Positions 1 through 64,000 of a stretch of DNA of 64,000 nt are shown here, piece after piece. The translations under genes were made by a program, and so were the position numbers. This DNA comes from Chloroflexota bacterium (GTDB taxonomy: Bacteria > Chloroflexota > Dehalococcoidia > UBA2979): contig QWRD01000001.1 of assembly GCA_003670575.1 (NCBI GenBank), positions 186,001 to 250,000 on the forward strand, given 5' to 3'. A model generated the notes under the pieces. That model saw nothing but the letters and a program-made list of their open reading frames with translations, was not told the origin of the DNA and did not search any database. The first letter of the stretch is position 1; each line of letters begins with the position of its first letter.

Positions 1-1120
1 CAGCGGCGACATCCGCACCGTTCGTCGCCCGACCCGCCGCGATGATGGTGATGCGGTCACGCACGCCGTGCCGCCGGTAGGCGTTGTCGACGGCGACTAC
101 CGCGTCGCGCATCGGCAGACCCATGTGGTCTGTGAGCGAGGGCGGCGCAGCGCCCGTGCCACCCTCGGCACCATCGACGGAGATGTAGTCCGGCCCACGT
201 CCGCTGCGTGCAAACTCGGTGGCCAGTTCCTCGATGAATTGCGTGTCGCCGATCACGATCTTCATGCCGACCGGCACCGGTACTGCGGCCTGCACCGCCT
301 CGATGAAGTCGATGAGTGACGCAGTGTCGTGGTACTCGGAGAAGCGGTTCGGCTGGACCGACGGCTTGCCCGCCGGGATGCCGCGGATCGTCGCAATCTC
401 CTCGGTGACCTTCGCGCCGGGGAGGATGCCGCCTTTGCCCGGCTTCGCGCCCTGGCTGAGTTTGATCTCGATCGCGCGAATCTGCGGCATTCGCCCGATC
501 TCGGCGAGGCGCGCCCAATCGAGCGTCCCCTCCGGCGTGCGCACGCCATACTTCCCGGGCCCGACCTGGAAGATCACGTCGCCGCCGCCTTCGAGGTGGT
601 ACGGCGCCAGTCCACCCTCGCCGGTGTTGATGTAGCAGCCGGCCTCGGCCGCGCCCATCGCCAGCGCGCGCACCGCCGCCGCCGACAGCGCCCCGAACGA
701 CATGGGCGCGACGTTGATGCGCGAATGTACTCGGAACGGTCGCGGTCGGTTGGGGCCGACGACGTGCGGTGCGCCGGCGTTCGGAGCCTCCTCGGTCAGC
801 GTCGCGAAGACCGAGGGCAGGAAGTGGAACGAGCCGGCCGCCCAGGTATCCAGTTGGGTTCCGAAGCCCACGGCGTTGTTCATGCCCTTGGCCGCTTGAT
901 ACACCCACGACCGCTGCGCCCGGTTGTATGGTCGCTCGTCCAGGTCGCCGGTGACGATGTACTGGCGCAGCTCCGGGCCGACCATCTCGACCAGGTAGCG
1001 GAGCCGCCCGAGCAGGGGATAGACCCGGCGGATTGCATGCTTCCGCTGCCGCAGGTCTTGCACCGCCAGCAAAGCGAGCACGGCGACCACCACAACAGCA
1101 CCAGTCAGCCATGCGTCCAT
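1..1120 (-). CDS. FMN-binding glutamate-synthase-family protein (C-terminus cut by window edge)
   Basis: The 373 visible codons encode the FMN-binding alpha/beta-barrel of the GltB large-subunit family without the amidotransferase domain. The N-terminus has a hydrophobic helix (about residues 5-20) followed by a basic stretch, as in the membrane-anchored stand-alone members. Family motifs visible in order are APMSFGALS, NTGEGGLAPYH, KPGKGGILPG and DGAEGGTGAAP, the last two shaping the FMN and 2-iminoglutarate region. The ATG at 1118-1120 follows a good GGAGG ribosome site. Members of this single-domain group are often of unknown substrate and need not make glutamate. No gltD-like small subunit is visible. 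The 3' end runs off the left edge, so cluster-ligand cysteines cannot be judged. Confidence 0.85.
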   Translation of the reverse strand, partial: MDAWLTGAVVVVAVLALLAVQDLRQRKHAIRRVYPLLGRLRYLVEMVGPELRQYIVTGDLDERPYNRAQRSWVYQAAKGMNNAVGFGTQLDTWAAGSFHFLPSVFATLTEEAPNAGAPHVVGPNRPRPFRVHSRINVAPMSFGALSAAAVRALAMGAAEAGCYINTGEGGLAPYHLEGGGDVIFQVGPGKYGVRTPEGTLDWARLAEIGRMPQIRAIEIKLSQGAKPGKGGILPGAKVTEEIATIRGIPAGKPSVQPNRFSEYHDTASLIDFIEAVQAAVPVPVGMKIVIGDTQFIEELATEFARSGRGPDYISVDGAEGGTGAAPPSLTDHMGLPMRDAVVAVDNAYRRHGVRDRITIIAAGRATNGADVAA

Positions 1121-1218
1121 GCGGGCCTCCTGTGTAGAGAGTCGGTGAACCGTGGCCCGCGCGTAGGTGGAGCCTCGATCGGTTGCGTACTGTCAGGTGC
1201 CGTCAGGAGGGAGGGGTG

Positions 1219-1322
1219 CCCTCACCCCCGGCCCCTCTCCCCGCAGGCGGGGCGAGGGGAGCAGGAGGCGCTTGGGTCGACCCCCTCCCCTCAACGGGGG
1301 AGGGTTGGGGTGGGGGTCTCCC
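1219..1322. repeat. dispersed C/G-rich intergenic repeat, copy 1 (modules A then B)
   Basis: Module A (1219-1262) is a C-rich tract that folds back on a GGGGCGAGGGGAGCA end. Module B (1281-1322) has CCCCCTCCCC facing GGGGGAGGG and ends in GGTGGGGGTCTCCC. Both modules recur at six other intergenic places in this window. This copy fills the gap between the glutamate-synthase-like gene and the HAD gene. Confidence 0.8.
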
Positions 1323-1388
1323 GGCATCTCGGGCGTGCCGGACGTGCCGGGCACGCCACTCGCCGCGCGCGCCGAACGGCGCCGCTGC

Positions 1389-2105
1389 TCAGCCGCCGAG
1401 CGCGTTCCAACGGTCGATGTGGCCGAGCAGTTCCGGCAGGCGATCGATGGTGGCAGCCGGTGTCACTTCGAAGGGTGGGACGGAGGGGTTCGGGCGGAGC
1501 ACGCCACGCATCCCGAGGCGCTGCGCCCCGTACACGTCGTCGTACGGCCGGTCGCCGACGAATACCGCCCGTGCCGGGTCGGTCACGCCGAGCGCCGCCA
1601 GTGCCGCCTCGAACGTCGAGGGGTGCGGCTTCATGTACGGCAACTCGCTGGAGTACAGCCGTGCGTCCAGCAGCTCGGCGAGACCGTCACGCTCCAGAAA
1701 GTGCTCGTGGAAGGCGCGGGGCCAGTGCGTGTTGGAGAGCAGCGCGGTGCGGATGCCGCGTGCGCGCAACCCCGCCAGCATCGGTGCGGCGTCCGGGTCG
1801 TGGCGGATGTGCGGGGTCCATGAGTCGAGGTAGTGCGTCGCCGCCTCCTCGAATACCGCCTCCGCCACGTCGACGCCGATCGTCTCACGCGCCTCGGCGA
1901 GCAGCTCGGCGAGCGTGGATGAGCGCTGATCAGTCTCCGTGCGCGCCCAGTACGCCACCTCCACGGCCGTGAGTTGCGCCGTCACCTCGGCCTCCCGATC
2001 CGGCGCGATGTGCCGCGCCGCGAGCCGCCACATATCCTTCAGTTCCACCTCGGCGTAGTAGGCGAGTGTCCCGCCCCAGTCGAAGATCACCGCGTCGATG
2101 GGCAT
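1389..2105 (-). CDS. HAD-superfamily hydrolase (subfamily IA)
   Basis: 238 aa, usual length for a soluble HAD-IA phosphatase or dehalogenase with a helical cap. Motif I is FDWGGTL with nucleophile Asp9. The position two residues later, usually the general-acid Asp, is Gly11, as in the DxGGx subgroup. Motif II is the Ser/Asn of LLSNT, motif III the Lys of MKPHPS, motif IV VFVGDRPYDD. The ATG at 2103-2105 lies 4 bp after the DUF1684 stop, so it is the third gene of a dam-DUF1684-HAD operon. Substrate unknown. The missing second Asp suggests weak phosphatase chemistry or a different reaction. Confidence 0.85.
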   Translation of the reverse strand: MPIDAVIFDWGGTLAYYAEVELKDMWRLAARHIAPDREAEVTAQLTAVEVAYWARTETDQRSSTLAELLAEARETIGVDVAEAVFEEAATHYLDSWTPHIRHDPDAAPMLAGLRARGIRTALLSNTHWPRAFHEHFLERDGLAELLDARLYSSELPYMKPHPSTFEAALAALGVTDPARAVFVGDRPYDDVYGAQRLGMRGVLRPNPSVPPFEVTPAATIDRLPELLGHIDRWNALGG

Positions 2106-2109
2106 CGCG

Positions 2110-2628
2110 CTAGTGCCCGCCCTCGAACGTCATCTCCCCGGCACGGATGGCGACGGCAAGGTGGTTCTCCGGCGGCGGGATCGGGCAGGACCAGCCGTCG
2201 CCGTACGCGCAGTACGGGTTGGTGGCGTAGTTGAAGTCCAGCAGCAGTTCACCCGGGCCGAGCTCCTGCACCTCCAGGTAGCGGCCCGCCCCGTAGGTCT
2301 CGCCGCCCGCGTTGCTGTCTTGGAACGGGAGGAACAGCCCGCCGAGCATCGGGTCGTGGAAGATCGTGAGCGCGACCGGCGCGCCGTCCACCTCGAACGT
2401 GACGCGGGCCCAGCGCTGATAGAGCGCGGTGTCGCCGGTGCTGGTCGCCATCTCTACCGCCGCCGAGGGCGGCAGCAACTCCGGCACCAACTCGAAGACG
2501 AGGGCTGGAGCCTCCGGGTAGTAGCGCAGCCCGTCGAAGTGCGCTCGCTGCGCCGCCGTCAGCGGCGACGCCGAGCCATCGCGGAAGTAGGCATCCTTCG
2601 CGGCGCGGTACTCGTCCAGGTCGCTCAT
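2110..2628 (-). CDS. DUF1684 family protein
   Basis: 172 aa, cytosolic, no signal peptide. The conserved C-terminal block typical of DUF1684 is clear: LLLDFNYATNPYCAYG followed by CPIPPPEN and the AIRAGEM ending. The family has no established reaction that I know of. It starts at an ATG whose last two bases form part of the dam stop (ATGA overlap, 2625-2628), which indicates translational coupling. The link with a DNA methylase and a HAD hydrolase is a context observation only. Confidence 0.85.
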   Translation of the reverse strand: MSDLDEYRAAKDAYFRDGSASPLTAAQRAHFDGLRYYPEAPALVFELVPELLPPSAAVEMATSTGDTALYQRWARVTFEVDGAPVALTIFHDPMLGGLFLPFQDSNAGGETYGAGRYLEVQELGPGELLLDFNYATNPYCAYGDGWSCPIPPPENHLAVAIRAGEMTFEGGH

Positions 2629-3566
2629 ATCTTGATGGTAGCGGATGGGTCGTTGGTGATGACCAACTCGCTGATCGGGCCGCGGCGATCCCCTCGCGAG
2701 TTGATGGCGCGCCGCGCCGGGATCTCCTCCACCGGATAGCCGCCGCTCTCGTACACCCCGACCACCCACTGGTGCCCGGAGTTGGAGAGCAGCACGCGCA
2801 CGCCGTCGCCGGTCAGCACATCGATACAGCGCTTCAGCCGCAACTGCTCAGCCTTGCCGAACGCCGACTCGGTGTAGCCGGTGAAGCTGGAGGTCGCGGA
2901 GAGCGGATGGAACGGCGGGTCGAGATACACGAAGTCGCCGCTCCGAGCGTCGGCACACGCCTCGGCAAAGTCCGCGTTGCGCAGCTCCACATCACGAAGC
3001 GCCTCGGACGCCGCGAGCAGGCCGGGGCGGTCGAGGATGCGCGGGGCGCGATAGCGGCCATGCGGGACATTGAACTCGCCACGGCGGTTCACGCGGTAGA
3101 GACCGTTGAAGCAGGTGCGGTTCAAGAAGATCACCCGAGCGGCGACCTCCATGCGTTCGGTGGGGCGCTCGGCGCGGACGGCGTAGTACGCCGCCTCCCG
3201 TCCTGCGGCGTCCTCGGCGAGGTAGCGTGCCTCGAGGCTGGCGAGCCGCTCGGCCAGCGCCTCGGAGGCGTCGCGCACCACCTCGTAGGTAGTGACCAGG
3301 TCGGCGTTGAGGTCGTTGAGCACGGCACGACGCGGGCGGCGAGTGGGGTTGGCCATCAACGCAAAGAAGAGCGCCCCGCCGCCGATGAACGGCTCGTAGT
3401 ACGTATCGATGCGCTCCGGCACGCGCGCCAGCAGTTCCGGCAACAGCTGGCCCTTGCCTCCCGCCCACTTCAAGAACGGGTGCGGCGCGGGCGCGGCTGG
3501 GGCGGCGGGTGCGCTGTCAGGGTGAGGGGCTACGCGTGCACGTGCGGCCCGGGTGGTGACAGTCAT
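2625..3566 (-). CDS. dam: DNA adenine methyltransferase, Dam/D12 class
   Basis: About 313 aa from the ATG at 3564-3566. A GTG at 3626 in the same frame would add 20 residues with no better ribosome site. The SAM-binding motif PFLKWAGGKGQL is at residues 30-41, and the catalytic DPPF is at 216-219, as in N6-adenine D12 methylases. YEPFIGGGALFF and NDLNADL complete the class alpha pattern. The Ala/Pro-rich first 28 residues are probably disordered. No restriction endonuclease lies beside it, so it looks like an orphan methylase. The recognition site cannot be read from sequence; GATC is the usual target of the closest class. It heads a three-gene operon with DUF1684 and HAD. Confidence 0.88.
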   Translation of the reverse strand: MTVTTRAARARVAPHPDSAPAAPAAPAPHPFLKWAGGKGQLLPELLARVPERIDTYYEPFIGGGALFFALMANPTRRPRRAVLNDLNADLVTTYEVVRDASEALAERLASLEARYLAEDAAGREAAYYAVRAERPTERMEVAARVIFLNRTCFNGLYRVNRRGEFNVPHGRYRAPRILDRPGLLAASEALRDVELRNADFAEACADARSGDFVYLDPPFHPLSATSSFTGYTESAFGKAEQLRLKRCIDVLTGDGVRVLLSNSGHQWVVGVYESGGYPVEEIPARRAINSRGDRRGPISELVITNDPSATIKI

Positions 3567-3751
3567 CGAGGGTTGTGCCGACCTCGGGGAGAGGTGTGGC
3601 GAGTGTGGGTCCGGGCCGTCGAGCACGCAAGTTGGGCGCGGGACGAATCAGCATTATTGAAATGAGAACGTAACGTAGAGCTCCGGAAAAGCTGTCCTGG
3701 TGTGGCATGCTGTCGCTCATCACCGGGCGAGCGCACCGAGGGGGGGACATC

Positions 3752-5005
3752 TTGGATACCGGAGATACGGCGTGGATGCTGACCAGTTCAGCGCTGGTGC
3801 TCTTTATGACTCCGGGGCTGGCGCTGTTCTACGGCGGCATGGTGCGCGCGAAGAACGCGCTGGGCATGTTGCTCAAGAACTACATCGCGATGGGCGTCGT
3901 GACGATCACATGGGTGGTCATCGGATACACCCTGGCGTTTGGGCCGGATCTTGGCGGCGGGATGTTGGGTGGCCTGGACTACCTTGGGCTGAAGGGCGTC
4001 AGCAGCTTCTTCGCCGAGGGGCAGACGAAGGGCTCCATCCACGGGCTGCCTGTCTCGGACACCGCGGTGATGGTGTTCCAAATGATGTTTGCGATCATCA
4101 CCCCCGCGCTGATTTCCGGCGCGCTGGCGGAGCGGATGAAGTTCACGACATGGGTCGTGTTCATCGCCCTCTGGTCGGTGGTGGTATACGCACCCGTCGC
4201 TCATTGGGTGTGGGCCGCTGACGGCTTCATCTTTCGCGACGTGAAGGCGGTGGATTTCGCCGGCGGCACGGTGGTGCACATCAGCGCAGGCGCTGCGGCG
4301 CTGGCGGTGATCTTCGTGCTGGGGCCGCGCCTCGGATTCCGTCGCGAGGTGATTCGACCGCACAACCTGCCGCTGACACTGCTGGGCGCCGGGATGCTGT
4401 GGTTCGGCTGGTTCGGCTTCAACGCCGGCTCCGCGCTGGGCGCAAACGGACTGGCGGTGAACGCCTTTGTCACCACTCAGATCGGTGCCGCGGTCGCGGG
4501 CACCGTGTGGGCGTTGATGGAACAGGTGCAGCACGGCAAGCCCACCACGCTTGGCTTCGCGTCCGGTGCGGTGGCGGGTCTGGTGGCGATCACGCCCGGT
4601 GCTGGCTTCGTCAGCCCAATGGGTGCGATTGCGATCGGGGCAGCCGCAGGTGTCGTCTGCTACCTGGCGCTGCAGATCAAGTTCAAGTTCAACTTCGACG
4701 ATGCGCTGGACGTGGTGGCGGTCCACCTCGTCGGCGGCGTCCTTGGCTCGCTGCTGGTGGGCGTGTTCGCGCTGAACGAAATCAACGCCGCCACCGAGAA
4801 CGGGCTGCTGTACGGCGGCGGGATGACGCAGCTGATCCGTCAGGCGAGCGCCGTGATTGTTGTGTTTGTGTACTCCTTCGGCGTCTCGTGGGTGCTGGCG
4901 CGCGTACTCCATGCCATCATGGGATTGCGCGTGAGCGAGGTGGACGAGCGCCGCGGCATCGACCTCTCTCTACACGAAGAGCAGTCGTACGTACTGGCGG
5001 AGTAA
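3752..5005 (+). CDS. amt: ammonium transporter, Amt/MEP/Rh family
   Basis: 417 aa integral membrane channel with 10-11 predicted helices, importing ammonium. I chose the TTG at 3752-3754 because a strong GAGGGGGGG ribosome site sits just upstream and the protein then begins like family members (DTGDTAW). An ATG at 3707 would add 15 unconserved residues. The pore-lining twin histidines are at residues 176 (VVHISAG) and 325 (VAVHLVGG), and the phenylalanine gate region and GLALFYGGMVR signature are present. The next two genes encode PII and its uridylyltransferase, the usual partners that shut the channel when nitrogen is plentiful. Confidence 0.96.
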   Translation: MDTGDTAWMLTSSALVLFMTPGLALFYGGMVRAKNALGMLLKNYIAMGVVTITWVVIGYTLAFGPDLGGGMLGGLDYLGLKGVSSFFAEGQTKGSIHGLPVSDTAVMVFQMMFAIITPALISGALAERMKFTTWVVFIALWSVVVYAPVAHWVWAADGFIFRDVKAVDFAGGTVVHISAGAAALAVIFVLGPRLGFRREVIRPHNLPLTLLGAGMLWFGWFGFNAGSALGANGLAVNAFVTTQIGAAVAGTVWALMEQVQHGKPTTLGFASGAVAGLVAITPGAGFVSPMGAIAIGAAAGVVCYLALQIKFKFNFDDALDVVAVHLVGGVLGSLLVGVFALNEINAATENGLLYGGGMTQLIRQASAVIVVFVYSFGVSWVLARVLHAIMGLRVSEVDERRGIDLSLHEEQSYVLAE

Positions 5006-5014
5006 GGCAATTCC

Positions 5015-5353
5015 ATGAAGATGATCATCGGCTACATCAACCCGTACAAAGTGGACGAGGTGCGCGACGCGCTGAAAGCGGCCGGCGTCTCCGGCATGTC
5101 CGTCAGCAACATCCAGGGCTTCGGCCGGCAGGCCGGTCACACTGAGACCTATCGTGGTGCCGAGTACGAGGTGGACTTCGTACCGAAGGTTCGCGTCGAA
5201 GTGCTGGTGGACGACACCCTCGCGCCCACAGTGATCTCCGCGCTGGAGACCACCGCGCGTACTGGCTCGATCGGTGACGGCAAAATCGCTGTCATCGATG
5301 TGGAGGATGTCATCCGCATTCGCACCGGCGAGCGCGGGCGCGACGCCCTGTAA
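5015..5353 (+). CDS. glnK: PII nitrogen-regulatory protein (GlnB/GlnK type)
   Basis: 112 aa, exact family length. The trimeric signal protein senses ATP/ADP and 2-oxoglutarate and binds Amt. The T-loop reads YRGAEYEVDFVPK with Tyr51, the uridylylation site, preserved. The TGSIGDGKI B-loop and the RIRTGERG C-loop are intact. It starts 9 bp after amt and ends 8 bp before glnD, so the three genes form one operon. Because the modifying enzyme is encoded directly downstream, uridylylation of Tyr51 is a reasonable inference. Confidence 0.96.
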   Translation: MKMIIGYINPYKVDEVRDALKAAGVSGMSVSNIQGFGRQAGHTETYRGAEYEVDFVPKVRVEVLVDDTLAPTVISALETTARTGSIGDGKIAVIDVEDVIRIRTGERGRDAL

Positions 5354-5361
5354 GTTCGGCG

Positions 5362-7698
5362 ATGCCAGTCGCACCGCTGGAGGCGTTCATGGCGGCGCGC
5401 ACGGAGCAATCCGTGCGCGCCGCTGTGTCCGCGGGGCAGCACGCCTCGCGCGCGCTGAGTGACACGTTGGACGCTGCCGTGCGCGAGCTGGCGGCACCCG
5501 TCGCGCGCGCGGGCGTGGCGCTGGTGGCGCTCGGCAGCTACGGGCGGCGCGAGCAGTGCCGCCACTCCGACATCGACATCATGCTGCTCGTGACTGGCGC
5601 GGCCGCCGACGTCGTGAATGCCGTGCTGTATCCGTTGTGGGACACGGGCGTGAAGGTTGGCCACTCCGTCCGCACGGTGGAACAGGCCATCGAGTCTGGG
5701 CACCAGAACGTGGAGACGCTGACCTCGCTGCTGGATGCGCGACTCGTCTGCGGCGATGCGGCGTTGTACGCACGGTTCGTCGAGGCACGGCGTCGGCTGT
5801 TTCGTCGCGAGCGTGGGCGCATGTTTGAGCAGTTGCGCGAGCGGCGGTGGGCGCTGGTGGCGGCTGAGCCGTGGCAGCTGCAGGAACCGGACATCAAGAC
5901 CGGTCGCGGCGGATTGCGCGATCTGCAGTCGACGCACTGGCTCGCTGCTGCCGAGGCATTCGCTGCGGGCACTGAACCGCCGCCCTTGGCGCCCGAGCTG
6001 GCCTCGGCGCAGGACGTATTGCTGGCCACACGGCACGCCCTGCATGTGTTGAGTGCACGTGCAGACGATCAGCTGCGTCAGGACGTGCTGTCGAGTGTCG
6101 CGCAGATGCTGGGAATAGAACGCCCTGAGGCGGGTCGGCGCGTGTTCGCCGCGATGCGCCGCATTGACGCGGAGGCCGAGCGCGTCTTCGGGTGGGCCGA
6201 TGAGCCCGCTCCTGCGCAGTCCGCGATCTCGCGCTGGCTGCCGTGGCGGCGTGCTACCACGCGCCCCGCCGAGGTGCCCACTGCCGGTACGACGGATCTC
6301 GAAACGCTCATGGCCACGTTGCGTCAGGCCTCGCCGCGCAGTCTCGATTCGCTGCCTGCGGAGCCGTGGCTCGCGCGCCTGCTGCCAGAGTGGGAGGTGC
6401 TGCGCTGCCTTCCGCACATCGCGCCGTTCCATCGGCACCCGGTAGACGTGCACTCGTTTCGGGCCGTCGCCGAGGTGAGGCGCGGCCTGGAGGAGGACGC
6501 GGAGGAGACCGGCACGGTGCTGGTGGGCCAGGAGATTGCCGATCGCGACGAGTTGTTGCTGGCCGCGTTGTTGCACGACATCGGCAAGGGCCACGATGGC
6601 GACCACAGCACGGTGGGTGCGGTGATTGTGGAGCGGTTCGCGTCCCGCGTCGGGCTGGACGCGGAACGTGCGGGGCGGCTGGTGGCGATCACGCGACAGC
6701 ACCTGCTGCTCCCCACCGTCGCCACCCGTCGTGACATCGCCGACGAGCGCGTGATCCGCGAGACCGCGGAGTTGGCCGGTGACGCGCACACGCTGCGGCT
6801 GCTGTACCTCGTCTCGGTTGCCGACGCGCGTGCGAGCGGCCCGGACGTCTGGAGCGCGTGGAAAGCGCAGTTGATGCGCTCGCTCTTCCTGCGCGTGCTT
6901 GGCCATCTGGAGGCGGAAGGTGGCGCAGCGGCTGCGACGGTGCGGCTGCGCGATGACGCCATCGCCGCGCTGGCTCCGCGTTTCGGGGCGAGCGCCGTCT
7001 ACGAACACCTCGCGAAGCTGCCCGCGACCTACCTGCTTAGCACACGCCCGGAGGTGATCGGCGATCACCTGGCGTTGATCGAGCGCGCCGCGGGAGGGAC
7101 CGCCGTCGACCACGATCGCGTCGGCGATCTGGATCGGCTGACCATCGTGACGCCCGACCGTCCCGGCATCCTCTCGCTGCTCGCGGGCACGCTCGCGGTG
7201 CACAACGTGACGGTGTTGGGTGGCGTGGCGTACACGCGCGACGACGGTGTGGCGATGGACGTCATGTACGTCGCCGATGGTCTCGGTCACGGCATCGACG
7301 ATCGGCGCTGGGCGCGCGTGGTGGAGGCGGTGCCGCTGGCGCTCGCCGGTGAGTTCCCGATTGAGGAGCGGTTGGCAGAAACGCGTCGTGCCTACGCCAG
7401 CGCAACGCCGCCGCCCGCGCCGATTCCCACCACCGTGCTGGTGGACAATGCGGGCTCCGATGGCTACTCGATCGTGGAGGTGAACGCAGCGGATCGACTG
7501 GGCTTGCTGTACGCGATCACCAACGCGCTGCGTAGCCTGGCGCTTGACATCCACGTCGCGAAGGTCGACACCGTCGGCCGCGAGGTTGTGGACGCGTTCT
7601 ACGTGCGCCGCGAGAACGGCCGTCGTGTCGAGGCAGACGATGAGATCGACCGCCTCCGCCAGCGGGTGATGGAGGCAGTCTCGGCCCTCGACGGGTAG
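5362..7698 (+). CDS. glnD: PII uridylyltransferase / uridylyl-removing enzyme
   Basis: 778 aa, shorter than the ~890 aa enterobacterial enzyme but with all four parts. The nucleotidyltransferase site GSYGRRE (58-64) pairs with DID (70-72). An HD hydrolase domain has LLHDIGKGHDGD (His405, Asp406) for de-uridylylation. Two ACT glutamine-sensing domains begin near residues 593 (TPDRPGIL) and 707 (AADRLGLL). It would uridylylate the PII protein just upstream when glutamine is low. The order amt-PII-glnD resembles the actinobacterial nitrogen operon. ATG at 5362; the ribosome site overlaps the end of the PII gene. Confidence 0.95.
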   Translation: MPVAPLEAFMAARTEQSVRAAVSAGQHASRALSDTLDAAVRELAAPVARAGVALVALGSYGRREQCRHSDIDIMLLVTGAAADVVNAVLYPLWDTGVKVGHSVRTVEQAIESGHQNVETLTSLLDARLVCGDAALYARFVEARRRLFRRERGRMFEQLRERRWALVAAEPWQLQEPDIKTGRGGLRDLQSTHWLAAAEAFAAGTEPPPLAPELASAQDVLLATRHALHVLSARADDQLRQDVLSSVAQMLGIERPEAGRRVFAAMRRIDAEAERVFGWADEPAPAQSAISRWLPWRRATTRPAEVPTAGTTDLETLMATLRQASPRSLDSLPAEPWLARLLPEWEVLRCLPHIAPFHRHPVDVHSFRAVAEVRRGLEEDAEETGTVLVGQEIADRDELLLAALLHDIGKGHDGDHSTVGAVIVERFASRVGLDAERAGRLVAITRQHLLLPTVATRRDIADERVIRETAELAGDAHTLRLLYLVSVADARASGPDVWSAWKAQLMRSLFLRVLGHLEAEGGAAAATVRLRDDAIAALAPRFGASAVYEHLAKLPATYLLSTRPEVIGDHLALIERAAGGTAVDHDRVGDLDRLTIVTPDRPGILSLLAGTLAVHNVTVLGGVAYTRDDGVAMDVMYVADGLGHGIDDRRWARVVEAVPLALAGEFPIEERLAETRRAYASATPPPAPIPTTVLVDNAGSDGYSIVEVNAADRLGLLYAITNALRSLALDIHVAKVDTVGREVVDAFYVRRENGRRVEADDEIDRLRQRVMEAVSALDG

Positions 7699-7711
7699 TT
7701 CCCCGCGCCCC

Positions 7712-8224
7712 CTACAGCGTGTTCATCCAGGCGCCGAGTCGATCCGGTGTCCCCTCGGGGTAGACCCGATGCGCCCCCGCCAACACCTCCGCCAGCGGCA
7801 GCCACTTGGCCGTGAACGCGTGTCCACCCTCCTCGCAGGTGACCGGGTCGAGGTTAGTTGGCTCTGTGGGTTCGGCGCCGGGCGCAGAGGGGCCCGGCGC
7901 GAACGCGCAGACGAACTCGAAGCAGATCTCGTGGCCGGTTGCGCCGCGGTACATGAACAGGTTCTCGATGATGCCGAGCGGCGCCTGCACCTGAATGGCG
8001 TGTCCGGTCTCCTCGCGCAGTTCGCGGATGGCGGCCTCGGCGGCGGTCTCGCCGAACTCCACCTCGCCGCCCAGCGCGCGGTAGAACGTTTCGCGCTTCA
8101 CCTCGTCGTATCCCTCGGCGAACAGCACGTGGTCGCGCCACACCACCAGCGCGAGCGCGACCGCGCGAATGCGTGCGGGTGGCTGCGGCGGCGGTGGCGA
8201 GGCGGGGGAGGTGGGGGATGTCAT
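7712..8224 (-). CDS. NUDIX hydrolase
   Basis: About 170 aa from ATG 8222-8224 (another ATG at 8233 is possible). A complete Nudix box runs from Gly52 to about residue 74, with GGEVEFGE followed by RELREETG, providing the Mg-binding glutamates. The short Pro/Ser/Ala-rich N-terminus is probably disordered. It would hydrolyse a nucleoside diphosphate linked to some other group; the substrate cannot be deduced. It ends 13 bp from the end of glnD on the opposite strand. Its start abuts repeat copy 2. Confidence 0.9.
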   Translation of the reverse strand: MTSPTSPASPPPPQPPARIRAVALALVVWRDHVLFAEGYDEVKRETFYRALGGEVEFGETAAEAAIRELREETGHAIQVQAPLGIIENLFMYRGATGHEICFEFVCAFAPGPSAPGAEPTEPTNLDPVTCEEGGHAFTAKWLPLAEVLAGAHRVYPEGTPDRLGAWMNTL

Positions 8225-8282
8225 GGCGGGCATCGTATTCCACGGGGCCTGCGCCCGGAAGGGCAGGCGGGGCGGGTGAAGA

Positions 8283-8416
8283 CCCTCACCCCCGGCCCCT
8301 CTCCCCGCACGGGGGGGCGAGGGGAGCAAGAAGGAGCAAGAGGGGTAGAGTCGCCCGCTCGGAACCCCTCGCCCCGTCCCGGGGAGAGGGGCAGGGGTGA
8401 GGGGTTCCGAGCGGGC
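8283..8416. repeat. dispersed intergenic repeat, copy 2 (module A plus inverted A) with long hairpin
   Basis: Module A at 8283-8328 is followed by its inverse at about 8367-8405. The inverse copy is bounded by a perfect 18-bp inverted repeat, GCCCGCTCGGAACCCCTC at 8353-8370 facing its complement at 8399-8416. The whole can fold into a very stable hairpin lying 84 bp before the ccr-like start codon and in the divergent gap to the Nudix gene. Confidence 0.8.
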
Positions 8417-8499
8417 CGCACCGAGGCTGCGTGGTAGGATACGCGGCGGCCCGCGCCTCTCGCGCGGAGCCTGTTAGTGTGCGCAGCGAGGGGGGACCG

Positions 8500-9747
8500 A
8501 TGGCCGACCAGGAGATCTACGCGCTCGGTGAGGTGCCGCCGCTGGGCACGGTGCCGAAGCGAATGCACGCCAGCCTGATCCGCGCCGAGCGCTTCGGACA
8601 GCCTCGTGACGCGTTCAAGATTGAAGAAGTCGACGTGCCGACGCCCGGGCCGAAGCAGGTGCTGGTCTACGTCATGGCCGCCGGCACGAACTACAACAAC
8701 GTGTGGGCCGCGCTGGGGTCGCCCGTCGATGTCATCGGCGCGCGCATGCGCCGCGGCGCGACCGAGGACTTCCACATCGGTGGTTCGGACGCCTCGGGCG
8801 TGGTGTGGGCGGTCGGCGCCGAGGTCAGCAACGTCAAAGTCGGCGACGAGGTCGTGCTCTCCTGCGGGATGTGGGACGAGAACGCCGCCGACATCAAGGC
8901 GGGCGCCGAGCCGATCACGTCCTCCTCCAACAAGATCTGGGGCTATGAGGAGAACTGGGGCTCCTTCGCCCAGTACGCGCTGGTGGACTCCTACCAGTGC
9001 TTCCCGAAGCCGAAGCACCTCTCGTGGGAGGCCGCCGCGGCCTATATGCTGGTCGGCGCGACGGCGTACCGCATGCTCGCGGGCTGGCCGCCGCACACTG
9101 TGCGGCCCGGCGACCCGGTGCTGGTATGGGGCGGCGCGGGCGGCCTGGGCGTGATGGCGATCCAGATCGTGCGCGAGCTGGGCGGCGTCCCGATCGCCGT
9201 CGTCTCCGGACCGGAGCGCGCCGAGTACTGCATGTCGCTGGGTGCGAAGGGCGTGATCAACCGCAAGGACTTCGACCACTGGGGCCGCCTTCCGGACATC
9301 GATGATGCCGAGGCGTTCGCGAAGTGGATGACCGGCGCTCGTGCCTTTGGCGCGAAGTTCTGGGAAGTGCTCGGCGACCGCCGTAGCCCGAAGATCGTCT
9401 TCGAGCACCCCGGCGAGGCGACGATCCCCACCTCGATCTTCATGGCGGACAACGCCGGCATGGTCGTGATCTGCGCGGGTACCTCCGGCTACAACGCGGA
9501 CGTGGACCTGCGCTACCTCTGGATGCGCCAGAAGCGGCTGCAGGGCTCGCACTTCGCGAGCACCGAGCAGTGCGCGGCGTTTAACCAGCTCGTGATGGAC
9601 ACGCGGATCGACCCGTGCCTCTCGCAGACCTTCGCGTTCGACCAGGTCGGCGAGAGCCACCAGGCGATGTACGAGAACCGCCACGCGCCCGGCAACATGG
9701 CGATCCTCGTCAACGCCCCGCGCGAGGGCATGACGACGTTGAGCTAG
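8500..9747 (+). CDS. ccr: crotonyl-CoA carboxylase/reductase-like enzyme
   Basis: 415 aa zinc-less MDR-family protein. ATG 8500 has a strong GAGGGGGG site. CCR enzymes convert crotonyl-CoA plus CO2 and NADPH to ethylmalonyl-CoA (ethylmalonyl-CoA pathway or extender-unit supply). NADPH motif [10 protein letters not shown] is at residues 211-220. Residues I believe line the CO2 pocket have counterparts: the Asn in GTNYNNVW (64-67), Glu150 in IWGYEENWG, and His351 in GSHFAST. The position before Glu150 is Tyr149, where characterised enzymes I recall have Phe, so carboxylation cannot be assumed over simple enoyl-CoA reduction. The following small protein is probably co-transcribed. No ethylmalonyl mutase genes are nearby. 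Confidence 0.85.
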
Positions 9748-9755
9748 GAGTCGGT

Positions 9756-9956
9756 ATGGCCGCGGGCGACCGTTGCGAGTTCTGCACCACGCGCCCCCGC
9801 GAGGAGGTGGCGGTCGCCCGCTGGCATGCTCCTGACCCGGACGACCGCGAGCGGCTCACGCTCTGGTTGTGCAGCCGCCACATGGAGCGCATGTCCAAGG
9901 CGGGCACCCGCGGCTGGCCGCACGAGGGCTGGCTGCACAAGATCGGCTGGTGGTAG
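9756..9956 (+). CDS. 66-residue CxxC small protein downstream of ccr
   Basis: The reading frame MAAGDRCEFC... starts at ATG 9756, 8 bp after the ccr stop. A TAGGAG ribosome site overlaps that stop. It has a CEFC knuckle at residues 7-10 and a CSRHMERM segment near residue 39, together a plausible zinc site (Cys, Cys, Cys, His), and a Trp-rich tail. No family recognised. Coupling to ccr suggests shared regulation. It could be a small metal-binding accessory protein or an unrelated passenger. Confidence 0.7.
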   Translation: MAAGDRCEFCTTRPREEVAVARWHAPDPDDRERLTLWLCSRHMERMSKAGTRGWPHEGWLHKIGWW

Positions 9957-9984
9957 CGCGACCTCGTCGAGGTGGCGCTACCAC
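9950..9984 (+). terminator. hairpin terminator after the ccr operon
   Basis: GTGGTAGCGC (9950-9959) pairs with GCGCTACCAC (9975-9984). Inside, ACCTC and GAGGT pair around a 3-nt loop. The stem includes the stop codon of the small protein. No clear T-tract follows. Confidence 0.6.
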
Positions 9985-10065
9985 GTGGGCTCCGGACTTC
10001 GTCCCGGCTGTGTATGCTCGCGCCACTCAGGGCGGCACGTGCTGCCCTCGAGGTGACGACTGGAG

Positions 10066-11256
10066 ATGCACATGGATGCGCCGACCGCGACCAGCCGACG
10101 TGAACTCGTCCTCTACTTCCTGAAGCTCGGCACGATTGGGTTCGGTGGGCCGGCAGCGCTCGTCGGGTACATGCGGCGCGACCTGGTGGAGCTCCGCAAG
10201 ACTGTCGACGAGGACACGTACAACCTCGGGCTGGCACTGGCGCAGATCATGCCCGGGCCGCTCGCCGCGCAGACGGCGATCGCCATCGGGTACTTTCAGG
10301 GAGGCGTGCTCAGTGCCACGCTCGTCGGGCTCGCGTTCATCGTGCCGTCGTTCCTCATGGTCATCGGGCTCAGCGTCGCGTATGTCGCGTACGGTGGGCT
10401 GCCGTGGATGCAGGCGCTGTTCTACGGCATCGGCGCGGTGGTGATCGCGATCATCGCCGTCGCCGCCTATCGGCTCGCACGAGGCACGAACAAGCGCGAC
10501 CCGCTGCTGTGGGGCGTGTTCGGCGTGCTGTTCGTCGCGACGGTCTGGTCCGGCGCGGAGCTTGCGGCGTTGTTCCTGCTCGCGGGGCTCGTCGTGGTGT
10601 GCGTGCGCGCGTGGCCGGGGCCGCGAAGCGCGATCCTGCTGGCGCTCGGCGTGGTCGCGCTCTCGGCGGCGATCTGGTGGCTGGAGCGCTTCCTCCTCAC
10701 CGCATCGGCCGGCGATCGAGGCGGCAACGTGCTGCTGCAGATCCTGCTGTTCTTCACGAAGGCCGGATCGTTCGTGTTCGGGAGCGGGCTCGCGATCGTG
10801 CCGTTCCTGCAGCAGGGCGTCGTGCACGACCTCGGCTGGCTGACCGAGCACCAGTTCGTCGATGCCGTCGCGGTCGCGCTAATCACGCCGGGGCCGGTGG
10901 TGATCACGGTGGCGTTCATCGGCTACCTCGTTGCGGGACTGAGCGGCGCGACGCTGGCTGCGGTCGGCATCTTCCTGCCGGTGTATGTGTTCACCATCGT
11001 GCCGGCGCCGTGGTTCCAGCGGCACCGCGACAACGCGCAGTTGCGTGCGTTTGTCTCCGGCACTACAGCCGCCGCGAGCGGCGCGATCGCCGGTGCGGTG
11101 CTCGTGCTCGGCGGGCGCTCCATCGTCGATGTGCCGACGGCGCTCATCGCGGGGGTGGGGCTGGTGCTGCTGTGGCGGTACCGCGTGCAGGAGCCGATCC
11201 TCGTCGTCGGCGCGGGCGTGGCAGGCCTGCTGGTCTGGCCGCTCGTGCATACGTGA
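10066..11256 (+). CDS. chrA: chromate transporter family protein (long-chain, two CHR domains)
   Basis: 396 aa, about 10-12 membrane helices, the length of fused two-domain ChrA proteins. The first CHR domain starts LGTIGFGGPAALVGYM and contains the IMPGPLAAQTA signature. The second contains GSFVFGSGLAIVPFLQQ and ITPGPVVIT. Family members efflux chromate driven by the membrane potential, though many are untested and sulfate or other oxyanions are possible. ATG 10066 follows a weak CTGGAG site; a second ATG is two codons later. No chrB-like regulator is nearby. Confidence 0.9.
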   Translation: MHMDAPTATSRRELVLYFLKLGTIGFGGPAALVGYMRRDLVELRKTVDEDTYNLGLALAQIMPGPLAAQTAIAIGYFQGGVLSATLVGLAFIVPSFLMVIGLSVAYVAYGGLPWMQALFYGIGAVVIAIIAVAAYRLARGTNKRDPLLWGVFGVLFVATVWSGAELAALFLLAGLVVVCVRAWPGPRSAILLALGVVALSAAIWWLERFLLTASAGDRGGNVLLQILLFFTKAGSFVFGSGLAIVPFLQQGVVHDLGWLTEHQFVDAVAVALITPGPVVITVAFIGYLVAGLSGATLAAVGIFLPVYVFTIVPAPWFQRHRDNAQLRAFVSGTTAAASGAIAGAVLVLGGRSIVDVPTALIAGVGLVLLWRYRVQEPILVVGAGVAGLLVWPLVHT

Positions 11257-11295
11257 ACAGCCTCGACCGCACCGCGAGGTGAAGTCGAGGCTGTT
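11256..11295 (+). terminator. terminator hairpin after chrA
   Basis: Perfect 12-bp stem AACAGCCTCGAC (11256-11267) with GTCGAGGCTGTT (11284-11295) around a 16-nt loop. It begins at the last base of the chrA stop codon and separates chrA from the converging chemoreceptor gene. Confidence 0.7.
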
Positions 11296-11378
11296 GCAAC
11301 GGGTCGTCGTGTCGGCGCGTTGAGGGACTCATTCCGCGCGCCGACCCCTCGCCCCCTGCCACCAGTCAGCCGCGAGCG

Positions 11379-13526
11379 TTACGCGGCGCGGCGGCGGTAA
11401 TCCGCCACCGAGGCCGGTGCACCCGACGAGCGACCGGACTCCTGCCCGTTGCCCTCATCGACGAGCTTGAACGTCGCGACCTGCTCCGAGAGCTGGGCCG
11501 ACATCCGCCCCAGGTCTCCCGCAGCGGCGGTCACCTGCTCCATCTGGCCGCGCAGCATCGTCGCGCTGGCGGTCATCTCCTCTGCCGAGGCCGACACTTC
11601 CTCCGTGGCGGCCGAGACCTCCTCGGTGGCGGCGGAATTCTCCTCGGCGATCGAAGCGACCGTCGTGATCGAATCGCCGACTGAGGCAGCCGTCGCCTGC
11701 ATCTCCTCGGCCGCGGCCGAGTTCTGCTCCACGATGTCGCGCACCCCGGCGATGCGGCGTGCCATCTCCTCGCCCTGGTCCTGCACCTGCGTTGCGGTCT
11801 GCGAGATCTGAGCGATCTGCGCCGCCACCTCGCGCGAAGCGCTAAGGATCAGCTTCAGCGACTCGCTCGCCTCGCCCGCGGCACTGGTACCGGCCGCCAT
11901 CTCCGTGGTGCCCTGCTCCATCGCACGCACCGTGGAGGTGACGCCGTTCTGGACACCGGTGATCAGCACCCCGATCTCCTTCGTGGCGTTGGCGACGCGC
12001 TCTGCGAGTTGGCGGACCTCATCGGCGACCACCGCGAAGCCGCGGCCCTGGTCACCGGCGCGAGCCGCCTCGATCGCCGCGTTCAGCGCCAGCAGATTGG
12101 TCTGCGCGGCGATGTCCTGGATGACCGAAACGATGTTCCCGATCTCGGCGGAGCGACTACCGAGCGTCGCCACCTCCGCCGAAGCGGCTTCCAGCGCCTG
12201 CTGGATGCTGTGGATCCCGCTGGTGGTCTTCTCCACCGCCGCGGCGCCCTCCTCTGCGGACTGCGCGTTGGTGCGAGCACCATCGGCGGCCTGCTGCGCC
12301 TGGTTCGCCATCTCCTGCGCCGAGCGTGCAACGGCATCGCTCACACCGGCGATCGCCTCCACCTCGCGGGCCTGCTGCTGTGCGCCGGTGGCGACCTGCG
12401 TCGCGGCGGCGGACAGCTGCTCGATCGAGCGGTTCACTTCCTGCACGGACGAAGCCTGCTGGCTGGCACCCTCGGCGACCTGCGTGATCGCGCGGGCGAC
12501 TTCCGTCGAGGCGCGCGAGACCTGGTCGGATCCGGACGCCACCGCGTCGGTCGCCTGCGAGGCGTCAGAGGAGAGCGTGTCCAGCTCGCGGCGCTGCCCG
12601 TCGAGCGCGGTCGCGGCGTTGCGCACCTCGGACATCGTGGCGGAGAGGCTGACACGTGACTCGTTGTAGGCGGCGATGGTGGCGACCATGCCATCGATGA
12701 TCTTGTTGGTCTGGTCGACGGCCTGCCCGATCTCGTCGGAGTTGCTGGCCGGGATCTTCTGGGTCACGGGCGTGACGCCCACGGTGAGGTTCCCACCAGC
12801 GAGTGCGACCATGCCGGCCCGGAGGTCGGTGAGGCAGTGCTCCTGCAGGCTCTGCAGCCGGCTCAGGATGGACGTGGCGCGCTGGCTGATGTCACGCGCG
12901 AGCCAGAAGCCGATGCCCAACCCGATCGCAACGGCGATCGCGGTACTGGCCAGGAGCAACCACTCCGCGAACCCTGCCGCGGCGGCCCCCGCGTCCTTCG
13001 AGTCCTTGGCGGCTGCGGCGTTGAGCGTCGCTGCTTCGTCGAGCGAATCGTTCATCTTGTCGATGGCGTCGGACATGCCCGCCGCTGTTGCTTTGGCTTC
13101 GGCGTCCTGGCCCTTCTCCAAGAGTTGCAGCACCTGTTCGCGTGTCGTGGAGACCCCGCGCACGCCAGCCATGACGCTTTCCCACTGCACACGGTCGGAG
13201 TCGTTGATGTAGGTCTGCTCATAGAGCTTGCCGGACTTCGCAGCGTCTTGCATTTCGGCGCGCGATTGCACAATCAGTTTGTTGCGGGCGTCACCGGCCG
13301 CGGTCAGAAACGCGCGCTTCTCCTCGCGCGCGCTTGAAATCATGCCGATGTTGGTTTCCGCCGCGTACAAGACGCCAAGCAGGTTCTTCTCGTACGCGCT
13401 CGTTTGGCGGGTCGACGCTGCCGAAAGCTGCGTGTAGCCGATGAACGCCACTATCCCCGTGATGATCAGCACCACTGCAAAGCCGCCGAGCAACTTGGCG
13501 CGGATACCCATTCCTGTCTTGGTCAT
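11379..13526 (-). CDS. methyl-accepting chemotaxis protein
   Basis: 715 aa chemoreceptor. TM1 is about residues 11-31 and TM2 about 186-209. They bracket a ~150-residue periplasmic-type four-helix bundle sensor. HAMP-like linkers follow (residues ~210-290), then a long coiled-coil signalling domain. The kinase-contact tip is fully conserved ([19 protein letters not shown] and [18 protein letters not shown]). ATG 13524-13526 is preceded by GGGAAGGGACTCC. No che or flagellar genes lie in the window. Upstream sequence resembles a flagellar-sigma promoter. The ligand is unknown. Confidence 0.95.
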
Positions 13527-13894
13527 GGAGTCCCTTCCCCGATCGTTCGCCTGCTTGGATGGTCCGTCACTGGCAGGCTGTTGCCGTCTGGATGGAACCA
13601 CTATCGGCAGCGATCGGTGTGCTTAGGACTCCGTAAAGCCCCTTAGGGGCGGCCGGATCGGGCGATCAGCAGTGAGTCGTCAGGAACAGGCGGGGGCGAC
13701 CGCCGAGTCTATCCGCAGACGCCGCGCACAACCTCGTGGAGGATGCGCAGGCCGAGGTCGAGGTGGGGCGTGAGCCGTGGTCTCCGGTGCGGTAACGCGA
13801 ACGCGACCTTTTCGGTCGCCAATGTTGAGTATGTTTCCTCGCGCCCCGCTGCTATACCTCTGATCGAGGCTGGCGCATCGGCCGGGGAGATGGC
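13527..13894. other. 368-bp divergent gap with a sigma-28-like promoter
   Basis: This region separates the chemoreceptor and TauE genes, which point away from each other. On the minus strand GCCGATAG (13608-13601) matches 7 of 8 bases of the FliA -10 consensus, and CTAAG (13626-13622) stands 13 nt upstream where a CTAAAG-like -35 is expected. A small GCCCC/GGGGC hairpin is at 13638-13650. No convincing gene. Confidence 0.4.
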
Positions 13895-14698
13895 GTGGCG
13901 GACGACGGGTTCCTGCTGGCGGTAGCGTTCGCGATCGGGGTGTATTCCACCGCGCTGGGGGCGGGCGGCGCGTTCCTGCTGACCCCGTTGTTGCTGATCC
14001 GCTACCCCGATGCGCCGCCCGCGACGGTGGCGATGGCCTCGCTCTGTGTGGTTGTGGTGTCCAGCGGGCTCTCGGCGGTGCAGGCGGTGCGCGACCGCCG
14101 TATCGATTATCCGGTAGTCGGGGTGTTGCTGGCGGTCGTGGTGCCCATGGCAGTGCTCGGCGCGTGGGCGACCTCGCTCGTCCCGCGGCGCGAGTTCCAG
14201 ATCGGATTCGCCGCGTTCATGCTGCTGATGGCGCTGTATCTGCTGCTCCCGCCGCGCGATCGCATGCTCGGCGTGCCGCGAGGCTGGCGGCGGATGATCA
14301 CGGACATCGAGGGCGACACGTTCGTCTACACGTTCCCGCTAGTCCCCAGCCTGATCGCGGCCGCCGGTGCCTCGTTTATCTCCTCGCTGGCCGGGATCGG
14401 CGGTGGGCCGTTCTACACCCCGCTGGCGATCCGCGTGATGCGGCTTCCGATCACGCTGGCCGTGCCGATCGCGCACGTCGTCATCACCGCGCTCGCGATC
14501 TCCGGGCTCGCGCTTTACATCGCGACGGGACACATCGGTGAGCCGCTGCGCGATGCGCCGTGGCTCGTGGTTGGGATGCTGGCCGCCAACCCGTTGGGTC
14601 GACGCCTGAACCGGCGGCTCCGCGACGGCCCGGTAGTGCGGCTGCTGGTGGTGGGCATCGTGCTCGTCGCGCTGCGTACCGCCTGGGGGGCGTGGTAG
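13895..14698 (+). CDS. TauE/SafE family membrane transporter
   Basis: 267 aa with about 8 hydrophobic segments in the two-half arrangement of the family. The repeats carry GAGGAFLLTPLL near residue 23 and SLAGIGGGPFYTPL near residue 165. Relatives export sulfite, sulfoacetate or other organic anions, often with poor annotation of substrate. The start is GTG 13895, 6 nt after GGGGAGA. An out-of-frame ATG at 13890 is ignored. Stands alone, with repeat copy 3 directly downstream. Confidence 0.85.
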   Translation: MADDGFLLAVAFAIGVYSTALGAGGAFLLTPLLLIRYPDAPPATVAMASLCVVVVSSGLSAVQAVRDRRIDYPVVGVLLAVVVPMAVLGAWATSLVPRREFQIGFAAFMLLMALYLLLPPRDRMLGVPRGWRRMITDIEGDTFVYTFPLVPSLIAAAGASFISSLAGIGGGPFYTPLAIRVMRLPITLAVPIAHVVITALAISGLALYIATGHIGEPLRDAPWLVVGMLAANPLGRRLNRRLRDGPVVRLLVVGIVLVALRTAWGAW

Positions 14699-14724
14699 GC
14701 CGTAAGTCGGGCGCGCGGATGCCC

Positions 14725-14867
14725 GGAGACCCCCACCCCAACCCTCCCCCGTAGAGGGGAGGGTGCGAGTACCCGAGCGGGGGGCCTCACTGATCGGGAA
14801 GGGCCCGGTTGTCGCATGCTCCCCTCGCCCCGTCCTCGGGGAGAGGGGGCGGGGGTGAGGGTTCCCC
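14725..14867. repeat. dispersed intergenic repeat, copy 3 (inverted B then inverted A)
   Basis: Inverted module B covers 14725-14768 (GGAGACCCCCACCCCAACCC onward) and inverted module A 14819-14867. Together they occupy most of the gap between the TauE gene and the phosphotriesterase-like gene. Confidence 0.8.
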
Positions 14868-14923
14868 ACGCCAAGGCGGCCCCGCCCGCGCTATGCTGCG
14901 CCCGCTTGAAAGGGGGGCACCCA

Positions 14924-15871
14924 GTGGCACGCATTGAGACGATGCTCGGTCCGATCGATGGTTCACAGCTCGGGTTCACGTTGAGCCATGAGCACGTCAC
15001 GGTGAGCAACGGCGAGGACAGCGCGCACTATCCGTGGCTCTACGATCGCCCGCGCACGGTGGATGTAGCGGTGCAGACGCTGCGCGCGATGAAGGCCGAG
15101 GGCGTCGACAGCATCATCGACCTCACGACACCGGACCTCGGACGCGACATGGATTTCATGCTGGACGTCGCGCGGCAGGTGGGCATGCACATCGTGGCGG
15201 CGACGGGCATCTGGCGCGATCCGCCGCGCTCGATCATGGAGCGTGACGTCGACGCGACGGCGGACATCTTCGTGCGCGAGATCGAGCAGGGGATCGGGCA
15301 CTCCGGCGTAAAGGCAGGCGCGATCAAGGTCGCGAATGACATCGAGGGGTTCACGGAGGCGCACGTGCGCATCCTGCGTGCGGCGGCACGGGCCTGTGCG
15401 CGCACCGGTATTCCGATCAGCACTCACCACAACGCCGCGTTGCAGATGGGGACGACACAGGTGCGCATCTTCCAGGAGGAAGGCGCGCCGATGGATCGCA
15501 TCTGCATCGGTCACAGCGCGGACTCGACGGACATCGAGTACCTCGAGTCGCTTCTGAAGGCGGGCGTCTACCTTTCGCTCGACCGCTATCCCGGTCGCGC
15601 GCCGCGTCCGGACTGGCAGGCGCGGAACGCCACGGTACGTGAGCTCATCCGTCGAGGCTGGACACACCGGTTGATGCTCGGCCACGACGGTCACGCCGTG
15701 CGCTGGATCCCGGTCGGGCAGGAACCCGCAGTGAACGCCTACAACCCGGACGGGATGCTCTTCCTCTCGCGTGTCGCGATCCCCGGGCTGCTGCAGGACG
15801 GCGTCCCGCAGGACGCGATTGACGAGATGATGCGCGAGGTGCCTCGGCGCTTCCTCAGCGGCGAGGCGTAG
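14924..15871 (+). CDS. phosphotriesterase-related amidohydrolase
   Basis: 315 aa TIM-barrel metalloenzyme. The GTG start at 14924 has a GAAAGGGGGG site, and an upstream ATG reading through repeat copy 3 is rejected. The binuclear metal site is complete: SHEH near residue 22, the bridging Lys in GAIKVAND, the His of THHN, the His of IGHS, and the Asp of LGHDGHA. The family includes lactonases and esterases as well as organophosphate hydrolases. The window gives no hint of the natural substrate. No neighbouring lactone or quorum genes. Confidence 0.9.
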   Translation: MARIETMLGPIDGSQLGFTLSHEHVTVSNGEDSAHYPWLYDRPRTVDVAVQTLRAMKAEGVDSIIDLTTPDLGRDMDFMLDVARQVGMHIVAATGIWRDPPRSIMERDVDATADIFVREIEQGIGHSGVKAGAIKVANDIEGFTEAHVRILRAAARACARTGIPISTHHNAALQMGTTQVRIFQEEGAPMDRICIGHSADSTDIEYLESLLKAGVYLSLDRYPGRAPRPDWQARNATVRELIRRGWTHRLMLGHDGHAVRWIPVGQEPAVNAYNPDGMLFLSRVAIPGLLQDGVPQDAIDEMMREVPRRFLSGEA

Positions 15872-15985
15872 AGCAGCGCGGATGGCTGCGGATGATTGCG
15901 GGTGACAACCGCGCATTGGCGATGAACGGGTCAGGCGCTGAACTGCTGGCGGTGCAACAGAGCACGCAGCGGGGAGGCGCCCACG

Positions 15986-16642
15986 ATGCCCACATTGCAA
16001 GCCGGTGTGTCCGGTCAGAACGTTGGCGATCAGTGGAACGGGTATCCCGTCTCCGGCCCGATCACCTCGCGGTTTGGAATCATCGACGATGCGCACCCGC
16101 AGCCGCACTCGGGGAACGATGTGGCGTGCGACGCCGGGACACTGGTGCGTGCGCCCTTCGCAGGGCAGGTGGTGCTGGTTTCGCGGTTCGGGGATGGCGT
16201 GCGCTGGACCGAGATATTCGGCAACAGCGCGGTGATTCGCGGTGAGGACGGCATGCGTTGCCTGACGGCGCATTACCAAGACCCGCCCGCAGTTACCGTG
16301 GGCCAAAGCGTGCAGGCCGGGGATGTATTGGGTGCCGCCGGGAGCACGGGACAATCCACGGGCGTCCACGTACACATTGGGCTCTCGGACGACTCGAACC
16401 CGAACTTCTCGAAGGACGAGGATGGCGGGGTCACTCGGCTGCTCGACGCGATGACGCACCTGTCGCCGCTCGCTCCGGCCGCGCCGACTCCGACACGTCG
16501 AGGCTACGCGAGCGAACTGGTCGCATCGGCGCAGATCGTCGCTCAGATGATCGAGCGTGACGCGCTTGCGATCGGAGTGGACGCGATGCTGGATCACGTC
16601 ATCGCGACGGTGGGAGCACTGAAGGCTAGCGGTGGCGGCTAG
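15986..16642 (+). CDS. M23 (LytM) peptidase-fold protein
   Basis: 218 aa. The LytM core holds the zinc ligands HxxxD (PHSGNDVACD) and HVHIG, so peptidoglycan endopeptidase activity is plausible. No signal peptide or membrane anchor is visible from ATG 15986, which has a GGGGAGG site, and no upstream start adds one. This is unusual for a cell-wall enzyme. After residue ~165 an unrelated helical tail of about 50 residues follows. It could be exported another way, be released on lysis, or process a cytosolic target. Confidence 0.82.
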   Translation: MPTLQAGVSGQNVGDQWNGYPVSGPITSRFGIIDDAHPQPHSGNDVACDAGTLVRAPFAGQVVLVSRFGDGVRWTEIFGNSAVIRGEDGMRCLTAHYQDPPAVTVGQSVQAGDVLGAAGSTGQSTGVHVHIGLSDDSNPNFSKDEDGGVTRLLDAMTHLSPLAPAAPTPTRRGYASELVASAQIVAQMIERDALAIGVDAMLDHVIATVGALKASGGG

Positions 16643-16673
16643 CCCTCGCGCATGACGATGGCACACGCGAGGG
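16643..16673 (+). terminator. short hairpin after the LytM gene
   Basis: CCCTCGCG (16643-16650) pairs with CGCGAGGG (16666-16673), starting 1 nt past the stop codon. No T-tract. Confidence 0.45.
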
Positions 16674-16714
16674 TGCGCTGCAGGCGGCTGGTGCGATAGA
16701 CGCTCGCCAGCCTC

Positions 16715-16860
16715 GGAGACCCCCACCCTAACCCTCCCCCGTAGAGCGGGAGGGAGCCAGCCCCCGAAGGGGAGGGGGCTGCACGGGAGAGGGGGCGACG
16801 ACGCCTCGTGCTCCCCTCGCCCCGCCGCGCGGGGAGAGGGGCCGGGGGTGAGGGTTCCCC
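16715..16860. repeat. dispersed intergenic repeat, copy 4 (inverted B then inverted A)
   Basis: Inverted B starts at GGAGACCCCCACCC (16715) and inverted A ends at 16860. The spacer holds an extra C/G-rich fold-back. It fills the gap between two converging genes. Confidence 0.8.
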
Positions 16861-16868
16861 GCTTTTCC

Positions 16869-17654
16869 CTAGTTGCGCCCCTCGCCGGAGGCGGCGGTGC
16901 CGCCGGCGCCCAGGTCCACGTCGCAGCGGACCAGGTGCTCGCGGAGCAGGCGGTTGAACTCCTCGGGCGCCTCAACGGCGGAGAGGTGACCCGCGCCGGC
17001 AATCTCTGCGTAGATCGCGCCGGGGATGGCGTCGGCCATCGGCTTCGTCGCCGCCGCCGGGATCAGCGTGTCGTCGCTCGACGAGATGACCAGCGTCGGC
17101 ACTGCGATGTTGGCGAGGTCAGCCGTCATGTCCGGGCGCGCGCCCATACCCATCGATGCTGCCGCGACCGCCTCGGCGGGCTGGCTGCGGATGGCGCGCT
17201 TCACGCGGTCCCACATCACCTGCGGGGCGGCAGCGGAGAGCAACGGCGGCGGCGACTCCACCAGGAAGGCCAGACCCTCCGCGCGGATGCGGTCCGCCAG
17301 TGCCTTGCGGCGCTCCTTGCCGGCCTCGTCGTCCGCGCCGGACCGGGTGTTCGCCAGCACCAAGCCCTGCACCATCTGCGGGTACTTTTTGGCGAACGCC
17401 AGCGCGATGTATCCACCCATCGAGAGTCCGACTATGACCGCCTTGTCGATCTCCGCGTAGCGCATGGAGTGCGCGACGTAGTCCGCTGCGGCCTCCATCT
17501 CCATCACCGGGCCGGCGTCCATGGTGCCGCCGAAGCCAGGCATGTCCGGTGCCAGTACCTGCAGCTGGTGGCGGAACGCCATCACCTGGTTCCCCCACAT
17601 GGATGAGTCTACCGGGAACGCGTGGATCAGGACCAGACCGGCGTCAACGGGCAT
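16869..17654 (-). CDS. alpha/beta-hydrolase
   Basis: 261 aa from ATG 17652-17654, which has an AAGGGA site; an ATG at 17687 lacks one. The fold is evident from LVLIHAFPVDSSMW (oxyanion region), the nucleophile elbow GLSMGG (Ser), an Asp in SSDDTLIP and the His of GAGHLS. This is the arrangement of 3-oxoadipate enol-lactonase/esterase-like proteins. The substrate is not predictable. The C-terminal Gly/Ala-rich tail is poorly conserved. It converges on repeat copy 4. Confidence 0.88.
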   Translation of the reverse strand: MPVDAGLVLIHAFPVDSSMWGNQVMAFRHQLQVLAPDMPGFGGTMDAGPVMEMEAAADYVAHSMRYAEIDKAVIVGLSMGGYIALAFAKKYPQMVQGLVLANTRSGADDEAGKERRKALADRIRAEGLAFLVESPPPLLSAAAPQVMWDRVKRAIRSQPAEAVAAASMGMGARPDMTADLANIAVPTLVISSSDDTLIPAAATKPMADAIPGAIYAEIAGAGHLSAVEAPEEFNRLLREHLVRCDVDLGAGGTAASGEGRN

Positions 17655-17915
17655 CTGCGAGTATCCCTTCGGGGGGCCGTCGCGCATCAGAGCGATGCGC
17701 CGGGCGGCGTTGGCTGCGTGTGCCGGGGCGTGTCGTGTCCCCGTAGTGGGAGACGATGCCGCCCACGCGCGGATTGCGCAAGTCAGCGCCGACGAAATGG
17801 ACGAGTCGCGTGACCTCGCGGGGAGGGGCGGAGTGGCGTCGTCCGGTAGGCTGCGTGCGGATACGCTGCTCCACGCTGAAGCAAGACGCTGTGCCGCGAC
17901 GAAAGGTGGTTCACG

Positions 17916-18788
17916 ATGCAGGTAGGTCTGGTGGGGATGGGACGGATGGGCGCTGGCATTCGCGACCGGCTGTCCGATCACGGCCATGAGGTGGTGGGCT
18001 ACGACCGCGACGCCAGCCTGGGCGGCGTGGCGTCGCTACAGGCGCTTGTGGATGCGCTGGCGGCCCCGCGCGTGGTCTGGGTGATGGTGCCTTCCGGCGA
18101 GGCCACCGAGCAGACCGTACAGACGCTGACGAGCCTCCTCCAGCCAGGTGATGTGCTCATCGAGGGGGGCAACAGCAACTACCACGACTCCGTGCGTCGC
18201 GCGGCCGCGGTCGCCGAGCACGGCATCGGATTCATCGACTGCGGCACCTCGGGCGGGATCTGGGGGCACGCGAACGGGTTCTGCCTCATGGTGGGCGGCT
18301 CGGACTCCGCGGTGGCACTTGCGGAGCCTCTGTTCACCTCACTCGCCGCCGAGGGTGGCTACGCGCACCTCGGGCCGGCGGGGGCGGGGCACTTCACCAA
18401 AATGGTGCATAACGGCATCGAGTACGGGCTAATGGAGGCGTACGCCGAGGGCTTCGCACTGCTGCGTGCCTACGACGCACCGCTGGACCTCGAACGCGTC
18501 GCGGGGCTGTGGCAGCACGGCAGCGTCGTGCGGGGCTGGCTGCTGGAGCTCACGGAGCGCGCGTTCCGCGCCGACCCCGGCCTGGACACGCTACGCGGCG
18601 TGGTGGACGACTCTGGCGAGGGACGCTGGATGGTGCAGGACGCGATCGACCGCGTGGTGCCGCTGGATGTGATCGCCACCTCGGTGTTCAAGCGTTTCGC
18701 GTCGCGCGACGACAACTCGTTCTCGATGCGGGTGCTTGCGGCGCTGCGGCGAGAGTTCGGCGGGCACGCGGTGCACGTGGAGCCCTAG
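17916..18788 (+). CDS. gnd: 6-phosphogluconate dehydrogenase, decarboxylating (short form)
   Basis: 290 aa, matching the short GndA/YqeC-type enzyme (~300 aa) rather than the 470-aa form. It oxidises and decarboxylates 6-phosphogluconate to ribulose 5-phosphate, usually with NAD in this group. Nucleotide site GLVGMGRMG is at residues 4-12. EGGNSNY, the FIDCGTSGGIWG block and the catalytic GHFTKMVHNGIEYG (Lys, His, Asn) are intact. The ATG at 17916 follows GAAAGGTGG. Zwf is not in the window. Confidence 0.93.
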   Translation: MQVGLVGMGRMGAGIRDRLSDHGHEVVGYDRDASLGGVASLQALVDALAAPRVVWVMVPSGEATEQTVQTLTSLLQPGDVLIEGGNSNYHDSVRRAAAVAEHGIGFIDCGTSGGIWGHANGFCLMVGGSDSAVALAEPLFTSLAAEGGYAHLGPAGAGHFTKMVHNGIEYGLMEAYAEGFALLRAYDAPLDLERVAGLWQHGSVVRGWLLELTERAFRADPGLDTLRGVVDDSGEGRWMVQDAIDRVVPLDVIATSVFKRFASRDDNSFSMRVLAALRREFGGHAVHVEP

Positions 18789-18814
18789 GGCCAGCGACCG
18801 GGTGATGGGGGAGG

Positions 18815-18844
18815 GGCGCTCGCCGTTCGGACGGGGCGAGCGCT
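18815..18844. terminator. bidirectional hairpin between gnd and the response regulator
   Basis: GCGCTCGCC (18816-18824) pairs with GGCGAGCGC (18835-18843) in the gap between the two converging genes. Confidence 0.5.
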
Positions 18845-18864
18845 ACCTGACGGTGACGGCGCCG

Positions 18865-19617
18865 CTATCCGACAGTGAGGGTGCGCTGTGCGCCGCGCAC
18901 GGCGTGCACGGGGCTCTGGCACGGGGTCGGCTCCCGCGTACTGGTGGGGTCGAAGACGTAGCCCAGCCCTCGCACCGTGCGGATGATCATGCGTGCCTCG
19001 TGTGCGCCGAGTTTGGAGCGCAGCCGGGACACCCAGACTCGCAAGTACTGCAAGTCGTCGCGGTATTCCGGGCCCCAGACGTTGCTGAGGATCTCGGAGC
19101 CGGTGAGCGTCTGACCAGGGTGCCCGGCGAGGTAGGTGAGCAGTGCCCACTCCGTGCGCGTGAGCCACGCGATCTCGCCGCCTCGACGCACCGTGCGCCG
19201 CACGAGGTCGATGTCCAGGCCCTCCACGGAGACATGAGTCGCGGCGGCGGGCGGCGGTTCTGCCGCTGCGCCCAACGCCTCTTCTACCGCGTCCGCCAGC
19301 TGGCGAGCGGAGAAGCGCTTGGGCAACACGCCACTCTTTGCCGTTGCCGCGGTCGTACGAGCATCGGCGGAGACAAGGATGACCGGGATCGGTGTGCGGG
19401 CTCGCAGCCGGCGCATCATCTCCAGCCCGGACATGTCGGACAGCCGTGTGGAGAGCAGTACCAGGTTGGGGTGCTGTTGGACGGCGGCGCGCAATGCGTC
19501 GTCGCCGGTGGTGGCGGTCACCACGCGCAAACCCTCCGCGCGGAGCCCGCGGCCGAAGGTTTCCAGTGTGGCCGGGTCGCTATCGACAGCCAGCGCCAGC
19601 GGTGCGCGCGCGGTCAT
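18865..19617 (-). CDS. atypical OmpR-type response regulator lacking the phospho-Asp
   Basis: 250 aa from ATG 19617 (another ATG at 19632). The N-terminal receiver fold keeps an acidic pair (Asp12, Asp14), the switch Ser83 and Lys100. The acceptor position reads LVLLSTRLSDMSG, so Ser56 replaces the aspartate. The C-terminal winged helix (about 140-225) is a normal OmpR/PhoB DNA-binding domain with LTRTEWALL and RGLGYVF. No histidine kinase is adjacent. It most likely works without phosphorylation, like other receivers known as pseudo-receivers. Target genes unknown. The tail after ~225 is unconserved. Confidence 0.88.
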   Translation of the reverse strand: MTARAPLALAVDSDPATLETFGRGLRAEGLRVVTATTGDDALRAAVQQHPNLVLLSTRLSDMSGLEMMRRLRARTPIPVILVSADARTTAATAKSGVLPKRFSARQLADAVEEALGAAAEPPPAAATHVSVEGLDIDLVRRTVRRGGEIAWLTRTEWALLTYLAGHPGQTLTGSEILSNVWGPEYRDDLQYLRVWVSRLRSKLGAHEARMIIRTVRGLGYVFDPTSTREPTPCQSPVHAVRGAQRTLTVG

Positions 19618-19898
19618 CCGGCGGTTCCGCATGCGGCTGTCGGGCGCGGGTACGCAGCGTGCTCGGTTGCTGTGCGCGTCGTGTGCGCGAGTAATCGCCC
19701 GATCCGTCGGGCCAGAATCTCAGACATGCTTCCCCGCCACCGCTCGGAATCTTGCAGGACTGCGCTGGACCGCTTGCAGTCACTACCATGCGCACAGGCG
19801 CAGCCTGGACCAAGCCACTCTCCTGCGCGCCGTCCGCAACTCTAGCGGGGGCAGTGCGCGTCAGCAAGTGCGACGCGCGTTGACAAGGAGGCCCGGCT

Positions 19899-20570
19899 GT
19901 GGAACGTGATGCGCTGGGCCACGTGCAGGCCGAGGTGATCGACTGCCAGCGCTGCCCGCGCCTTGTCGAGTGGCGCGAGCAGGTGGCGACCGAGCGCCGC
20001 GCGGCATATCGCGACGTGCAGTACTGGGGGCGTCCTGTCCCTGGCTGGGGTGACTCGGCCGCCCGTCTGGTGGTGGTGGGGCTGGCTCCCGCCGCGCACG
20101 GGGGGAATCGTCCCGGTCGCATCTTCACGGGCGACCGCTCCGGGGACTGGTTGTTCCGCGCGATGCATCGTGCGGGATTCGCGAGCCAGGCCACGAGCAC
20201 GCATCGCGGCGACGGCCTTGAGTTGCGCGACGCGTACGTCACCGCGGCCGTGCACTGCGCGCCGCCGCAGAACCGCCCAACGACCGAGGAGTTCCACGCC
20301 TGCGCGCCGTATCTGCAGCGCGAGTTGCAACTGCTCGATCGTGCAAGGGTAGTGCTCGCGCTCGGCGGGATTGCGATGGCGAGCGTGGCTGCGCTCGCAG
20401 GGCTGCGTCCGCGTCCACGTTTCGGCCACGGTGCGGAGGCGACGCTGCCCGATGGTCGGGTGCTGCTTGCCTCGTACCACCCGAGCCAGCAGAACACGTT
20501 CACCGGCCGCCTCACCGAGCCGATGCTCGACGCGGTGTTCGAGCGCGCCCGCGCGATCATCGAGGCTTGA
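19899..20570 (+). CDS. uracil-DNA glycosylase, family 5 (UdgB-like)
   Basis: 223 aa. Motif A reads [19 protein letters not shown] without the catalytic acid of families 1 and 4, and motif B is [15 protein letters not shown]; both are hallmarks of family 5. Four cysteine ligands for a 4Fe-4S cluster are expected in this family; CQRCP (residues 16-20) gives two. It removes uracil and hypoxanthine or other deaminated bases in DNA repair, mostly in thermophiles and actinobacteria. GTG start at 19899 after AAGGAGG. The MBL gene follows closely. Confidence 0.92.
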
Positions 20571-20602
20571 CGAGCCCCTGCGCCACGCTCGATCGTGCGC
20601 GC

Positions 20603-21268
20603 ATGGAATTCGCGAACGAGATCATGCTGCGTGGGATCGTCGTCGGCGTGTTCCGGGAGAACTGCTGGGTCGTCGGTAGTCGACGCAGCGGCGAGGCGAT
20701 CTGCATCGACCCTGGCGATGAGCCGGATGAGGTGCTGGCGCTGGCCCGCGACATGGGCGTCACGATCAAGGCGATCGTGAACTCGCATGCGCACGTGGAC
20801 CACGTGCTCGGTGTCGCCGGCGTGCACAGCGCGACCGGTGCGCGCTTCCTACTGCACGATGCGGACCTGGAACTGCTGCGCCACGGATGGCAGGGCGCAG
20901 CGCTGCGCATGGGCCTCGATGTCGCGCAGGGGCCGCCGGACCCGGATGGCTTCGTGCGCGATGGTGAGTTGGTGGAGGTCGCCGGACTGCAACTGCAGGT
21001 GATGGAGACGCCCGGCCACACGCCCGGCAGCGTCTCGTACTACGCCGAGGGGATGCTGTTCAGCGGGGACACGTTGTTCCAGGGCTCGATCGGGCGCACC
21101 GACTTGCCCGGTGGCGACTTCGAGCAGGAGATGCGCAGCATCTGCGACCGGCTGCTCACGCTGCCGGACGAGACCATCGTGCTGCCGGGCCACATGGCCG
21201 AAACCACGATCCGCGAGGAGCGCAACGAGAACCCGTTCGTGCTCGATTGGCTGCGCCGCGCCCGATGA
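20603..21268 (+). CDS. MBL-fold metallo-hydrolase (glyoxalase II-like)
   Basis: 221 aa from ATG 20603; a TTG at 20567 overlapping the preceding stop is possible. The HAHVDH motif, the later PGHTPGS, the GDTLF Asp and the PGHM histidine give the complete binuclear zinc site. Length and N-terminus (IVVGVFRENCWVVG) match YcbL-type glyoxalase II-like hydrolases acting on S-acyl-glutathione or related thioesters. It lies 32 bp after the glycosylase gene and is probably co-transcribed, with no obvious shared function. Confidence 0.9.
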   Translation: MEFANEIMLRGIVVGVFRENCWVVGSRRSGEAICIDPGDEPDEVLALARDMGVTIKAIVNSHAHVDHVLGVAGVHSATGARFLLHDADLELLRHGWQGAALRMGLDVAQGPPDPDGFVRDGELVEVAGLQLQVMETPGHTPGSVSYYAEGMLFSGDTLFQGSIGRTDLPGGDFEQEMRSICDRLLTLPDETIVLPGHMAETTIREERNENPFVLDWLRRAR

Positions 21269-21320
21269 GGGTCACGCGTCGCTATGGTGATGTGCGAGAA
21301 GGAATGCTAAGGAGGCCTCG

Positions 21321-21647
21321 ATGATCTTCGAACTGCGCAGCTATGTGGCGATGCCGGGACGGCTGCCGGACCTGCACAAGCGGTTCCGGGAGCACACCAC
21401 GAAGCTCTGGGAGAAGGCCGGCTGGAACATGGTCGGGTTCTGGACCTACAAGCACGGCGGCCGGAGCGACACGCTGGTCTACATGCTTGCGTGGCCCGAC
21501 CAGCAAGTCCGCGATGCCGCGTTCGCCGAGTTCGGGCGTGACCCGGAATGGCTGCGCGCGCGTGATGAGTCCGAGGTGAACGGCCCACTGGTGGCTCGGA
21601 TCACCTCCGAGATCCTGCAGCCCACCGACTACTCGCCGCTGCAGTAG
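21321..21647 (+). CDS. NIPSNAP family protein
   Basis: 108 aa, one dimeric alpha/beta-barrel unit as in NIPSNAP proteins. Family features are the start MIFELRSYVAMPGRL, the central GFWTYKHGG and the MLAWPD strand. ATG 21321 has a textbook AAGGAGG site. Function of bacterial NIPSNAPs is unknown, and they often occur beside catabolic enzymes. A double-domain relative lies at 28950-29564. Confidence 0.85.
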   Translation: MIFELRSYVAMPGRLPDLHKRFREHTTKLWEKAGWNMVGFWTYKHGGRSDTLVYMLAWPDQQVRDAAFAEFGRDPEWLRARDESEVNGPLVARITSEILQPTDYSPLQ

Positions 21648-21694
21648 TTCACCAGTCCCCCGCGGCGCGATGGCCGGGAGTTGTGGCGTAGAGC

Positions 21695-22360
21695 GTGACG
21701 CACTACCTCGTCATCGCGCATGGGGGGATCGGCGCCGAGCTGGCGAGTAGCCTCGAACGCGTGTCGGTGGACGATCCGGCCGCCGTGTTCACGTTGCTCG
21801 TGCCCGACGCTCGGGCTGCGCGCGAACGCGAGGCTGCTGGGTCCGCGCGGCTGTCTCGCGAGCAGATGCAGGCAGCGGGGATCCACCCCGTGCGGGCGTT
21901 GGCAGGGGATGGATCGCCTGCCGTTGCGGTGGACGACGAGCTACGCCTCCATCCCGGGATGTACGACGCCATCCTGTTGTGCACTCCACCGCCGGGGCTG
22001 CGCTCCTGGATCGGCGGCGATCTCCGTACGCAACTTGAAGAGCGGGCGGGGCTCCCCACCCTCCACCTCCACCCCCGCGCCGTCGACACGTGGTCTCGTG
22101 CTCGCGCGCCGCGCAGTGCGCGTTGGACGCGGTGGTGGGAGTGGACCCGCTTCACCTCGACGGCCGAGGATCGCGCAGGGGCCGCGCCGACAGGGCGCCA
22201 ATTGCTGCCGGTGCTGGCGATGATGCTGGTCTATCTGTCCGCCGGTCTGGTGCTCGCCTTCACCGTGCACCGAGGCTTCCTGTTCACCGATGCCGTGGCA
22301 TTTCTGCTCTACACGGCGGTGATCGGTGGACTGCTGTTCCTGCTGCGGGACGGGCGATAG
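21695..22360 (+). CDS. membrane-anchored protein of unknown function
   Basis: 221 aa from GTG 21695 with a weak site. Residues 1-~125 look like a small Rossmann-type alpha/beta domain (HYLVIAHGGIGAEL, FTLLVPD, DAILLCTPP). A basic linker (~126-165) follows, then two hydrophobic segments (~168-190 and ~195-215). I do not recognise a named family. The topology suggests a cytosolic sensor or ligand domain tethered to the membrane. No partner in the neighbourhood. Confidence 0.65.
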   Translation: MTHYLVIAHGGIGAELASSLERVSVDDPAAVFTLLVPDARAAREREAAGSARLSREQMQAAGIHPVRALAGDGSPAVAVDDELRLHPGMYDAILLCTPPPGLRSWIGGDLRTQLEERAGLPTLHLHPRAVDTWSRARAPRSARWTRWWEWTRFTSTAEDRAGAAPTGRQLLPVLAMMLVYLSAGLVLAFTVHRGFLFTDAVAFLLYTAVIGGLLFLLRDGR

Positions 22361-22363
22361 CGT

Positions 22364-22729
22364 TCAGTCGGTGATCGTTGTCTGGCTTTCTGCGGGCGTG
22401 ATCGTGAGGTGCGCCATCGGCGACCCGGTGTCGCCGGCCCCGTGCCAGTGATCCTCACGCGCGGGAACCACCACCATGTCGCCCACGCCGACCGTGTACT
22501 CCTCGCTGGCTGTGCCGACCTTGCCGATGCCATGCACGATGTAGAGCAGTTGGTCGTGGGTGTGCTGGTGCATCCGCGTGCGTGCTCCGGGTGCGAAATT
22601 CACGATTGCGGCGTTGATGTGCTCACTTTCCGGAGCGCCCGCGAGCGTGCGGCCCCAGACGTTGCCCTGAAACAACGCCTCCCCGCTCCGTTCCGTCGTC
22701 GCGCCATCGGTGTGCCTAGTGACCTGCAT
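22364..22729 (-). CDS. cupin-domain protein
   Basis: 121 aa single cupin. Motif 1 carries the metal histidines in RMHQHTHDQLLYIVHG, and motif 2 GDMVVVPAREDHWHG supplies another. Likely a metal-binding small enzyme or sensor; no substrate can be assigned. It starts at ATG 22727-22729 with a GGGAGGGC site. It is divergent from the hydrolase at 22875, with a 145-bp intergenic region and no clear palindrome. Confidence 0.85.
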   Translation of the reverse strand: MQVTRHTDGATTERSGEALFQGNVWGRTLAGAPESEHINAAIVNFAPGARTRMHQHTHDQLLYIVHGIGKVGTASEEYTVGVGDMVVVPAREDHWHGAGDTGSPMAHLTITPAESQTTITD

Positions 22730-22874
22730 CGTGCCCTCCCGTCGCTCGGTGATGTGTCGCCTCGATCATGCCGCAGCAGACCCGCTGGCGCTCATGCCTG
22801 TGCCGTGTGGGAGCGGGTATAGTCAGCGCCACCGGCAGGGCGGCTGCCCCCCGGATGCGCGCGAGGAGGTTGCC

Positions 22875-23822
22875 GTGCACTTGAACGAGGTGGCCGAGGG
22901 GCTGGAGCCCCTGGACCTGTCGCAGTCCGCCGAGTTCCAGAGCCTGCTGCAGAGCGCGCGCGACCTCGGCATCCCGCACCGCGAGGGTGTGCGGTACGTC
23001 TCCCGGAACACGGTGGTCCGTCACGAGCGGCTGCACTTCCTGGAGTGGGGCGATCCCGCGGCGCCGCCCGTGCTGCTCTTGCATGGGGCGAACCAGACCT
23101 CGCACGCCTGGGACCTCGTGAGCCTGCATCTGTCGGATCGATACCACGTGTTCGCGCTCGACCATCGTGGTCACGGCGACAGCGAATGGGCGCGCGATCA
23201 GGACTACAACTCGGAGTCGATGGCGGCCGACGCAGTGGCGTTCATGCACCAGCAGGGCATCGTGCAGCCGATCATCATCGGACACTCCATGGGTGGACGT
23301 GTCACGTTGCGTATCGCGCTCGACGATCCGGCGCTCGCTCGCGCGATCTGCTTTGTCGACATTGCGCCGGTGCGCTCCGGCAACGGCGGGAACGAGATCC
23401 GCGAGTTCATGCGCCGCAACGTGGAGTTCGACCGCATCGAGGACTTCATCGAGCGCGTGCGCGCGTACGATCCGTTCCGGCCGACGGAGCACATCGCGCG
23501 TACCGCACGCTACAACCTGTTTCTGCGCGCGGACGGCAAGTACGTCTCCAAGTCGGATCGCTTCCTGCACGAGCGCGACCAGCGGGCAACACCACAGGCC
23601 GAAACGATCACGCTGGATGATGTGAAGGTGATCGACTGCCCCGTGCTGGTCGTGCGCGGCGAGTCATCGAACATCCTGCTGCCGCCGGAGGCGCAGGCGT
23701 TCGCGGACGCGGTGCAGCACGGGCGCATGGTCGAGGTCGCGAAGTGCGGCCACAACGTGCACACGCAGAACACGCCCGGATTCCTCGACGTGCTACGCCC
23801 GTTCCTGGAGTCGATCGAGTAG
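22875..23822 (+). CDS. alpha/beta-hydrolase
   Basis: 315 aa from GTG 22875, with GAGGAG 6 nt upstream. Upstream in-frame starts lack ribosome sites. VLLLHGANQTSHAWD gives the oxyanion region, GHSMGGR the nucleophile Ser, and CGHNVH the catalytic His. An ~50-residue N-terminal extension precedes the core. The fold fits esterase, lactonase or C-C hydrolase chemistry. It converges with the FKBP gene, the two stops being only 8 bp apart. Confidence 0.88.
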   Translation: MHLNEVAEGLEPLDLSQSAEFQSLLQSARDLGIPHREGVRYVSRNTVVRHERLHFLEWGDPAAPPVLLLHGANQTSHAWDLVSLHLSDRYHVFALDHRGHGDSEWARDQDYNSESMAADAVAFMHQQGIVQPIIIGHSMGGRVTLRIALDDPALARAICFVDIAPVRSGNGGNEIREFMRRNVEFDRIEDFIERVRAYDPFRPTEHIARTARYNLFLRADGKYVSKSDRFLHERDQRATPQAETITLDDVKVIDCPVLVVRGESSNILLPPEAQAFADAVQHGRMVEVAKCGHNVHTQNTPGFLDVLRPFLESIE

Positions 23823-23830
23823 CGCCGAGG

Positions 23831-24217
23831 CTACGACAGGCCGAGCAGCTCCACGTCGAAGATCAGCGTCGCGCCGGCGGGAATCACAGGCGGTGCGCCG
23901 CGATCGCCGTATCCGATGTGCGGCGGGATGATCAGTCGACGCTTCCCGCCCACGCGCATGGTGAGCAATCCCTCGTCCCAACCGGCGATCACCTGTCCCA
24001 CGCCGATCGAGAAGCCGATGGGGCGGCCGCCGGCGGACGAGTCGAACTGCGTGCCGTCGGTGAGCCAGCCGGTGTAGTGCACCAGCACGGTCTGCCCCGC
24101 CTGCGCGAGGTCACCGTCGCCGAGCTGCTCGTCGATGTAGCGCAGTCCGCTCTCGCACTCCTCGACCGGTGCGTCGAGTTGCGGGATGCCGGGTGCGTTG
24201 CCGTCTGTGTCAGCCAC
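23831..24217 (-). CDS. FKBP-type peptidyl-prolyl isomerase
   Basis: 128 aa, cytosolic. The core includes [16 protein letters not shown], the VIAGWDEGL loop, and [23 protein letters not shown], the standard FKBP12-like active-site residues. It catalyses cis-trans proline isomerisation in folding. The start is GTG 24215-24217 with GGAGGAACC upstream. The frame stays open far upstream, but that region matches nothing. Confidence 0.93.
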
Positions 24218-24256
24218 GTGGGTTCCTCCGGTGGGCGTGTGCAGTGGGTTGCCGCG

Positions 24257-24283
24257 TTGTTGGGTTGTTGGGTTGTTGGGTTG
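24257..24283. repeat. octanucleotide tandem repeat (TTGTTGGG, 3.4 units)
   Basis: Three perfect TTGTTGGG units plus TTG lie in the 146-bp gap upstream of the FKBP gene. Composition differs from the surroundings. Confidence 0.85.
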
Positions 24284-24363
24284 CCTCGGAGCGGAGTGTC
24301 CGGCGGGGCACGCGCATGGTGCGGGGTTCCAGTGGCGGGTGCAACCGACGCGGCAACGCACCG

Positions 24364-25851
24364 CTAGCGATGCGCTGCCGATTCGCGCTCCGCTGACGAC
24401 TCGAGGCCCCACTCGCCGGTGCGGGCGAGGCCGTACAGCCAGAACAGCAGCGGCGGTACGAATGCCACGACGACCGGCGCGGCAATCGCGCGGGTGTACT
24501 CCGCCAGCCACGGCCAGTGACCGCGGAACTGCTCGATCAGGTCGGGGAACGCGCCGCCGAGCGTGGCCGCCAGTAGCACCGGCGTCAGCCAGCTCCGCGG
24601 GCGCAGCGCCGCCAGCGTCACCGGCCACACCATGTACCACGGTCGATACCACGAGCTTGCTACCAACAGGTACAGGAACAAGATCGTGAAGCTCAGCGTC
24701 ACCAGATGCCGGAAGTCGCGCCGAGCGTGCCAGACAAGCGTGGGATACACGAGCAGAAACGCGAGGCGCGTGATCCATCGTGCATCGTCCGCCGCGCGCG
24801 CGGGATCGTTCCAGCCGAGGTACGCGATCTGCTGGAGGAAGAGCTCCAGCAACAGCGGTGTCGACGTGATCATGAGCGTCGATTGCACACTGAGCATCGC
24901 GAAGGTGGCGCGCCCCTCGAAGAACGGCGCGTACGCCAGCGCCGCTGTGATGGCCGCGACCGCTCCGGCGCGCGCGATCAGCCGGAGCCGAGTGCGCGCG
25001 TCGCCATCGGCGTGCATCCAGATGTAGAGCAGCAACGGCGGGCCAAGCAGCGCCGTCGCGAACTTCACCAGCACCGACAGCGTGAGCGCCTCGATGGCGA
25101 GTACCCACCATCGACGTTGTACGCACTCCAGGGCGATGAGCACCGGCAGCATCATCCACAGCTCGTTGTGCCCATTGCCGACGATGCGCAGCAGCACAAA
25201 CGGGTTCCACGCGAACAGCAGCGTCGCCAGCGCCTGCTGGCCCGGCGCCATGCGGCCGACGATGCGCCAGATCATGCCCGCCGTGGCCAGCACTGACAGC
25301 GCGCCCATCGCCTTGAACGCGTACAGCCCGATGGTCACATCGTCCGCGAAGAGTCGGGGGATGACTGCGGCGGGCCCGGTGAGCAGGGACCACAACGGAC
25401 CGTACGGCGACGGGAGTTCCGACCATGACATGCCGATGGGATACGGGAAGTCGCCCTGTGGTGTGATGAGCGGATTGGCACCAAACACCCACGCGATCCG
25501 CGCCATTGCGTGGTAGTGGAACATGTCGACGGCGGTGGGTGGATACATCGGCACCAGTGCCAGCGCGAACAGCGCCGCGAAGCCCATCACCAGCCACCAC
25601 GGCGGCTGCTGCCACGCCCGCCAGACGATTGCCACCGCGCCGAGGTACGCACCGAAGGTCAGCGCAACCAGCGCGACGTACTCCACCGTGGCGCGTTCCC
25701 AGTCCGGCCCGAGCATGTATACGAAGTCGACGGTGATCCCGCGCGCGCCGAAGTAACGCCACATCGGGATCCGCGCCGTCGCCACCAGGTAGGCGCCGAG
25801 GAGCAGCAGTCCTGCCGCCGGGAGCGCGATCCTCGTGCGGGTGGCGTTCAC
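24364..25851 (-). CDS. polytopic GT-C-type glycosyltransferase
   Basis: 495 aa with about 12 membrane helices. Low-complexity hydrophobic segments alternate with short loops, as in polyprenyl-phosphomannose-dependent transferases (GT87/MptA-B-like). An early loop has an acidic catalytic-like site ([16 protein letters not shown]), and [18 protein letters not shown] follows. The start GTG 25849-25851 is 12 bp after the carboxypeptidase stop, so both are in one envelope operon. It probably moves a mannose-like sugar from a lipid carrier to a surface glycan. Assignment to a precise family is tentative. Confidence 0.72.
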
Positions 25852-25862
25852 GTCGTCATCGG

Positions 25863-27479
25863 TTACCTGAAGAGGAAGTTCGCGAAGGTCCAGTCGAACA
25901 GTTTGCGCGCGTCGGCATCGCGGTCGGGCGCGTTCAGCAGGGCGATGAACACACGACGCCCGTCGCGCGTCGCGGAGGCGACCATGGTGCGACCGGCCTC
26001 CTCGGTGAACCCGGTCTTCACACCATCCGCGCCCAGATAGCCGCCGAGCATGGTGTTGGTGTTCGTGAGGGCGATCGTGCGCGACCCGAGGGCCGTCCAC
26101 TGGCGCGCACTCACGGCGCCGGCGAAGTCCGGCAGCGTCATCGCGTAGCGGGCCAGCATGGCCAGGTCGTACGCGGAGCTGTAGTGCCCGCTGGCGTTCA
26201 GACCGTGCGCGTTCTCGAAATGCGTCTCGCCCAGCCCCAGCCGCAGCACCAACGCGTTCATGCGCCCGACGAATGCGTCGTCACTGCCGGCCTGGAACCG
26301 CCCCAGCGCAAGCGCGGCGTCGTTGCCGGACGGCAGCATTAACCCGTAGAGCAGGTCGCGCTCACGGAAGCAGTCGCCCGGTCGCAGCCCCATCACAGAA
26401 CTGTCGCCCATCTCGCGGCTGTCCACGGTCACGGGCACCCACGCGTCGAGTCGCCTCGATTCCACCGTGAGGATCGCGGTCGCGATCTTCGTGAGGCTGG
26501 CGGGCGGCGCGGTGCGGTGGCCGTTGCGCTCGTAGATCACCGCGCCCGATGCGGCGTCGACGATCGCGACCGCACTGGCGCTGACCGGCGGCGGCGGCAG
26601 CGCGCGGATGGCGAGCGGCGGCGAACCGGTGGGTGCGGGCGGGGGCAGGGTGGCGGTGGGGGCAGCCTTTGGCGCTGTGATCGCCTGTCGAGTGATTGCA
26701 CCACCGCACACCAGCAGGAGCGGTGTGCCTGCGCTGATCGATGGTCCGTACCGCTCCAGCCAGTCGGCGTTCACCACCTCGGGTGCGTCGTAGATGTAGC
26801 CGATGAATCCACCGTCAGCGGCTGGCGCCCACACCGACCGCAGGGAGCAGCCACGCTCCGCGGACGCTGCTGCAACCTGCTCCATCGAGCCGCCGCCCCA
26901 CACCACCAGGCCGGTGCCGGAGTCTGGCACGGCACCCGTGATGCCGGGCGCCACCGTCGGCCCCTGCGCGGCCCCCGCGCGTGCGGGCGTGGATGTGATA
27001 GCGGTGCAACCGGGGCCGATCGGCGGCACGGCGGCTGCCGAAGGGGCGCTGGCGGGGGCCGGCACGGCGGCGGGGGAGATGGCTGGCGCTGTGGGGAGCG
27101 CGGTGCCTGCAGGAACCTCGCGCAGGTACATCTCGGCGACCCAGCCGATCTGCTCGCCGACCCGCACCTGCTGCCACGCGGTTCCATCGACGACCACGCG
27201 ACCGGGGATGGCGGTGACGGGGCTGCCGTGCGGCAGGCAACGCAGTTCGGGGAGTGCCCTGCCCGGCCCGCCACGCAGACGCAAGCAGTCGCCATCAGCA
27301 TCGACCACTGCCGCTGTGCCGGCGGCCAATGCGCCCGGCGAGGCCGGTGCCGTGTGTGCGGAGCGGGAGTGTTGTGCCGCGGTGGGGCGCGCGAAGGCGG
27401 ACTGCACCGGAGCCACCAGCGTCAGCAGCAGTGCGAGTAGCAGGCCCCAGCGAGGCGTGTTGGTACGAACGATGCTCAA
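25863..27479 (-). CDS. D-alanyl-D-alanine carboxypeptidase with SH3-like and GGGS/Cys modules
   Basis: About 538 aa from the TTG at 27477-27479, which has GGAGGG upstream. A signal peptide (residues ~10-30, ending SAFA) is followed by an SH3b-like domain (~56-119), an Ala/Pro linker, then a ~70-residue module (188-258, genomic 26706-26918). Another Pro-rich linker leads to the peptidase S11 domain. Its active-site motifs are SLTK (Ser328, Lys331), SGN (384-386) and KTG (488-490). It trims stem peptides outside the membrane. The 188-258 module recurs at the C-terminus of the IPT protein at 35115. Co-transcribed with the GT-C gene. Confidence 0.9.
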   Translation of the reverse strand: MSIVRTNTPRWGLLLALLLTLVAPVQSAFARPTAAQHSRSAHTAPASPGALAAGTAAVVDADGDCLRLRGGPGRALPELRCLPHGSPVTAIPGRVVVDGTAWQQVRVGEQIGWVAEMYLREVPAGTALPTAPAISPAAVPAPASAPSAAAVPPIGPGCTAITSTPARAGAAQGPTVAPGITGAVPDSGTGLVVWGGGSMEQVAAASAERGCSLRSVWAPAADGGFIGYIYDAPEVVNADWLERYGPSISAGTPLLLVCGGAITRQAITAPKAAPTATLPPPAPTGSPPLAIRALPPPPVSASAVAIVDAASGAVIYERNGHRTAPPASLTKIATAILTVESRRLDAWVPVTVDSREMGDSSVMGLRPGDCFRERDLLYGLMLPSGNDAALALGRFQAGSDDAFVGRMNALVLRLGLGETHFENAHGLNASGHYSSAYDLAMLARYAMTLPDFAGAVSARQWTALGSRTIALTNTNTMLGGYLGADGVKTGFTEEAGRTMVASATRDGRRVFIALLNAPDRDADARKLFDWTFANFLFR

Positions 27480-27577
27480 GCGCCCCAACCCTCCAACCCG
27501 CCAGATCGAGGATACCGCACCATGCGATGGAAGGACGCTGTCGGTCCCAGTGCAGTGGTGGGCGGTACCATGGCCAC

Positions 27578-28573
27578 ATGCCAGCATCCGCCGTCATCGT
27601 TGGGATCGCGTGTGCACTGGAGGCGGCGGACATTGCGCGCCTGGAGGCGCTCGACCCGCGCATCGCGGTGCGCGTCATCGCGCCGGAGGCGCTGGCGGAT
27701 GCCGCGAGCGCGCAGGCGGTCCTCGCGAACATCGAGGGCATTGAGGTGCTGCTGACGCCCCGCTGGCCCTGGCCCACGGCCGCCATTGGGGTCGCGTTCC
27801 CGCCGAGCCTGCGTTGGGTGCAGTTCGCGCACGACGATGGCAGCACTGTCATGCACCTGCGCGATGGACGCATCGAGTCGACGACGTCCGCCGATTCACG
27901 CGCGGCTGCCCTCGCGGAGTGGGTGCTCACCGACATGCTGCTGTTCGCCAAGCGCTGGCCGGAAGCGCTGCGCCACCAGCACGCGCACGAATACGCTCGC
28001 TTCATGCCCGGCGAGCTTGCCGGTGCCACGGTCGGCATCGTCGCCGCCGGAGCGATCGGCGCGGAGATAGCGTGGCGGGCTAGCCTGTTCGACTGTCGCG
28101 TGCTCGTGATGTGGCCGTCCGATGCTGATGCACTGCCCGAGGCCGACGAGGCCGACGAGGCCGGCGGGATGCACGAGGTACTGTCGCGGGAGCAGTTGCC
28201 GCGACTGCTCGCGGAGAGCGACTACCTCGTGCTGGCGTCGTCCGCGACTGCGGCCACCCGCAATCTCATCGACGCGGCGGCATTGCGCGCGATGAAGTCG
28301 AGCGCCGTGCTGATCAACGTCGGTGGCGGCGAACTCGTCGATGAGGCGGCGCTCGTCGAGGCTCTGCGCACGGGCGCGATCGCGGGCGCGGCGCTGGGCT
28401 TGACCGCTCAAGAGCCGTTGCCGCCGGACAGCCCGCTGTGGGATGCACCGAACCTCGTGCTGACCCCGCGCGCCGACCGGAGTGAGCTCGGGGATGTCAC
28501 GCGTGCGACCGATGTCTTTTTGGAGCACCTGCGTCGCTACCTCGCGGGCCAGCCGCCGACGAGCGACATCTAG
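27578..28573 (+). CDS. 2-hydroxyacid dehydrogenase homologue without catalytic residues
   Basis: 331 aa. The fold of NAD-dependent D-2-hydroxyacid dehydrogenases is plain: a split catalytic domain around a Rossmann domain (VGIVAAGAIGAEIA, residues 152-165) and the downstream INVGGGELVDEAALVEAL. The catalytic Arg (normally in NVARG) is Gly250, the Glu (normally DVFE) is Ala277, and the His (normally TPH) is Arg298. The first Gly of the dinucleotide loop is also changed. A 9-bp repeat encodes Glu-Ala-Asp copies near residue 190. The frame is intact with GC3 like its neighbours, so it looks maintained, perhaps as a binding protein. ATG 27578. Confidence 0.85.
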   Translation: MPASAVIVGIACALEAADIARLEALDPRIAVRVIAPEALADAASAQAVLANIEGIEVLLTPRWPWPTAAIGVAFPPSLRWVQFAHDDGSTVMHLRDGRIESTTSADSRAAALAEWVLTDMLLFAKRWPEALRHQHAHEYARFMPGELAGATVGIVAAGAIGAEIAWRASLFDCRVLVMWPSDADALPEADEADEAGGMHEVLSREQLPRLLAESDYLVLASSATAATRNLIDAAALRAMKSSAVLINVGGGELVDEAALVEALRTGAIAGAALGLTAQEPLPPDSPLWDAPNLVLTPRADRSELGDVTRATDVFLEHLRRYLAGQPPTSDI

Positions 28574-28612
28574 GCATTGCACGGGGCTGCGGGCGCACTG
28601 GTCGGATATCTG

Positions 28613-28657
28613 ACCCCCTCCCGCTAAACGGGGGAGGGCTACGGTGGGGGTCTCCCC
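28613..28657. repeat. dispersed intergenic repeat, copy 5 (module B only)
   Basis: A single module B, ACCCCCTCCCG facing CGGGGGAGGG and ending GGTGGGGGTCTCCCC, sits between converging genes. Confidence 0.75.
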
Positions 28658-28678
28658 GGCGACGCTGGTCTCGGTCGG

Positions 28679-28939
28679 TCACACCGTCGAGGCGGGCCTC
28701 CCGCGGGAGGCCCGCCTGCGACTCAGCACCAGTACGTTGCCGTCGGGATCAGCGAAGTCCGCCGTGCCCTCGGGCTGCGAGAGGAACAGCCGCACCCCGC
28801 CGCAGTCGAAGAACGCGAGCGTCCCGAACGTGAAGAGGTGCGGCAGCTCCAGCGTGTCGCGGTAGAACGCCTCGGCGCGTGCCACGTCGCGCACGAGCAG
28901 GCTCACCTGCCCGAGGCCCTCTATCCCCGGTCCCGGCAC
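28679..28939 (-). CDS. miniature VOC (glyoxalase-like) protein, internally deleted
   Basis: 86 aa from GTG 28937-28939 with GGAGGG upstream. The first half (LGQVSLLVRDVARAEAFYRD through GVRLFLSQPEG) is a normal VOC beginning and the end (FADPDGNVLVLS) a normal VOC ending. The ~40 residues that usually join them are missing, in frame. The missing part normally contains a beta-alpha-beta unit and a metal ligand. It is either a recently truncated gene or a reduced member. It follows the NIPSNAP gene by 10 bp. Confidence 0.7.
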   Translation of the reverse strand: MPGPGIEGLGQVSLLVRDVARAEAFYRDTLELPHLFTFGTLAFFDCGGVRLFLSQPEGTADFADPDGNVLVLSRRRASRGRPASTV

Positions 28940-28949
28940 CGCGGCCCTC

Positions 28950-29564
28950 CTAGCGGATTTGTGAGAACGTGGCCGGCAGCGCGATCGCGTTCTGCTGCGA
29001 GACGATGAACTCGCGGGTGCGCGGCGGCCAGTGGCCGGACGCGGCAACTTCCGCGCGGACGCGCACTCGCTCGTTGAGGTCGTTGTACGCCCAGATGTGG
29101 ATCCACTCGTGCAGTTGGCCCAGCTGCGTGACGCCGGCGAACACCAGCGGCGAGTGCGTGACGCGTTCCGCGATCGGCCCCGCCCACAGCGTCGCGACCT
29201 GGTCGCCCGCACCCGGCTTCAACTGGTACGTGCGAATCTCGAAGATCGGGCCGATCTCGCGCGGCTCCAACGAGGGGCTGAACGATGCCGGCGCGAGGAT
29301 CTTCGACTCCTGTGTCAGCACAAGGTCCTCGCCATCGGGGGGCCACACGCCGGGCTTCAGCGCCGCGCGGCGCACCTCGTCACGCTGGGCCATCGACTCG
29401 TAGGGCCACAGGTGGATGACCTGGTTCAGCGTCCCGATGTCGGTGTGCCACCACGCCGCGAGCGGGGAGAACTGCGTGCGGTGCTCCAGCCCTGCCGCCA
29501 CGCGCTGCTCGTACTCCGCAGTGGCGCCGGGGCGAAGGTTGTAGGTGCGCATCTCGACGATCAT
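28950..29564 (-). CDS. double NIPSNAP protein
   Basis: 204 aa with two tandem NIPSNAP units. The first (1-~95) starts MIVEMRTYNLRPGA. The second (~108-204) starts IFEIRTYQLKPGAGDQ and keeps WIHIWAYNDLNER. ATG 29562-29564 follows GGGAGACC. Function unknown. Probably in an operon with the reduced VOC gene downstream. Confidence 0.85.
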   Translation of the reverse strand: MIVEMRTYNLRPGATAEYEQRVAAGLEHRTQFSPLAAWWHTDIGTLNQVIHLWPYESMAQRDEVRRAALKPGVWPPDGEDLVLTQESKILAPASFSPSLEPREIGPIFEIRTYQLKPGAGDQVATLWAGPIAERVTHSPLVFAGVTQLGQLHEWIHIWAYNDLNERVRVRAEVAASGHWPPRTREFIVSQQNAIALPATFSQIR

Positions 29565-29625
29565 CGTGGTCTCCCGTCCCCGCTCGCCTCGCGAGTGTTC
29601 GTGGCTCTCAGAAGGAACCAATAAC

Positions 29626-29655
29626 ACAGGCCCGACAGCATGCTGTCGGGCCTGT
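29626..29655 (-). terminator. perfect 30-nt palindrome, terminator of the metallophosphoesterase gene
   Basis: ACAGGCCCGACAGCA (29626-29640) and its exact complement (29641-29655) form a 13-bp stem with a CATG loop, 41 nt past the stop of the minus-strand gene at 29697. Confidence 0.75.
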
Positions 29656-29696
29656 ACTGTATCGCGTTTCGGTACCGCGTTGCCGCGAAGTGTTGG

Positions 29697-30467
29697 CTAG
29701 AACGCGGCGTCGTGCTCCCCCAGTTCCTGCTGGAACTGGCCGATCTCGGCGGTCCACGTCTCTGTGTCCAGGATCGCGTACGTCCGGCGGATCGGGAACT
29801 CCGGGTTGCGCGGCTGGCCGAGCGATCCAGGATTGATCACCAGAGTGTCGCCGATCTGTGCGATCACCGGCTGGTGGGTATGCCCCACGACGAGGATGTC
29901 CGCCTTCGATTCCGGCAGGTCGCTGTTGTCGGTGCTGCGCACGCGGATCGCGCCGGAGCCCTGGTCGTTCCCGCTGGAGTCGTAGGTCGCGAGGTTGTCC
30001 GAGACGACGCGGCCGTCCTGCATCACGATGGTCTCGATGCGCTCCAGTTCGCCGCTGGAGTGGTGGCGCATGGCCTTCACGGCCTTCTGCACCATGCCGG
30101 AGTGGTAGACCTCGCGGCCACCGCCGGTCGGATCCATTGGGCTGGTGTGCATCATGACGATGGTGCGGCCCTCGATGTGCAGTTCGATCACGGAGGGCAT
30201 CTCCTCCAGAGCGACCAGGTGCTCCTGGGTGATCTTGCCGGAGGCGCGGAGGGCCGCTCCGGCGGAGGAGGCGACTGCCTGCTCATGGTTGCCGCGTACG
30301 GTCAGGAAGTTGTAGTCCCGCAGTATGTCGAAGATCTCGTTGGAGAATCGGTACTGCAGCACGTTGTCCCCGGCGCTGAGCCAGAGATCCATTGGGCCCA
30401 TGTCGTCCAGGGCGCGCTTGAACGCCGTGATATCGCAGTGAATGTCCGAAACGATGCCGATCTTCAT
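29697..30467 (-). CDS. metallophosphoesterase (calcineurin-like, YfcE/MJ0936 group)
   Basis: 256 aa. Metal-site motifs are GIVSDIHCD (4-12), SAGDNV, RGNHEQ, MMHTSP and VVGHTHQP, a full binuclear set. Length exceeds the small YfcE type because of an inserted segment around residues 120-180. It is a phosphodiesterase or phosphatase with unknown substrate. ATG 30465-30467 with GGAGGACG upstream. A second family member is at 31743-32312. Confidence 0.9.
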   Translation of the reverse strand: MKIGIVSDIHCDITAFKRALDDMGPMDLWLSAGDNVLQYRFSNEIFDILRDYNFLTVRGNHEQAVASSAGAALRASGKITQEHLVALEEMPSVIELHIEGRTIVMMHTSPMDPTGGGREVYHSGMVQKAVKAMRHHSSGELERIETIVMQDGRVVSDNLATYDSSGNDQGSGAIRVRSTDNSDLPESKADILVVGHTHQPVIAQIGDTLVINPGSLGQPRNPEFPIRRTYAILDTETWTAEIGQFQQELGEHDAAF

Positions 30468-30808
30468 GGTCGTCCTCCGTCCAGTGCCGTCCCGCGTCCG
30501 TTGCTCGTGCACATGCACAGCGCCGGTGCGCCGGTGCGGATTGAACTTCGTCCCGGCATGGCTCATGCGCGGGATCCCACCTGGTGGTGTGCGCCGAGGC
30601 GCCGCCGTGATGCTCGGTGCCGACCCTGCAACACGCTCGCCATCCGCTCGCCTGCGCTGTACGCGCGGCGGCTGACTGGATCAGCGGAGGTCCACAGTGC
30701 CGGGTGATGCGACCCACCAGCAGGCGGGATGCATCGCAACTGGCCAACCGGCCAGTTGAATACCATCGGGCGGCCCACATTGTAACCCGGGGATGTGCTC
30801 TGGCGCCT
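30468..30808. other. 341-bp gap with an inverted repeat
   Basis: No gene recognised. CAACTGGCC (30737-30745) and GGCCAGTTG (30750-30758) form a perfect 9-bp inverted repeat with AACC between. It could be a terminator hairpin of the thioesterase operon, which ends at 30809, or an operator for a TetR-like protein. No regulator gene is adjacent. Confidence 0.5.
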
Positions 30809-31222
30809 CTACTCGCGAGGCGGCTCGATGGCGAGGCTGATCGTGGCGCGGGCGTTCAGCGTCCCGGCCTCCGGGTCGGACAGTTCCACGTCGACGACGG
30901 CCAGCCGGCCACCGCGCCGGAGCAAGCGAGCCTCCACCGCTGTCAGCGCGCCACGCGCCGCCGAGAGGTAGGAGACGCTCAACTCCTGAGTCGGTCCGGC
31001 GCGCTCCCCGGACTCCAGTACGGTGTCCAGGCAGAGGCGGGCGGCGGATTCCATGAACGCCGCTACCATCCCCCCGTTGATCGAGGCGCGCACCCCGCGC
31101 AGCTTTACCGCCTCTTGCCGCACATCAATGCGGGCGCGGCCCTCGGCGGCCTCCGCGATGCGGAGTTGGAAGAGGCGCGGGAAGGGTTGCGCCTCCCATG
31201 CTGCGATCTGTTCCGGGGTCAC
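30809..31222 (-). CDS. PaaI-type hotdog thioesterase
   Basis: 137 aa hotdog fold. The helix SINGGMVAAFMESAAR corresponds to the conserved GG..A.l.D/E region, where Asn/Gly precede the catalytic acid (here Glu). TQELSVSYLSAARGALTAV is the usual second half. It likely cleaves an acyl-CoA. GTG 31220-31222 shares bases with the stop of the preceding thioesterase (GTGA), implying coupled translation. Confidence 0.85.
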   Translation of the reverse strand: MTPEQIAAWEAQPFPRLFQLRIAEAAEGRARIDVRQEAVKLRGVRASINGGMVAAFMESAARLCLDTVLESGERAGPTQELSVSYLSAARGALTAVEARLLRRGGRLAVVDVELSDPEAGTLNARATISLAIEPPRE

Positions 31223-31746
31223 TGGGCTGCACCGCGCGGCGGCTCGGTTGCGCCCTCGTTCGAGGTTGCGGGGCGGTCGCCCTTGGGGCGTAGCGAATAG
31301 GCGCTGAGCCCGTGTGCGATCATCGCGCCGCTGCGGTCACGCGCGGTCATCTCCGCCAGCGCCTGGAACTCGCCCCAATGCGTCACGCGAGCTTCCACGT
31401 CGACGGGGGAGCGCGGCGGCGAGAGGAAGTTCATGTGCAGGCTGGCCGTGCCGTTACCTTGCTGCCGGGTGGTGTCCACGCCGGAGTTGGCGGCCGCGAC
31501 GGCGGCGATGTCGGCGGCGTACAACAGCCCCGCCATGAAGTGCGAGGGGTCGTTGTCCCGCTCATCGCCGTACGGCTGCTCGACGACGAAGTGCGCGTAG
31601 GAGCGCTGCACGTCGATGGCGCGCACGCCGAGGGCGCGGGCCTGTTCGGTGTCCCAGCGGCTCAACCACCGTTCGCGATCGGCGGGCGTCAGCGGTGGGA
31701 GTGGCGGCCGCGCCGGCGGCGAGGGCTCCTGCTCGCCCGTGGTCAC
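31219..31746 (-). CDS. hotdog-fold thioesterase
   Basis: 175 aa from GTG 31744-31746, which overlaps the phosphoesterase stop (GTGA). A proline-rich first 20 residues precede the hotdog domain. FMAGLLYAADIAAVAAANSG is the helix, SLHMNFLSPP the strand, and the C-terminal HGLSAYSLR typical of PaaI-like proteins. It may act with the following thioesterase as a heteromer, given the coupling. Substrate unknown. Confidence 0.8.
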   Translation of the reverse strand: MTTGEQEPSPPARPPLPPLTPADRERWLSRWDTEQARALGVRAIDVQRSYAHFVVEQPYGDERDNDPSHFMAGLLYAADIAAVAAANSGVDTTRQQGNGTASLHMNFLSPPRSPVDVEARVTHWGEFQALAEMTARDRSGAMIAHGLSAYSLRPKGDRPATSNEGATEPPRGAAQ

Positions 31747-32312
31747 CCCGCCAGCCCGGCATGCTGCCCGGCCGGCGCGGCCAATTCGCCGATGCCGTAC
31801 GCGCGCCGCTCGCCATCGATCAGGTCGATGATTTCGCACTCGGGGCGCTGCCCGCGCTCCAGCGTCAGGTAGCCGATGTGCCCGGGCCGCGGGGCGCGGT
31901 TACGCGGCAGCGTGGCGCTGCCGGCGTTGATGCAGAGCGCGCCGTAGGCCATCTCCACCTCTTCCAGGTGGGAGTCGCCGTGCACGACGATGTCCGCCCA
32001 GCTGCCACCAAGCATGTCGGACAGCCATTCCTTGCTTGCGGTCAGCGGCTCGAAGACGTGGAGCAGGGCGATGCGGAAGCCCTCGACCTCGATGAAGTGC
32101 ACTGGCTTCACGCGAGGATCCTCGGTGAGGTGGCCGTCGTGGTTACCCTGGGCCGCGTACACCGGCGCGATGGTCTCCAGTTCATCGAGCACGCGCGACA
32201 GCACGATGTCGCCGGCGTGCAGGATCAGGTCAACGCCGCGCAATGCCTCCAACACCTCTGGGAAGAGCGGTGCGACCGGGACGTGCGTGTCTGAGATCAG
32301 TCCGATGCGCAT
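31743..32312 (-). CDS. metallophosphoesterase, YfcE/MJ0936 family
   Basis: 189 aa, the standard size. Motifs: GLISDTHVP (4-12), LHAGDIV, QGNHDG, VHGDSH (where GHTH is usual), INAGSATLPR. The GHTH-to-GDSH change replaces one metal histidine with Asp. ATG 32310-32312 with GAAGGGGC upstream. First gene of a three-gene operon with the two thioesterases, linked by GTGA overlaps. Confidence 0.9.
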   Translation of the reverse strand: MRIGLISDTHVPVAPLFPEVLEALRGVDLILHAGDIVLSRVLDELETIAPVYAAQGNHDGHLTEDPRVKPVHFIEVEGFRIALLHVFEPLTASKEWLSDMLGGSWADIVVHGDSHLEEVEMAYGALCINAGSATLPRNRAPRPGHIGYLTLERGQRPECEIIDLIDGERRAYGIGELAAPAGQHAGLAG

Positions 32313-32394
32313 GGCGCCCCTTCGTCGGTGTGGTGCTCGCGGTGACAGCAGGATGATACGACACGCGAAGTTGCCGGGCGGCACCGGCTCGCGG

Positions 32395-33621
32395 TTAGGC
32401 CATGGCCTGCGAGGACTCGAGCACCGGCTCGCGCACCATGATCAGGACGAACCCAGCGAGCGCCGCGAAGGTGAGTCCGATCACCACAAACGCCAGATTC
32501 AGTGACGCCGCCCCGAGCGCCGCGGCGGCGATCGGCCCCGCCATCAGGGCGAGTGCCTGCGCACTGCTCGCGATCCCGAAGCCGGTGCCTCGACGTTCGC
32601 GGCTGACGTTGGTGGCGATCAGCGTGTTGGTGATAGGGATCATCGCGGCCTGCAACAACGAGGCGAAGGAGAACACGACGATGAACTCGGCGGAGCTGCT
32701 TGCCAGTGCCAGGCCTGCGCTGGCCGCGCCAGCCAGCAGGGAGGCCACCATCAGCGTGGGGCGCAGTCGCCCCGGTCGGAGGAACCAGCGGCTGATGAGC
32801 AACAGTCCCGCGACGGCCGCCGCGCCACTGATGGTGAACGCCAGTCCTGCGATCCACGCTACGTTCTGGTGCCCCTCAATGTCCTGGAGCGCGAGCGGCG
32901 TGATCAGTCGGACCAGCTGATTCAGGGCGAAGACCAGGAAGAAGATGAACACCGCGAAGTAGAACTGGCGTGGCAGTGTCCGCCAGAGGGCGCGCGCGGG
33001 CGCAGCGGGGGCGTCGCCCGCCGCGGCCTGCTGGCGCGGACGCACCTCGTCCCGGGGCACGAAGATCAGCACCACGGCTGCCGCCAGCAGCGGGAGCGCC
33101 GCGCCGGCCACCATGGAGCCGCGGAACCCGAGGAACAGCACCAGCGCTGCCCCCAGCGCGGGGCCCAGCGTGGTTCCCAGGTACTGGCCGCCGGTGACCA
33201 GCCCCAGGCTGGCGCTCATTCGCTCTTCCGGCACGCTGACGCTCATCAGCGCTACGGCCGCCGGATTGAACCCGGAGAACAGTCCCTGACACGCGAATGC
33301 GATGGCGATGTGCCATGGCGTCTGGGCCGCTGCGACGATCAGGATCGTCCCGGACGCGAAGCAGAGGGTTCGGACAAACATCGGCTTGCGGCCGTAGCGG
33401 TCGGAGATCACACCCCAGATTGGGCCTGACACGATGCGTGCGACGCCGAGCGCCGAGTTTGCGACGGCCGTCCAGAACAGGGCGCTGGCTCGGTCGCCCG
33501 CGCCAATCTCCTGCATGTAGAGCGGCAGCAACGGGATCCAGAAGTTCATCGCCATGGAGGCGATCGTGACCCCGGCCGCGATGCTCAAGGTGGTTGCGCG
33601 AACGCTGCGGGTAGATGTCAC
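32395..33621 (-). CDS. MFS transporter (drug-efflux-like)
   Basis: 408 aa, 12 predicted helices. The cytoplasmic A-motif GVISDRYGRKPMF is intact after TM2, and LGTTLGPALGAAL marks motif C of proton-driven antiporters. This points to an exporter of the TetA/MdtG kind; the substrate is open. GTG 33619-33621. Isolated from the neighbouring operons. Confidence 0.88.
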   Translation of the reverse strand: MTSTRSVRATTLSIAAGVTIASMAMNFWIPLLPLYMQEIGAGDRASALFWTAVANSALGVARIVSGPIWGVISDRYGRKPMFVRTLCFASGTILIVAAAQTPWHIAIAFACQGLFSGFNPAAVALMSVSVPEERMSASLGLVTGGQYLGTTLGPALGAALVLFLGFRGSMVAGAALPLLAAAVVLIFVPRDEVRPRQQAAAGDAPAAPARALWRTLPRQFYFAVFIFFLVFALNQLVRLITPLALQDIEGHQNVAWIAGLAFTISGAAAVAGLLLISRWFLRPGRLRPTLMVASLLAGAASAGLALASSSAEFIVVFSFASLLQAAMIPITNTLIATNVSRERRGTGFGIASSAQALALMAGPIAAAALGAASLNLAFVVIGLTFAALAGFVLIMVREPVLESSQAMA

Positions 33622-33702
33622 GCGACCTCACTCGCTCAGCGCGCGGGCTTCCCCATACGCGCGGCGCCGGAGCCCCCCAGGCGGAACGTCGACGCTGAGA
33701 GG

Positions 33703-34590
33703 CTACTGGTGTGCGGCCAGTACGACCAGCGCGGTCAGACCGAACAGCGCGACCGAGGCAAGCAGCGCCCCGTCGCGAAAGATCAGCTCGTCGACGTTCC
33801 GGTCCGGCTGGCGCTCCGCGATCCAGCGGAACCGGAGCAGCCCGTACAGGACGATCGGCAGGGTGACGAGCATCGAATGGTCGCGGGGCAGGTTCGGGGC
33901 GGTCGTGACATACATCGCGTACGCCACCACGGTCGCCGAGGTTGCCACGGAGATCACCTGGTCCAGGTATGCGGGCGTGTACTGATCCAACACCGAGCGG
34001 CGTGCCTCGTCGGGCTTCGCGGGCAATGGCAGGGCGATCTTCTGTCGACGCTTCACGGTGACGAGTAGCAGCGCCCCGAGCATGGTCACGATGAATATCC
34101 ACGGCGAGACCGGCACGGCGATCGCCGCCGCGCCCGCGATGGCGCGCAACTCGAAGCCGGAGGCGACCGCCAGCAGATCGACGACGACCAGGCGCTTCAG
34201 CAGCAGCGAGTAGCACACCGTCAGCGCCACGTACGTGGTGGCCACCACGAAGAACAGGCTGCCGAGCCACGCTGCGCCCGCCAGCCCCAGCACGGCCAGT
34301 GTCCCGCCGATGCTGACCGCGGATCCCTTCGAGAGTTGTCTGGCCGCGACCGGGCGGGCGCGCTTGCGTGGATGCGCGCGGTCGGAGGCGGCATCCGCAG
34401 CGTCGTTCACGAAGTACATCGCGGACGCCAGCAGGCAGAAGATCAGGAACCCGGCGGTGGCCTGCAGCAGCATCGGCAGCCATTGGTCGGTCGATCGCCA
34501 CGACCAGGATGCGCCGGCGGAGAAGACAAACGCCGCGTACAGCAGTGCGTTCTTCGGCCATTGTCCGGGACGTGCCGTGACCAGCATTGC
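33703..34590 (-). CDS. UbiA-family prenyltransferase, decaprenyl-phosphate phosphoribosyltransferase-like
   Basis: 295 aa from the ATG at 34588-34590. A GTG at 34749 would add 53 unconserved residues. About 9 helices. ARPGQWPKNALLYAAFVFSA is the typical opening of the DPPR synthase group, and the Mg/diphosphate motif NDAADAASDRAHPRKRARP follows TM2. These enzymes move phosphoribose from PRPP to a polyprenyl phosphate, feeding arabinose-type sugars into surface glycans. This would fit the GT-C transferase of the window. The substrate could instead be another prenyl acceptor. Confidence 0.85.
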   Translation of the reverse strand, partial: AMLVTARPGQWPKNALLYAAFVFSAGASWSWRSTDQWLPMLLQATAGFLIFCLLASAMYFVNDAADAASDRAHPRKRARPVAARQLSKGSAVSIGGTLAVLGLAGAAWLGSLFFVVATTYVALTVCYSLLLKRLVVVDLLAVASGFELRAIAGAAAIAVPVSPWIFIVTMLGALLLVTVKRRQKIALPLPAKPDEARRSVLDQYTPAYLDQVISVATSATVVAYAMYVTTAPNLPRDHSMLVTLPIVLYGLLRFRWIAERQPDRNVDELIFRDGALLASVALFGLTALVVLAAHQ

Positions 34591-34766
34591 TCGCAGCCAA
34601 TGGGTGGTCGGGGGTGCGGCGGCTCGGTTGCTTCGGGGCGTGGGGGCGTGGGGTCGACCCGTGCCGTCCGAGGTGGTGCCGAGCCTGTCATCGCGTGCTC
34701 CCGCTCGGTGGCGCGTCGCCGCCTCGGTCGGCGGGTGTCGAGGCGCCACTCCAGCATAGCAAGGCA

Positions 34767-34814
34767 GCGCGGGAGGTCGCTCGGCAGGTACGGACTGGGA
34801 GCGACCTCCCGCGC
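34767..34814. terminator. strong hairpin 1 in a gene-free region
   Basis: GCGCGGGAGGTCGCTC (34767-34782) pairs perfectly with 34799-34814 over 16 bp around a 16-nt loop. It lies in the gene-free 34591-35114 stretch upstream of two divergent genes, where no coding region needs a terminator. Confidence 0.6.
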
Positions 34815-34839
34815 CGTCTCGGGCAGAGGGTCAGCGACA

Positions 34840-34881
34840 GCAAACGGGCCGGGTGCATGGAGGTGCACTCGGCCCGTTTGC
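34840..34881. terminator. strong hairpin 2 in a gene-free region
   Basis: 34840-34857 pairs with 34864-34881 over 18 bp with one G-T wobble and a 6-nt TGGAGG loop. It follows hairpin 1 by 25 nt. No T-tract on either strand. Could bound a small RNA, insulate the flanking promoters, or mark a lost gene. Confidence 0.6.
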
Positions 34882-35114
34882 CCCAGAGAGATACCCCCAA
34901 GGTTGCTCACGCCTCGGGATGAGCTGGCGATCGGCGCCCGCGCGGCTCGTGCCAACGCGGGACATCGCGAGTATGCCGATCGCGCATGAAAAATACAAAC
35001 ATGATTTACGGTCACCGGCGCCATGCCTCCCCACGACGCCGCCAACCCTGTTGCGAGGTATTGACAATGCGAGCACACTGATAATCGATTAACCCCTGAC
35101 TGTGAGGTGCCGAG
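34882..35114. promoter_or_regulatory. upstream region of the IPT-repeat gene with a TTGACA box
   Basis: TTGACA at 35061-35066 is followed 15 nt later by TAATCG (35082-35087), a poor -10. The start codon lies 27 nt further on. The stretch 34985-35100 is more A/T-rich than its surroundings. I see no gene between the hairpins and 35115. Confidence 0.35.
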
Positions 35115-36566
35115 ATGGCTCGATGGCTGACGGTAACGGCAGTGTGGGTAGCGATGCTCATCCTGGTGCTTGGGCAACCGCATCTCGCCTCGGCGGCGAC
35201 GCCGGAGGTGCAAGCCTTCTTGGGCGGTGTGTCCAGTGGGCCGACGACCGGCGGTACTGGTGTCAGAATCCTCGGCGATAAGTTCGCTGACGGGGCGATC
35301 GTCACATTCGGGGGAATTCCCGCGACTGACGTGATGTGGCTCGGGGCGAGGCAACTTTTCGTGGTCTCACCGCCTGGATCGGCCGGTTCCGTTGCGGTCG
35401 TCGTGGCAAATCCGAGTGGCGAGACGAACATCGGATCGCTCGTATGGACGTACATTCAGGCCGGCGGAGTCGCCACTGCGACCCCGGCTCCCGGCGCGAC
35501 TTCCACACCGGCGGCAACAGCCACGCCTGCGGTACCCACCACTCAGCCGATCATTGGTTCCATCGTGCCGCCCAGCGGCCCGGCGTCCGGCGGCACGCCC
35601 GTCACGATCAACGGCAACGGCTTCTCGACGGGGAGCACGGTCAAGTTCGGTGCGAACCCGGCGACATCCGTATCCGTCGTGAGCAGCACGCAGATCACGG
35701 TGGTCACGCCCGCCGGCACGCAGGGGCCTGTGGCAGTGCTTGTCACCGCGCCGGGCAGCGCCGTGGGCGGTTTGGACGGGGGCTTCACGTACTCGCTCTC
35801 ATCTCCGGTGGTTGCGGGCGTCACGCCGATCTCCGGTCCGGTGGCCGGAGGCACCGTGGTGACCATCACCGGCAGCGGCTTCCTCTCGGGCGCGACGGTG
35901 AAGTTCGGTGGGGCATTCGCGCCGAGTGTGACTGTCGCCGGGCCTACGCAGATCCTTGCGACCACGCCTCCGGGCGTCGTTGGTTCGGTGGCAGTGCTCA
36001 TCGAGAATCCGGGCGGCGTGGCCGGTGGTGTGCCGACTGGCTACACATACACCGCGCCCAGCCTCGGCCTTACTGCCGTCTCGCCGAACAGCGGGCCGGT
36101 TGCGGGCGGCACCACAGTCACGATTAGTGGTGCCGCATTTCAGTTCGGCGCGACGGTCACGTTCGGCGCGGCCGCAGCGACGAACGTGACCGTCGTGGGT
36201 CCCACGCAGATCACTGCCGTCAGTCCTGCAGGCCCTCCCGGCTCGGTGGCCGTGACGGTGACGAATCCTGGCGGCTCCAATGCCTCCATGGGCGGGGCCT
36301 TCACCTACCAGGGGGCCGGTGCCGGCCCGATCTCCCTGCCCACGAAGGGCCTCGGCCTGTTCGTATTCGGCGGTGGTTCCAACGATGACTTGGTGCGCGC
36401 ATCCGGGTGTCCCGTCGGCACGGCGGCGTTCTGGGCGTCCGATGGCGTGGGTGGGTTCATCGTCTACGTGCCCGGAACCTCGATAGCGGCGGTGAACGCC
36501 GCATGGAACGCACGGTTCCCGGCTGGCCTTCCTGCCAGCACCCCACTGGGGGGTCGCTGCCAGTAG
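35115..36566 (+). CDS. secreted IPT/TIG-repeat protein with GGGS/Cys C-terminal module
   Basis: 483 aa. Signal peptide 1-~29 (cleavage near ASAA). Four IPT/TIG immunoglobulin-like repeats follow, at roughly 32-118, 146-230, 232-317 and 318-402, each with SGP-GGT and a later PAG-GSVAV signature. A Thr/Ala/Pro linker lies between the first and second. Residues 412-483 (36348-36563) are a separate module with two Cys, related to residues 188-258 of the carboxypeptidase at 25863. Probably cell-surface or released, perhaps an adhesion or scaffold protein. No anchor motif at the C-terminus. ATG 35115 with GAGGTG. Confidence 0.88.
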   Translation: MARWLTVTAVWVAMLILVLGQPHLASAATPEVQAFLGGVSSGPTTGGTGVRILGDKFADGAIVTFGGIPATDVMWLGARQLFVVSPPGSAGSVAVVVANPSGETNIGSLVWTYIQAGGVATATPAPGATSTPAATATPAVPTTQPIIGSIVPPSGPASGGTPVTINGNGFSTGSTVKFGANPATSVSVVSSTQITVVTPAGTQGPVAVLVTAPGSAVGGLDGGFTYSLSSPVVAGVTPISGPVAGGTVVTITGSGFLSGATVKFGGAFAPSVTVAGPTQILATTPPGVVGSVAVLIENPGGVAGGVPTGYTYTAPSLGLTAVSPNSGPVAGGTTVTISGAAFQFGATVTFGAAAATNVTVVGPTQITAVSPAGPPGSVAVTVTNPGGSNASMGGAFTYQGAGAGPISLPTKGLGLFVFGGGSNDDLVRASGCPVGTAAFWASDGVGGFIVYVPGTSIAAVNAAWNARFPAGLPASTPLGGRCQ

Positions 36567-36733
36567 CTGTAGCTGTTCATTGGCGCAGCCGCTGCTGCGC
36601 CAGGTGGCTGGTCACACCGGCGCTCACGACGGGTGAGCCGTGCTGCGGCGTGCCTTCGTGCCCGTGGATGCCCGCGCTCATTTGGGGGCTCGACGGGCAG
36701 TAGCGGGGTCTCAGCGAAAAAAATTGCAATTTT

Positions 36734-36767
36734 CCCAGCGAGAGGCAGTCACAACCCTCTCGCTGGG
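36734..36767. terminator. hairpin upstream of the DUF35-thiolase operon
   Basis: CCCAGCGAGAGG (36734-36745) pairs with 36756-36767 over 12 bp around a 10-nt loop. On the left is an unusually A/T-rich palindrome, AAAATTGCAATTTT, giving a T7 run on the minus strand. It may end transcripts of the IPT gene or help form the promoter of the operon 50 bp downstream. Confidence 0.5.
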
Positions 36768-36818
36768 GGTAGAATCCCCGGCGCGGGCGGTCAGAGAGAC
36801 TGCCATGGAGGGAACGGT

Positions 36819-37268
36819 ATGCCGATTCAAACGACTATGGCGCCCTACGGCATCATGCCCGTCTCTACCGCCGACACCAAACCCATCTGGGATGGTGCCA
36901 AGGAGGGGAAACTGGTAGTGCTGAAGTGTTCCGACTGCGGTTTCTTGAACTGGCCCCCACAGCCGTGGTGTGGCGGTTGCAAGAACCCAGACTTCAACAA
37001 GGAGTGGGTTGCGGTCTCCGGCCGCGGCACCATCTACTGCTGGTACATCTGCCACGACACTTCCATCACCGGCTACGAGGAGAAGGTTCCGTACGCGGTA
37101 CTGCTCGTCGAGCTTGAGGAGCAGAAGGGTCTGCTCGTGATGAGCAACCTGCTCAACTTCGAGTACGGCACTCTGGGCGAGGGCATCGAGAACGGCGCCG
37201 CCGTCGAGGTGGTCTTCGACAAGGCGAGCGACGACATCTTCGTCCCGCAATTCCAGCTGCGCCGCTAG
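36819..37268 (+). CDS. DUF35 OB-fold / zinc-ribbon acyl-CoA-binding protein
   Basis: 149 aa from ATG 36819 with GGAGGG. A rubredoxin-like zinc ribbon holds CSDC and CGGC (residues ~34-56). It is followed by an OB-fold (VSGRGTIYCWYICHD, PYAVLLVELEEQ). Such proteins form complexes with thiolase-like partners, channelling CoA substrates, and one is encoded 33 bp downstream. Probable role in fatty-acid, steroid or aromatic side-chain degradation. Confidence 0.92.
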   Translation: MPIQTTMAPYGIMPVSTADTKPIWDGAKEGKLVVLKCSDCGFLNWPPQPWCGGCKNPDFNKEWVAVSGRGTIYCWYICHDTSITGYEEKVPYAVLLVELEEQKGLLVMSNLLNFEYGTLGEGIENGAAVEVVFDKASDDIFVPQFQLRR

Positions 37269-37301
37269 CGCCCACGTTCGAAGCGAAAGGAAATACTTCA
37301 C

Positions 37302-38498
37302 ATGCCAATGTCATGGGCACCGGGCAAGCGCCCGGTCTTCGTGGGCGCGGGCTCGACGATGGTTCGCCGCTACATGCCGCGCTCGCACTCCGCGAACGCC
37401 AAGGATGCCGCAACCGCAGCCATCGCTGACGCCGGCCTCAAGATTGAGGACATCGACGGTATCTTCATCTGGGCAGACCCGAACTGGGGCCCCTCCGCGG
37501 TGGGCGACCCCAAGGTCTGGCTGGACGTCGCGCACGTCATGCAGGTCATGCCATGGAAGAACATCAAGTTCTGGCTGCAGCCTGAGGCAGTAGCCGCCGG
37601 CTCCTGCTCCGGCATCCAGTCGGCTGCCCTCGCGCTGGGCGCGGGCGCCTGCAACTACGCTCTGGTGATCCGCACCGGCCACCACCCGGCCGGCGTGCGC
37701 TACCGCCAGATCTCCTCGAACCGCGCCGCTGGCAACGCTGCCTTCACCCAGCCGTACGGCCACGGTGTCGGTGGTTCCGGCCAGGCCGTCTCGTACCAGG
37801 CCTACCTGAGCAAGTACGGCGCGAAGCGGGAGTCCATGTGGGGCTACGTCGGGACGGCGCACGACAACGCGCAGCTGAACCCGAACGCCGTCTGGAAGGG
37901 TCGCGAGATCACGCAGGACGACTACCTGAACGCCCGCCTGATCGCGTACCCGATGAACATCTTCGACAACGACATGCCGTGTGACGGTGTGCACGCGGTG
38001 GTCATGACCACCGAGGACCGCGCCAAGAACACGCCGCACCCCGGCGGGTACATGTCCGGTATGGCTGCCATCAACTGGGAGCTCCGCAGCACCGGTGCCG
38101 CCGAAACCCTCGAGAACCTCGAGGACATGGGCAAGCGCATGGCGGACAACATGTACGCCAGCTCTGGCTTCAGCGCCAAGGACGTCGATGTGAAGCACGT
38201 CTACGACGGCTTCAGCCCGATGGTCTGGATGTGGCTGGAGGCGTTTGGCTTCGCTCCCAAGGGCGAGGCGCACCGCTGGGCACAGCCGGAGACCATTGGT
38301 CTCAAGGGCACTGACCCGCTGAACATGTCCGGCGGCAACCTGGGTAACGGCCGTGTCCACGGCTTCACCCACGTGCTGGAATGTGCTCAGCAGATGATGG
38401 GGACCGCTGGTCCTCGTCAGCTGGAGAAGGTCACCGTCGGTACGGTTGAGACCGGCCCGTTCGGCAACGGCTCCTGCTTCCTGGTCACCAAGGAATAG
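37302..38498 (+). CDS. thiolase-family protein (SCP-x / lipid-transfer thiolase group)
   Basis: 398 aa. Thiolase fold with AAGSCSGIQSAALALGAGAC around the expected N-terminal nucleophile region and GGNLGNGRVHGFTHVLEC near the C-terminus. These proteins pair with DUF35 partners and act as thiolases or as retro-aldolases on steroid side chains. Substrate not predictable. ATG 37302 with AAAGGA. The second gene of the operon, followed by a strong terminator. Confidence 0.92.
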   Translation: MPMSWAPGKRPVFVGAGSTMVRRYMPRSHSANAKDAATAAIADAGLKIEDIDGIFIWADPNWGPSAVGDPKVWLDVAHVMQVMPWKNIKFWLQPEAVAAGSCSGIQSAALALGAGACNYALVIRTGHHPAGVRYRQISSNRAAGNAAFTQPYGHGVGGSGQAVSYQAYLSKYGAKRESMWGYVGTAHDNAQLNPNAVWKGREITQDDYLNARLIAYPMNIFDNDMPCDGVHAVVMTTEDRAKNTPHPGGYMSGMAAINWELRSTGAAETLENLEDMGKRMADNMYASSGFSAKDVDVKHVYDGFSPMVWMWLEAFGFAPKGEAHRWAQPETIGLKGTDPLNMSGGNLGNGRVHGFTHVLECAQQMMGTAGPRQLEKVTVGTVETGPFGNGSCFLVTKE

Positions 38499-38530
38499 AT
38501 TGGCTCACGGGCTCAGCCCGCGGTCCGAAT

Positions 38531-38568
38531 ACACGAAGCGGCGCCTCGAAAGAGGCGCCGCTTCGTGT
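38531..38568 (+). terminator. terminator with GAAA tetraloop after the thiolase gene
   Basis: A perfect 17-bp stem (38531-38547 with 38552-38568) is closed by a GAAA loop. It begins 32 nt after the thiolase stop, and a short T-containing stretch follows. Confidence 0.85.
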
Positions 38569-38656
38569 TGTCCCGTCCTACGCTCGATGCTGGAACCGGC
38601 AGAGGTCTGTGCGCATCTGTGGCGGCTCGGAGCCGCGTCCACTCGGCGGAAGACGG

Positions 38657-39103
38657 CTACCCGTCGCCAGTACCGGCCTCCAGCGGCGGCAGGCGTAGCG
38701 GCCGCTGCAGCAGTGGATACAACGAACCGAAGAGTCCCGCGCCGGCCAGCCCGCCCGCGAGCGCGGCCAGTGCGTACAACTTGCCCTCACCGATGTTCAC
38801 GAGGATCGGGCCCGGGCACATCCCGGTGATTGCCCACCCGATCCCGAACAGCACCCCACCGACGAGGTTGCCTCGATGCAGCGGTTTGGGCGTCACGCTG
38901 ATCCTCGCGCCGGTGAGGGAGCGACCGTGGCGCTTGATCAGCCACAATCCCGGAGCCGTGAACACCACCGCCGCGCCAATGATCCCGTACAGCTGCAGGT
39001 TGGTGAACAGGAACATCCCCTGGATGAAGTTGTAGTCCGCCGCGCCGGACCGACTGAGCGCCAGCCCGAACAGCGTGCCGAGGATGAGAAACAGCACTGG
39101 CAT
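38657..39103 (-). CDS. YedE/YeeE-type sulfur transporter, C-terminal half (DUF6691)
   Basis: 148 aa, four hydrophobic segments. GIGWAITGMCPGPILV carries the conserved Cys of the thiosulfate-uptake (TsuA/YeeE) family. It forms a pair with the N-terminal half 15 bp upstream, so the transporter is made of two polypeptides. ATG 39101-39103 with GGAGGGGG. It would import reduced sulfur compounds or derivatives. No tusA partner is visible here. Confidence 0.88.
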   Translation of the reverse strand: MPVLFLILGTLFGLALSRSGAADYNFIQGMFLFTNLQLYGIIGAAVVFTAPGLWLIKRHGRSLTGARISVTPKPLHRGNLVGGVLFGIGWAITGMCPGPILVNIGEGKLYALAALAGGLAGAGLFGSLYPLLQRPLRLPPLEAGTGDG

Positions 39104-39118
39104 CGTGTCCCCCTCCCG

Positions 39119-39625
39119 CTACGCCGCGAACAGGACGCGGTAGATGACGTTGGTGGTGACCACTCCGGCCGCCATGAAACTGACGGTGGAGATGATGCTC
39201 GGCAGCTCGAAGTTGGACAGGCCGAAGATGCCGTGTCCGCTGGTGCAGCCGCCCGCGAGGCGTGTCCCAAAGCCAATGAACGCGCCGCCGGCAAACATCC
39301 ACGCCAGCTTCCCGGCGGGCCCCCACCCGATCACCGTATCGAACATGCCAAGCGCCCACGTCGGCGACCAATCACCGCCCGCGACCGCCGAGAGCGCGCC
39401 GCCGAGCACGAGCCCGCCGAGGAACCAGAAGCGCCATCGATCCGCCAGCTCCGAGCGCCGGAAGTACGGCACGCGCAGCACCAGCGCGCACGCATCCTCG
39501 AACCCGGTGGAGATGCCCAGTCGGCGGTTCCCGACGTAGAGCAGCACCAGCGTGACGGCGGAGATCATGGCGCCGGCTAGCGCCCAGTGGATCGGCGGCA
39601 GGTTGTGCAGGATCAGGGGCGGCAT
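39119..39625 (-). CDS. YedE/YeeE-type sulfur transporter, N-terminal half
   Basis: 168 aa, about five hydrophobic segments. GGAFIGFGTRLAGGCTSGHGI contains the second conserved Cys of this transporter family (GGCTSGH). It is co-transcribed with the partner that follows. The hydrophobic pattern and motif place it with split YeeE/YedE proteins. Regulation not visible. Confidence 0.88.
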   Translation of the reverse strand: MPPLILHNLPPIHWALAGAMISAVTLVLLYVGNRRLGISTGFEDACALVLRVPYFRRSELADRWRFWFLGGLVLGGALSAVAGGDWSPTWALGMFDTVIGWGPAGKLAWMFAGGAFIGFGTRLAGGCTSGHGIFGLSNFELPSIISTVSFMAAGVVTTNVIYRVLFAA

Positions 39626-39690
39626 GGGCTGTCTCGATTCCGATGCGATGGATGGCTGCGCTCACCCTACGATGAGCGCAGCCATGACGC

Positions 39691-40644
39691 CTAGTGCGAG
39701 GCCGGGATCACGCCCAGGCGGCCCTGCTTGTAGTCCTCGAACGCCTGGGCGAGTTCCGCGTGGCTGTTCATGACGAACGGGCCGTACCAGGCCACGGGCT
39801 CGCCGATCGGCTGGCCGCCGAGCAGCAGCACGTCGAGGTTGGGGCTGCGCCCCTCCTGCTGTCGGTTGGCGGCGATGGTGAGGGACTCGCCCGGGCCGAA
39901 GCGTACCAGTTGGCCCAGTCCGGCCGCCCGTCCCTCATCGCCGAACGTTCCGTCGCCGTTCAGCACGTACGCCAGCGCGTTGAACGCTGCTGGCCACGGC
40001 AGACGGACGCGTGCACCCGGCTGGAGCGTCGCGTGGATCATCGTGATCGGGGTATGCGTCGAGCCGGGTCCGCGGTGCCCATCGAGGCTTCCCGCGATCA
40101 GGCGCAGTAGCGCGCCGCCGTCCGCTGAGGTGAGCAGCACGGTCTCGCTGCCGCGCAGATCCTGGTACCGAGGCGCCAGGAACTTGTCGCTCGATGGGAG
40201 GTTCACCCACAACTGGAAGCCGTGGAACAGCCCGCCGGAAACCACCAGCGCCTCCGGCGGCCGCTCGATGTGCAGGATGCCCGCACCAGCGGTCATCCAT
40301 TGGGTGTCCCCGTTGGTGATCACCCCGCCGCCGCCGTTGGAGTCCTGGTGCTCGAACGTCCCGTCGATCATGTACGTGACAGTTTCGAAGCCGCGGTGGG
40401 GGTGCCACGGCGTGCCCTTCGGCTCGCCTGCGGCCCACTCCACCTCGCCGATTTGATCGAGGTGGATGAACGGGTCGAGTTCCGACATCTCCACGTCGGC
40501 GAAGGCGTGACGCACCGGGAAGCCCTCGCCCTCCAATCCGCGTGGGGCGGTGGTGATGCCTCGGACGGGCCGAGGCAGCGCAGTGGCCTCCGGCTCGAGC
40601 ACGCGCGGCAGCGCGAGGTTGTCTGGGACGGTCACGGCAGGCAT
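39691..40644 (-). CDS. pirin family protein
   Basis: 317 aa bicupin from ATG 40642-40644 with a GGAG site. The N-terminal cupin has the iron-binding WHPHRGFETVTYM and GILHIE motifs. The second cupin is degenerate, as usual. Many bacterial pirins have quercetin 2,3-dioxygenase activity in vitro, and some regulate enzymes. A VOC gene lies next upstream with a 58-bp gap. Confidence 0.9.
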   Translation of the reverse strand: MPAVTVPDNLALPRVLEPEATALPRPVRGITTAPRGLEGEGFPVRHAFADVEMSELDPFIHLDQIGEVEWAAGEPKGTPWHPHRGFETVTYMIDGTFEHQDSNGGGGVITNGDTQWMTAGAGILHIERPPEALVVSGGLFHGFQLWVNLPSSDKFLAPRYQDLRGSETVLLTSADGGALLRLIAGSLDGHRGPGSTHTPITMIHATLQPGARVRLPWPAAFNALAYVLNGDGTFGDEGRAAGLGQLVRFGPGESLTIAANRQQEGRSPNLDVLLLGGQPIGEPVAWYGPFVMNSHAELAQAFEDYKQGRLGVIPASH

Positions 40645-40702
40645 GGCGTACTCCGTTCTGCCGGGCTGGTGTCCGAGGCTGGCCCGGCGTGCTGCATTGT
40701 GA

Positions 40703-41182
40703 TTAGGTGGTGGTGGCGGTGAACCCGCGGCGATGTAACTCGCCGGTGAGGTCGAGCGGCTTGAGGTCGAACCCACGAGTCGTCCACTCCTCACGGGGGA
40801 CGGCCCAGAACAGCTCGAACTCGTTCCCGTCCGGGTCCTTGCCGTACAGACTCAGGCTGGCGCCGTGGTCGGACTGTCCGGTGAACGCGCCCGCGTTCAC
40901 CAGCTCCGTGAACGCGGGCGCAAGGTCGGGCAGCGTCTCCGTCTCCCATGCGAGGTGGTAGAGCCCTACGCGGTCTCCACGGCTCGGTCCCGGCGCGTCT
41001 GCGCCGACCTCGAACAGGCCGAGGTCGTGATGGTTTTCGCTGCCGCTGGTCTGCATGAAGTACGCGCGGCCGCCGATGTCCTCAACGACCCGGAAGCCGA
41101 GGGTGTCGCGATAGAACTCCATAGCCCGCTGCGCGTTCCGTACGTAGAGCACCGCGTGGTTCAGACGTTTGATCGCGAACAT
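40703..41182 (-). CDS. VOC-family dioxygenase-like protein
   Basis: 159 aa. One complete betaalphabetabetabeta pair: INHAVLYV-type start (LNHAVLYVRNAQRAMEFY), GLYHLAWE with a metal His, and DPDGNEFELFW with the Glu ligand. Resembles catechol 2,3-dioxygenase or fosfomycin-resistance-type proteins. ATG 41180-41182 with GGAAGGGAC. It starts 26 bp from the end of the YceI gene and may share its transcript. Confidence 0.85.
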   Translation of the reverse strand: MFAIKRLNHAVLYVRNAQRAMEFYRDTLGFRVVEDIGGRAYFMQTSGSENHHDLGLFEVGADAPGPSRGDRVGLYHLAWETETLPDLAPAFTELVNAGAFTGQSDHGASLSLYGKDPDGNEFELFWAVPREEWTTRGFDLKPLDLTGELHRRGFTATTT

Positions 41183-41208
41183 GTGCTGTCCCTTCCGTGA
41201 GTAGTGGA

Positions 41209-41760
41209 CTACGCCGCAGGGGCGGTTTCACTCACCTGCTGCGCACCGATGAGATCAGCCTCGATGCCGATCTTCACCTTCTTGCCGATCAGCACGCCGC
41301 CAGCCTCGATCGGTGCGTTCCAGGTGAGCCCGAAGAGCTCGCGGTCGATCTCGCCGGCGAGCGAGAGGCCGATCGCGGTGCCGCCCGCGAGGTGCGCGAC
41401 GGGCCCGCTGAACTCGCCACGCAATGCCACCTGGTGGGTGATGTTACGGATCGTGAGCGCGCCGTGGATCGTCAGCGCCTCCGCGCCATCCCGCTCCACG
41501 TGCTGGCTCACGAACGTCATCGTCGGGTACTGCTCTGCATCGAAGAAGTCGGTGGAGCGGAGATGAGTGTCGCGATCGGCGTTTCCAGTGGCGAGGCTGG
41601 CGACGTCCACGGTCGCAGTGACCGTCGCCAGTTCCGGCTGCTGCGGGTCGAGTTCGATGGTCGCGTCGAACGCCTCGAAGCGCCCGCGCACCGTTGCTAC
41701 CATCATGTGGCGGACGCCGAAGGTGACTTCGGAGTGGGTGGGGTCGATCTTCCAGTTCAT
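41209..41760 (-). CDS. YceI-family lipid-binding protein
   Basis: 183 aa beta-barrel of the YceI/polyisoprenoid-binding type, without a signal peptide (starts MNWKIDPTHSEVTFGVRHMM). FFDAEQYPTMTF and HGALTIRNITHQV are strong family signatures. Cytosolic members are thought to bind isoprenoids such as quinones or carotenoids. It is divergent from an HxlR regulator, with palindromes between the two, so redox or stress control is likely. Confidence 0.92.
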   Translation of the reverse strand: MNWKIDPTHSEVTFGVRHMMVATVRGRFEAFDATIELDPQQPELATVTATVDVASLATGNADRDTHLRSTDFFDAEQYPTMTFVSQHVERDGAEALTIHGALTIRNITHQVALRGEFSGPVAHLAGGTAIGLSLAGEIDRELFGLTWNAPIEAGGVLIGKKVKIGIEADLIGAQQVSETAPAA

Positions 41761-41781
41761 CTCAGGGCTCCTTCTGTAGTG

Positions 41782-41819
41782 CTTACAACTTGTAAGTAAC
41801 TATGCGGAAGGAAGTTACT
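41782..41819. promoter_or_regulatory. operator-like palindromes between yceI and hxlR genes
   Basis: CTTACAA-C-TTGTAAG (41782-41796) is a perfect 7-1-7 palindrome. AGTAAC (41795-41800) faces GTTACT (41814-41819). A further TTCGTAAG follows at 41829-41836. The region is A/T-richer than its surroundings and shared by two divergent promoters. These are likely binding sites of the HxlR regulator. Confidence 0.65.
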
Positions 41820-41867
41820 CTTGTCAAGGTGCTAATTGTTCGTAAGATGTGGCTGCGAGGTGCCGAT

Positions 41868-42209
41868 ATGAGTGATGCATCGATCGAGGCGTTCTGTCCG
41901 CGCTTTCACGAGGCCGTCGAACTCATCGGGCGGCGGTGGACGGGCGCGATCCTGCGTGCCCTCTTCTTCGGCACGGAGCGGTTCTCAGACTTCGCGGCTG
42001 TCGTCTCTGGAATGAGCGACCGGCTACTCTCGGAGCGGCTGAAGGAACTGGAGGCGGAGGGGATCGTCGTGCGCACCGTCATCCCCGTGACCCCGGTACG
42101 CATTGAGTACCGGCTGACGGCAAAGGGGCTCGCGTTGCGCCCGGTGGTGGATGCGCTGGCCGCATGGGCGGAGCAGTGGCTGCCGCTTCCGTCCGAGCCC
42201 GCTCGGTAG
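41868..42209 (+). CDS. HxlR-family transcriptional regulator
   Basis: 113 aa from ATG 41868 with GCGAGG (earlier in-frame ATGs exist). Typical winged helix: FCPRFHEAVELIGRRWTGAILRAL, then FSDFAAVVSGMSDRLLSERL (recognition helix) and the wing. The N-terminal Cys10 (AFCPRF) is in the place of the redox-sensing Cys of YodB/HypR relatives. Probably controls itself and the divergent YceI gene via the palindromes between them. Confidence 0.9.
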   Translation: MSDASIEAFCPRFHEAVELIGRRWTGAILRALFFGTERFSDFAAVVSGMSDRLLSERLKELEAEGIVVRTVIPVTPVRIEYRLTAKGLALRPVVDALAAWAEQWLPLPSEPAR

Positions 42210-42300
42210 AGGCCGCGCACGGCCCGGCGTGTCCCGTATCGTCTCGGCGTCTATTGTACGGTGGCACCTCTGATCGGGCCGCGGCCGTACGGCTGAACGC

Positions 42301-42322
42301 GGCGTCCGGCCACGCGGACGCC
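42301..42322 (+). terminator. short hairpin before the AEC transporter gene
   Basis: GGCGTCCG (42301-42308) and CGGACGCC (42315-42322) pair over 8 bp with a 6-nt loop, 16 nt before the ATG. It could terminate the HxlR transcript or lie in the leader of the AEC gene. Confidence 0.35.
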
Positions 42323-42338
42323 TGAGACAGGACACCTG

Positions 42339-43238
42339 ATGGGACGAGTATTTCTTGAGGTCGTGTTGCCGGTGGCGCTGGTCGCCGTGCTGGGCGGCTT
42401 GGTGGGGCACTGGCGAAAGGTGGCGCTGCCGCCGGTCTCCGCGCTGGTGTTCTATCTGTTCAGTCCAGCGCTCGTCTTCCACTCGCTGTCCACGACCACG
42501 CTGTCCGCAAACGCATCGCTCCGCATCGTGGCGGTGATGCTGGCCACCTTCGTCGCGATGTACCTGGCGGCGCGGCTCTGGTCCTGGCTCGCGGGGCACG
42601 ATGCTTCGTGGCGCGCCGGATTCGCGTTGGGCGCCACCACTCCGAACTCCGGCAACATGGGATTGCCCGTCGCGATGCTGGCCTTCGGCAAAGAGGGGTT
42701 TGAGGTCGCGGTGATGAACTTCGTTGCCGGGGCGGTGTTGGCGAACTCGGGTGGGATCGCGATCGCCGCTGCGGCCAGCGGCTCCAGCGCGCAGGCGTGG
42801 CGCGCTCCATTCCGATTCCCCGCCGTGTACGCGGCGGCCGCAGGTGTGCTGGTGAACGCGCTCGGCATTCACCTCCCGGTGACCATCGACGCGCCGATCA
42901 CGACGCTCGCCGGGGCCGCGGTGCCGGTCATGTTGGTCGTGCTGGGGCTCCAGTTGCGTCAGGCGGTTGGTGCTGACCACCTGATGGACACCGTCGCGGT
43001 GAACGCCGGTCGGCTGTTGATCGCGCCGGTGGTGACCTGGTTCGCCGCCACCGCGCTGGGCCTCGATGGCATCGAGCGCGGGACGCTCACCGTGCTGTCG
43101 GCGATGCCGACGGCTGTGCTGGCGACGATCCTAGCGACGGAGTTCCACGCGCAGCCGGGCTTCGTCACGCGCACGGTCGTCACCTCGACGGTGTTGAGCA
43201 TGCTGACGTTGACGGTGCTGATCACGCTCGTGCGCTAG
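42339..43238 (+). CDS. AEC (auxin efflux carrier) family transporter
   Basis: 299 aa, 10 helices in two inverted halves. The conserved GATTPNSGNMGLPVAMLAFG unwound-helix region and the corresponding C-terminal AMPTAVLATILATEF are clear. Bacterial members carry malate, malonate or similar carboxylates. ATG 42339. The stop overlaps that of the converging TauE gene within a GCGCTAGCGC palindrome. Confidence 0.88.
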   Translation: MGRVFLEVVLPVALVAVLGGLVGHWRKVALPPVSALVFYLFSPALVFHSLSTTTLSANASLRIVAVMLATFVAMYLAARLWSWLAGHDASWRAGFALGATTPNSGNMGLPVAMLAFGKEGFEVAVMNFVAGAVLANSGGIAIAAAASGSSAQAWRAPFRFPAVYAAAAGVLVNALGIHLPVTIDAPITTLAGAAVPVMLVVLGLQLRQAVGADHLMDTVAVNAGRLLIAPVVTWFAATALGLDGIERGTLTVLSAMPTAVLATILATEFHAQPGFVTRTVVTSTVLSMLTLTVLITLVR

Positions 43239-43999
43239 CGCTGTAGCAGCAGCACAGTCGCGATGACCGCCCCGTAGCCGATGATCCCGGTGCGCAGCAC
43301 TCGCGGGCTGATGCGCCGTGCGAAGTGCACGCCGACGTATCCGCCAACGATGGAGGCGACCGCCATCACGCCCGCCGGGCCCCACGCGACATCGGCCCGC
43401 AATGCGAACACCACCAGCGCGGTGAAGTTGATGATCATCGCCAGCATGCCTTTGATGGCGTTGGAGTGGTGCAGGTTGTCCGGGGCGAGGATGCCGAGGA
43501 TCGCCAGCATCAGGATGCCGATGCCCGCACCGAAGTATCCGCCGTACACGCCGACGAGAAAGATGCCGACGTGCAGCATTGGCGAGGTTGTCGTGGTGTC
43601 GTCCGCGGAGCGCACGCCGAGCATCGTCAGCTTCGACAGCCGAGGCTGCAGATACAGCAGTATGCACGCGAAGTAGATCAGGAACGGCACCACCGCGCGG
43701 AACGCCTGGTCCGAGGTGGAGAGCAGCAATACGGAGCCGACCAGCCCACCCAGCACGCTGGGGATCGTGAGTGCCGCCACCCGCGTTCCACGCTCGCCGA
43801 GCTCGCGGCGATAGGCGAGCGACCCGCCGATCGTCCCCGGCCAGATCGCGACCGTATTCGTGACGTTCGCGACCTTCGATGAGTAGCCGGCCGCCATGAG
43901 CGCGGGGAACGCGATGAGGGTGCCGCCACCCGCGACTGCGTTGACCGCGCCCGCAGCGCCGGACGCCACCGCGAGCCCGATGAGCGTGAGTGGATCCAA
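43235..43999 (-). CDS. TauE/SafE family membrane transporter
   Basis: 254 aa from TTG 43997-43999, chosen for the AGGGGACC site. The context (ACCATC-TTG-GAT) is nearly the same as the amt start. Eight helices; GAVNAVAGGGTLIAFPAL in the first half and GGYFGAGIGILMLAIL in the second. Substrate unknown; probably an anion exporter. Not closely similar to the other TauE protein of the window, which is at 13895. Confidence 0.88.
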   Translation of the reverse strand: MDPLTLIGLAVASGAAGAVNAVAGGGTLIAFPALMAAGYSSKVANVTNTVAIWPGTIGGSLAYRRELGERGTRVAALTIPSVLGGLVGSVLLLSTSDQAFRAVVPFLIYFACILLYLQPRLSKLTMLGVRSADDTTTTSPMLHVGIFLVGVYGGYFGAGIGILMLAILGILAPDNLHHSNAIKGMLAMIINFTALVVFALRADVAWGPAGVMAVASIVGGYVGVHFARRISPRVLRTGIIGYGAVIATVLLLQR

Positions 44000-44097
44000 G
44001 ATGGTCCCCTGTCGGATACGCGGACGGTGACAGAACGTGGTCGCAGCATGCCGGAGCGTACCGCCGCTGTCACCTCGCGCGGTACGCTGGCGTCCTG

Positions 44098-44922
44098 ATG
44101 CGTCAGGCTCACGCCGCGTTACTGCTCGTATTCGTCTCGTTCGCTGGCCTCCCGGTGGGCTGTGACGTGCCGTCCGGCGCGGGGCGTGGCATCGCGGACG
44201 GCGGGCACGCAGGAGCGCCGACGGCAGCCGATGGCGCGAGGCCGGTGACGTCCTCCACAGCGGCCCCCGTAGCGCCCGTGTCACCTCGCACAGTCGAGGA
44301 GCGGGCGCTGCTGCGGGTGGTCAGCAAGCAGGCCCCGCTGGGCGCTGCCTACGTACCCGCGGAGCTGGTGGGCCTGCCGGAGCCGGCCGTGTCGCCGGGG
44401 CTGGGCACGCTCCAACTCACCCGCCCGGCGAGCGAGGCGCTGCTGGCGATGCAGGTAGCGGCGCGGGCAGCAGGCCTCGATGTGCGAGTGCAGTCGGCGT
44501 ACCGATCCTTCGAGGTGCAGCAGCAGGTGCATGGTGCGCTGGCCGCACGGCTCGGCGAGCCGGAAGCCTCCAGGCGGAGCGCGCCGCCGGGGTACAGCGA
44601 GCATCAACTCGGCACCGTCGTCGACCTCACCACCGCCTCGGTCGGGTGGGGGCTCAACGCTCGCTTCGCGGCTACCGCGGAGGGGCTGTGGTTGGCCGCG
44701 AACGCGCCCACGTTCGGTTTCGCGCTCAGCTATCCCGAGGGTGCAGAGGCGGTCACGGGCTACGTCTATGAGCCGTGGCATCTCCGCTTCATCGGCTCCT
44801 CGCGTGCCGCCGAGTGGCAACGCAGCGGAGTGACCCTCGTCGAGTACCTCGGGCGGGTGGGCGGTGCGTCCCCAGAGCCCTCACTCTCGGCCCCTCTCCC
44901 ACGTCGTGGGAGAGGGGAGTAG
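44098..44922 (+). CDS. VanY-type D-alanyl-D-alanine carboxypeptidase lipoprotein
   Basis: 274 aa. A lipoprotein signal ends LPVGC (Cys21-23 region). A low-complexity linker (~25-70) follows, then the peptidase M15B domain. QSAYRSFEVQQQVH, SEHQLGTVVDL (His and Asp zinc ligands) and EPWHLRF (third ligand) are present. The last ~20 residues (PSLSAPLPRRGRGE) are encoded by repeat copy 6, which also supplies the stop codon, so the natural C-terminus was replaced or extended. ATG 44098. It trims peptidoglycan peptides. Confidence 0.88.
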   Translation: MRQAHAALLLVFVSFAGLPVGCDVPSGAGRGIADGGHAGAPTAADGARPVTSSTAAPVAPVSPRTVEERALLRVVSKQAPLGAAYVPAELVGLPEPAVSPGLGTLQLTRPASEALLAMQVAARAAGLDVRVQSAYRSFEVQQQVHGALAARLGEPEASRRSAPPGYSEHQLGTVVDLTTASVGWGLNARFAATAEGLWLAANAPTFGFALSYPEGAEAVTGYVYEPWHLRFIGSSRAAEWQRSGVTLVEYLGRVGGASPEPSLSAPLPRRGRGE

Positions 44923-45033
44923 GCGGCAACTCCGCTTCAGGCCCCCTCACCCTTTACGGGGGAGGGCTGGGGTGGGGGTCTCGGTGAGGGCCCCCTCGCC
45001 CCGTTCGCGGGGAGAGGGTTGGGGTGAGGGCTC
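44878..45033. repeat. dispersed intergenic repeat, copy 6 (modules A, B and inverted A)
   Basis: The longest copy, with three modules in a row: A (44878-44921), B (about 44942-44982), inverted A (about 44988-45033). It overlaps the end of the VanY coding sequence. Confidence 0.8.
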
Positions 45034-45068
45034 TGAGGTGGGGGCGGGCTCATGGCCCCCCGGATAAC

Positions 45069-45100
45069 AGGAAGGGCGGGCCCGCAGGCCCGCCCTTCCT
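45069..45100 (-). terminator. terminator of the xanthine-dehydrogenase-type gene
   Basis: AGGAAGGGCGGGCC (45069-45082) pairs perfectly with 45087-45100 over 14 bp around a CGCA loop, 38 nt past the stop of the minus-strand gene. Confidence 0.75.
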
Positions 45101-45137
45101 CATCTCGTTGCCGAGAAGGTAGTCGATGTAGCGTGGG

Positions 45138-47435
45138 CTACTTGCCCTGCTTCTCCAGCAGTGCATCCAGGATGCGCTGCGGGGTGGCCGGCATGTCGTT
45201 CATGCGGATGCCGATAGCGTCGAACAGCGCGTTCGCGATCGCGCCGACCGGCGGCACAATCGAGCACTCGCCGACGCCGCGGACGCCCAGCGGGTGGCCG
45301 GGGTTCGGGACCTCCACAAGGATGGTCTCGATGTTCGGCATGTCCAGCGTGGTCGGCATGCGGTAGTCCAGCAGGCTGCTGTTACGCAGCGTGCCTTCCT
45401 TGTCGTAGAAGTAGTCCTCAAGCAGGCCCATGCCGATGCCCTGGGCAGCGGCGCCCTGGAGCTGACCCTCCACGTACGAGGGGTGCAGGGCGAACCCGAC
45501 ATCCTCGACCACCGTGTAGCGCAGCACGGTCACCTTGCCGGTGTCCGGGTCCACTTCAACGTCCACGATGTGGCCGCCGTAGGTGGGGCCGCCGGTGGCG
45601 CCGGAGAGGTCCACGTGGCCGCTGATGTAGCCGCCCGTGGCGCCCTGCTGCGCTGCCAGCTGCTTGAAGGTCATCGAACGAGGCTTGCCATCCTTGTCGG
45701 CCGGGCCGCTGAGGATGGTGGTGGCCACGTCGTACGTGACCTCGTCGACCTTGGCCTCCCAGATCTTGGCAGCACGCTCAATGGCGCGCTCGCGGATCTG
45801 GAGGGCGACCTTGTACACGCTCGCCGAGGTGCCGGCACCGGTGCCGCTACCTGCGGTGATCGTGGTGTAGCCAATGGAGTCCGTGTCCAGGATGCGCGTG
45901 CGCACATCCTCGTACGGGACGCCCAGGAACTCGGCCATGGTCATCGCCTCGGTGGCACGGAGGCCACCGATGTCGACAGCCGCCGAGTTGAGGGCGATGG
46001 TGCCGTCAGCGTTGACGCTGGCGTTGATGCTGTGCGCGCCGGCGTTGGCGTTCCAGAAGCCCATGGCGACACCGCGACCGCGGTTGGCGCCGGTGAGCTC
46101 AGAGCGGTAGTGCGGGCTGGCCTTGACGGCCTCCATCACCTCAATGTTGCCGTTGACCGGGAGCACGGTGCCGTTGGGGCGGCGGGTGCCCTCGCGCGCG
46201 GCGTTCTTGAGGCGGACGTCCATCGGGTCCATATCCAGGGCCTCAGCGACACGATCGATCATCGTCTCAGCGACGAAGTTCGGGGCCGGGACGCCGGGGG
46301 CGCGGTAGGCAGCGTTGCGGGGCTTGTTCAGCACCACGTCGTAGCCATCGATGAGGACGTTCGGGATGTCGTACGCGCCCAGCACGCTGTTGGCGCCGCC
46401 GGAGACGTTGGAGCCCGGGAAGGCGCCAGCCTCGTACGCCATCCAGAGCTTGATGGCGTTGATGGTGCCGTCCTTCATCGCGCCGATCTTGGCGCGAATG
46501 TAGGTGCCGGAGGTGGGGCCGGAGGCCGCCATCACTTCCTCGCGGGTCATGGACAGCTTGACGGGCTTGCCGGCCTTCTTGGACAGCATGGCCGCCAGTG
46601 GCTCAACGTAGACGCGGTTCTTACCGCCGAAGCCGCCACCGATTTCCATCGGCACGGCGCGGATGCGGCCCGCGGGCATGCGCATGATGGTCGCCATCTG
46701 GTCGCGCACCACTTGGAACACGCCCTGGCTGCTGCTGTAGATCACCAGGCTGCCGTCCTGGTTCCACGTTGCCGTGGCGGAGTGCGGCTCGATGTAGCCC
46801 TGGTGCCACGTGCCGGTGTGGAACTCGTCCTCGAAGACGATGTCCGAGGCGCCGAACGCCTGCTCCGCGTCACCCATGGAGACCTGCAGGTGGCTGGCGA
46901 CGTTGGTCGGGCCGGGGTTGGCGTCGGCCGGGGAGCCCATCGGCTCGGCGGTCTTGAGGCCGGCGTGCAGGATGGGCGCACCGGGCTCCATCGCCTGCTG
47001 CGCGCTCATCACCGGCGGGAGCACCTCGTACTCAACTTCGATGAGGTCGAGTGCGTCTTCCGCGATGTGCGGGCTGGTGGCGGCGACGGCGGCGACGGCC
47101 TGGCCCCAGTACAGCACCTTGTCCACCGCGACGAAGTTGCCGATGAGGAACTTGCGCGGGATCGGCACCATGCCTGGCACCATCGTGTCGTCCACGTCCG
47201 GGAAGTCGGCCGAGGTCACGACCGCCTCGACGCCCGGGAGCGCGAGTGCCTTCGAGACGTCGATCTTCTTGATGATGGCGTGGGCGTACGGGCTCTTCTT
47301 GATCCGCGCGAACAGCATGCGCGGAAGGTGAATGTCAGCGGCGTAGTCCGCGTGACCGGTCACCTTGTCGATGCCATCCGGGCGCACCGGCCGCGTGTGA
47401 AGTACGCGGAACTTCGGATCCATTGTCGAGGTCAT
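45138..47435 (-). CDS. xanthine-dehydrogenase-family molybdopterin-binding subunit
   Basis: 765 aa, the size of a separate large subunit (XdhA/CoxL type). It starts at ATG 47433-47435 with GGAAAGGGGAGG. The N-terminal domain begins VRPDGIDKVTGHADYAADI. Mo-cofactor motifs are GGGFGGK and AYRAPGVPAPNFV, and the catalytic Glu is in GVRGVGECS near the C-terminus. It lacks the iron-sulfur and FAD subunits that normally accompany it, and none is in the window. It could act on an aromatic or heterocyclic substrate with distant partners. The CoxL-specific Cys loop is not seen, so a CO dehydrogenase role is unlikely. Confidence 0.92.
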   Translation of the reverse strand: MTSTMDPKFRVLHTRPVRPDGIDKVTGHADYAADIHLPRMLFARIKKSPYAHAIIKKIDVSKALALPGVEAVVTSADFPDVDDTMVPGMVPIPRKFLIGNFVAVDKVLYWGQAVAAVAATSPHIAEDALDLIEVEYEVLPPVMSAQQAMEPGAPILHAGLKTAEPMGSPADANPGPTNVASHLQVSMGDAEQAFGASDIVFEDEFHTGTWHQGYIEPHSATATWNQDGSLVIYSSSQGVFQVVRDQMATIMRMPAGRIRAVPMEIGGGFGGKNRVYVEPLAAMLSKKAGKPVKLSMTREEVMAASGPTSGTYIRAKIGAMKDGTINAIKLWMAYEAGAFPGSNVSGGANSVLGAYDIPNVLIDGYDVVLNKPRNAAYRAPGVPAPNFVAETMIDRVAEALDMDPMDVRLKNAAREGTRRPNGTVLPVNGNIEVMEAVKASPHYRSELTGANRGRGVAMGFWNANAGAHSINASVNADGTIALNSAAVDIGGLRATEAMTMAEFLGVPYEDVRTRILDTDSIGYTTITAGSGTGAGTSASVYKVALQIRERAIERAAKIWEAKVDEVTYDVATTILSGPADKDGKPRSMTFKQLAAQQGATGGYISGHVDLSGATGGPTYGGHIVDVEVDPDTGKVTVLRYTVVEDVGFALHPSYVEGQLQGAAAQGIGMGLLEDYFYDKEGTLRNSSLLDYRMPTTLDMPNIETILVEVPNPGHPLGVRGVGECSIVPPVGAIANALFDAIGIRMNDMPATPQRILDALLEKQGK

Positions 47436-47477
47436 TGCCTCCCCTTTCCGTGGCAGAGGTGCAGGAACACCGGTGGC

Positions 47478-47483
47478 ATTATA
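47478..47483 (-). promoter_or_regulatory. -10 box of the xanthine-dehydrogenase-type gene
   Basis: A perfect TATAAT on the minus strand lies 43 nt before the ATG. TAGTGA stands 17 nt upstream as a poor -35. Confidence 0.55.
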
Positions 47484-47529
47484 CCTACCCGGAGCATTGC
47501 TCACTACAGACAGTGCAAACGGCCGTGTT

Positions 47530-47871
47530 CTATGTATCCGTATCGTAATGCTGGGATTCGGTGTCGGTCCGTAGTCGGCGCCCGGTCTCCGACGGCGACT
47601 GGTGCAGGTGGCGTGCGGAGTCCATGACGGCGGTGACGCCGGGTGCGGCGATGGCGTACCAAATGCTGGTGCCGTCACGTCGAGTGCTCACGAGGCTGCT
47701 CTGTCGGAGCACGGCGAGGTGTTGCGAGACGTTCGCTGCGCGCAGCCCGAGGCGCTGTTGAATCTCGCCGACGGTCAGGCTGCTGGCGGCGCGCAGCAAC
47801 TCCAAGATCCGCAGGCGTGTCGGGTGGGCGAGCGCCCGAAACAGCTCAGCCTCGATGTCGTGTGATGTCAC
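47530..47871 (-). CDS. ArsR-family transcriptional regulator
   Basis: 113 aa from GTG 47869-47871. Winged helix with ELFRALAHPTRLRILELL and the recognition helix RAANVSQHLAVLRQSSLV. There are no Cys pairs of the metal-sensing kind in the visible helices. The C-terminal tail is Asp/Thr/His-rich. There is no ribosome site, but a perfect TATAAT stands 6 nt upstream, so the messenger probably begins at the GTG (leaderless). It is divergent from the decayed sulfate-permease gene and probably once regulated it. Confidence 0.88.
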   Translation of the reverse strand: MTSHDIEAELFRALAHPTRLRILELLRAASSLTVGEIQQRLGLRAANVSQHLAVLRQSSLVSTRRDGTSIWYAIAAPGVTAVMDSARHLHQSPSETGRRLRTDTESQHYDTDT

Positions 47872-47877
47872 GATTTG

Positions 47878-47912
47878 ATTATATCGGTTGCTGTCTGCAA
47901 ATATGCGCATAT
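47878..47912 (-). promoter_or_regulatory. arsR promoter with palindromic operator
   Basis: TATAAT on the minus strand at 47883-47878. ATATGCGCATAT, a perfect 12-bp palindrome, at 47901-47912 covers the -35 position. It lies 38 nt before the start of the divergent SulP gene, so one bound repressor could cover both promoters. Confidence 0.6.
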
Positions 47913-47950
47913 ATGAAACTAACAATCGTGGTAGTCGATAGCGCTGGGTC

Positions 47951-49619
47951 GTGACGTCGAGGCGCGTGGCGGGGCCCTCGTCCACTGCGCGTGTCCGGCG
48001 CGACCTCTTGGCGGGCGTGGTCGTCGGGGTGATCGCGTTGCCACTTTCGATCGCGCTGGCGGTCGCGGTCGGGGTATCGCCGGTCGCGGGCTTATACACG
48101 GCGGCGTTCGCCGGAGCGGCGGCGACGCTCTTCGGTGGGTCGCGTTACAACATCACGGGGCCGACGGCGGCGCTGGTGCCGGTACTCAGCCACGTTGTGC
48201 TGGCGCATGGCGCTGCGGCGCTGCCGATGGTCGGCCTCCTGGCTGGCCTGCTCCTGCTCGCGATGAGCGCACTACGGGCCGGGCGGCTGATGCGCTACAT
48301 GCCGGGGTTGGTGGTCGTCGGGTTCACGGCGGGCATCGCACTGTCATCGCGTTCGGCCAGCTGAACACGCTGCTCGCGGTGTGGGGCATCGATCCGGCGC
48401 TGGAGCAGTTCCATGCGAGGCTGGCGGACACTATCCGACATCTGGGGAGCGTGAGCCCGACTACGCCGCTGCTGGGGCTGGCGTCGCTTGCGGTGCTGGT
48501 GATCTGGCGGCGCGTGCCGGTGTTGCATCGGGTACCCGGCCCGCTGGTGGTGGTGTCGGGCGCAACTGCGCTCGCGTGGTGGCTCGGCCTCGATACGCCG
48601 ACGCTGGCGAGCCGCTACGGCGTCATCGAGTCGGCGAAGCCGCGGCCGTCGCTCGCGTTCCTCGATTGGTCGCTGGCGTGGGTGGTGCTGCCTTCGGCGT
48701 TCGCGGTTGCTGCCCTCGGCGGTATCGAGACGCTGTTGAGCGCCGTAGTGGCGGACGACATGACGACGACGCGACGCCGCCACGCCGCCACGATCCAAAC
48801 CGCGAGCTGTTCGGTCAGGGCATCGCGAACATCGTCAGTCCGATCATGGGTGGGATGCCCGCGACCGCCGCGATTGCGCGGACGGCGGCTGGCATTCGCG
48901 CGGGTGGTGACTCGCGTCTGACTGGTGTCGTGCATTCGGCGACGGTGCTGGCGTCCACGCTGGTGCTGGGTCCGCTGGCGGGGCATATCCCGTTGGCCGT
49001 GCTGGCGGCGGTGTTGTGGTCCGTCGCATGGAACATCGCAGAGGCGCCCGAGATCGTCCGACTGGTGCGTCGTGCGCCGCGCGAGGATGTGTTCATCCTG
49101 CTCGCAACCATTGGCATCACGCTGTTCCTCGACCTGACGTACGCCATCGGCTTCGGTGTGTTGGCCTCGGCGGTGCTGCTGGTGCGGCGGCTGACGAGGG
49201 TTCCCGGCGCGCAGGAGTTGCTGCCGGACGAGGAGGGGCGCACCCAGCAGGTGTCACAGGAGTTGAGCGACCTGATTTAGTCCCGGCCAGACATCACCGT
49301 CTTCACCGCGTCCGGTCTGCTCTCGTTCCATTGCGCCGCCGCGTTCGAGTACGAGTTGACCGCGGAACGACGCGGGCCGCTCATTCTGCGCATGAAGGAT
49401 GTGCACTACATCGATACGACGGGGCTGCTCACGCTGGAGGAAGTGGTGAAGCACCGTCGTCGAGAAGGCGAGCGCACCATGCTGTCGTTCATTCAGCCTG
49501 AGGTACGCGGCGTGCTCGATCGCTTCGGGCTGATCGACCTCGTCGGCCGGGAGAACGTGTTCGTGGCGACGCGCGATGCGATCCAGTCGGTGCCGCTGGT
49601 GGCTCTCGGCGGTGTCTGA
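47951..49619 (+). pseudogene. broken SulP-family anion permease with STAS domain
   Basis: Four open pieces together make one SulP protein. It starts at GTG 47951 (LLAGVVVGVIALPLSIALAVA, then NITGPTAALVPVL). A one-base loss near 48344 breaks GFTAGIAL and the following VIAFGQLNTLL. A perfect 8-bp tandem duplication (GCCGCCAC, 48776-48791) breaks the frame before HDPNRELFGQGIANI. A TAG at 49278-49280 then cuts off the STAS domain (MKDVHYIDTTGLLTLEE), which ends at TGA 49617. All parts are still recognisable, so decay is recent, or the gene is inactive in this strain only. It would have taken up sulfate or bicarbonate. Confidence 0.88.
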
Positions 49620-49628
49620 GGTGGCGCA

Positions 49629-49667
49629 CCCACCATCGTGCCGAGCAGGACTCGGCACGATGGTGGG
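49629..49667. terminator. bidirectional terminator between two decayed genes
   Basis: A perfect 17-bp stem (49629-49645 with 49651-49667) with a CAGGA loop, 10 nt after the SulP stop. Confidence 0.8.
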
Positions 49668-50416
49668 CGTGTGTGCGTTTCGGTCGGCGGGCGCATACGC
49701 CTGCATCGGCGACGACTTGATGATCCCGAAGACCGCCCCCTGCGGATCGCGCAGGATGGCGAAGCGGCCGGGCATGATGTCCGCCGGCTCCTGCAGCACG
49801 GTGGCGCCGAGGTTCCGCGCGGATGTCGTGGCGGCGTCAGTGTCGGCAACCTCGAAGTACACGCACCATACGTTCGGCATCGGGCACATTTCGGGGGTCT
49901 TCGTCATCAGGCCCGCGCGCTGTTCCCCGGCCGGGCCGAGCAGGATGTAGGGCGGCGCGTCCGGGCCCATGTTCATCGTCTGGTGCGGCACGTCGAGGAT
50001 GGCGGTGAAGAAGTCGGCGGCGCGGTCCGCGTCGTCAGTCATCAACTCGCACCAGGTGACCATGGTCGGCTCGTTCACCCGGCCGAAGCCTTGGTGGCTC
50101 TTTGCCTCCCACAGCGAGACGACACCGCCGGTGGGGTCGAGGATCACCGCCATACGACCGACATCCATCACGTCCATCGGCGGCAGGATCACCGTGCCGC
50201 CAGCTGCTGCCACCTTCGCGACTGCGGCACTGGCGTCGTCGACGGCGATGTAGACGCTCCAGTGGGGCGGGATGCCACTGGCTTGCTCATCCTTGTTTTG
50301 TACGCTGAGGCCGACCAGCCAAACAGGCGGGAGTAGACCGTCCGCGCGCCTTGCTCGTCGTTGGTCATGAGTTCAACCCAGCTCGGTACGCCTTGCTTGT
50401 GTCAGTCGACCTTCAT
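49668..50416 (-). pseudogene. broken double-VOC (Cfp30B-like) protein
   Basis: The ancestral start is ATG 50414-50416. Codon 5 is TGA (50404-50402), and the frame continues HKQGVPSWVELMTNDEQGAR...LFGW. At about 50316-50310 it jumps to another frame (VGLSVQNKDEQ, then PPHWSVYIAVDD), with roughly 20 residues missing. After that the second VOC half is intact (VNEPTMVTWCELMT to AVFGIIKSS). The original stop is lost too: the frame reads through the terminator and 125 more codons antisense to the SulP gene, to 49254. A downstream ATG (50213) could still give the second domain. Confidence 0.85.
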
Positions 50417-50591
50417 CGTGCTCCCTGCCTTCTCCGTGCGCGTTCCGCTGTGTGCACATCCACGGTAGGCACCATCTGTGGTCGCGCTGTAGACGTCCCG
50501 CAGGGCAGAGCTGGTGTTCTCACCGTGTCAGCCGTTGAAACCGCATCGCAAGGCAGCCCGGACGGGCCGCCTTGCACGAGAATGGGGGGCG

Positions 50592-51689
50592 CTACAGCCG
50601 CTGGCGCTGGCCGCTGTCCGAGGCGCGCTCGATAGCATCGATGATGCGGTGCAGCTCCACGGCGGTGTCGAAGTCAGCGGTGACCGGCGCGGTGCCGCCG
50701 GAGCCGATCGCGGCAGCGAGCTCGCGGTAGACCTGGCTCACGTTTGCGGGCGCGCCACTCGGCGTGCCGGGCGGGCGCTGGTACGCCTCGCTCAGCGCGA
50801 GCGGGTCGAGCGCAGCCTCGCCACGCTTGCCGAGCAGCACGGTGAGTTCCGCTGTGTTGGGTGCGGACTCGCCGCGCAGCAGCACGGTGCCCTCCGTGCC
50901 ATGGACCTCGAGGTGGAAGCCGCTCCCGAGCACCGGCACCGTCTCGATGTGCATCGCGACCAGCGCGCCGTTGGCGAGCTCCGCGTCGACCACGACGTTG
51001 TCCGGCGCGGTGGGGTGGAGCACCTCGTTGGTGCCTTGCACCACCACGTCCGGAAACAGCGTGCGCACCGTCGCCGAGAGCGCCGCGATCTCGCCGAGGG
51101 CGTAACGCAGGCTGTCGATGGCGTGGCCCCCCTGAATGGTGAGCACGGTCGCGCCCATGTCTTTGTCGATCTGCCAGTGCAGCGTGCCCGCGCGCGCTCC
51201 CGCGCCGCTCCCGCTCACGACCATCGTCGCGGAGACCACCTCGCCGATCTCGCCGGCGGCGATCAGGTCGCGCACCTGGTTGATGGCGGGGTTGCTGCGC
51301 CCCTGCAGGCCGACCTGGTGGATGACACCTTTCGCGTGCGCGAGGTCACGCAGTTCGATGGCCTCGCGCAGGTTCGCGCCCAGCGGCCACTCGCAGAAGA
51401 CGTGCTTGCCCGCGTCCAGCGCCGCCTTCACGAGCGCGTAGTGCGAGGGAACACGCACCGCCACCACGATGAGGTCGACCTCCGGGTGATTCGCCATTGC
51501 CTCGACGTTGTCGAACGCGAGCGGGACGCCGAAGCGATCCGCGGTGGCGCGAGCGGTCTCCATGCGGGTGGTGCACACGGCGCGCACCTCGAACTCCGGG
51601 ACGGCGGCGAGCGCCGGGAGGTGGGCACGCGTGCCCCAGCCGTAGTCGAGGTTCGCCCCGACGATGCCTACTCGAATGCGGTCTGCCAT
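50592..51689 (-). CDS. Gfo/Idh/MocA-family oxidoreductase
   Basis: 365 aa, normal length. NAD-binding GIVGANLDYGWGTRAHLPAL (9-28) has a loop longer than the usual GxGxxG. VFCEWPLGANLREA supplies the EKP-like motif, with Trp in place of Lys (EWP), as in the galactose-repressor Gal80-like subgroup. GGHAIDSLRYAL has the His of the active-site region. It probably oxidises a sugar or related polyol, though loss of the catalytic Lys makes activity uncertain. ATG 51687-51689 with AAGGAGG. Followed on the same strand by no close partner. Confidence 0.9.
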   Translation of the reverse strand: MADRIRVGIVGANLDYGWGTRAHLPALAAVPEFEVRAVCTTRMETARATADRFGVPLAFDNVEAMANHPEVDLIVVAVRVPSHYALVKAALDAGKHVFCEWPLGANLREAIELRDLAHAKGVIHQVGLQGRSNPAINQVRDLIAAGEIGEVVSATMVVSGSGAGARAGTLHWQIDKDMGATVLTIQGGHAIDSLRYALGEIAALSATVRTLFPDVVVQGTNEVLHPTAPDNVVVDAELANGALVAMHIETVPVLGSGFHLEVHGTEGTVLLRGESAPNTAELTVLLGKRGEAALDPLALSEAYQRPPGTPSGAPANVSQVYRELAAAIGSGGTAPVTADFDTAVELHRIIDAIERASDSGQRQRL

Positions 51690-51794
51690 CGATGGCCTCC
51701 TTCTGTGTGCATGTTCCAGTGCGGACGCGCCGCGTTTCATGTGTTCGATTGGTGACACTGGGCGGCGAGGGTGTCGTCGCCTAGCCCCCGCGCG

Positions 51795-52583
51795 CTACAA
51801 AATCGTGCGGCCGCCGTCGATGGCGATGGTCTGGCCGGTGACGTAGGCCGCGGCCTCCGAGGCGAGGTAGACCGCCAGCAGTCCCACCTCGCGCGTCAGG
51901 CCCATGCGGCGCAGCGGGACGGTGGTCGCGGCCTGCGCGTTGCGGCGCTCCCAGTCGGCGTCGGTCATCGCCTCGCGGTCGGGGAAGGTGCCGGGGGCGA
52001 TGCCGTTCACGCGCACCCCGTATGGCGCCCACTCCAGCGCGAGCGACTCCGTAAAACGCGTGAGGCCGGTCTTGGCGGCGGCGTACGCGCTCATGTTCGG
52101 CCCGCCCTTGAGCGCGGCGAACGAGGAGATGTTGATGACGCAGCCCTCGCCGCGCTCCAGCAGTTGCGGGCCGAACATGTGGCAGGCGAGGTAGGCCTGC
52201 GTGAGGTTGATATCGATCACGTGGTGCCACTCGGCGGGGGTCATCACGTGGCCGGTCGCGCCCGGAGCGGCAGCGACCGCGCCCTGGATCGAGTCGCCGA
52301 GGCAGTTGATGAGCACGTCCACCCCGCCGAGGTCGGCCATCACGCGGGGGAGCAGCGCCTTCATCGACTCCGCGTTGGTGCCGTCGGCGGCCCAGCCGAA
52401 GCCGGCGCGGCCGCGCGCGCGCACCTCCTCGGCGACCTGCTGCGCGCTCGCCTCGCCGAGGCTCGTGACGCCAACGTCGGCACCCGCGTCGGCCATCGCC
52501 AGCGCGATGCCCTTGCCGATGCCTCGGCCCGCGCCCGTGATCAGCACGCGGGCCCCGGTCAGGTCGAACTCTGTGAGCGCCAT
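51795..52583 (-). CDS. short-chain dehydrogenase/reductase (SDR)
   Basis: 262 aa classical SDR. Cofactor loop TGAGRGIGKG (residues ~16-25), NCLGD in place of NNAG, active-site Ser in INISSFA, Tyr-x3-Lys in SAYAAAKTG, and the C-terminal PGT and GGRTIL. NAD(P)-dependent oxidation of an unknown alcohol or ketone. ATG 52581-52583 with GGAGGGGC. It begins 95 bp after the MFS gene and may share its transcript. Confidence 0.92.
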   Translation of the reverse strand: MALTEFDLTGARVLITGAGRGIGKGIALAMADAGADVGVTSLGEASAQQVAEEVRARGRAGFGWAADGTNAESMKALLPRVMADLGGVDVLINCLGDSIQGAVAAAPGATGHVMTPAEWHHVIDINLTQAYLACHMFGPQLLERGEGCVINISSFAALKGGPNMSAYAAAKTGLTRFTESLALEWAPYGVRVNGIAPGTFPDREAMTDADWERRNAQAATTVPLRRMGLTREVGLLAVYLASEAAAYVTGQTIAIDGGRTIL

Positions 52584-52678
52584 CGTTGTGCCCCTCCTCC
52601 TGCGCGTGTCGTTGTCTTGTCTCGAGAGCGTACGAGCGATGACCGCGCGGCGGAACAGGGCGCGCGCGACTCGCGCCC

Positions 52679-53998
52679 TCAGTCGGCGGCGGCGGCGGCT
52701 GGGACGAGCGCGGGCGTCAGATGGTGCGCGAGCGGCCTCGGCGGCTTCGAGACGAAGATCAGCGCCGCTGCTACCGCGAAGAAGCTGAAGGATATCTCCC
52801 ACACCGTGCTGGCGGCGAAGCCGGCGTCCAGCAGGTAGCCGAAGAGCGGCGCGCCGAGCCCGGAGGCGACGATGGAGACCGGCATCACGATGCCACGGAT
52901 CGCGCCGAGGTGGCGGCGGCCGAAGTAGTTGGGGAAGAACAGGTTATTCAGCGCGGTGTACGCGCCCGCCGCGGAGCCCCACAGCACGTTGTGCGCGACG
53001 ATCGTCCACGGCTCGCCGTTGCTGATGATCATCGGCACGATCGAAGCGGCGAAGCCAATCAGCCCTGCACATCCGACATAACGGATCGGGAAGCGATCGG
53101 CGAACAATCCCACCACCATGATCGAGCCCACCACCGTCAGCGGGTCGAGCGCGGTGCCCAGCCCGACGAGCGTCGGCGACATCCCGGTGCTGGTCCAGAA
53201 CCCGACCCGGTACACGAGCGTCCCGGTGAGCGCGGCGCCCGCAATCGCCAGCGCCGCCAGTGCGAGCCACATCGTCCCGGTGCGCAGCGCCTCGCGGGCG
53301 GTCCAGTCGATGGTCGTGATCAAGCGGGCGGACCGGCTGGTGGTGTCGACGACCGCGGACGGGTCGATCGGCGTCGCGTCGCCGTCGGGGTGCAGTCCAA
53401 TGTCTTCCGGCGAGCGGCGGACGAAGAGCACGCTGACTGATACCACTACCGCCGCCACCACCGCACCGAAGATCATCGTGGTGTTACGCCAGCCCATGAT
53501 GCCGATCATCCACTGGGTGATCGGGATCGTGAACACGGTGCCTGCTGCCATCCCCGTGCTCGCGATGGCGAGCGCGCGGCCTCGCTGGCGGATGAACCAC
53601 TTCGCCAGCGGCACCTGAGTCAGTAGCTGCCCGGCCGGTCCGCCGAACCCTGCGAGGCCGGAGACCGCGAACACGGCGTACGCCAGCCAGAGGCTATGTA
53701 CCGTCCCCAGCGCAATCAGTCCGATGCCGCCAATCGCGCCGCAGATCGCGCCGACCCATCGCGCCCCGTGGCGGTCGATCATGATGCCGAGCATTGGGCC
53801 GCTGAGCCCCGCGGCGAACAGCCGAAGCGTCAGCGACCAGGCCAGCGCGCTCTTCGGCACGCCGAGGTCTTCGCTCATCGGGCCGATGAGGAAGGAGAAG
53901 ATCACTGCGTTCAGGGGGGAGACGGCGACGTTGATCGCCAGCGCTGACCATACCATCACCCAGCCGTAGTACAGGCGGTGCACAGGCAAGGCGCGCAT
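52679..53998 (-). CDS. MFS transporter (monocarboxylate/oxalate-formate-like)
   Basis: 439 aa, 12 helices. The start HRLYYGWVMVWSALAINVAV and GFGGPAGQLLTQ resemble the OFA/MCT group. An Ala/Pro-rich tail closes the protein. It could import a monocarboxylate to be oxidised by the SDR downstream; the link is inferred from order only. ATG 53996-53998 without a clear ribosome site. It is divergent from the LOG gene with a 189-bp gap. Confidence 0.85.
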   Translation of the reverse strand: MRALPVHRLYYGWVMVWSALAINVAVSPLNAVIFSFLIGPMSEDLGVPKSALAWSLTLRLFAAGLSGPMLGIMIDRHGARWVGAICGAIGGIGLIALGTVHSLWLAYAVFAVSGLAGFGGPAGQLLTQVPLAKWFIRQRGRALAIASTGMAAGTVFTIPITQWMIGIMGWRNTTMIFGAVVAAVVVSVSVLFVRRSPEDIGLHPDGDATPIDPSAVVDTTSRSARLITTIDWTAREALRTGTMWLALAALAIAGAALTGTLVYRVGFWTSTGMSPTLVGLGTALDPLTVVGSIMVVGLFADRFPIRYVGCAGLIGFAASIVPMIISNGEPWTIVAHNVLWGSAAGAYTALNNLFFPNYFGRRHLGAIRGIVMPVSIVASGLGAPLFGYLLDAGFAASTVWEISFSFFAVAAALIFVSKPPRPLAHHLTPALVPAAAAAD

Positions 53999-54187
53999 CG
54001 GCTGCTCCAGACGTGAACGTCATGTGCGGGGGGTGTCACGGTATCTTACGCTTCACGCCGCCGTTCCTGTTGCCGTGGAGCGCATGTTGCACCGTCGCGG
54101 CCGCGACCGTCCGATTGACCGCCCTGCTCCCTCGTCCGACCCTCGACGTGGACGGAACGATGCCGCCCGCACTCACATCGAGGAGCC

Positions 54188-54973
54188 ATGAGCACGCCGC
54201 CCACCCCGCCTCATCCGACGCCTCCACCTGAGCCGCGTTGGGATGCATCCCGTCTGTCAGGGGAGCGACGGTTCTTCGCGGGGCCGCAGTCTCGCCTCGC
54301 AGAGTTGTGGTGGGCGATCCAGGTGTTCGTGGAGTTCATCCGTGGATTTCGTGCGCTGCACTTCGTTGGTCCGTGCGTGACGGTGTTCGGCTCGGCGCGA
54401 TTTGCCGAGGGGCACCCGTACTACACGTTGACCCGCGAGGTGGGCGCAGAACTTGCGCGCGAGGGGTTCATTGTGATGACGGGCGGCGGTCCCGGGCTGA
54501 TGGAGGCCGCGAATCGCGGCGCGCGCGATGCGGGCGGCCGCAGTATTGGCTGCAACATCCAACTGCCGCTGGAGCAGCAGCCGAATCCGTACTTGGATGT
54601 CTGGCTTGAGTTTCGGCACTTCTTCGTGCGCAAGGTCATGCTCGTGAAGTATTCGTACGCCTTCATCGTGATGCCCGGTGGGTTCGGTACCCTCGACGAG
54701 GCGTTCGAGGCGGCGACGCTGGTGCAGACCGGGAAGATCGAGGAGTTCCCGATCGTCTTCATGGGCACGGAGTTCTGGGCGCCGATCCGGGAGCAGTTGT
54801 ACAGCCAGATGGTGCCCGCCGGCACGATCACTCAGGCCGAGGCAGATCGCGTGTTGTTCACCGATTCGCCGCAGGAGGCGGCTGCTGCGATCCAGCAGCG
54901 CGCACTCTCGCGGTTTGGGTTGCGATACGGCCCGCGGGTTCGCCCGCGTCGGCGGTTCTGGCTGTTCGAGTGA
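54188..54973 (+). CDS. LOG-family (TIGR00730) nucleotide phosphoribohydrolase
   Basis: 261 aa. Rossmann-type lysine-decarboxylase-like fold with VTVFGSARF, MTGGGPGLMEAANRGA and the signature PGGFGTLDEAFE, the active-site motif of cytokinin-activating and AMP-hydrolysing LOG proteins. The N-terminal ~50 residues (Pro-rich) are poorly conserved. It probably cleaves a nucleoside 5'-monophosphate. ATG 54188 with GAGGAG. The flavoprotein gene follows after 49 bp. Confidence 0.92.
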   Translation: MSTPPTPPHPTPPPEPRWDASRLSGERRFFAGPQSRLAELWWAIQVFVEFIRGFRALHFVGPCVTVFGSARFAEGHPYYTLTREVGAELAREGFIVMTGGGPGLMEAANRGARDAGGRSIGCNIQLPLEQQPNPYLDVWLEFRHFFVRKVMLVKYSYAFIVMPGGFGTLDEAFEAATLVQTGKIEEFPIVFMGTEFWAPIREQLYSQMVPAGTITQAEADRVLFTDSPQEAAAAIQQRALSRFGLRYGPRVRPRRRFWLFE

Positions 54974-55022
54974 GGGCTCCGCTCGTGCAGCTTACGCACA
55001 TGGCCACGCTGGGATCGCGCTG

Positions 55023-56261
55023 ATGGAGCGCGTGGAGTTGGCGGTGGTGGGGGCGGGCGCTGCCGGGTTGATGGCGAGCATCCACGCTGGCCGCGTCGGA
55101 CAGTCGACAGTCGTGCTGGATGGTGCGCGCGTGCTAGGCGCGAAAATCCTCGTGGCGGGCGGCGGGCGCTGCAACGTGACGCACGACGAGGTGGATGAGG
55201 GGGCGTACTTCGGCTCGACCCCTGCTGCGATCCGCCGTGTGCTGCGCGCGTTCGATGTACCTCGCACGATCGAGTTCTTCGCAGCGCTTGGCGTCACGTT
55301 GAAGCGCGAGGACACGGGCAAGTTGTTCCCGGTGACCGACAGTTCGCGCACCGTGTTGGACGCGCTGCTACGCGCCGCCCACGAGGCTGGCGCCGAGTTG
55401 CGGCACCCTCGACGTGTGCGCGATGTGGAGCGCATCGACGATGTCGAGGGCGTTGGGTACGTGGTGCGCGGCGATTGGGGAGAGTTGTATGCGCGTCGGT
55501 TGATCCTCGCGATGGGAGGGCAGAGCTTGCCGCGCTCCGGCAGTGACGGTTCGGGGTTTGCGCTCGCGCGGACGCTGGGACACCACGTGACGCCACGGCT
55601 GCTGCCGGCGCTGGTCGCGTTGACGCTCGCCGATGGCTGCTTCGTGCGCGGGCTGTCCGGGCTGGCGGCGGAGACACGTATCGAGGTGCGCGCGGCGACG
55701 GGCAAGCGACTGCACATGCGCAGCGGCGCAACGCTCTGCACGCACTTCGGACTCTCTGGCCCTGCGCCGATGGACATCAGCCGGTGCTGGCAAGACGCGC
55801 TGATCGATGATCCGGGCGCGCAGCTCGTCGTTAGTTGGTTACCACAGGAGACGGCGGCGTCGCTGGATGCGGCCTTGCAGGCGCTCGGCCCCGAGACGCC
55901 GTTGCGCTACCTCGCGGCGCGGCTGCCCGCGCGCCTCGCACGTGCGTTGTGCGAGCAGGCGGGCGTCGATCCCTCGACGCCGGGACATGCGCTGCGTCGC
56001 GAGCAACGTCGCGCGCTGGTTCACGCGGTGCTGGATGCACCGCTGCCGGTCACGGGCACGCGCGGCTGGGCGAACGCCGAGGCAACGGCAGGCGGCGTCC
56101 CGCTGAGCGAGGTGCATCTGGACACGATGGAGTCGCGTGTGTCTCCGGGGCTCTACCTCTGCGGCGAACTGCTCGACGTGGACGGCCACATCGGGGGGTA
56201 CAACTTCCAGTGGGCGTGGTCGAGTGGCACCCTCGCGGGGCGAGGTGCGGCGAGAGGGTAG
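55023..56261 (+). CDS. BaiN/HI0933-like FAD-dependent oxidoreductase
   Basis: 412 aa. FAD-binding ELAVVGAGAAGLMASIHAGR (4-23), the family box AKILVAGGGRCNVTH (~40-54) and, at the end, GLYLCGELLDVDGHIGGYNFQWAWSSG, which encloses the flavin. Relatives reduce unsaturated bile-acid intermediates or are of unknown function. ATG 55023 has only a weak ribosome site. Stop lies 24 bp before repeat copy 7. Confidence 0.92.
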   Translation: MERVELAVVGAGAAGLMASIHAGRVGQSTVVLDGARVLGAKILVAGGGRCNVTHDEVDEGAYFGSTPAAIRRVLRAFDVPRTIEFFAALGVTLKREDTGKLFPVTDSSRTVLDALLRAAHEAGAELRHPRRVRDVERIDDVEGVGYVVRGDWGELYARRLILAMGGQSLPRSGSDGSGFALARTLGHHVTPRLLPALVALTLADGCFVRGLSGLAAETRIEVRAATGKRLHMRSGATLCTHFGLSGPAPMDISRCWQDALIDDPGAQLVVSWLPQETAASLDAALQALGPETPLRYLAARLPARLARALCEQAGVDPSTPGHALRREQRRALVHAVLDAPLPVTGTRGWANAEATAGGVPLSEVHLDTMESRVSPGLYLCGELLDVDGHIGGYNFQWAWSSGTLAGRGAARG

Positions 56262-56285
56262 AAGCGCGGACCTACGCCGGGAGAA

Positions 56286-56417
56286 AGCCCCACCCCAACC
56301 CTCCCCCGTACAGGGGGAGGGGGCTAGCACCGGAGTGGGAGAGGGTGGGATGTGGAGCCAAACGTTTGCTGCTCCCCTCGCCACGCTTGCGGGGAGAGGG
56401 GCCGGGGGTGAGGGCTC
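56286..56417. repeat. dispersed intergenic repeat, copy 7 (inverted B then inverted A)
   Basis: Inverted B begins near 56286 (AGCCCCACCCCAACCCTCCC) and inverted A ends near 56417. It lies between the converging flavoprotein and metH genes. Confidence 0.8.
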
Positions 56418-56442
56418 CGAGTATCGCCGCTGAGGGCTCCTA

Positions 56443-59133
56443 CTACCGTCGGCGCGGGTCGTAGCCGAGGTTCGGCGCGAGCCAGCGCTCCATCTCCCCG
56501 ATGCTCGTGCCCTTACGGCGTGCGTAGTCCTCGACCTGGTCCCGACCGATGCGGCCGACGCCGAAGTAGCGCGCGTCCGGGTGGGAGAAGTAGTAGCCGG
56601 AGACACTGGCTGCCGGCTGCATCGCGAACGAGTCGGTCAGCGTGATCCCGGTACGTACCTCGGCATCCAGCATGTCGAAGAGGGTGCGCTTCTCGGTGTG
56701 GTCGGGGCAGGCGGGGTAGCCGGGGGCCGGGCGGATGCCGCGATAGCGCTCGGCAATCACCGCTGCATTGTCCAACGCCTCGTCGGTGGCGTAGCCCCAG
56801 ATGTCGGTGCGCACGCGCTCATGGATGCGCTCCGCCAGCGCCTCTGCGAGGCGATCCGCGAGCGCCTTGAGCAGGATCGCGGAGTAGTCGTCGTGGTCCG
56901 CCTCGAACGCCGCAACGCGCGCATCGATGCCGTCGCCGGCGGTGACCGCGAACCCGCCGAGGTAGTCCGGAACGCCGCTGTCCGCGGGCGCGATGTAGTC
57001 GGCGAGCGCGATGTTCTCCGGGCGTCCGCGCTCGCGGCTGGTCTGCTGGCGCAGCGTGTGCACGGTCGCTGCAACGTGCGTGCGCGACTCGTCGGTGTAG
57101 ACCTCGATGTCATCGCCGCGGCGGTTCGCGGGCCACAGCCCGACCACCGCGTGTGCGTGCAGCCAGCGCTCGTCGACGATGCGACGGAGCATCGCCTGGG
57201 CATCCTCGTACAACTGGTGCGCTGCCTCACCCACTACCGGGTCGTCCAACAATTGCGGGAACGAGCCGCTGATCTCCCACGCCTGGAAGAACGGCGTCCA
57301 GTCGATGCGATCGACGAGGTCGGCGAGCGGGTAGTCGCGAAACTCCGTGATGCCCGCCTGCTGCGGGTGCGGCGGGGCGTAGCCCTCCCAGTGCACCGGC
57401 GCGGAGCGCGCTCGCGCCTCCTCGATCGGGTAGCGGTCGGTGGTCTCCGTGCGGCTGAGGTGCTCCTCGCGGATGTGGTCGTACTCGATGCGCGTCTCGT
57501 CTGCGAGGCTGTCGCCGGCGAGCAGCCGGGAGACCACGGACACGGCGCGCGACGCGTCTGGCACATACACGAGCGGGCCGAGGTAGTTCGGCGCGATCTT
57601 CACGGCGGTGTGCGCTCGACTGGTGGTGGCACCGCCGATCAGCAGCGGCAACGTGAACCCCTGGCGCTGCATCTCCGATGCGACGTACGCCATCTCCTCC
57701 AGGCTGGGGGTGATCAATCCGGAGAGGCCGATCACGTCCGCGCCCACCTCGATCGCGGTGTCGAGGATGCGCTGCGCGGGCACCATCACGCCGAGGTCGA
57801 TCACCTCGTAGTTGTTGCACTGCAGCACGATGCCAACGATGTTCTTGCCGATGTCGTGGACATCGCCCTTCACCGTCGCCATCACGATCTTGCCGTTGCT
57901 GCTGCGGTCACCCGCGACTTTCAACGCCTCGATGTACGGCGTGAGGTGCGCGACCGCCTTCTTCATGACGCGGGCGCTCTTCACCACCTGCGGCAGGAAC
58001 ATCTTCCCGGCGCCGAAGAGGTCGCCGACGACACTCATCCCGGCCATCAGCGGCCCCTCGATGACATTGACCGGCCCTGCGGAGATGAGCCGCACTTCCT
58101 CCACGTCATCGACGATGAACTCATCGATGCCGTGCACGAGGCCGTACGCGATACGGTCGGCGGCGGGCTCTGCGCGCCACGCGAGGCTGGGTACCTCGGG
58201 CGCGCCAGCGTCGCGGCGATAGCGCTCGGCGGCCTCCAACAGTCGATCGGTGGCGTCTTCGCGGCGGTTGAGGATCACGTCCTCTACACGCACCCGCAGA
58301 TCCTCGGGAATCTCGTCGTACACGGGCAGTGCGCCGGCGTTCACGATCGCCATGTCCATGCCCGCCGCGATCGCGTGGTAGAGGAAGACCGCGTGCATCG
58401 CCTCCCGCACTGCATCGTTGCCGCGGAACGCGAAGGAGACATTGGAGACGCCGCCGGAGACCTTCACGTGCGGCAGCGTCGCCTTGATCGCGCGCGTCGC
58501 CTCGAAGAACGCGAGGGCGTAGCCGCTGTGCTCCTCGATGCCAGTCGCGACCGCGAAGACGTTCGGGTCGAAGATGATGTCCTCGGGCGGGAACCCGATA
58601 CGGTCCACCAGCAGGTGGTACGCGCGCGTACAGATCGCGACCTTGCGCTCGGCGCTGTCGGCCTGACCCTGCTCATCGAACGCCATCACCACGGCAGCCG
58701 CGCCAAAGCGACGCACCGTGCGGGCGCGCGCCAGGAAGGTCTCTTCGCCGTCCTTCAGGCTGATCGAGTTCACGATCGGCTTGCCCTGCACGCAGCGCAG
58801 GCCAGCCTCGATCACCGGCCAGCGGGACGAGTCGACCATGAAGGGCACGCGGGCGATGTCCGGCTCTGCGGCGATCAGGTTGAGGTAGCGGGTCATTGCC
58901 TGCTCGCCGTTGAGCATCCCCTCGTCCATGTTCACGTCGAGGATTGCGGCGCCGGCTTCGACCTGCTGGCGAGCAACCTCGACGGCCGCAGGGAAGTCGC
59001 CCGTGAGGATCAGACGGCGGAAGCGCGCGGAGCCGGTCACGTTTGTGCGCTCGCCGATGTTGACGAAGCGCGCGCTGCGCACGGCCCGTTCCGCTTCGTC
59101 TGTGACGCCGGCGTCTTCGGGGAAGGCTGTCAT
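56443..59133 (-). CDS. metH: methionine synthase, folate-cobalamin-activation part (MetH C-terminal polypeptide)
   Basis: 896 aa. Pterin-binding barrel (~20-290, [18 protein letters not shown]), cobalamin cap helices (~340-430), B12-binding Rossmann domain with [11 protein letters not shown] (His426 is the Co ligand) and [13 protein letters not shown]. Then the AdoMet activation domain (~600-896) with [15 protein letters not shown]. It transfers methyl from methyl-tetrahydrofolate to cobalamin and on to homocysteine, whose domain is on the preceding polypeptide. The ATG follows its TAG with no spacing and in the same frame. Confidence 0.95.
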
Positions 59134-60195
59134 CTAGCCGCCGATCTCGACGGGCTCAAGGCCGGCGAGGGTGAGCACGGCGCGGTGGGCCGGAAGCGTG
59201 CGCGGCGACAGGCCGCGTACCGCCTCGGCGATGGCTCGCGTGTGCTCCGGGGTGCTCCCGCAGCAGGAGCCGACGATGTTGACGAGGCCTTCACGCGCCC
59301 AGGTACCGATCGTGCCGGCCATCTCCTCGGGCGTCTCGTCGTATCCGCCGAACTCGTTCGGCAGTCCGGCGTTCGGGTAGACCGCGACGGCGGCGTCCGC
59401 GGCGCGTGACAGGTCGGCGACGTATTCGCGCATCGCCTCCGGGCCGAGCGAGCAATTCAACCCGATCGCCAACGGTCGCGCGTGTCGGACGGAGACCCAG
59501 AACGCGTCCAGCGTCTGCCCGGAGAGCGTGCGGCCGGAGCGGTCCACGATGGTTCCGCTGATGATCAGCGGGATCGTCTCTCCGCGCTGCTCCATCACCT
59601 CGTCGGCGGCGAAGATCGCGGCCTTCGCGTTCAGGGTGTCGGTGATCGTCTCGATCAGCAGGATATCCGCGCCGCCATCGATGAGGCCCGTGACCGCCTC
59701 GCGGTAGGCTGCGCGCAGCTCGTCGAAGGTGATGTTGCGCGCGCCGGGGTCGTTCACATCGGGCGACATGGAGGCGGTGCGGTTGGTGGGGCCAATGGAT
59801 CCAGCCACCCAGCGCGGGCGTCCGTCGAGTGCCGTGGCAGCGTCACACGCCTCGCGGCCGATGCGCGCGCCTTCACGGTTCAACTCCTCGGCGTGCTCCT
59901 CCAGGCGGTAGTCGCCCTGCGCGATGCGGGTGGAGGAGAAGGTGTTGGTGGAGGTGATGTCCGCGCCCGCGGCCAGATAGCGGTCGTGGATGTCCCGCAC
60001 GATATCCGGGCGGGTGAGGTTCAGGAGGTCGTTGTTCCCTCGGAGGTCGACGGGCCAGTCGCGGAAGTGCTCGCCGCGGAAGTCGGCCTCGGTCAGCCGG
60101 TAGCCCTGGATCAGAGAGCCCCACGCGCCGTCCAGCACCAGGATGCGCTCCCCGGCTGCCGCCTCCAACGCCTGTTGCCGCTCTGACCGAGTCAT
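59134..60195 (-). CDS. metH: methionine synthase, homocysteine-binding part (MetH N-terminal polypeptide)
   Basis: 353 aa from ATG 60193-60195 with GGGAGC. An ATG at 60270, also with GGGAG, would add 25 residues. Zinc-dependent homocysteine methyltransferase barrel: LDGAWGSLIQGY at the start, zinc Cys in GLNCSLG and in VGSCCGSTPEH. It ends in TAG (59136-59134), directly followed in frame by the ATG of the second part. Both halves together equal one ordinary ~1250 aa MetH. Confidence 0.95.
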   Translation of the reverse strand: MTRSERQQALEAAAGERILVLDGAWGSLIQGYRLTEADFRGEHFRDWPVDLRGNNDLLNLTRPDIVRDIHDRYLAAGADITSTNTFSSTRIAQGDYRLEEHAEELNREGARIGREACDAATALDGRPRWVAGSIGPTNRTASMSPDVNDPGARNITFDELRAAYREAVTGLIDGGADILLIETITDTLNAKAAIFAADEVMEQRGETIPLIISGTIVDRSGRTLSGQTLDAFWVSVRHARPLAIGLNCSLGPEAMREYVADLSRAADAAVAVYPNAGLPNEFGGYDETPEEMAGTIGTWAREGLVNIVGSCCGSTPEHTRAIAEAVRGLSPRTLPAHRAVLTLAGLEPVEIGG

Positions 60196-60348
60196 GGTTG
60201 CCCGCTCCCTCGCCCCGGCTGTTGGAATCTCCGTAGCCGAGGTTTCAATGATAGGGCGGCGAGTGGCCATGCGCTCCCGTGCCCGTTGTGAGCGGGTGAT
60301 CGTGCGCGGCGGCGGTGGCTCGAATGCCGAGGCCGAGACCGGGGGGCG

Positions 60349-60882
60349 CTAGCCGCCAGCGAGTGGCGCGACCTCCGCAGCGTTGAGCACGATCGCGAGC
60401 ATCGAGTAGTAGCCGAGCGTGGCGGTGAGTTCCACCAGCACGCGGTCGCCGTAGCGCGCCCGCAGGGCCTCGAACGTCTCGGGGTCGACGCGGTTCGTCG
60501 TGAGCAGTGCGCGCCCGTAGCGCACCACCAGCGCCTCATCGGCGGTGAACGCCTCGAGGTCTGCATCGCGCTCGATGGCCGCGATCGCTTCGGGGCGCAC
60601 GCCAACTCGCTGCGCCTGTGGCAGGTGGGCGGACCACTCGTACTCGCAGCGCCAGAGGTGCGCGCCCAGCAGCACGGCGAGCTCGCGCACCTCCGGTGGC
60701 ACCGACGATTCGAAGCGCACGAAGGCGCCGAGGTGTGCCGCGCGTCCTGCCAGCTCCGGACTGTGCAGGAGGATGGAGAACGGGCCACGCACCCGCCCGC
60801 GACTCTCCACGATCGCATCGAACACCGCGTGCGCGTCCTCGCTCAGTTGATCCTTCGTGGCGATCTCGGGCAGTCGGCTCAT
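60349..60882 (-). CDS. carboxymuconolactone decarboxylase-like protein
   Basis: 177 aa all-helical AhpD/CMD fold. The usual CxxC is absent: the site reads LWRCEYEWSAHLPQAQRVG, keeping a Glu and the His but no redox Cys pair. This is the CMD type rather than a peroxidase. PFSILLHSPELAGRA is typical for the group. ATG 60880-60882 with GGAG. It precedes metH by 153 bp on the same strand; a functional link is not evident. Confidence 0.88.
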   Translation of the reverse strand: MSRLPEIATKDQLSEDAHAVFDAIVESRGRVRGPFSILLHSPELAGRAAHLGAFVRFESSVPPEVRELAVLLGAHLWRCEYEWSAHLPQAQRVGVRPEAIAAIERDADLEAFTADEALVVRYGRALLTTNRVDPETFEALRARYGDRVLVELTATLGYYSMLAIVLNAAEVAPLAGG

Positions 60883-61122
60883 GGGTGCTCCGTACGGTGC
60901 GGCGGGCAACGAATGTCGGTCGGAGTCTACCGGCTGGTGGGCGTAGGGCGTTGGCTGCTGGCGCGGGAGCGCGGCCCGTCCCGCCCTCGCGTATCGTGCG
61001 TCCGAGACCATTGGCGCCCGCCTCCGCGATCGCGGATAAGGTAGCGGCAGGGCCGAGGCGTGAGGCGCGCTGCCCGGATCGCCGCGGGGCGCAAGGTGGC
61101 GCGAGGTGGAGCGGGGGGGACG

Positions 61123-62376
61123 ATGACTGACGAGACGAATGGTGTGGGCAGCACAGGCGGGCCGCTGGCCGGGATCCGCGTGCTGGACTTGAGTTGGGTA
61201 CTGGCCGGGCCATTCTGCACCATGACGCTCGCCGACCTTGGCGCGGACGTGGTGAAGTGCGAGCGACCGCCGTTCGGCGATGTTGCGCGCACCACCGGGC
61301 CGCTGATCGATGGCGAGTCCGGCTACTTCTTCAGCGTGAATCGCGGCAAGCGCAGCATCTCGCTGGACCTCAAGCAGGACGAGGGGCGCGAGCTATTCAA
61401 GCAACTGGTGCCCGAGTTCGATGTGCTGGTGGAGAACTTTACCCCGGGCACGATGGCGAGCCTCGGGCTTGGGTACGACGTGTTGTCGGCGATCAACCCA
61501 CGGCTGATCTTCGCCTCGATCTCTGGGTTCGGGCAGACCGGGCCGATGAGCACGCGACCGGCTCTGGACGTGGTGGTGCAGGGCGCCGGCGGTATCCTCT
61601 CACTCACCGGTGAGCCCGGCGGGCCGCCGATCAAGCCCGGCATCTCGCTCGGCGACATCGCAGGCGGGCTGTACGCGACCATCGGCATCACCTCCGCTCT
61701 GTTCGAGCGCGAGCGCTCCGGAGTGGGCCAGTACATCGACATCGCGATGCTCGATTGCCAGGTGGCGATCCTCGAGAACGCCTTCATTCGCTACGCGATC
61801 ACTGGCGAGGTGCCGGGTCCCACTGGAACTCGTCACCCGTGGGCCGTGCCGTTCCAGGCGTTCCCGACCAGCGACGGCTACTTCGTGCTGGCGCTCGCGT
61901 GGGGCGTGCCCAACCAGTGGGCGCTGCTCTGCTCCGAGATCGAGCGCGTCGACCTCATCGATGATCCGCGATTCGCGACGGCGGACGCCCGCTCGCAGAA
62001 CCACGCATTGCTAGAGCCGGAGTTGAACGCCGCCTTCCGCACCCGCACCGCCGCCCAGTGGATCGCGCGGCTGGAGCAGTATTCGATTCCCTGTGGCCCG
62101 CTGAACACGATCCCGGAAGTGCTGGCCATGCCGCAGCTGGCGGCTCGCAACATGTTCGTGCCAGTGGAGCACCGCGTGCTGGGGCGATTACCGCTGGTGA
62201 ACACGCCGATCAATCTCTCCCGCACGCCCGGGGGGGTGCGAGGTTCTTCGCCGGACATGGGGGAGCACAGCCGCGCGGTGCTCCGTGACGACCTCGGGCT
62301 GGACGAGGCGACGCTGGACGATCTGGTAGCGCGCGAAGTGGTCTGGGTGGAGCGCCCGTCGATCGACCTCGGGTAG
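61123..62376 (+). CDS. CaiB/BaiF (class III) CoA-transferase
   Basis: 417 aa. LAGIRVLDLSWVLAGPFCTM at the start, the catalytic Asp in TRPALDVVVQG, and a GGPPIKPGISLGDIAGGLYA segment, all typical. It moves CoA between acyl groups during catabolism of organic acids. ATG 61123 with GGGGGGGACG; an upstream start at 61060 in the same frame is less likely. Converges with modC, 20 bp apart. Its substrate is open. Confidence 0.93.
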   Translation: MTDETNGVGSTGGPLAGIRVLDLSWVLAGPFCTMTLADLGADVVKCERPPFGDVARTTGPLIDGESGYFFSVNRGKRSISLDLKQDEGRELFKQLVPEFDVLVENFTPGTMASLGLGYDVLSAINPRLIFASISGFGQTGPMSTRPALDVVVQGAGGILSLTGEPGGPPIKPGISLGDIAGGLYATIGITSALFERERSGVGQYIDIAMLDCQVAILENAFIRYAITGEVPGPTGTRHPWAVPFQAFPTSDGYFVLALAWGVPNQWALLCSEIERVDLIDDPRFATADARSQNHALLEPELNAAFRTRTAAQWIARLEQYSIPCGPLNTIPEVLAMPQLAARNMFVPVEHRVLGRLPLVNTPINLSRTPGGVRGSSPDMGEHSRAVLRDDLGLDEATLDDLVAREVVWVERPSIDLG

Positions 62377-62396
62377 CGCGGAGCAGCGCCGACGGC

Positions 62397-63464
62397 TTAC
62401 GACCGTGGCATGACGATCAGGTCGGCGGCGGGCAATTCGACCACCCAGCGCTGCCGGCCGGCGATACCAAGCACTTCGTACGGTCGCGCGGCCGTCTCCA
62501 CCTCGACTGCCGGGCCCGCGCCCATCGGGTGCAGCCGCAGCGTGTGCGAGTTCCCGAACGCGAGGTCCGCGGTCACGTCGGCGACAAAGCAGTTCTCCGG
62601 CAACGGTCCGTCCGGGTCGAATCGTCGCAACAGGCAGCGCTCCGCGCGGATGGCTATGTCTACCGGGCCGGCGGTGGCGGGCACCGGCTCCACGCGCAGC
62701 GGGAGCCCTTCCACCAGCACCCGGTCGCCATCGGCGATGCCAGCGAACAGGTTGCGCACGCCGGTGAGTTCCGCGACGCGTCGTGACGCGGGGTGACGGA
62801 AGATCTCCTCGCGTGGGCCGTGCTGCAGCACGCGACCGCCGTCTAGCACCGCGATGCTGTCTGCCAGCAGGTGCGCCTCACGCAGGTCATGGGTGACGAA
62901 GACGATCGGGATGTCCACCTCCGCGCGCAGCCGCAGCAACTCGGTGCGCAGATCGGCGCGCAACGCCTCGTCCAGCGCGGAGAACGGCTCGTCCAGCAGC
63001 AGCACGTCCACCGGGCGCGCCAGCGCACGAGCCAGCGCGACCCGCTGCTGCTGCCCGCCGGAGAGTTGGTGCGGGAGCCGATCCTCGAGGCCGTCGAGGC
63101 TCAACAGCGCGCCCAACTCATGGACGCGTCGTGCCTGCGCCTCGCGTGTCCAGCCGGTCAGCCCGAACGCGATGTTCTGAGCCGTCGTGAGGTGCGGGAA
63201 CAGTGCGTACCGCTGCACGACGAGTCCCACGTTGCGCAGATGCGGCGCGAGGTTGATCCCCCGGGACGCATCGAACACCACGTGGCCATTCAGCGCGATG
63301 CGGCCCGCGTCGGGGCGATCGAGGCCCGCGATGCTGCGCAGCGTCATGCTCTTGCCGGAGCCGGAGTGCCCGAAGAGCACCACGAGTTCGCCCGCGGCGG
63401 CCTGGATGGCGACGTTGAGGCGGAAATCGCTCAGGCGCCGATCGATCGCAACCTCGAGGGTCAT
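62397..63464 (-). CDS. modC: molybdate ABC transporter ATP-binding protein
   Basis: 355 aa. Walker A GHSGSGKS (32-39), signature LSGGQQQR, Walker B VLLLDEPF, switch His in VTHDL, and a C-terminal TOBE/MOP-type regulatory domain from about residue 240. It energises import of molybdate, needed by enzymes such as the molybdopterin subunit at 45138. ATG 63462-63464 overlaps the modB stop (ATGA). Confidence 0.9.
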   Translation of the reverse strand: MTLEVAIDRRLSDFRLNVAIQAAAGELVVLFGHSGSGKSMTLRSIAGLDRPDAGRIALNGHVVFDASRGINLAPHLRNVGLVVQRYALFPHLTTAQNIAFGLTGWTREAQARRVHELGALLSLDGLEDRLPHQLSGGQQQRVALARALARPVDVLLLDEPFSALDEALRADLRTELLRLRAEVDIPIVFVTHDLREAHLLADSIAVLDGGRVLQHGPREEIFRHPASRRVAELTGVRNLFAGIADGDRVLVEGLPLRVEPVPATAGPVDIAIRAERCLLRRFDPDGPLPENCFVADVTADLAFGNSHTLRLHPMGAGPAVEVETAARPYEVLGIAGRQRWVVELPAADLIVMPRS

Positions 63465-64000
63465 AGCTGGCGTGTCCGCTGCGTGCGGTGAAACAGCAGC
63501 GCGAGCAGCGAGAGCAGGACGATCCCGATCAGCAGCGTCAGCGCCGCCAGCGTGTTCGCGAGTCCATGGTTGCCGGCCTGTGTCGCGTCGTAGATCGCGG
63601 TGGGGATGGTCTGCGTTTCACCGGGGATGTTGCTGGCGACGATGATCGTTGCCCCGAACTCGCCGAGGTTTCGCGCGAAGCCAATCACCGTTGCGGCGGC
63701 GAGCGATGGCCAGGCCAACGGAATGGCCACCCGCCAGAAGACTCGTTGTGGACTGATCATCGTGCGCGCGACGGCGAGCAAATCGGGATCGATCTGCTCG
63801 AAGCCCGCCTGTGTGGTGCGCACGTAGAGCGGAAGCGAGACGATCGCCGCCGCGATCGCGGCACCTGGCCACGTAAAGATCAGACGGATACCGAGGTCGT
63901 CGATCAAGAACTGACCGAAGGCGCTCTGCCGCCCGAGGCCATACAGCAGGTAGTAGCCGATCGCGGTTGGTGGGAGCACCAGCGGGAGCAGCGCCAGCGA
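63461..64000 (-). CDS. modB: molybdate ABC transporter permease (N-terminus beyond window edge)
   Basis: At least 179 residues with the permease pattern. LPLVLPPTAIGYYLLYGLGR is typical of ModB, and the EAA-like loop near ARNLGEFGATIIVASNIPG docks on ModC. The final helix ends in a basic tail. The 5' part and the usual modA gene lie beyond 64000. Confidence 0.9.
   Translation of the reverse strand, partial: SLALLPLVLPPTAIGYYLLYGLGRQSAFGQFLIDDLGIRLIFTWPGAAIAAAIVSLPLYVRTTQAGFEQIDPDLLAVARTMISPQRVFWRVAIPLAWPSLAAATVIGFARNLGEFGATIIVASNIPGETQTIPTAIYDATQAGNHGLANTLAALTLLIGIVLLSLLALLFHRTQRTRQL

Follow-up and report, generated by a model that had tools for sequence, protein, structure and literature searches.

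The window analysed here, a stretch of 64,000 nucleotides from an uncultured Dehalococcoidia bacterium (contig QWRD01000001.1, forward-strand positions 186,001–250,000), encodes two exported proteins, a D,D-carboxypeptidase and a chain of IPT repeats, in which an earlier note on this DNA had seen the same segment with two cysteines. The locus thus raises the question of whether this segment is a domain in its own right, how widely and on which proteins it occurs, and what it may do for the proteins that carry it.

Two copies of a two-cysteine module

The first host gene (25863–27587, minus strand, 574 codons in its longest open reading frame) encodes an exported carboxypeptidase of family S11. 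Its peptidase domain (25926–26594, minus strand, residues 332–554) matches Pfam PF00768 with an E-value of 1.7e-54, and the catalytic motifs SxxK, SGN and KTG are all found. Nearer the N-terminus the translation contains a putative signal-peptide-like hydrophobic segment (GLLLALLLTLVAPVQSAFA, 27390–27455, minus strand), followed, before the module, by a putative SH3b-like domain (27117–27314, minus strand) suggested by its DCLRLR... motif and by orthologues, this region having no Pfam match in the present copy. The second host gene (35115–36566, plus strand) encodes an exported protein in which four IPT/TIG repeats (PF01833, E-value 7.5e-53) precede the module. These repeats also match the NCBIfam model NF058597, the choice-of-anchor Z repeating domain, a surface-protein repeat model, with an E-value of 6.3e-25.

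Copy 1 of the module lies inside the carboxypeptidase (26706–26954, minus strand, profile match E-value 3.3e-31) and copy 2 at the C-terminus of the IPT-repeat protein (36327–36560, plus strand, E-value 3.3e-29). Alignments and their paired occurrence place the two cysteines at 26847–26849 and 26706–26708 on the minus strand in copy 1, and at 36408–36410 and 36558–36560 on the plus strand in copy 2, where the second is the penultimate residue of the protein. The copies are 40% identical over 70 columns (BLASTP E-value 8e-10), and their Smith-Waterman score of 104 stands 13 standard deviations above 5000 shuffles (mean 28, maximum 60), none of which scored as well. Similarity of this order identifies the two segments as homologous, and bears out the full-length alignment and the shared pattern reported in the earlier note, since both cysteines, GGGS, the WA pair, VN and TPL are present in each copy. 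The spans given there, 26706–26918 and 36348–36563, do locate the segments, but the domain itself starts some 7–12 residues earlier, and the residues assigned in the carboxypeptidase, 188–258, become 224–294 in the longest reading frame, a 36-residue shift arising from the choice of start codon.

Searches of Pfam, NCBIfam and PDB sequences, using single modules, a nine-row profile and sets of host proteins, placed no named family on the module, so that the impression that it is not a named domain stands and no established family claims it. No description of the domain was found in the literature, searched mostly outside subscription journals.

Lineage, host proteins and position

A profile built from the window pair alone, as had been proposed, recovered eight further copies in the window's own genome, bringing its total to ten in an assembly that is 68% complete. 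One copy in this genome, L015 (G000:C32:18796-19038), lies before a cupredoxin domain and is interrupted by an in-frame TAG, so that the gene is broken or misassembled. When a nine-copy profile was run against 60 near genomes, 30 matched, all of them in the window's own bacterial family, and none of 24 genomes from other families of the class did. A profile of 25 copies (A4) raised the figure to 38 of the 44 own-family genomes, with 446 matches when rows are summed and as many as 30 copies in a single genome. Across the class 56 of 393 genomes match, namely these 38 and 18 more in just two other families, f20 and f30, while an even draw of 400 genomes from the phylum yielded matches only in the window's own genome and in three genomes from f20 and f30. 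The module is accordingly typical of this lineage, as had been surmised. Other matching records are metagenome-assembled genomes titled Dehalococcoidia, Chloroflexi and, twice, Thermoflexus. The latter two (CAMDNW010000002.1, locus L089, and CAMDBZ010000016.1, locus L095) bear the title Thermoflexus hugenholtzii JAD2, yet the proteins that carry the module in them are similar to those of the window's family, one protein being common to L095 and L024; these record titles may be misassigned.

The six own-family genomes in which the module was not found are G012, G020 and all four of genus g10 (G011, G025, G034 and G456). They contain transpeptidases, and the g10 genomes together with G020 also have no S11 match. 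A mobile-element origin was considered and is ruled against by searches in which viral contigs of IMG/VR gave no match to the narrow profile A5, and phage and plasmid collections gave none to the IPT copy as query; the module is a trait of the lineage and not part of a phage or plasmid. Two hits were discarded as chance matches, a reading frame resembling an electron-transfer flavoprotein (L010, E-value 0.225) and a 17-residue match on a Planctomycetales contig (L099).

The loci fetched contain 168 distinct modules in 154 host reading frames, 14 of which carry two, and after masking of the module the hosts fall into 49 single-linkage groups, a number inflated by fragments. Among 101 hosts examined with Pfam, the commonest partners are S11 carboxypeptidases (24), SH3b domains (SH3_3, PF08239; 18) and IPT/TIG repeats (15), with PKD-like (8), matrixin (6) and CAP (5) domains, LysM, beta-helix, GH10 and M14 found as well, and a cupredoxin in addition; several of these partner domains are wall-binding or wall-cutting. 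One exemplar, L023, was read as 'M23' by inspection and has no Pfam hit. Where the N-terminus of the host is complete (116 hosts), an export-type hydrophobic segment precedes the module in 105; the same crude hydrophobicity test picked out 12 of 40 generic reading frames of the window. Several of the 11 hosts without such a segment seem to be truncated, or broken in frame, upstream. Export, which had been asserted for the two window proteins, is thus general among the hosts.

The position of the module within its host varies widely, with 76 C-terminal cases, 20 directly after the export segment, 39 internal and 14 undetermined. Where the C-terminus is complete (146 hosts), the module ends within five residues of it in 76, and the protein continues for more than 50 residues beyond the module in 54. 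The sequence flanking the module is enriched in P, T, S, A and G. Copies at either end or in the middle of unrelated hosts agree with the earlier view of a mobile domain. In a tree of 161 modules the host class has to change at least 14 times among the classified hosts, a figure to be read with caution given that the tree is poorly resolved, with 84 of 158 branches open and most forks unresolved; in outline it supports a history in which modules would mostly have been inherited with their host and re-joined to others several times. The S11 motifs SxxK, SGN and KTG are intact in all 28 hosts of this class, and the module has therefore been added to working enzymes. A further, shorter S11 frame, of 361 codons, occurs in the window's genome outside the places where the module was found.

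Paired cysteines, predicted fold and distant relatives

Tallied by alignment column, 157 non-redundant modules contain cysteines 51 and 107 in 110 cases, cysteines 12 and 44 in 23, none in 18 and a seemingly single cysteine in six. In five of these six the partner lies just beyond the cut or is shifted by one or two residues, and the sixth (L140) reads like one of the five (L131), so that the corrected tally is 115 modules with the pair seen in the window, 24 with the other pair, 18 with none and no half pair. Two alternative pairs, together present in 139 of 157 modules and each kept or lost as a unit, form the pattern expected of disulfides. The suggestion of a disulfide in the earlier note therefore holds as far as the pairing goes, no cysteine being single in this set, and the bond itself stays a prediction from sequence. 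The alternative pair is also found in a subfamily of large, apparently propeller-containing proteins (L084, L144, L150, L159, L167, L177, L181, L185, L193 and L195) that have two tandem modules near the C-terminus.

Other conserved positions are led by G35, G36, G68 and N83, each kept in more than 95% of modules, and next by V82, G27, L30, P98 and aromatic positions. All highly conserved positions are Gly, Asn, Pro, Cys, hydrophobic or aromatic, with no D, E, H, K or R among them, and this absence of conserved charged residues makes an enzymatic role unlikely. What is conserved seems to serve the structure, and nothing like a conserved polar binding site stands out. AlphaFold2 models of the carboxypeptidase and IPT copies reach a mean pLDDT of 89.6 and 92.6, respectively, and both exhibit a beta-alpha-beta-beta-alpha-beta order, preceded by a short extra strand in the carboxypeptidase copy. 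The two segments are thus predicted to fold alike and with high confidence, which speaks against the divergence in fold that would have set them apart, although both models were built on the same 16 sequences and are not independent. Foldseek comparison of both models with the PDB, and of the IPT copy with BFVD, yielded nothing at an E-value of 0.001 or below (best E-value 0.33, TM-score at most 0.40), and the best VIA-align superpositions (Z 3.5 over 62 residues at 3.7 rmsd, and Z 3.0 over 63 residues at 3.9 rmsd) are at background. Neither SPOR nor a ferredoxin-like or other named small-domain fold stood out among these matches, and background-level matches are no proof that the fold is new.

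Weak matches in family f30 (L047 and L048) led to a wider, likewise unnamed Chloroflexota domain with the pattern GWNL ... VY.YD ... W..Y.P ... N.L ... G.YW (alignment A10). With a single query it was found in 21 of 301 Chloroflexota genomes spread over several classes, and it has no Pfam or NCBIfam model and no match among PDB sequences. It often forms a tandem pair ending large exported proteins (L047, L048 and L200–L229, in other Chloroflexota families). Profile comparison by hhalign joined module and wider domain with a probability of 85.5 (P 5.7e-6) over 48 columns, covering the first two thirds only, and with larger sets the probability was 72.7 (P 3.2e-5); of 30 column-shuffled controls 29 gave P 0.039 or weaker and one produced a spurious 11-column hit. 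Sequences L047, L048 and L202 bridge the two. Both domains comprise about 75 residues with the layout G-x-x-L, (V/W)-x-x-D, Y-x-P-G-x-P, N, and in exported proteins both are found fused to CAP and to matrixin domains. They differ in that GWNL and the C-terminal YW of the wider domain are replaced by GGG(S/T) and the final Cys in the module, which ends TPL...RC and has no YW column where the wider domain has G-x-(G/A)-Y-W. Lacking this segment, the module is to be regarded as a distant relative of the wider domain and not as a member. It appears, from profile and motif similarity, to be a divergent two-cysteine branch marked by the GGG(S/T) loop and, usually, by the cysteine pair.

A proposed envelope tether and known wall-binding domains

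The module has the pattern of accessory binding modules, with no conserved catalytic residues and with many unrelated exported hosts that carry it at variable position. What these observations describe is a family of exported context, diverse partners, paired cysteines and restricted lineage; that it binds anything, and that its ligand belongs to the envelope, is what we infer. With a probability of roughly one half, the unnamed module is an accessory domain without catalytic activity that folds independently and serves to hold exported proteins at the envelope; the surface binding or attachment proposed in the earlier note is the best reading of the architecture. According to this proposal the module, some 75–85 residues long, would fold outside the membrane, usually stapled by one putative disulfide, and linkers rich in Pro, Thr, Ser, Ala and Gly would join it to its partner. 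It would then bind a component of the cell's own envelope, be it the surface layer or a glycan or polymer of the wall, and so may keep enzymes such as D,D-carboxypeptidases and peptidases, as well as surface proteins made of repeats, at their sites of action.

The envelope of these bacteria is compatible with such a function. All 44 own-family genomes have a penicillin-binding transpeptidase, and so has each genome tested in f20 and f30. Tepidiforma, of the class Dehalococcoidia, has both peptidoglycan and a surface layer, while other Dehalococcoidia have lost peptidoglycan genes (PMC10284905; PMC10608941). The presence of transpeptidases in the module-bearing families, together with the published envelope of Tepidiforma, fits an envelope tether. 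Other observations count against it. The conserved residues look structural, so that the ligand could differ between copies; six own-family genomes have transpeptidases and no module; and one host (L007) is a xylanase, whose substrate lies outside the cell. Copies of the wider GWNL type occur in five genomes of the class with no PF00905 hit, weakening strict peptidoglycan binding by the whole superfamily, and a peptidoglycan ligand cannot hold superfamily-wide.

Some of the same evidence can be read differently. A role in protein–protein docking or adhesion, in which the module would bind another exported protein or itself and build surface assemblies from IPT, PKD-like and propeller-like proteins, is a possible though doubtful account. 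It draws on the many hosts built, as adhesins typically are, from strings of Ig-like repeats (TIG in 15 and PKD-like in 8 of 101), on the fourteen hosts with two copies, and on the lack of an evident conserved surface site, polar or aromatic, such as glycan binders typically have, yet single copies on monomeric S11, CAP, GH10 and M14 enzymes would need one common partner. The xylanase L007, a GH10 enzyme with the module directly after its signal segment, and L024, glycosidase-like by inspection though with no Pfam hit and with the module at its C-terminus, would suit a carbohydrate-binding module that brings secreted enzymes to environmental glycans outside the cell; this is unlikely, as most hosts are not glycosidases and the commonest enzyme host is the wall carboxypeptidase (24 of 101).

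The structural look of the Cys pair and of the conserved Gly, hydrophobic and aromatic positions, together with the 76 of 146 hosts in which the module caps the very C-terminus, might also point to an inert spacer or stability unit, a stapled domain with no ligand that protects a protein end or separates domains. Such a unit is a poor candidate, since hosts unrelated to one another keep GG and Asn in more than 95% of cases, and the dissemination of the module over so many of them suggests selection for something more than spacing. The same 76 hosts, with the module at most five residues from the end, invite comparison with C-terminal sorting signals read by dedicated secretion or anchoring systems, a highly improbable reading that is largely refuted by module positions, since 54 of the 146 run on for more than 50 residues and 20 hosts carry the module directly after the export segment; nor does any processing motif follow it. 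Taking the envelope tether further, one may tentatively suppose that a new small alpha/beta fold or superfamily with no solved structure serves Chloroflexota as a general-purpose extracellular tether, and that its disulfide branch arose and spread in the peptidoglycan-bearing Dehalococcoidia, binding an envelope component peculiar to them.

The module is thus a real domain family of a familiar functional kind, and apparently an undescribed one. Annotation has missed it in an uncultured Chloroflexota lineage, where hundreds of exported proteins carry it and are linked by it as one surface system. With a profile of the module, part of the proteins that these bacteria export, and that are probably associated with the envelope, could be marked out. 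It also offers a handle, open to test, on how peptidoglycan-keeping Dehalococcoidia hold their surface enzymes, and the distant relatives in other Chloroflexota suggest a whole unnamed superfamily absent from domain libraries.

Among known systems, the SPOR domain (PF05036), which binds peptidoglycan and is about 70 residues long (PMC6895207), resembles the module in size, in the beta-alpha-beta-beta-alpha-beta order of two helices and four main strands that is predicted for the module, in low sequence identity and in being joined by linkers to envelope proteins. SPOR is marked by an RNP-like sheet of four antiparallel strands with both helices on the same side, and by its binding to glycan strands that lack peptide stems. 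The module differs in its Cys pair, and glycan binding on its part is as yet conjecture. PF05036 found no match among nine modules (E-values up to 1) or 101 hosts (E-values up to 1e-4), and no SPOR chain was among the Foldseek or VIA-align rows, which is not an exclusion. To SH3b and LysM, wall-binding accessory domains that occur in some of the module-carrying proteins, no sequence relation was found; the module is restricted to its lineage, and SH3b is all-beta, whereas the module is predicted to be mixed alpha/beta. In general design, however, it is much like them, a small, non-catalytic domain joined by linkers to exported enzymes.
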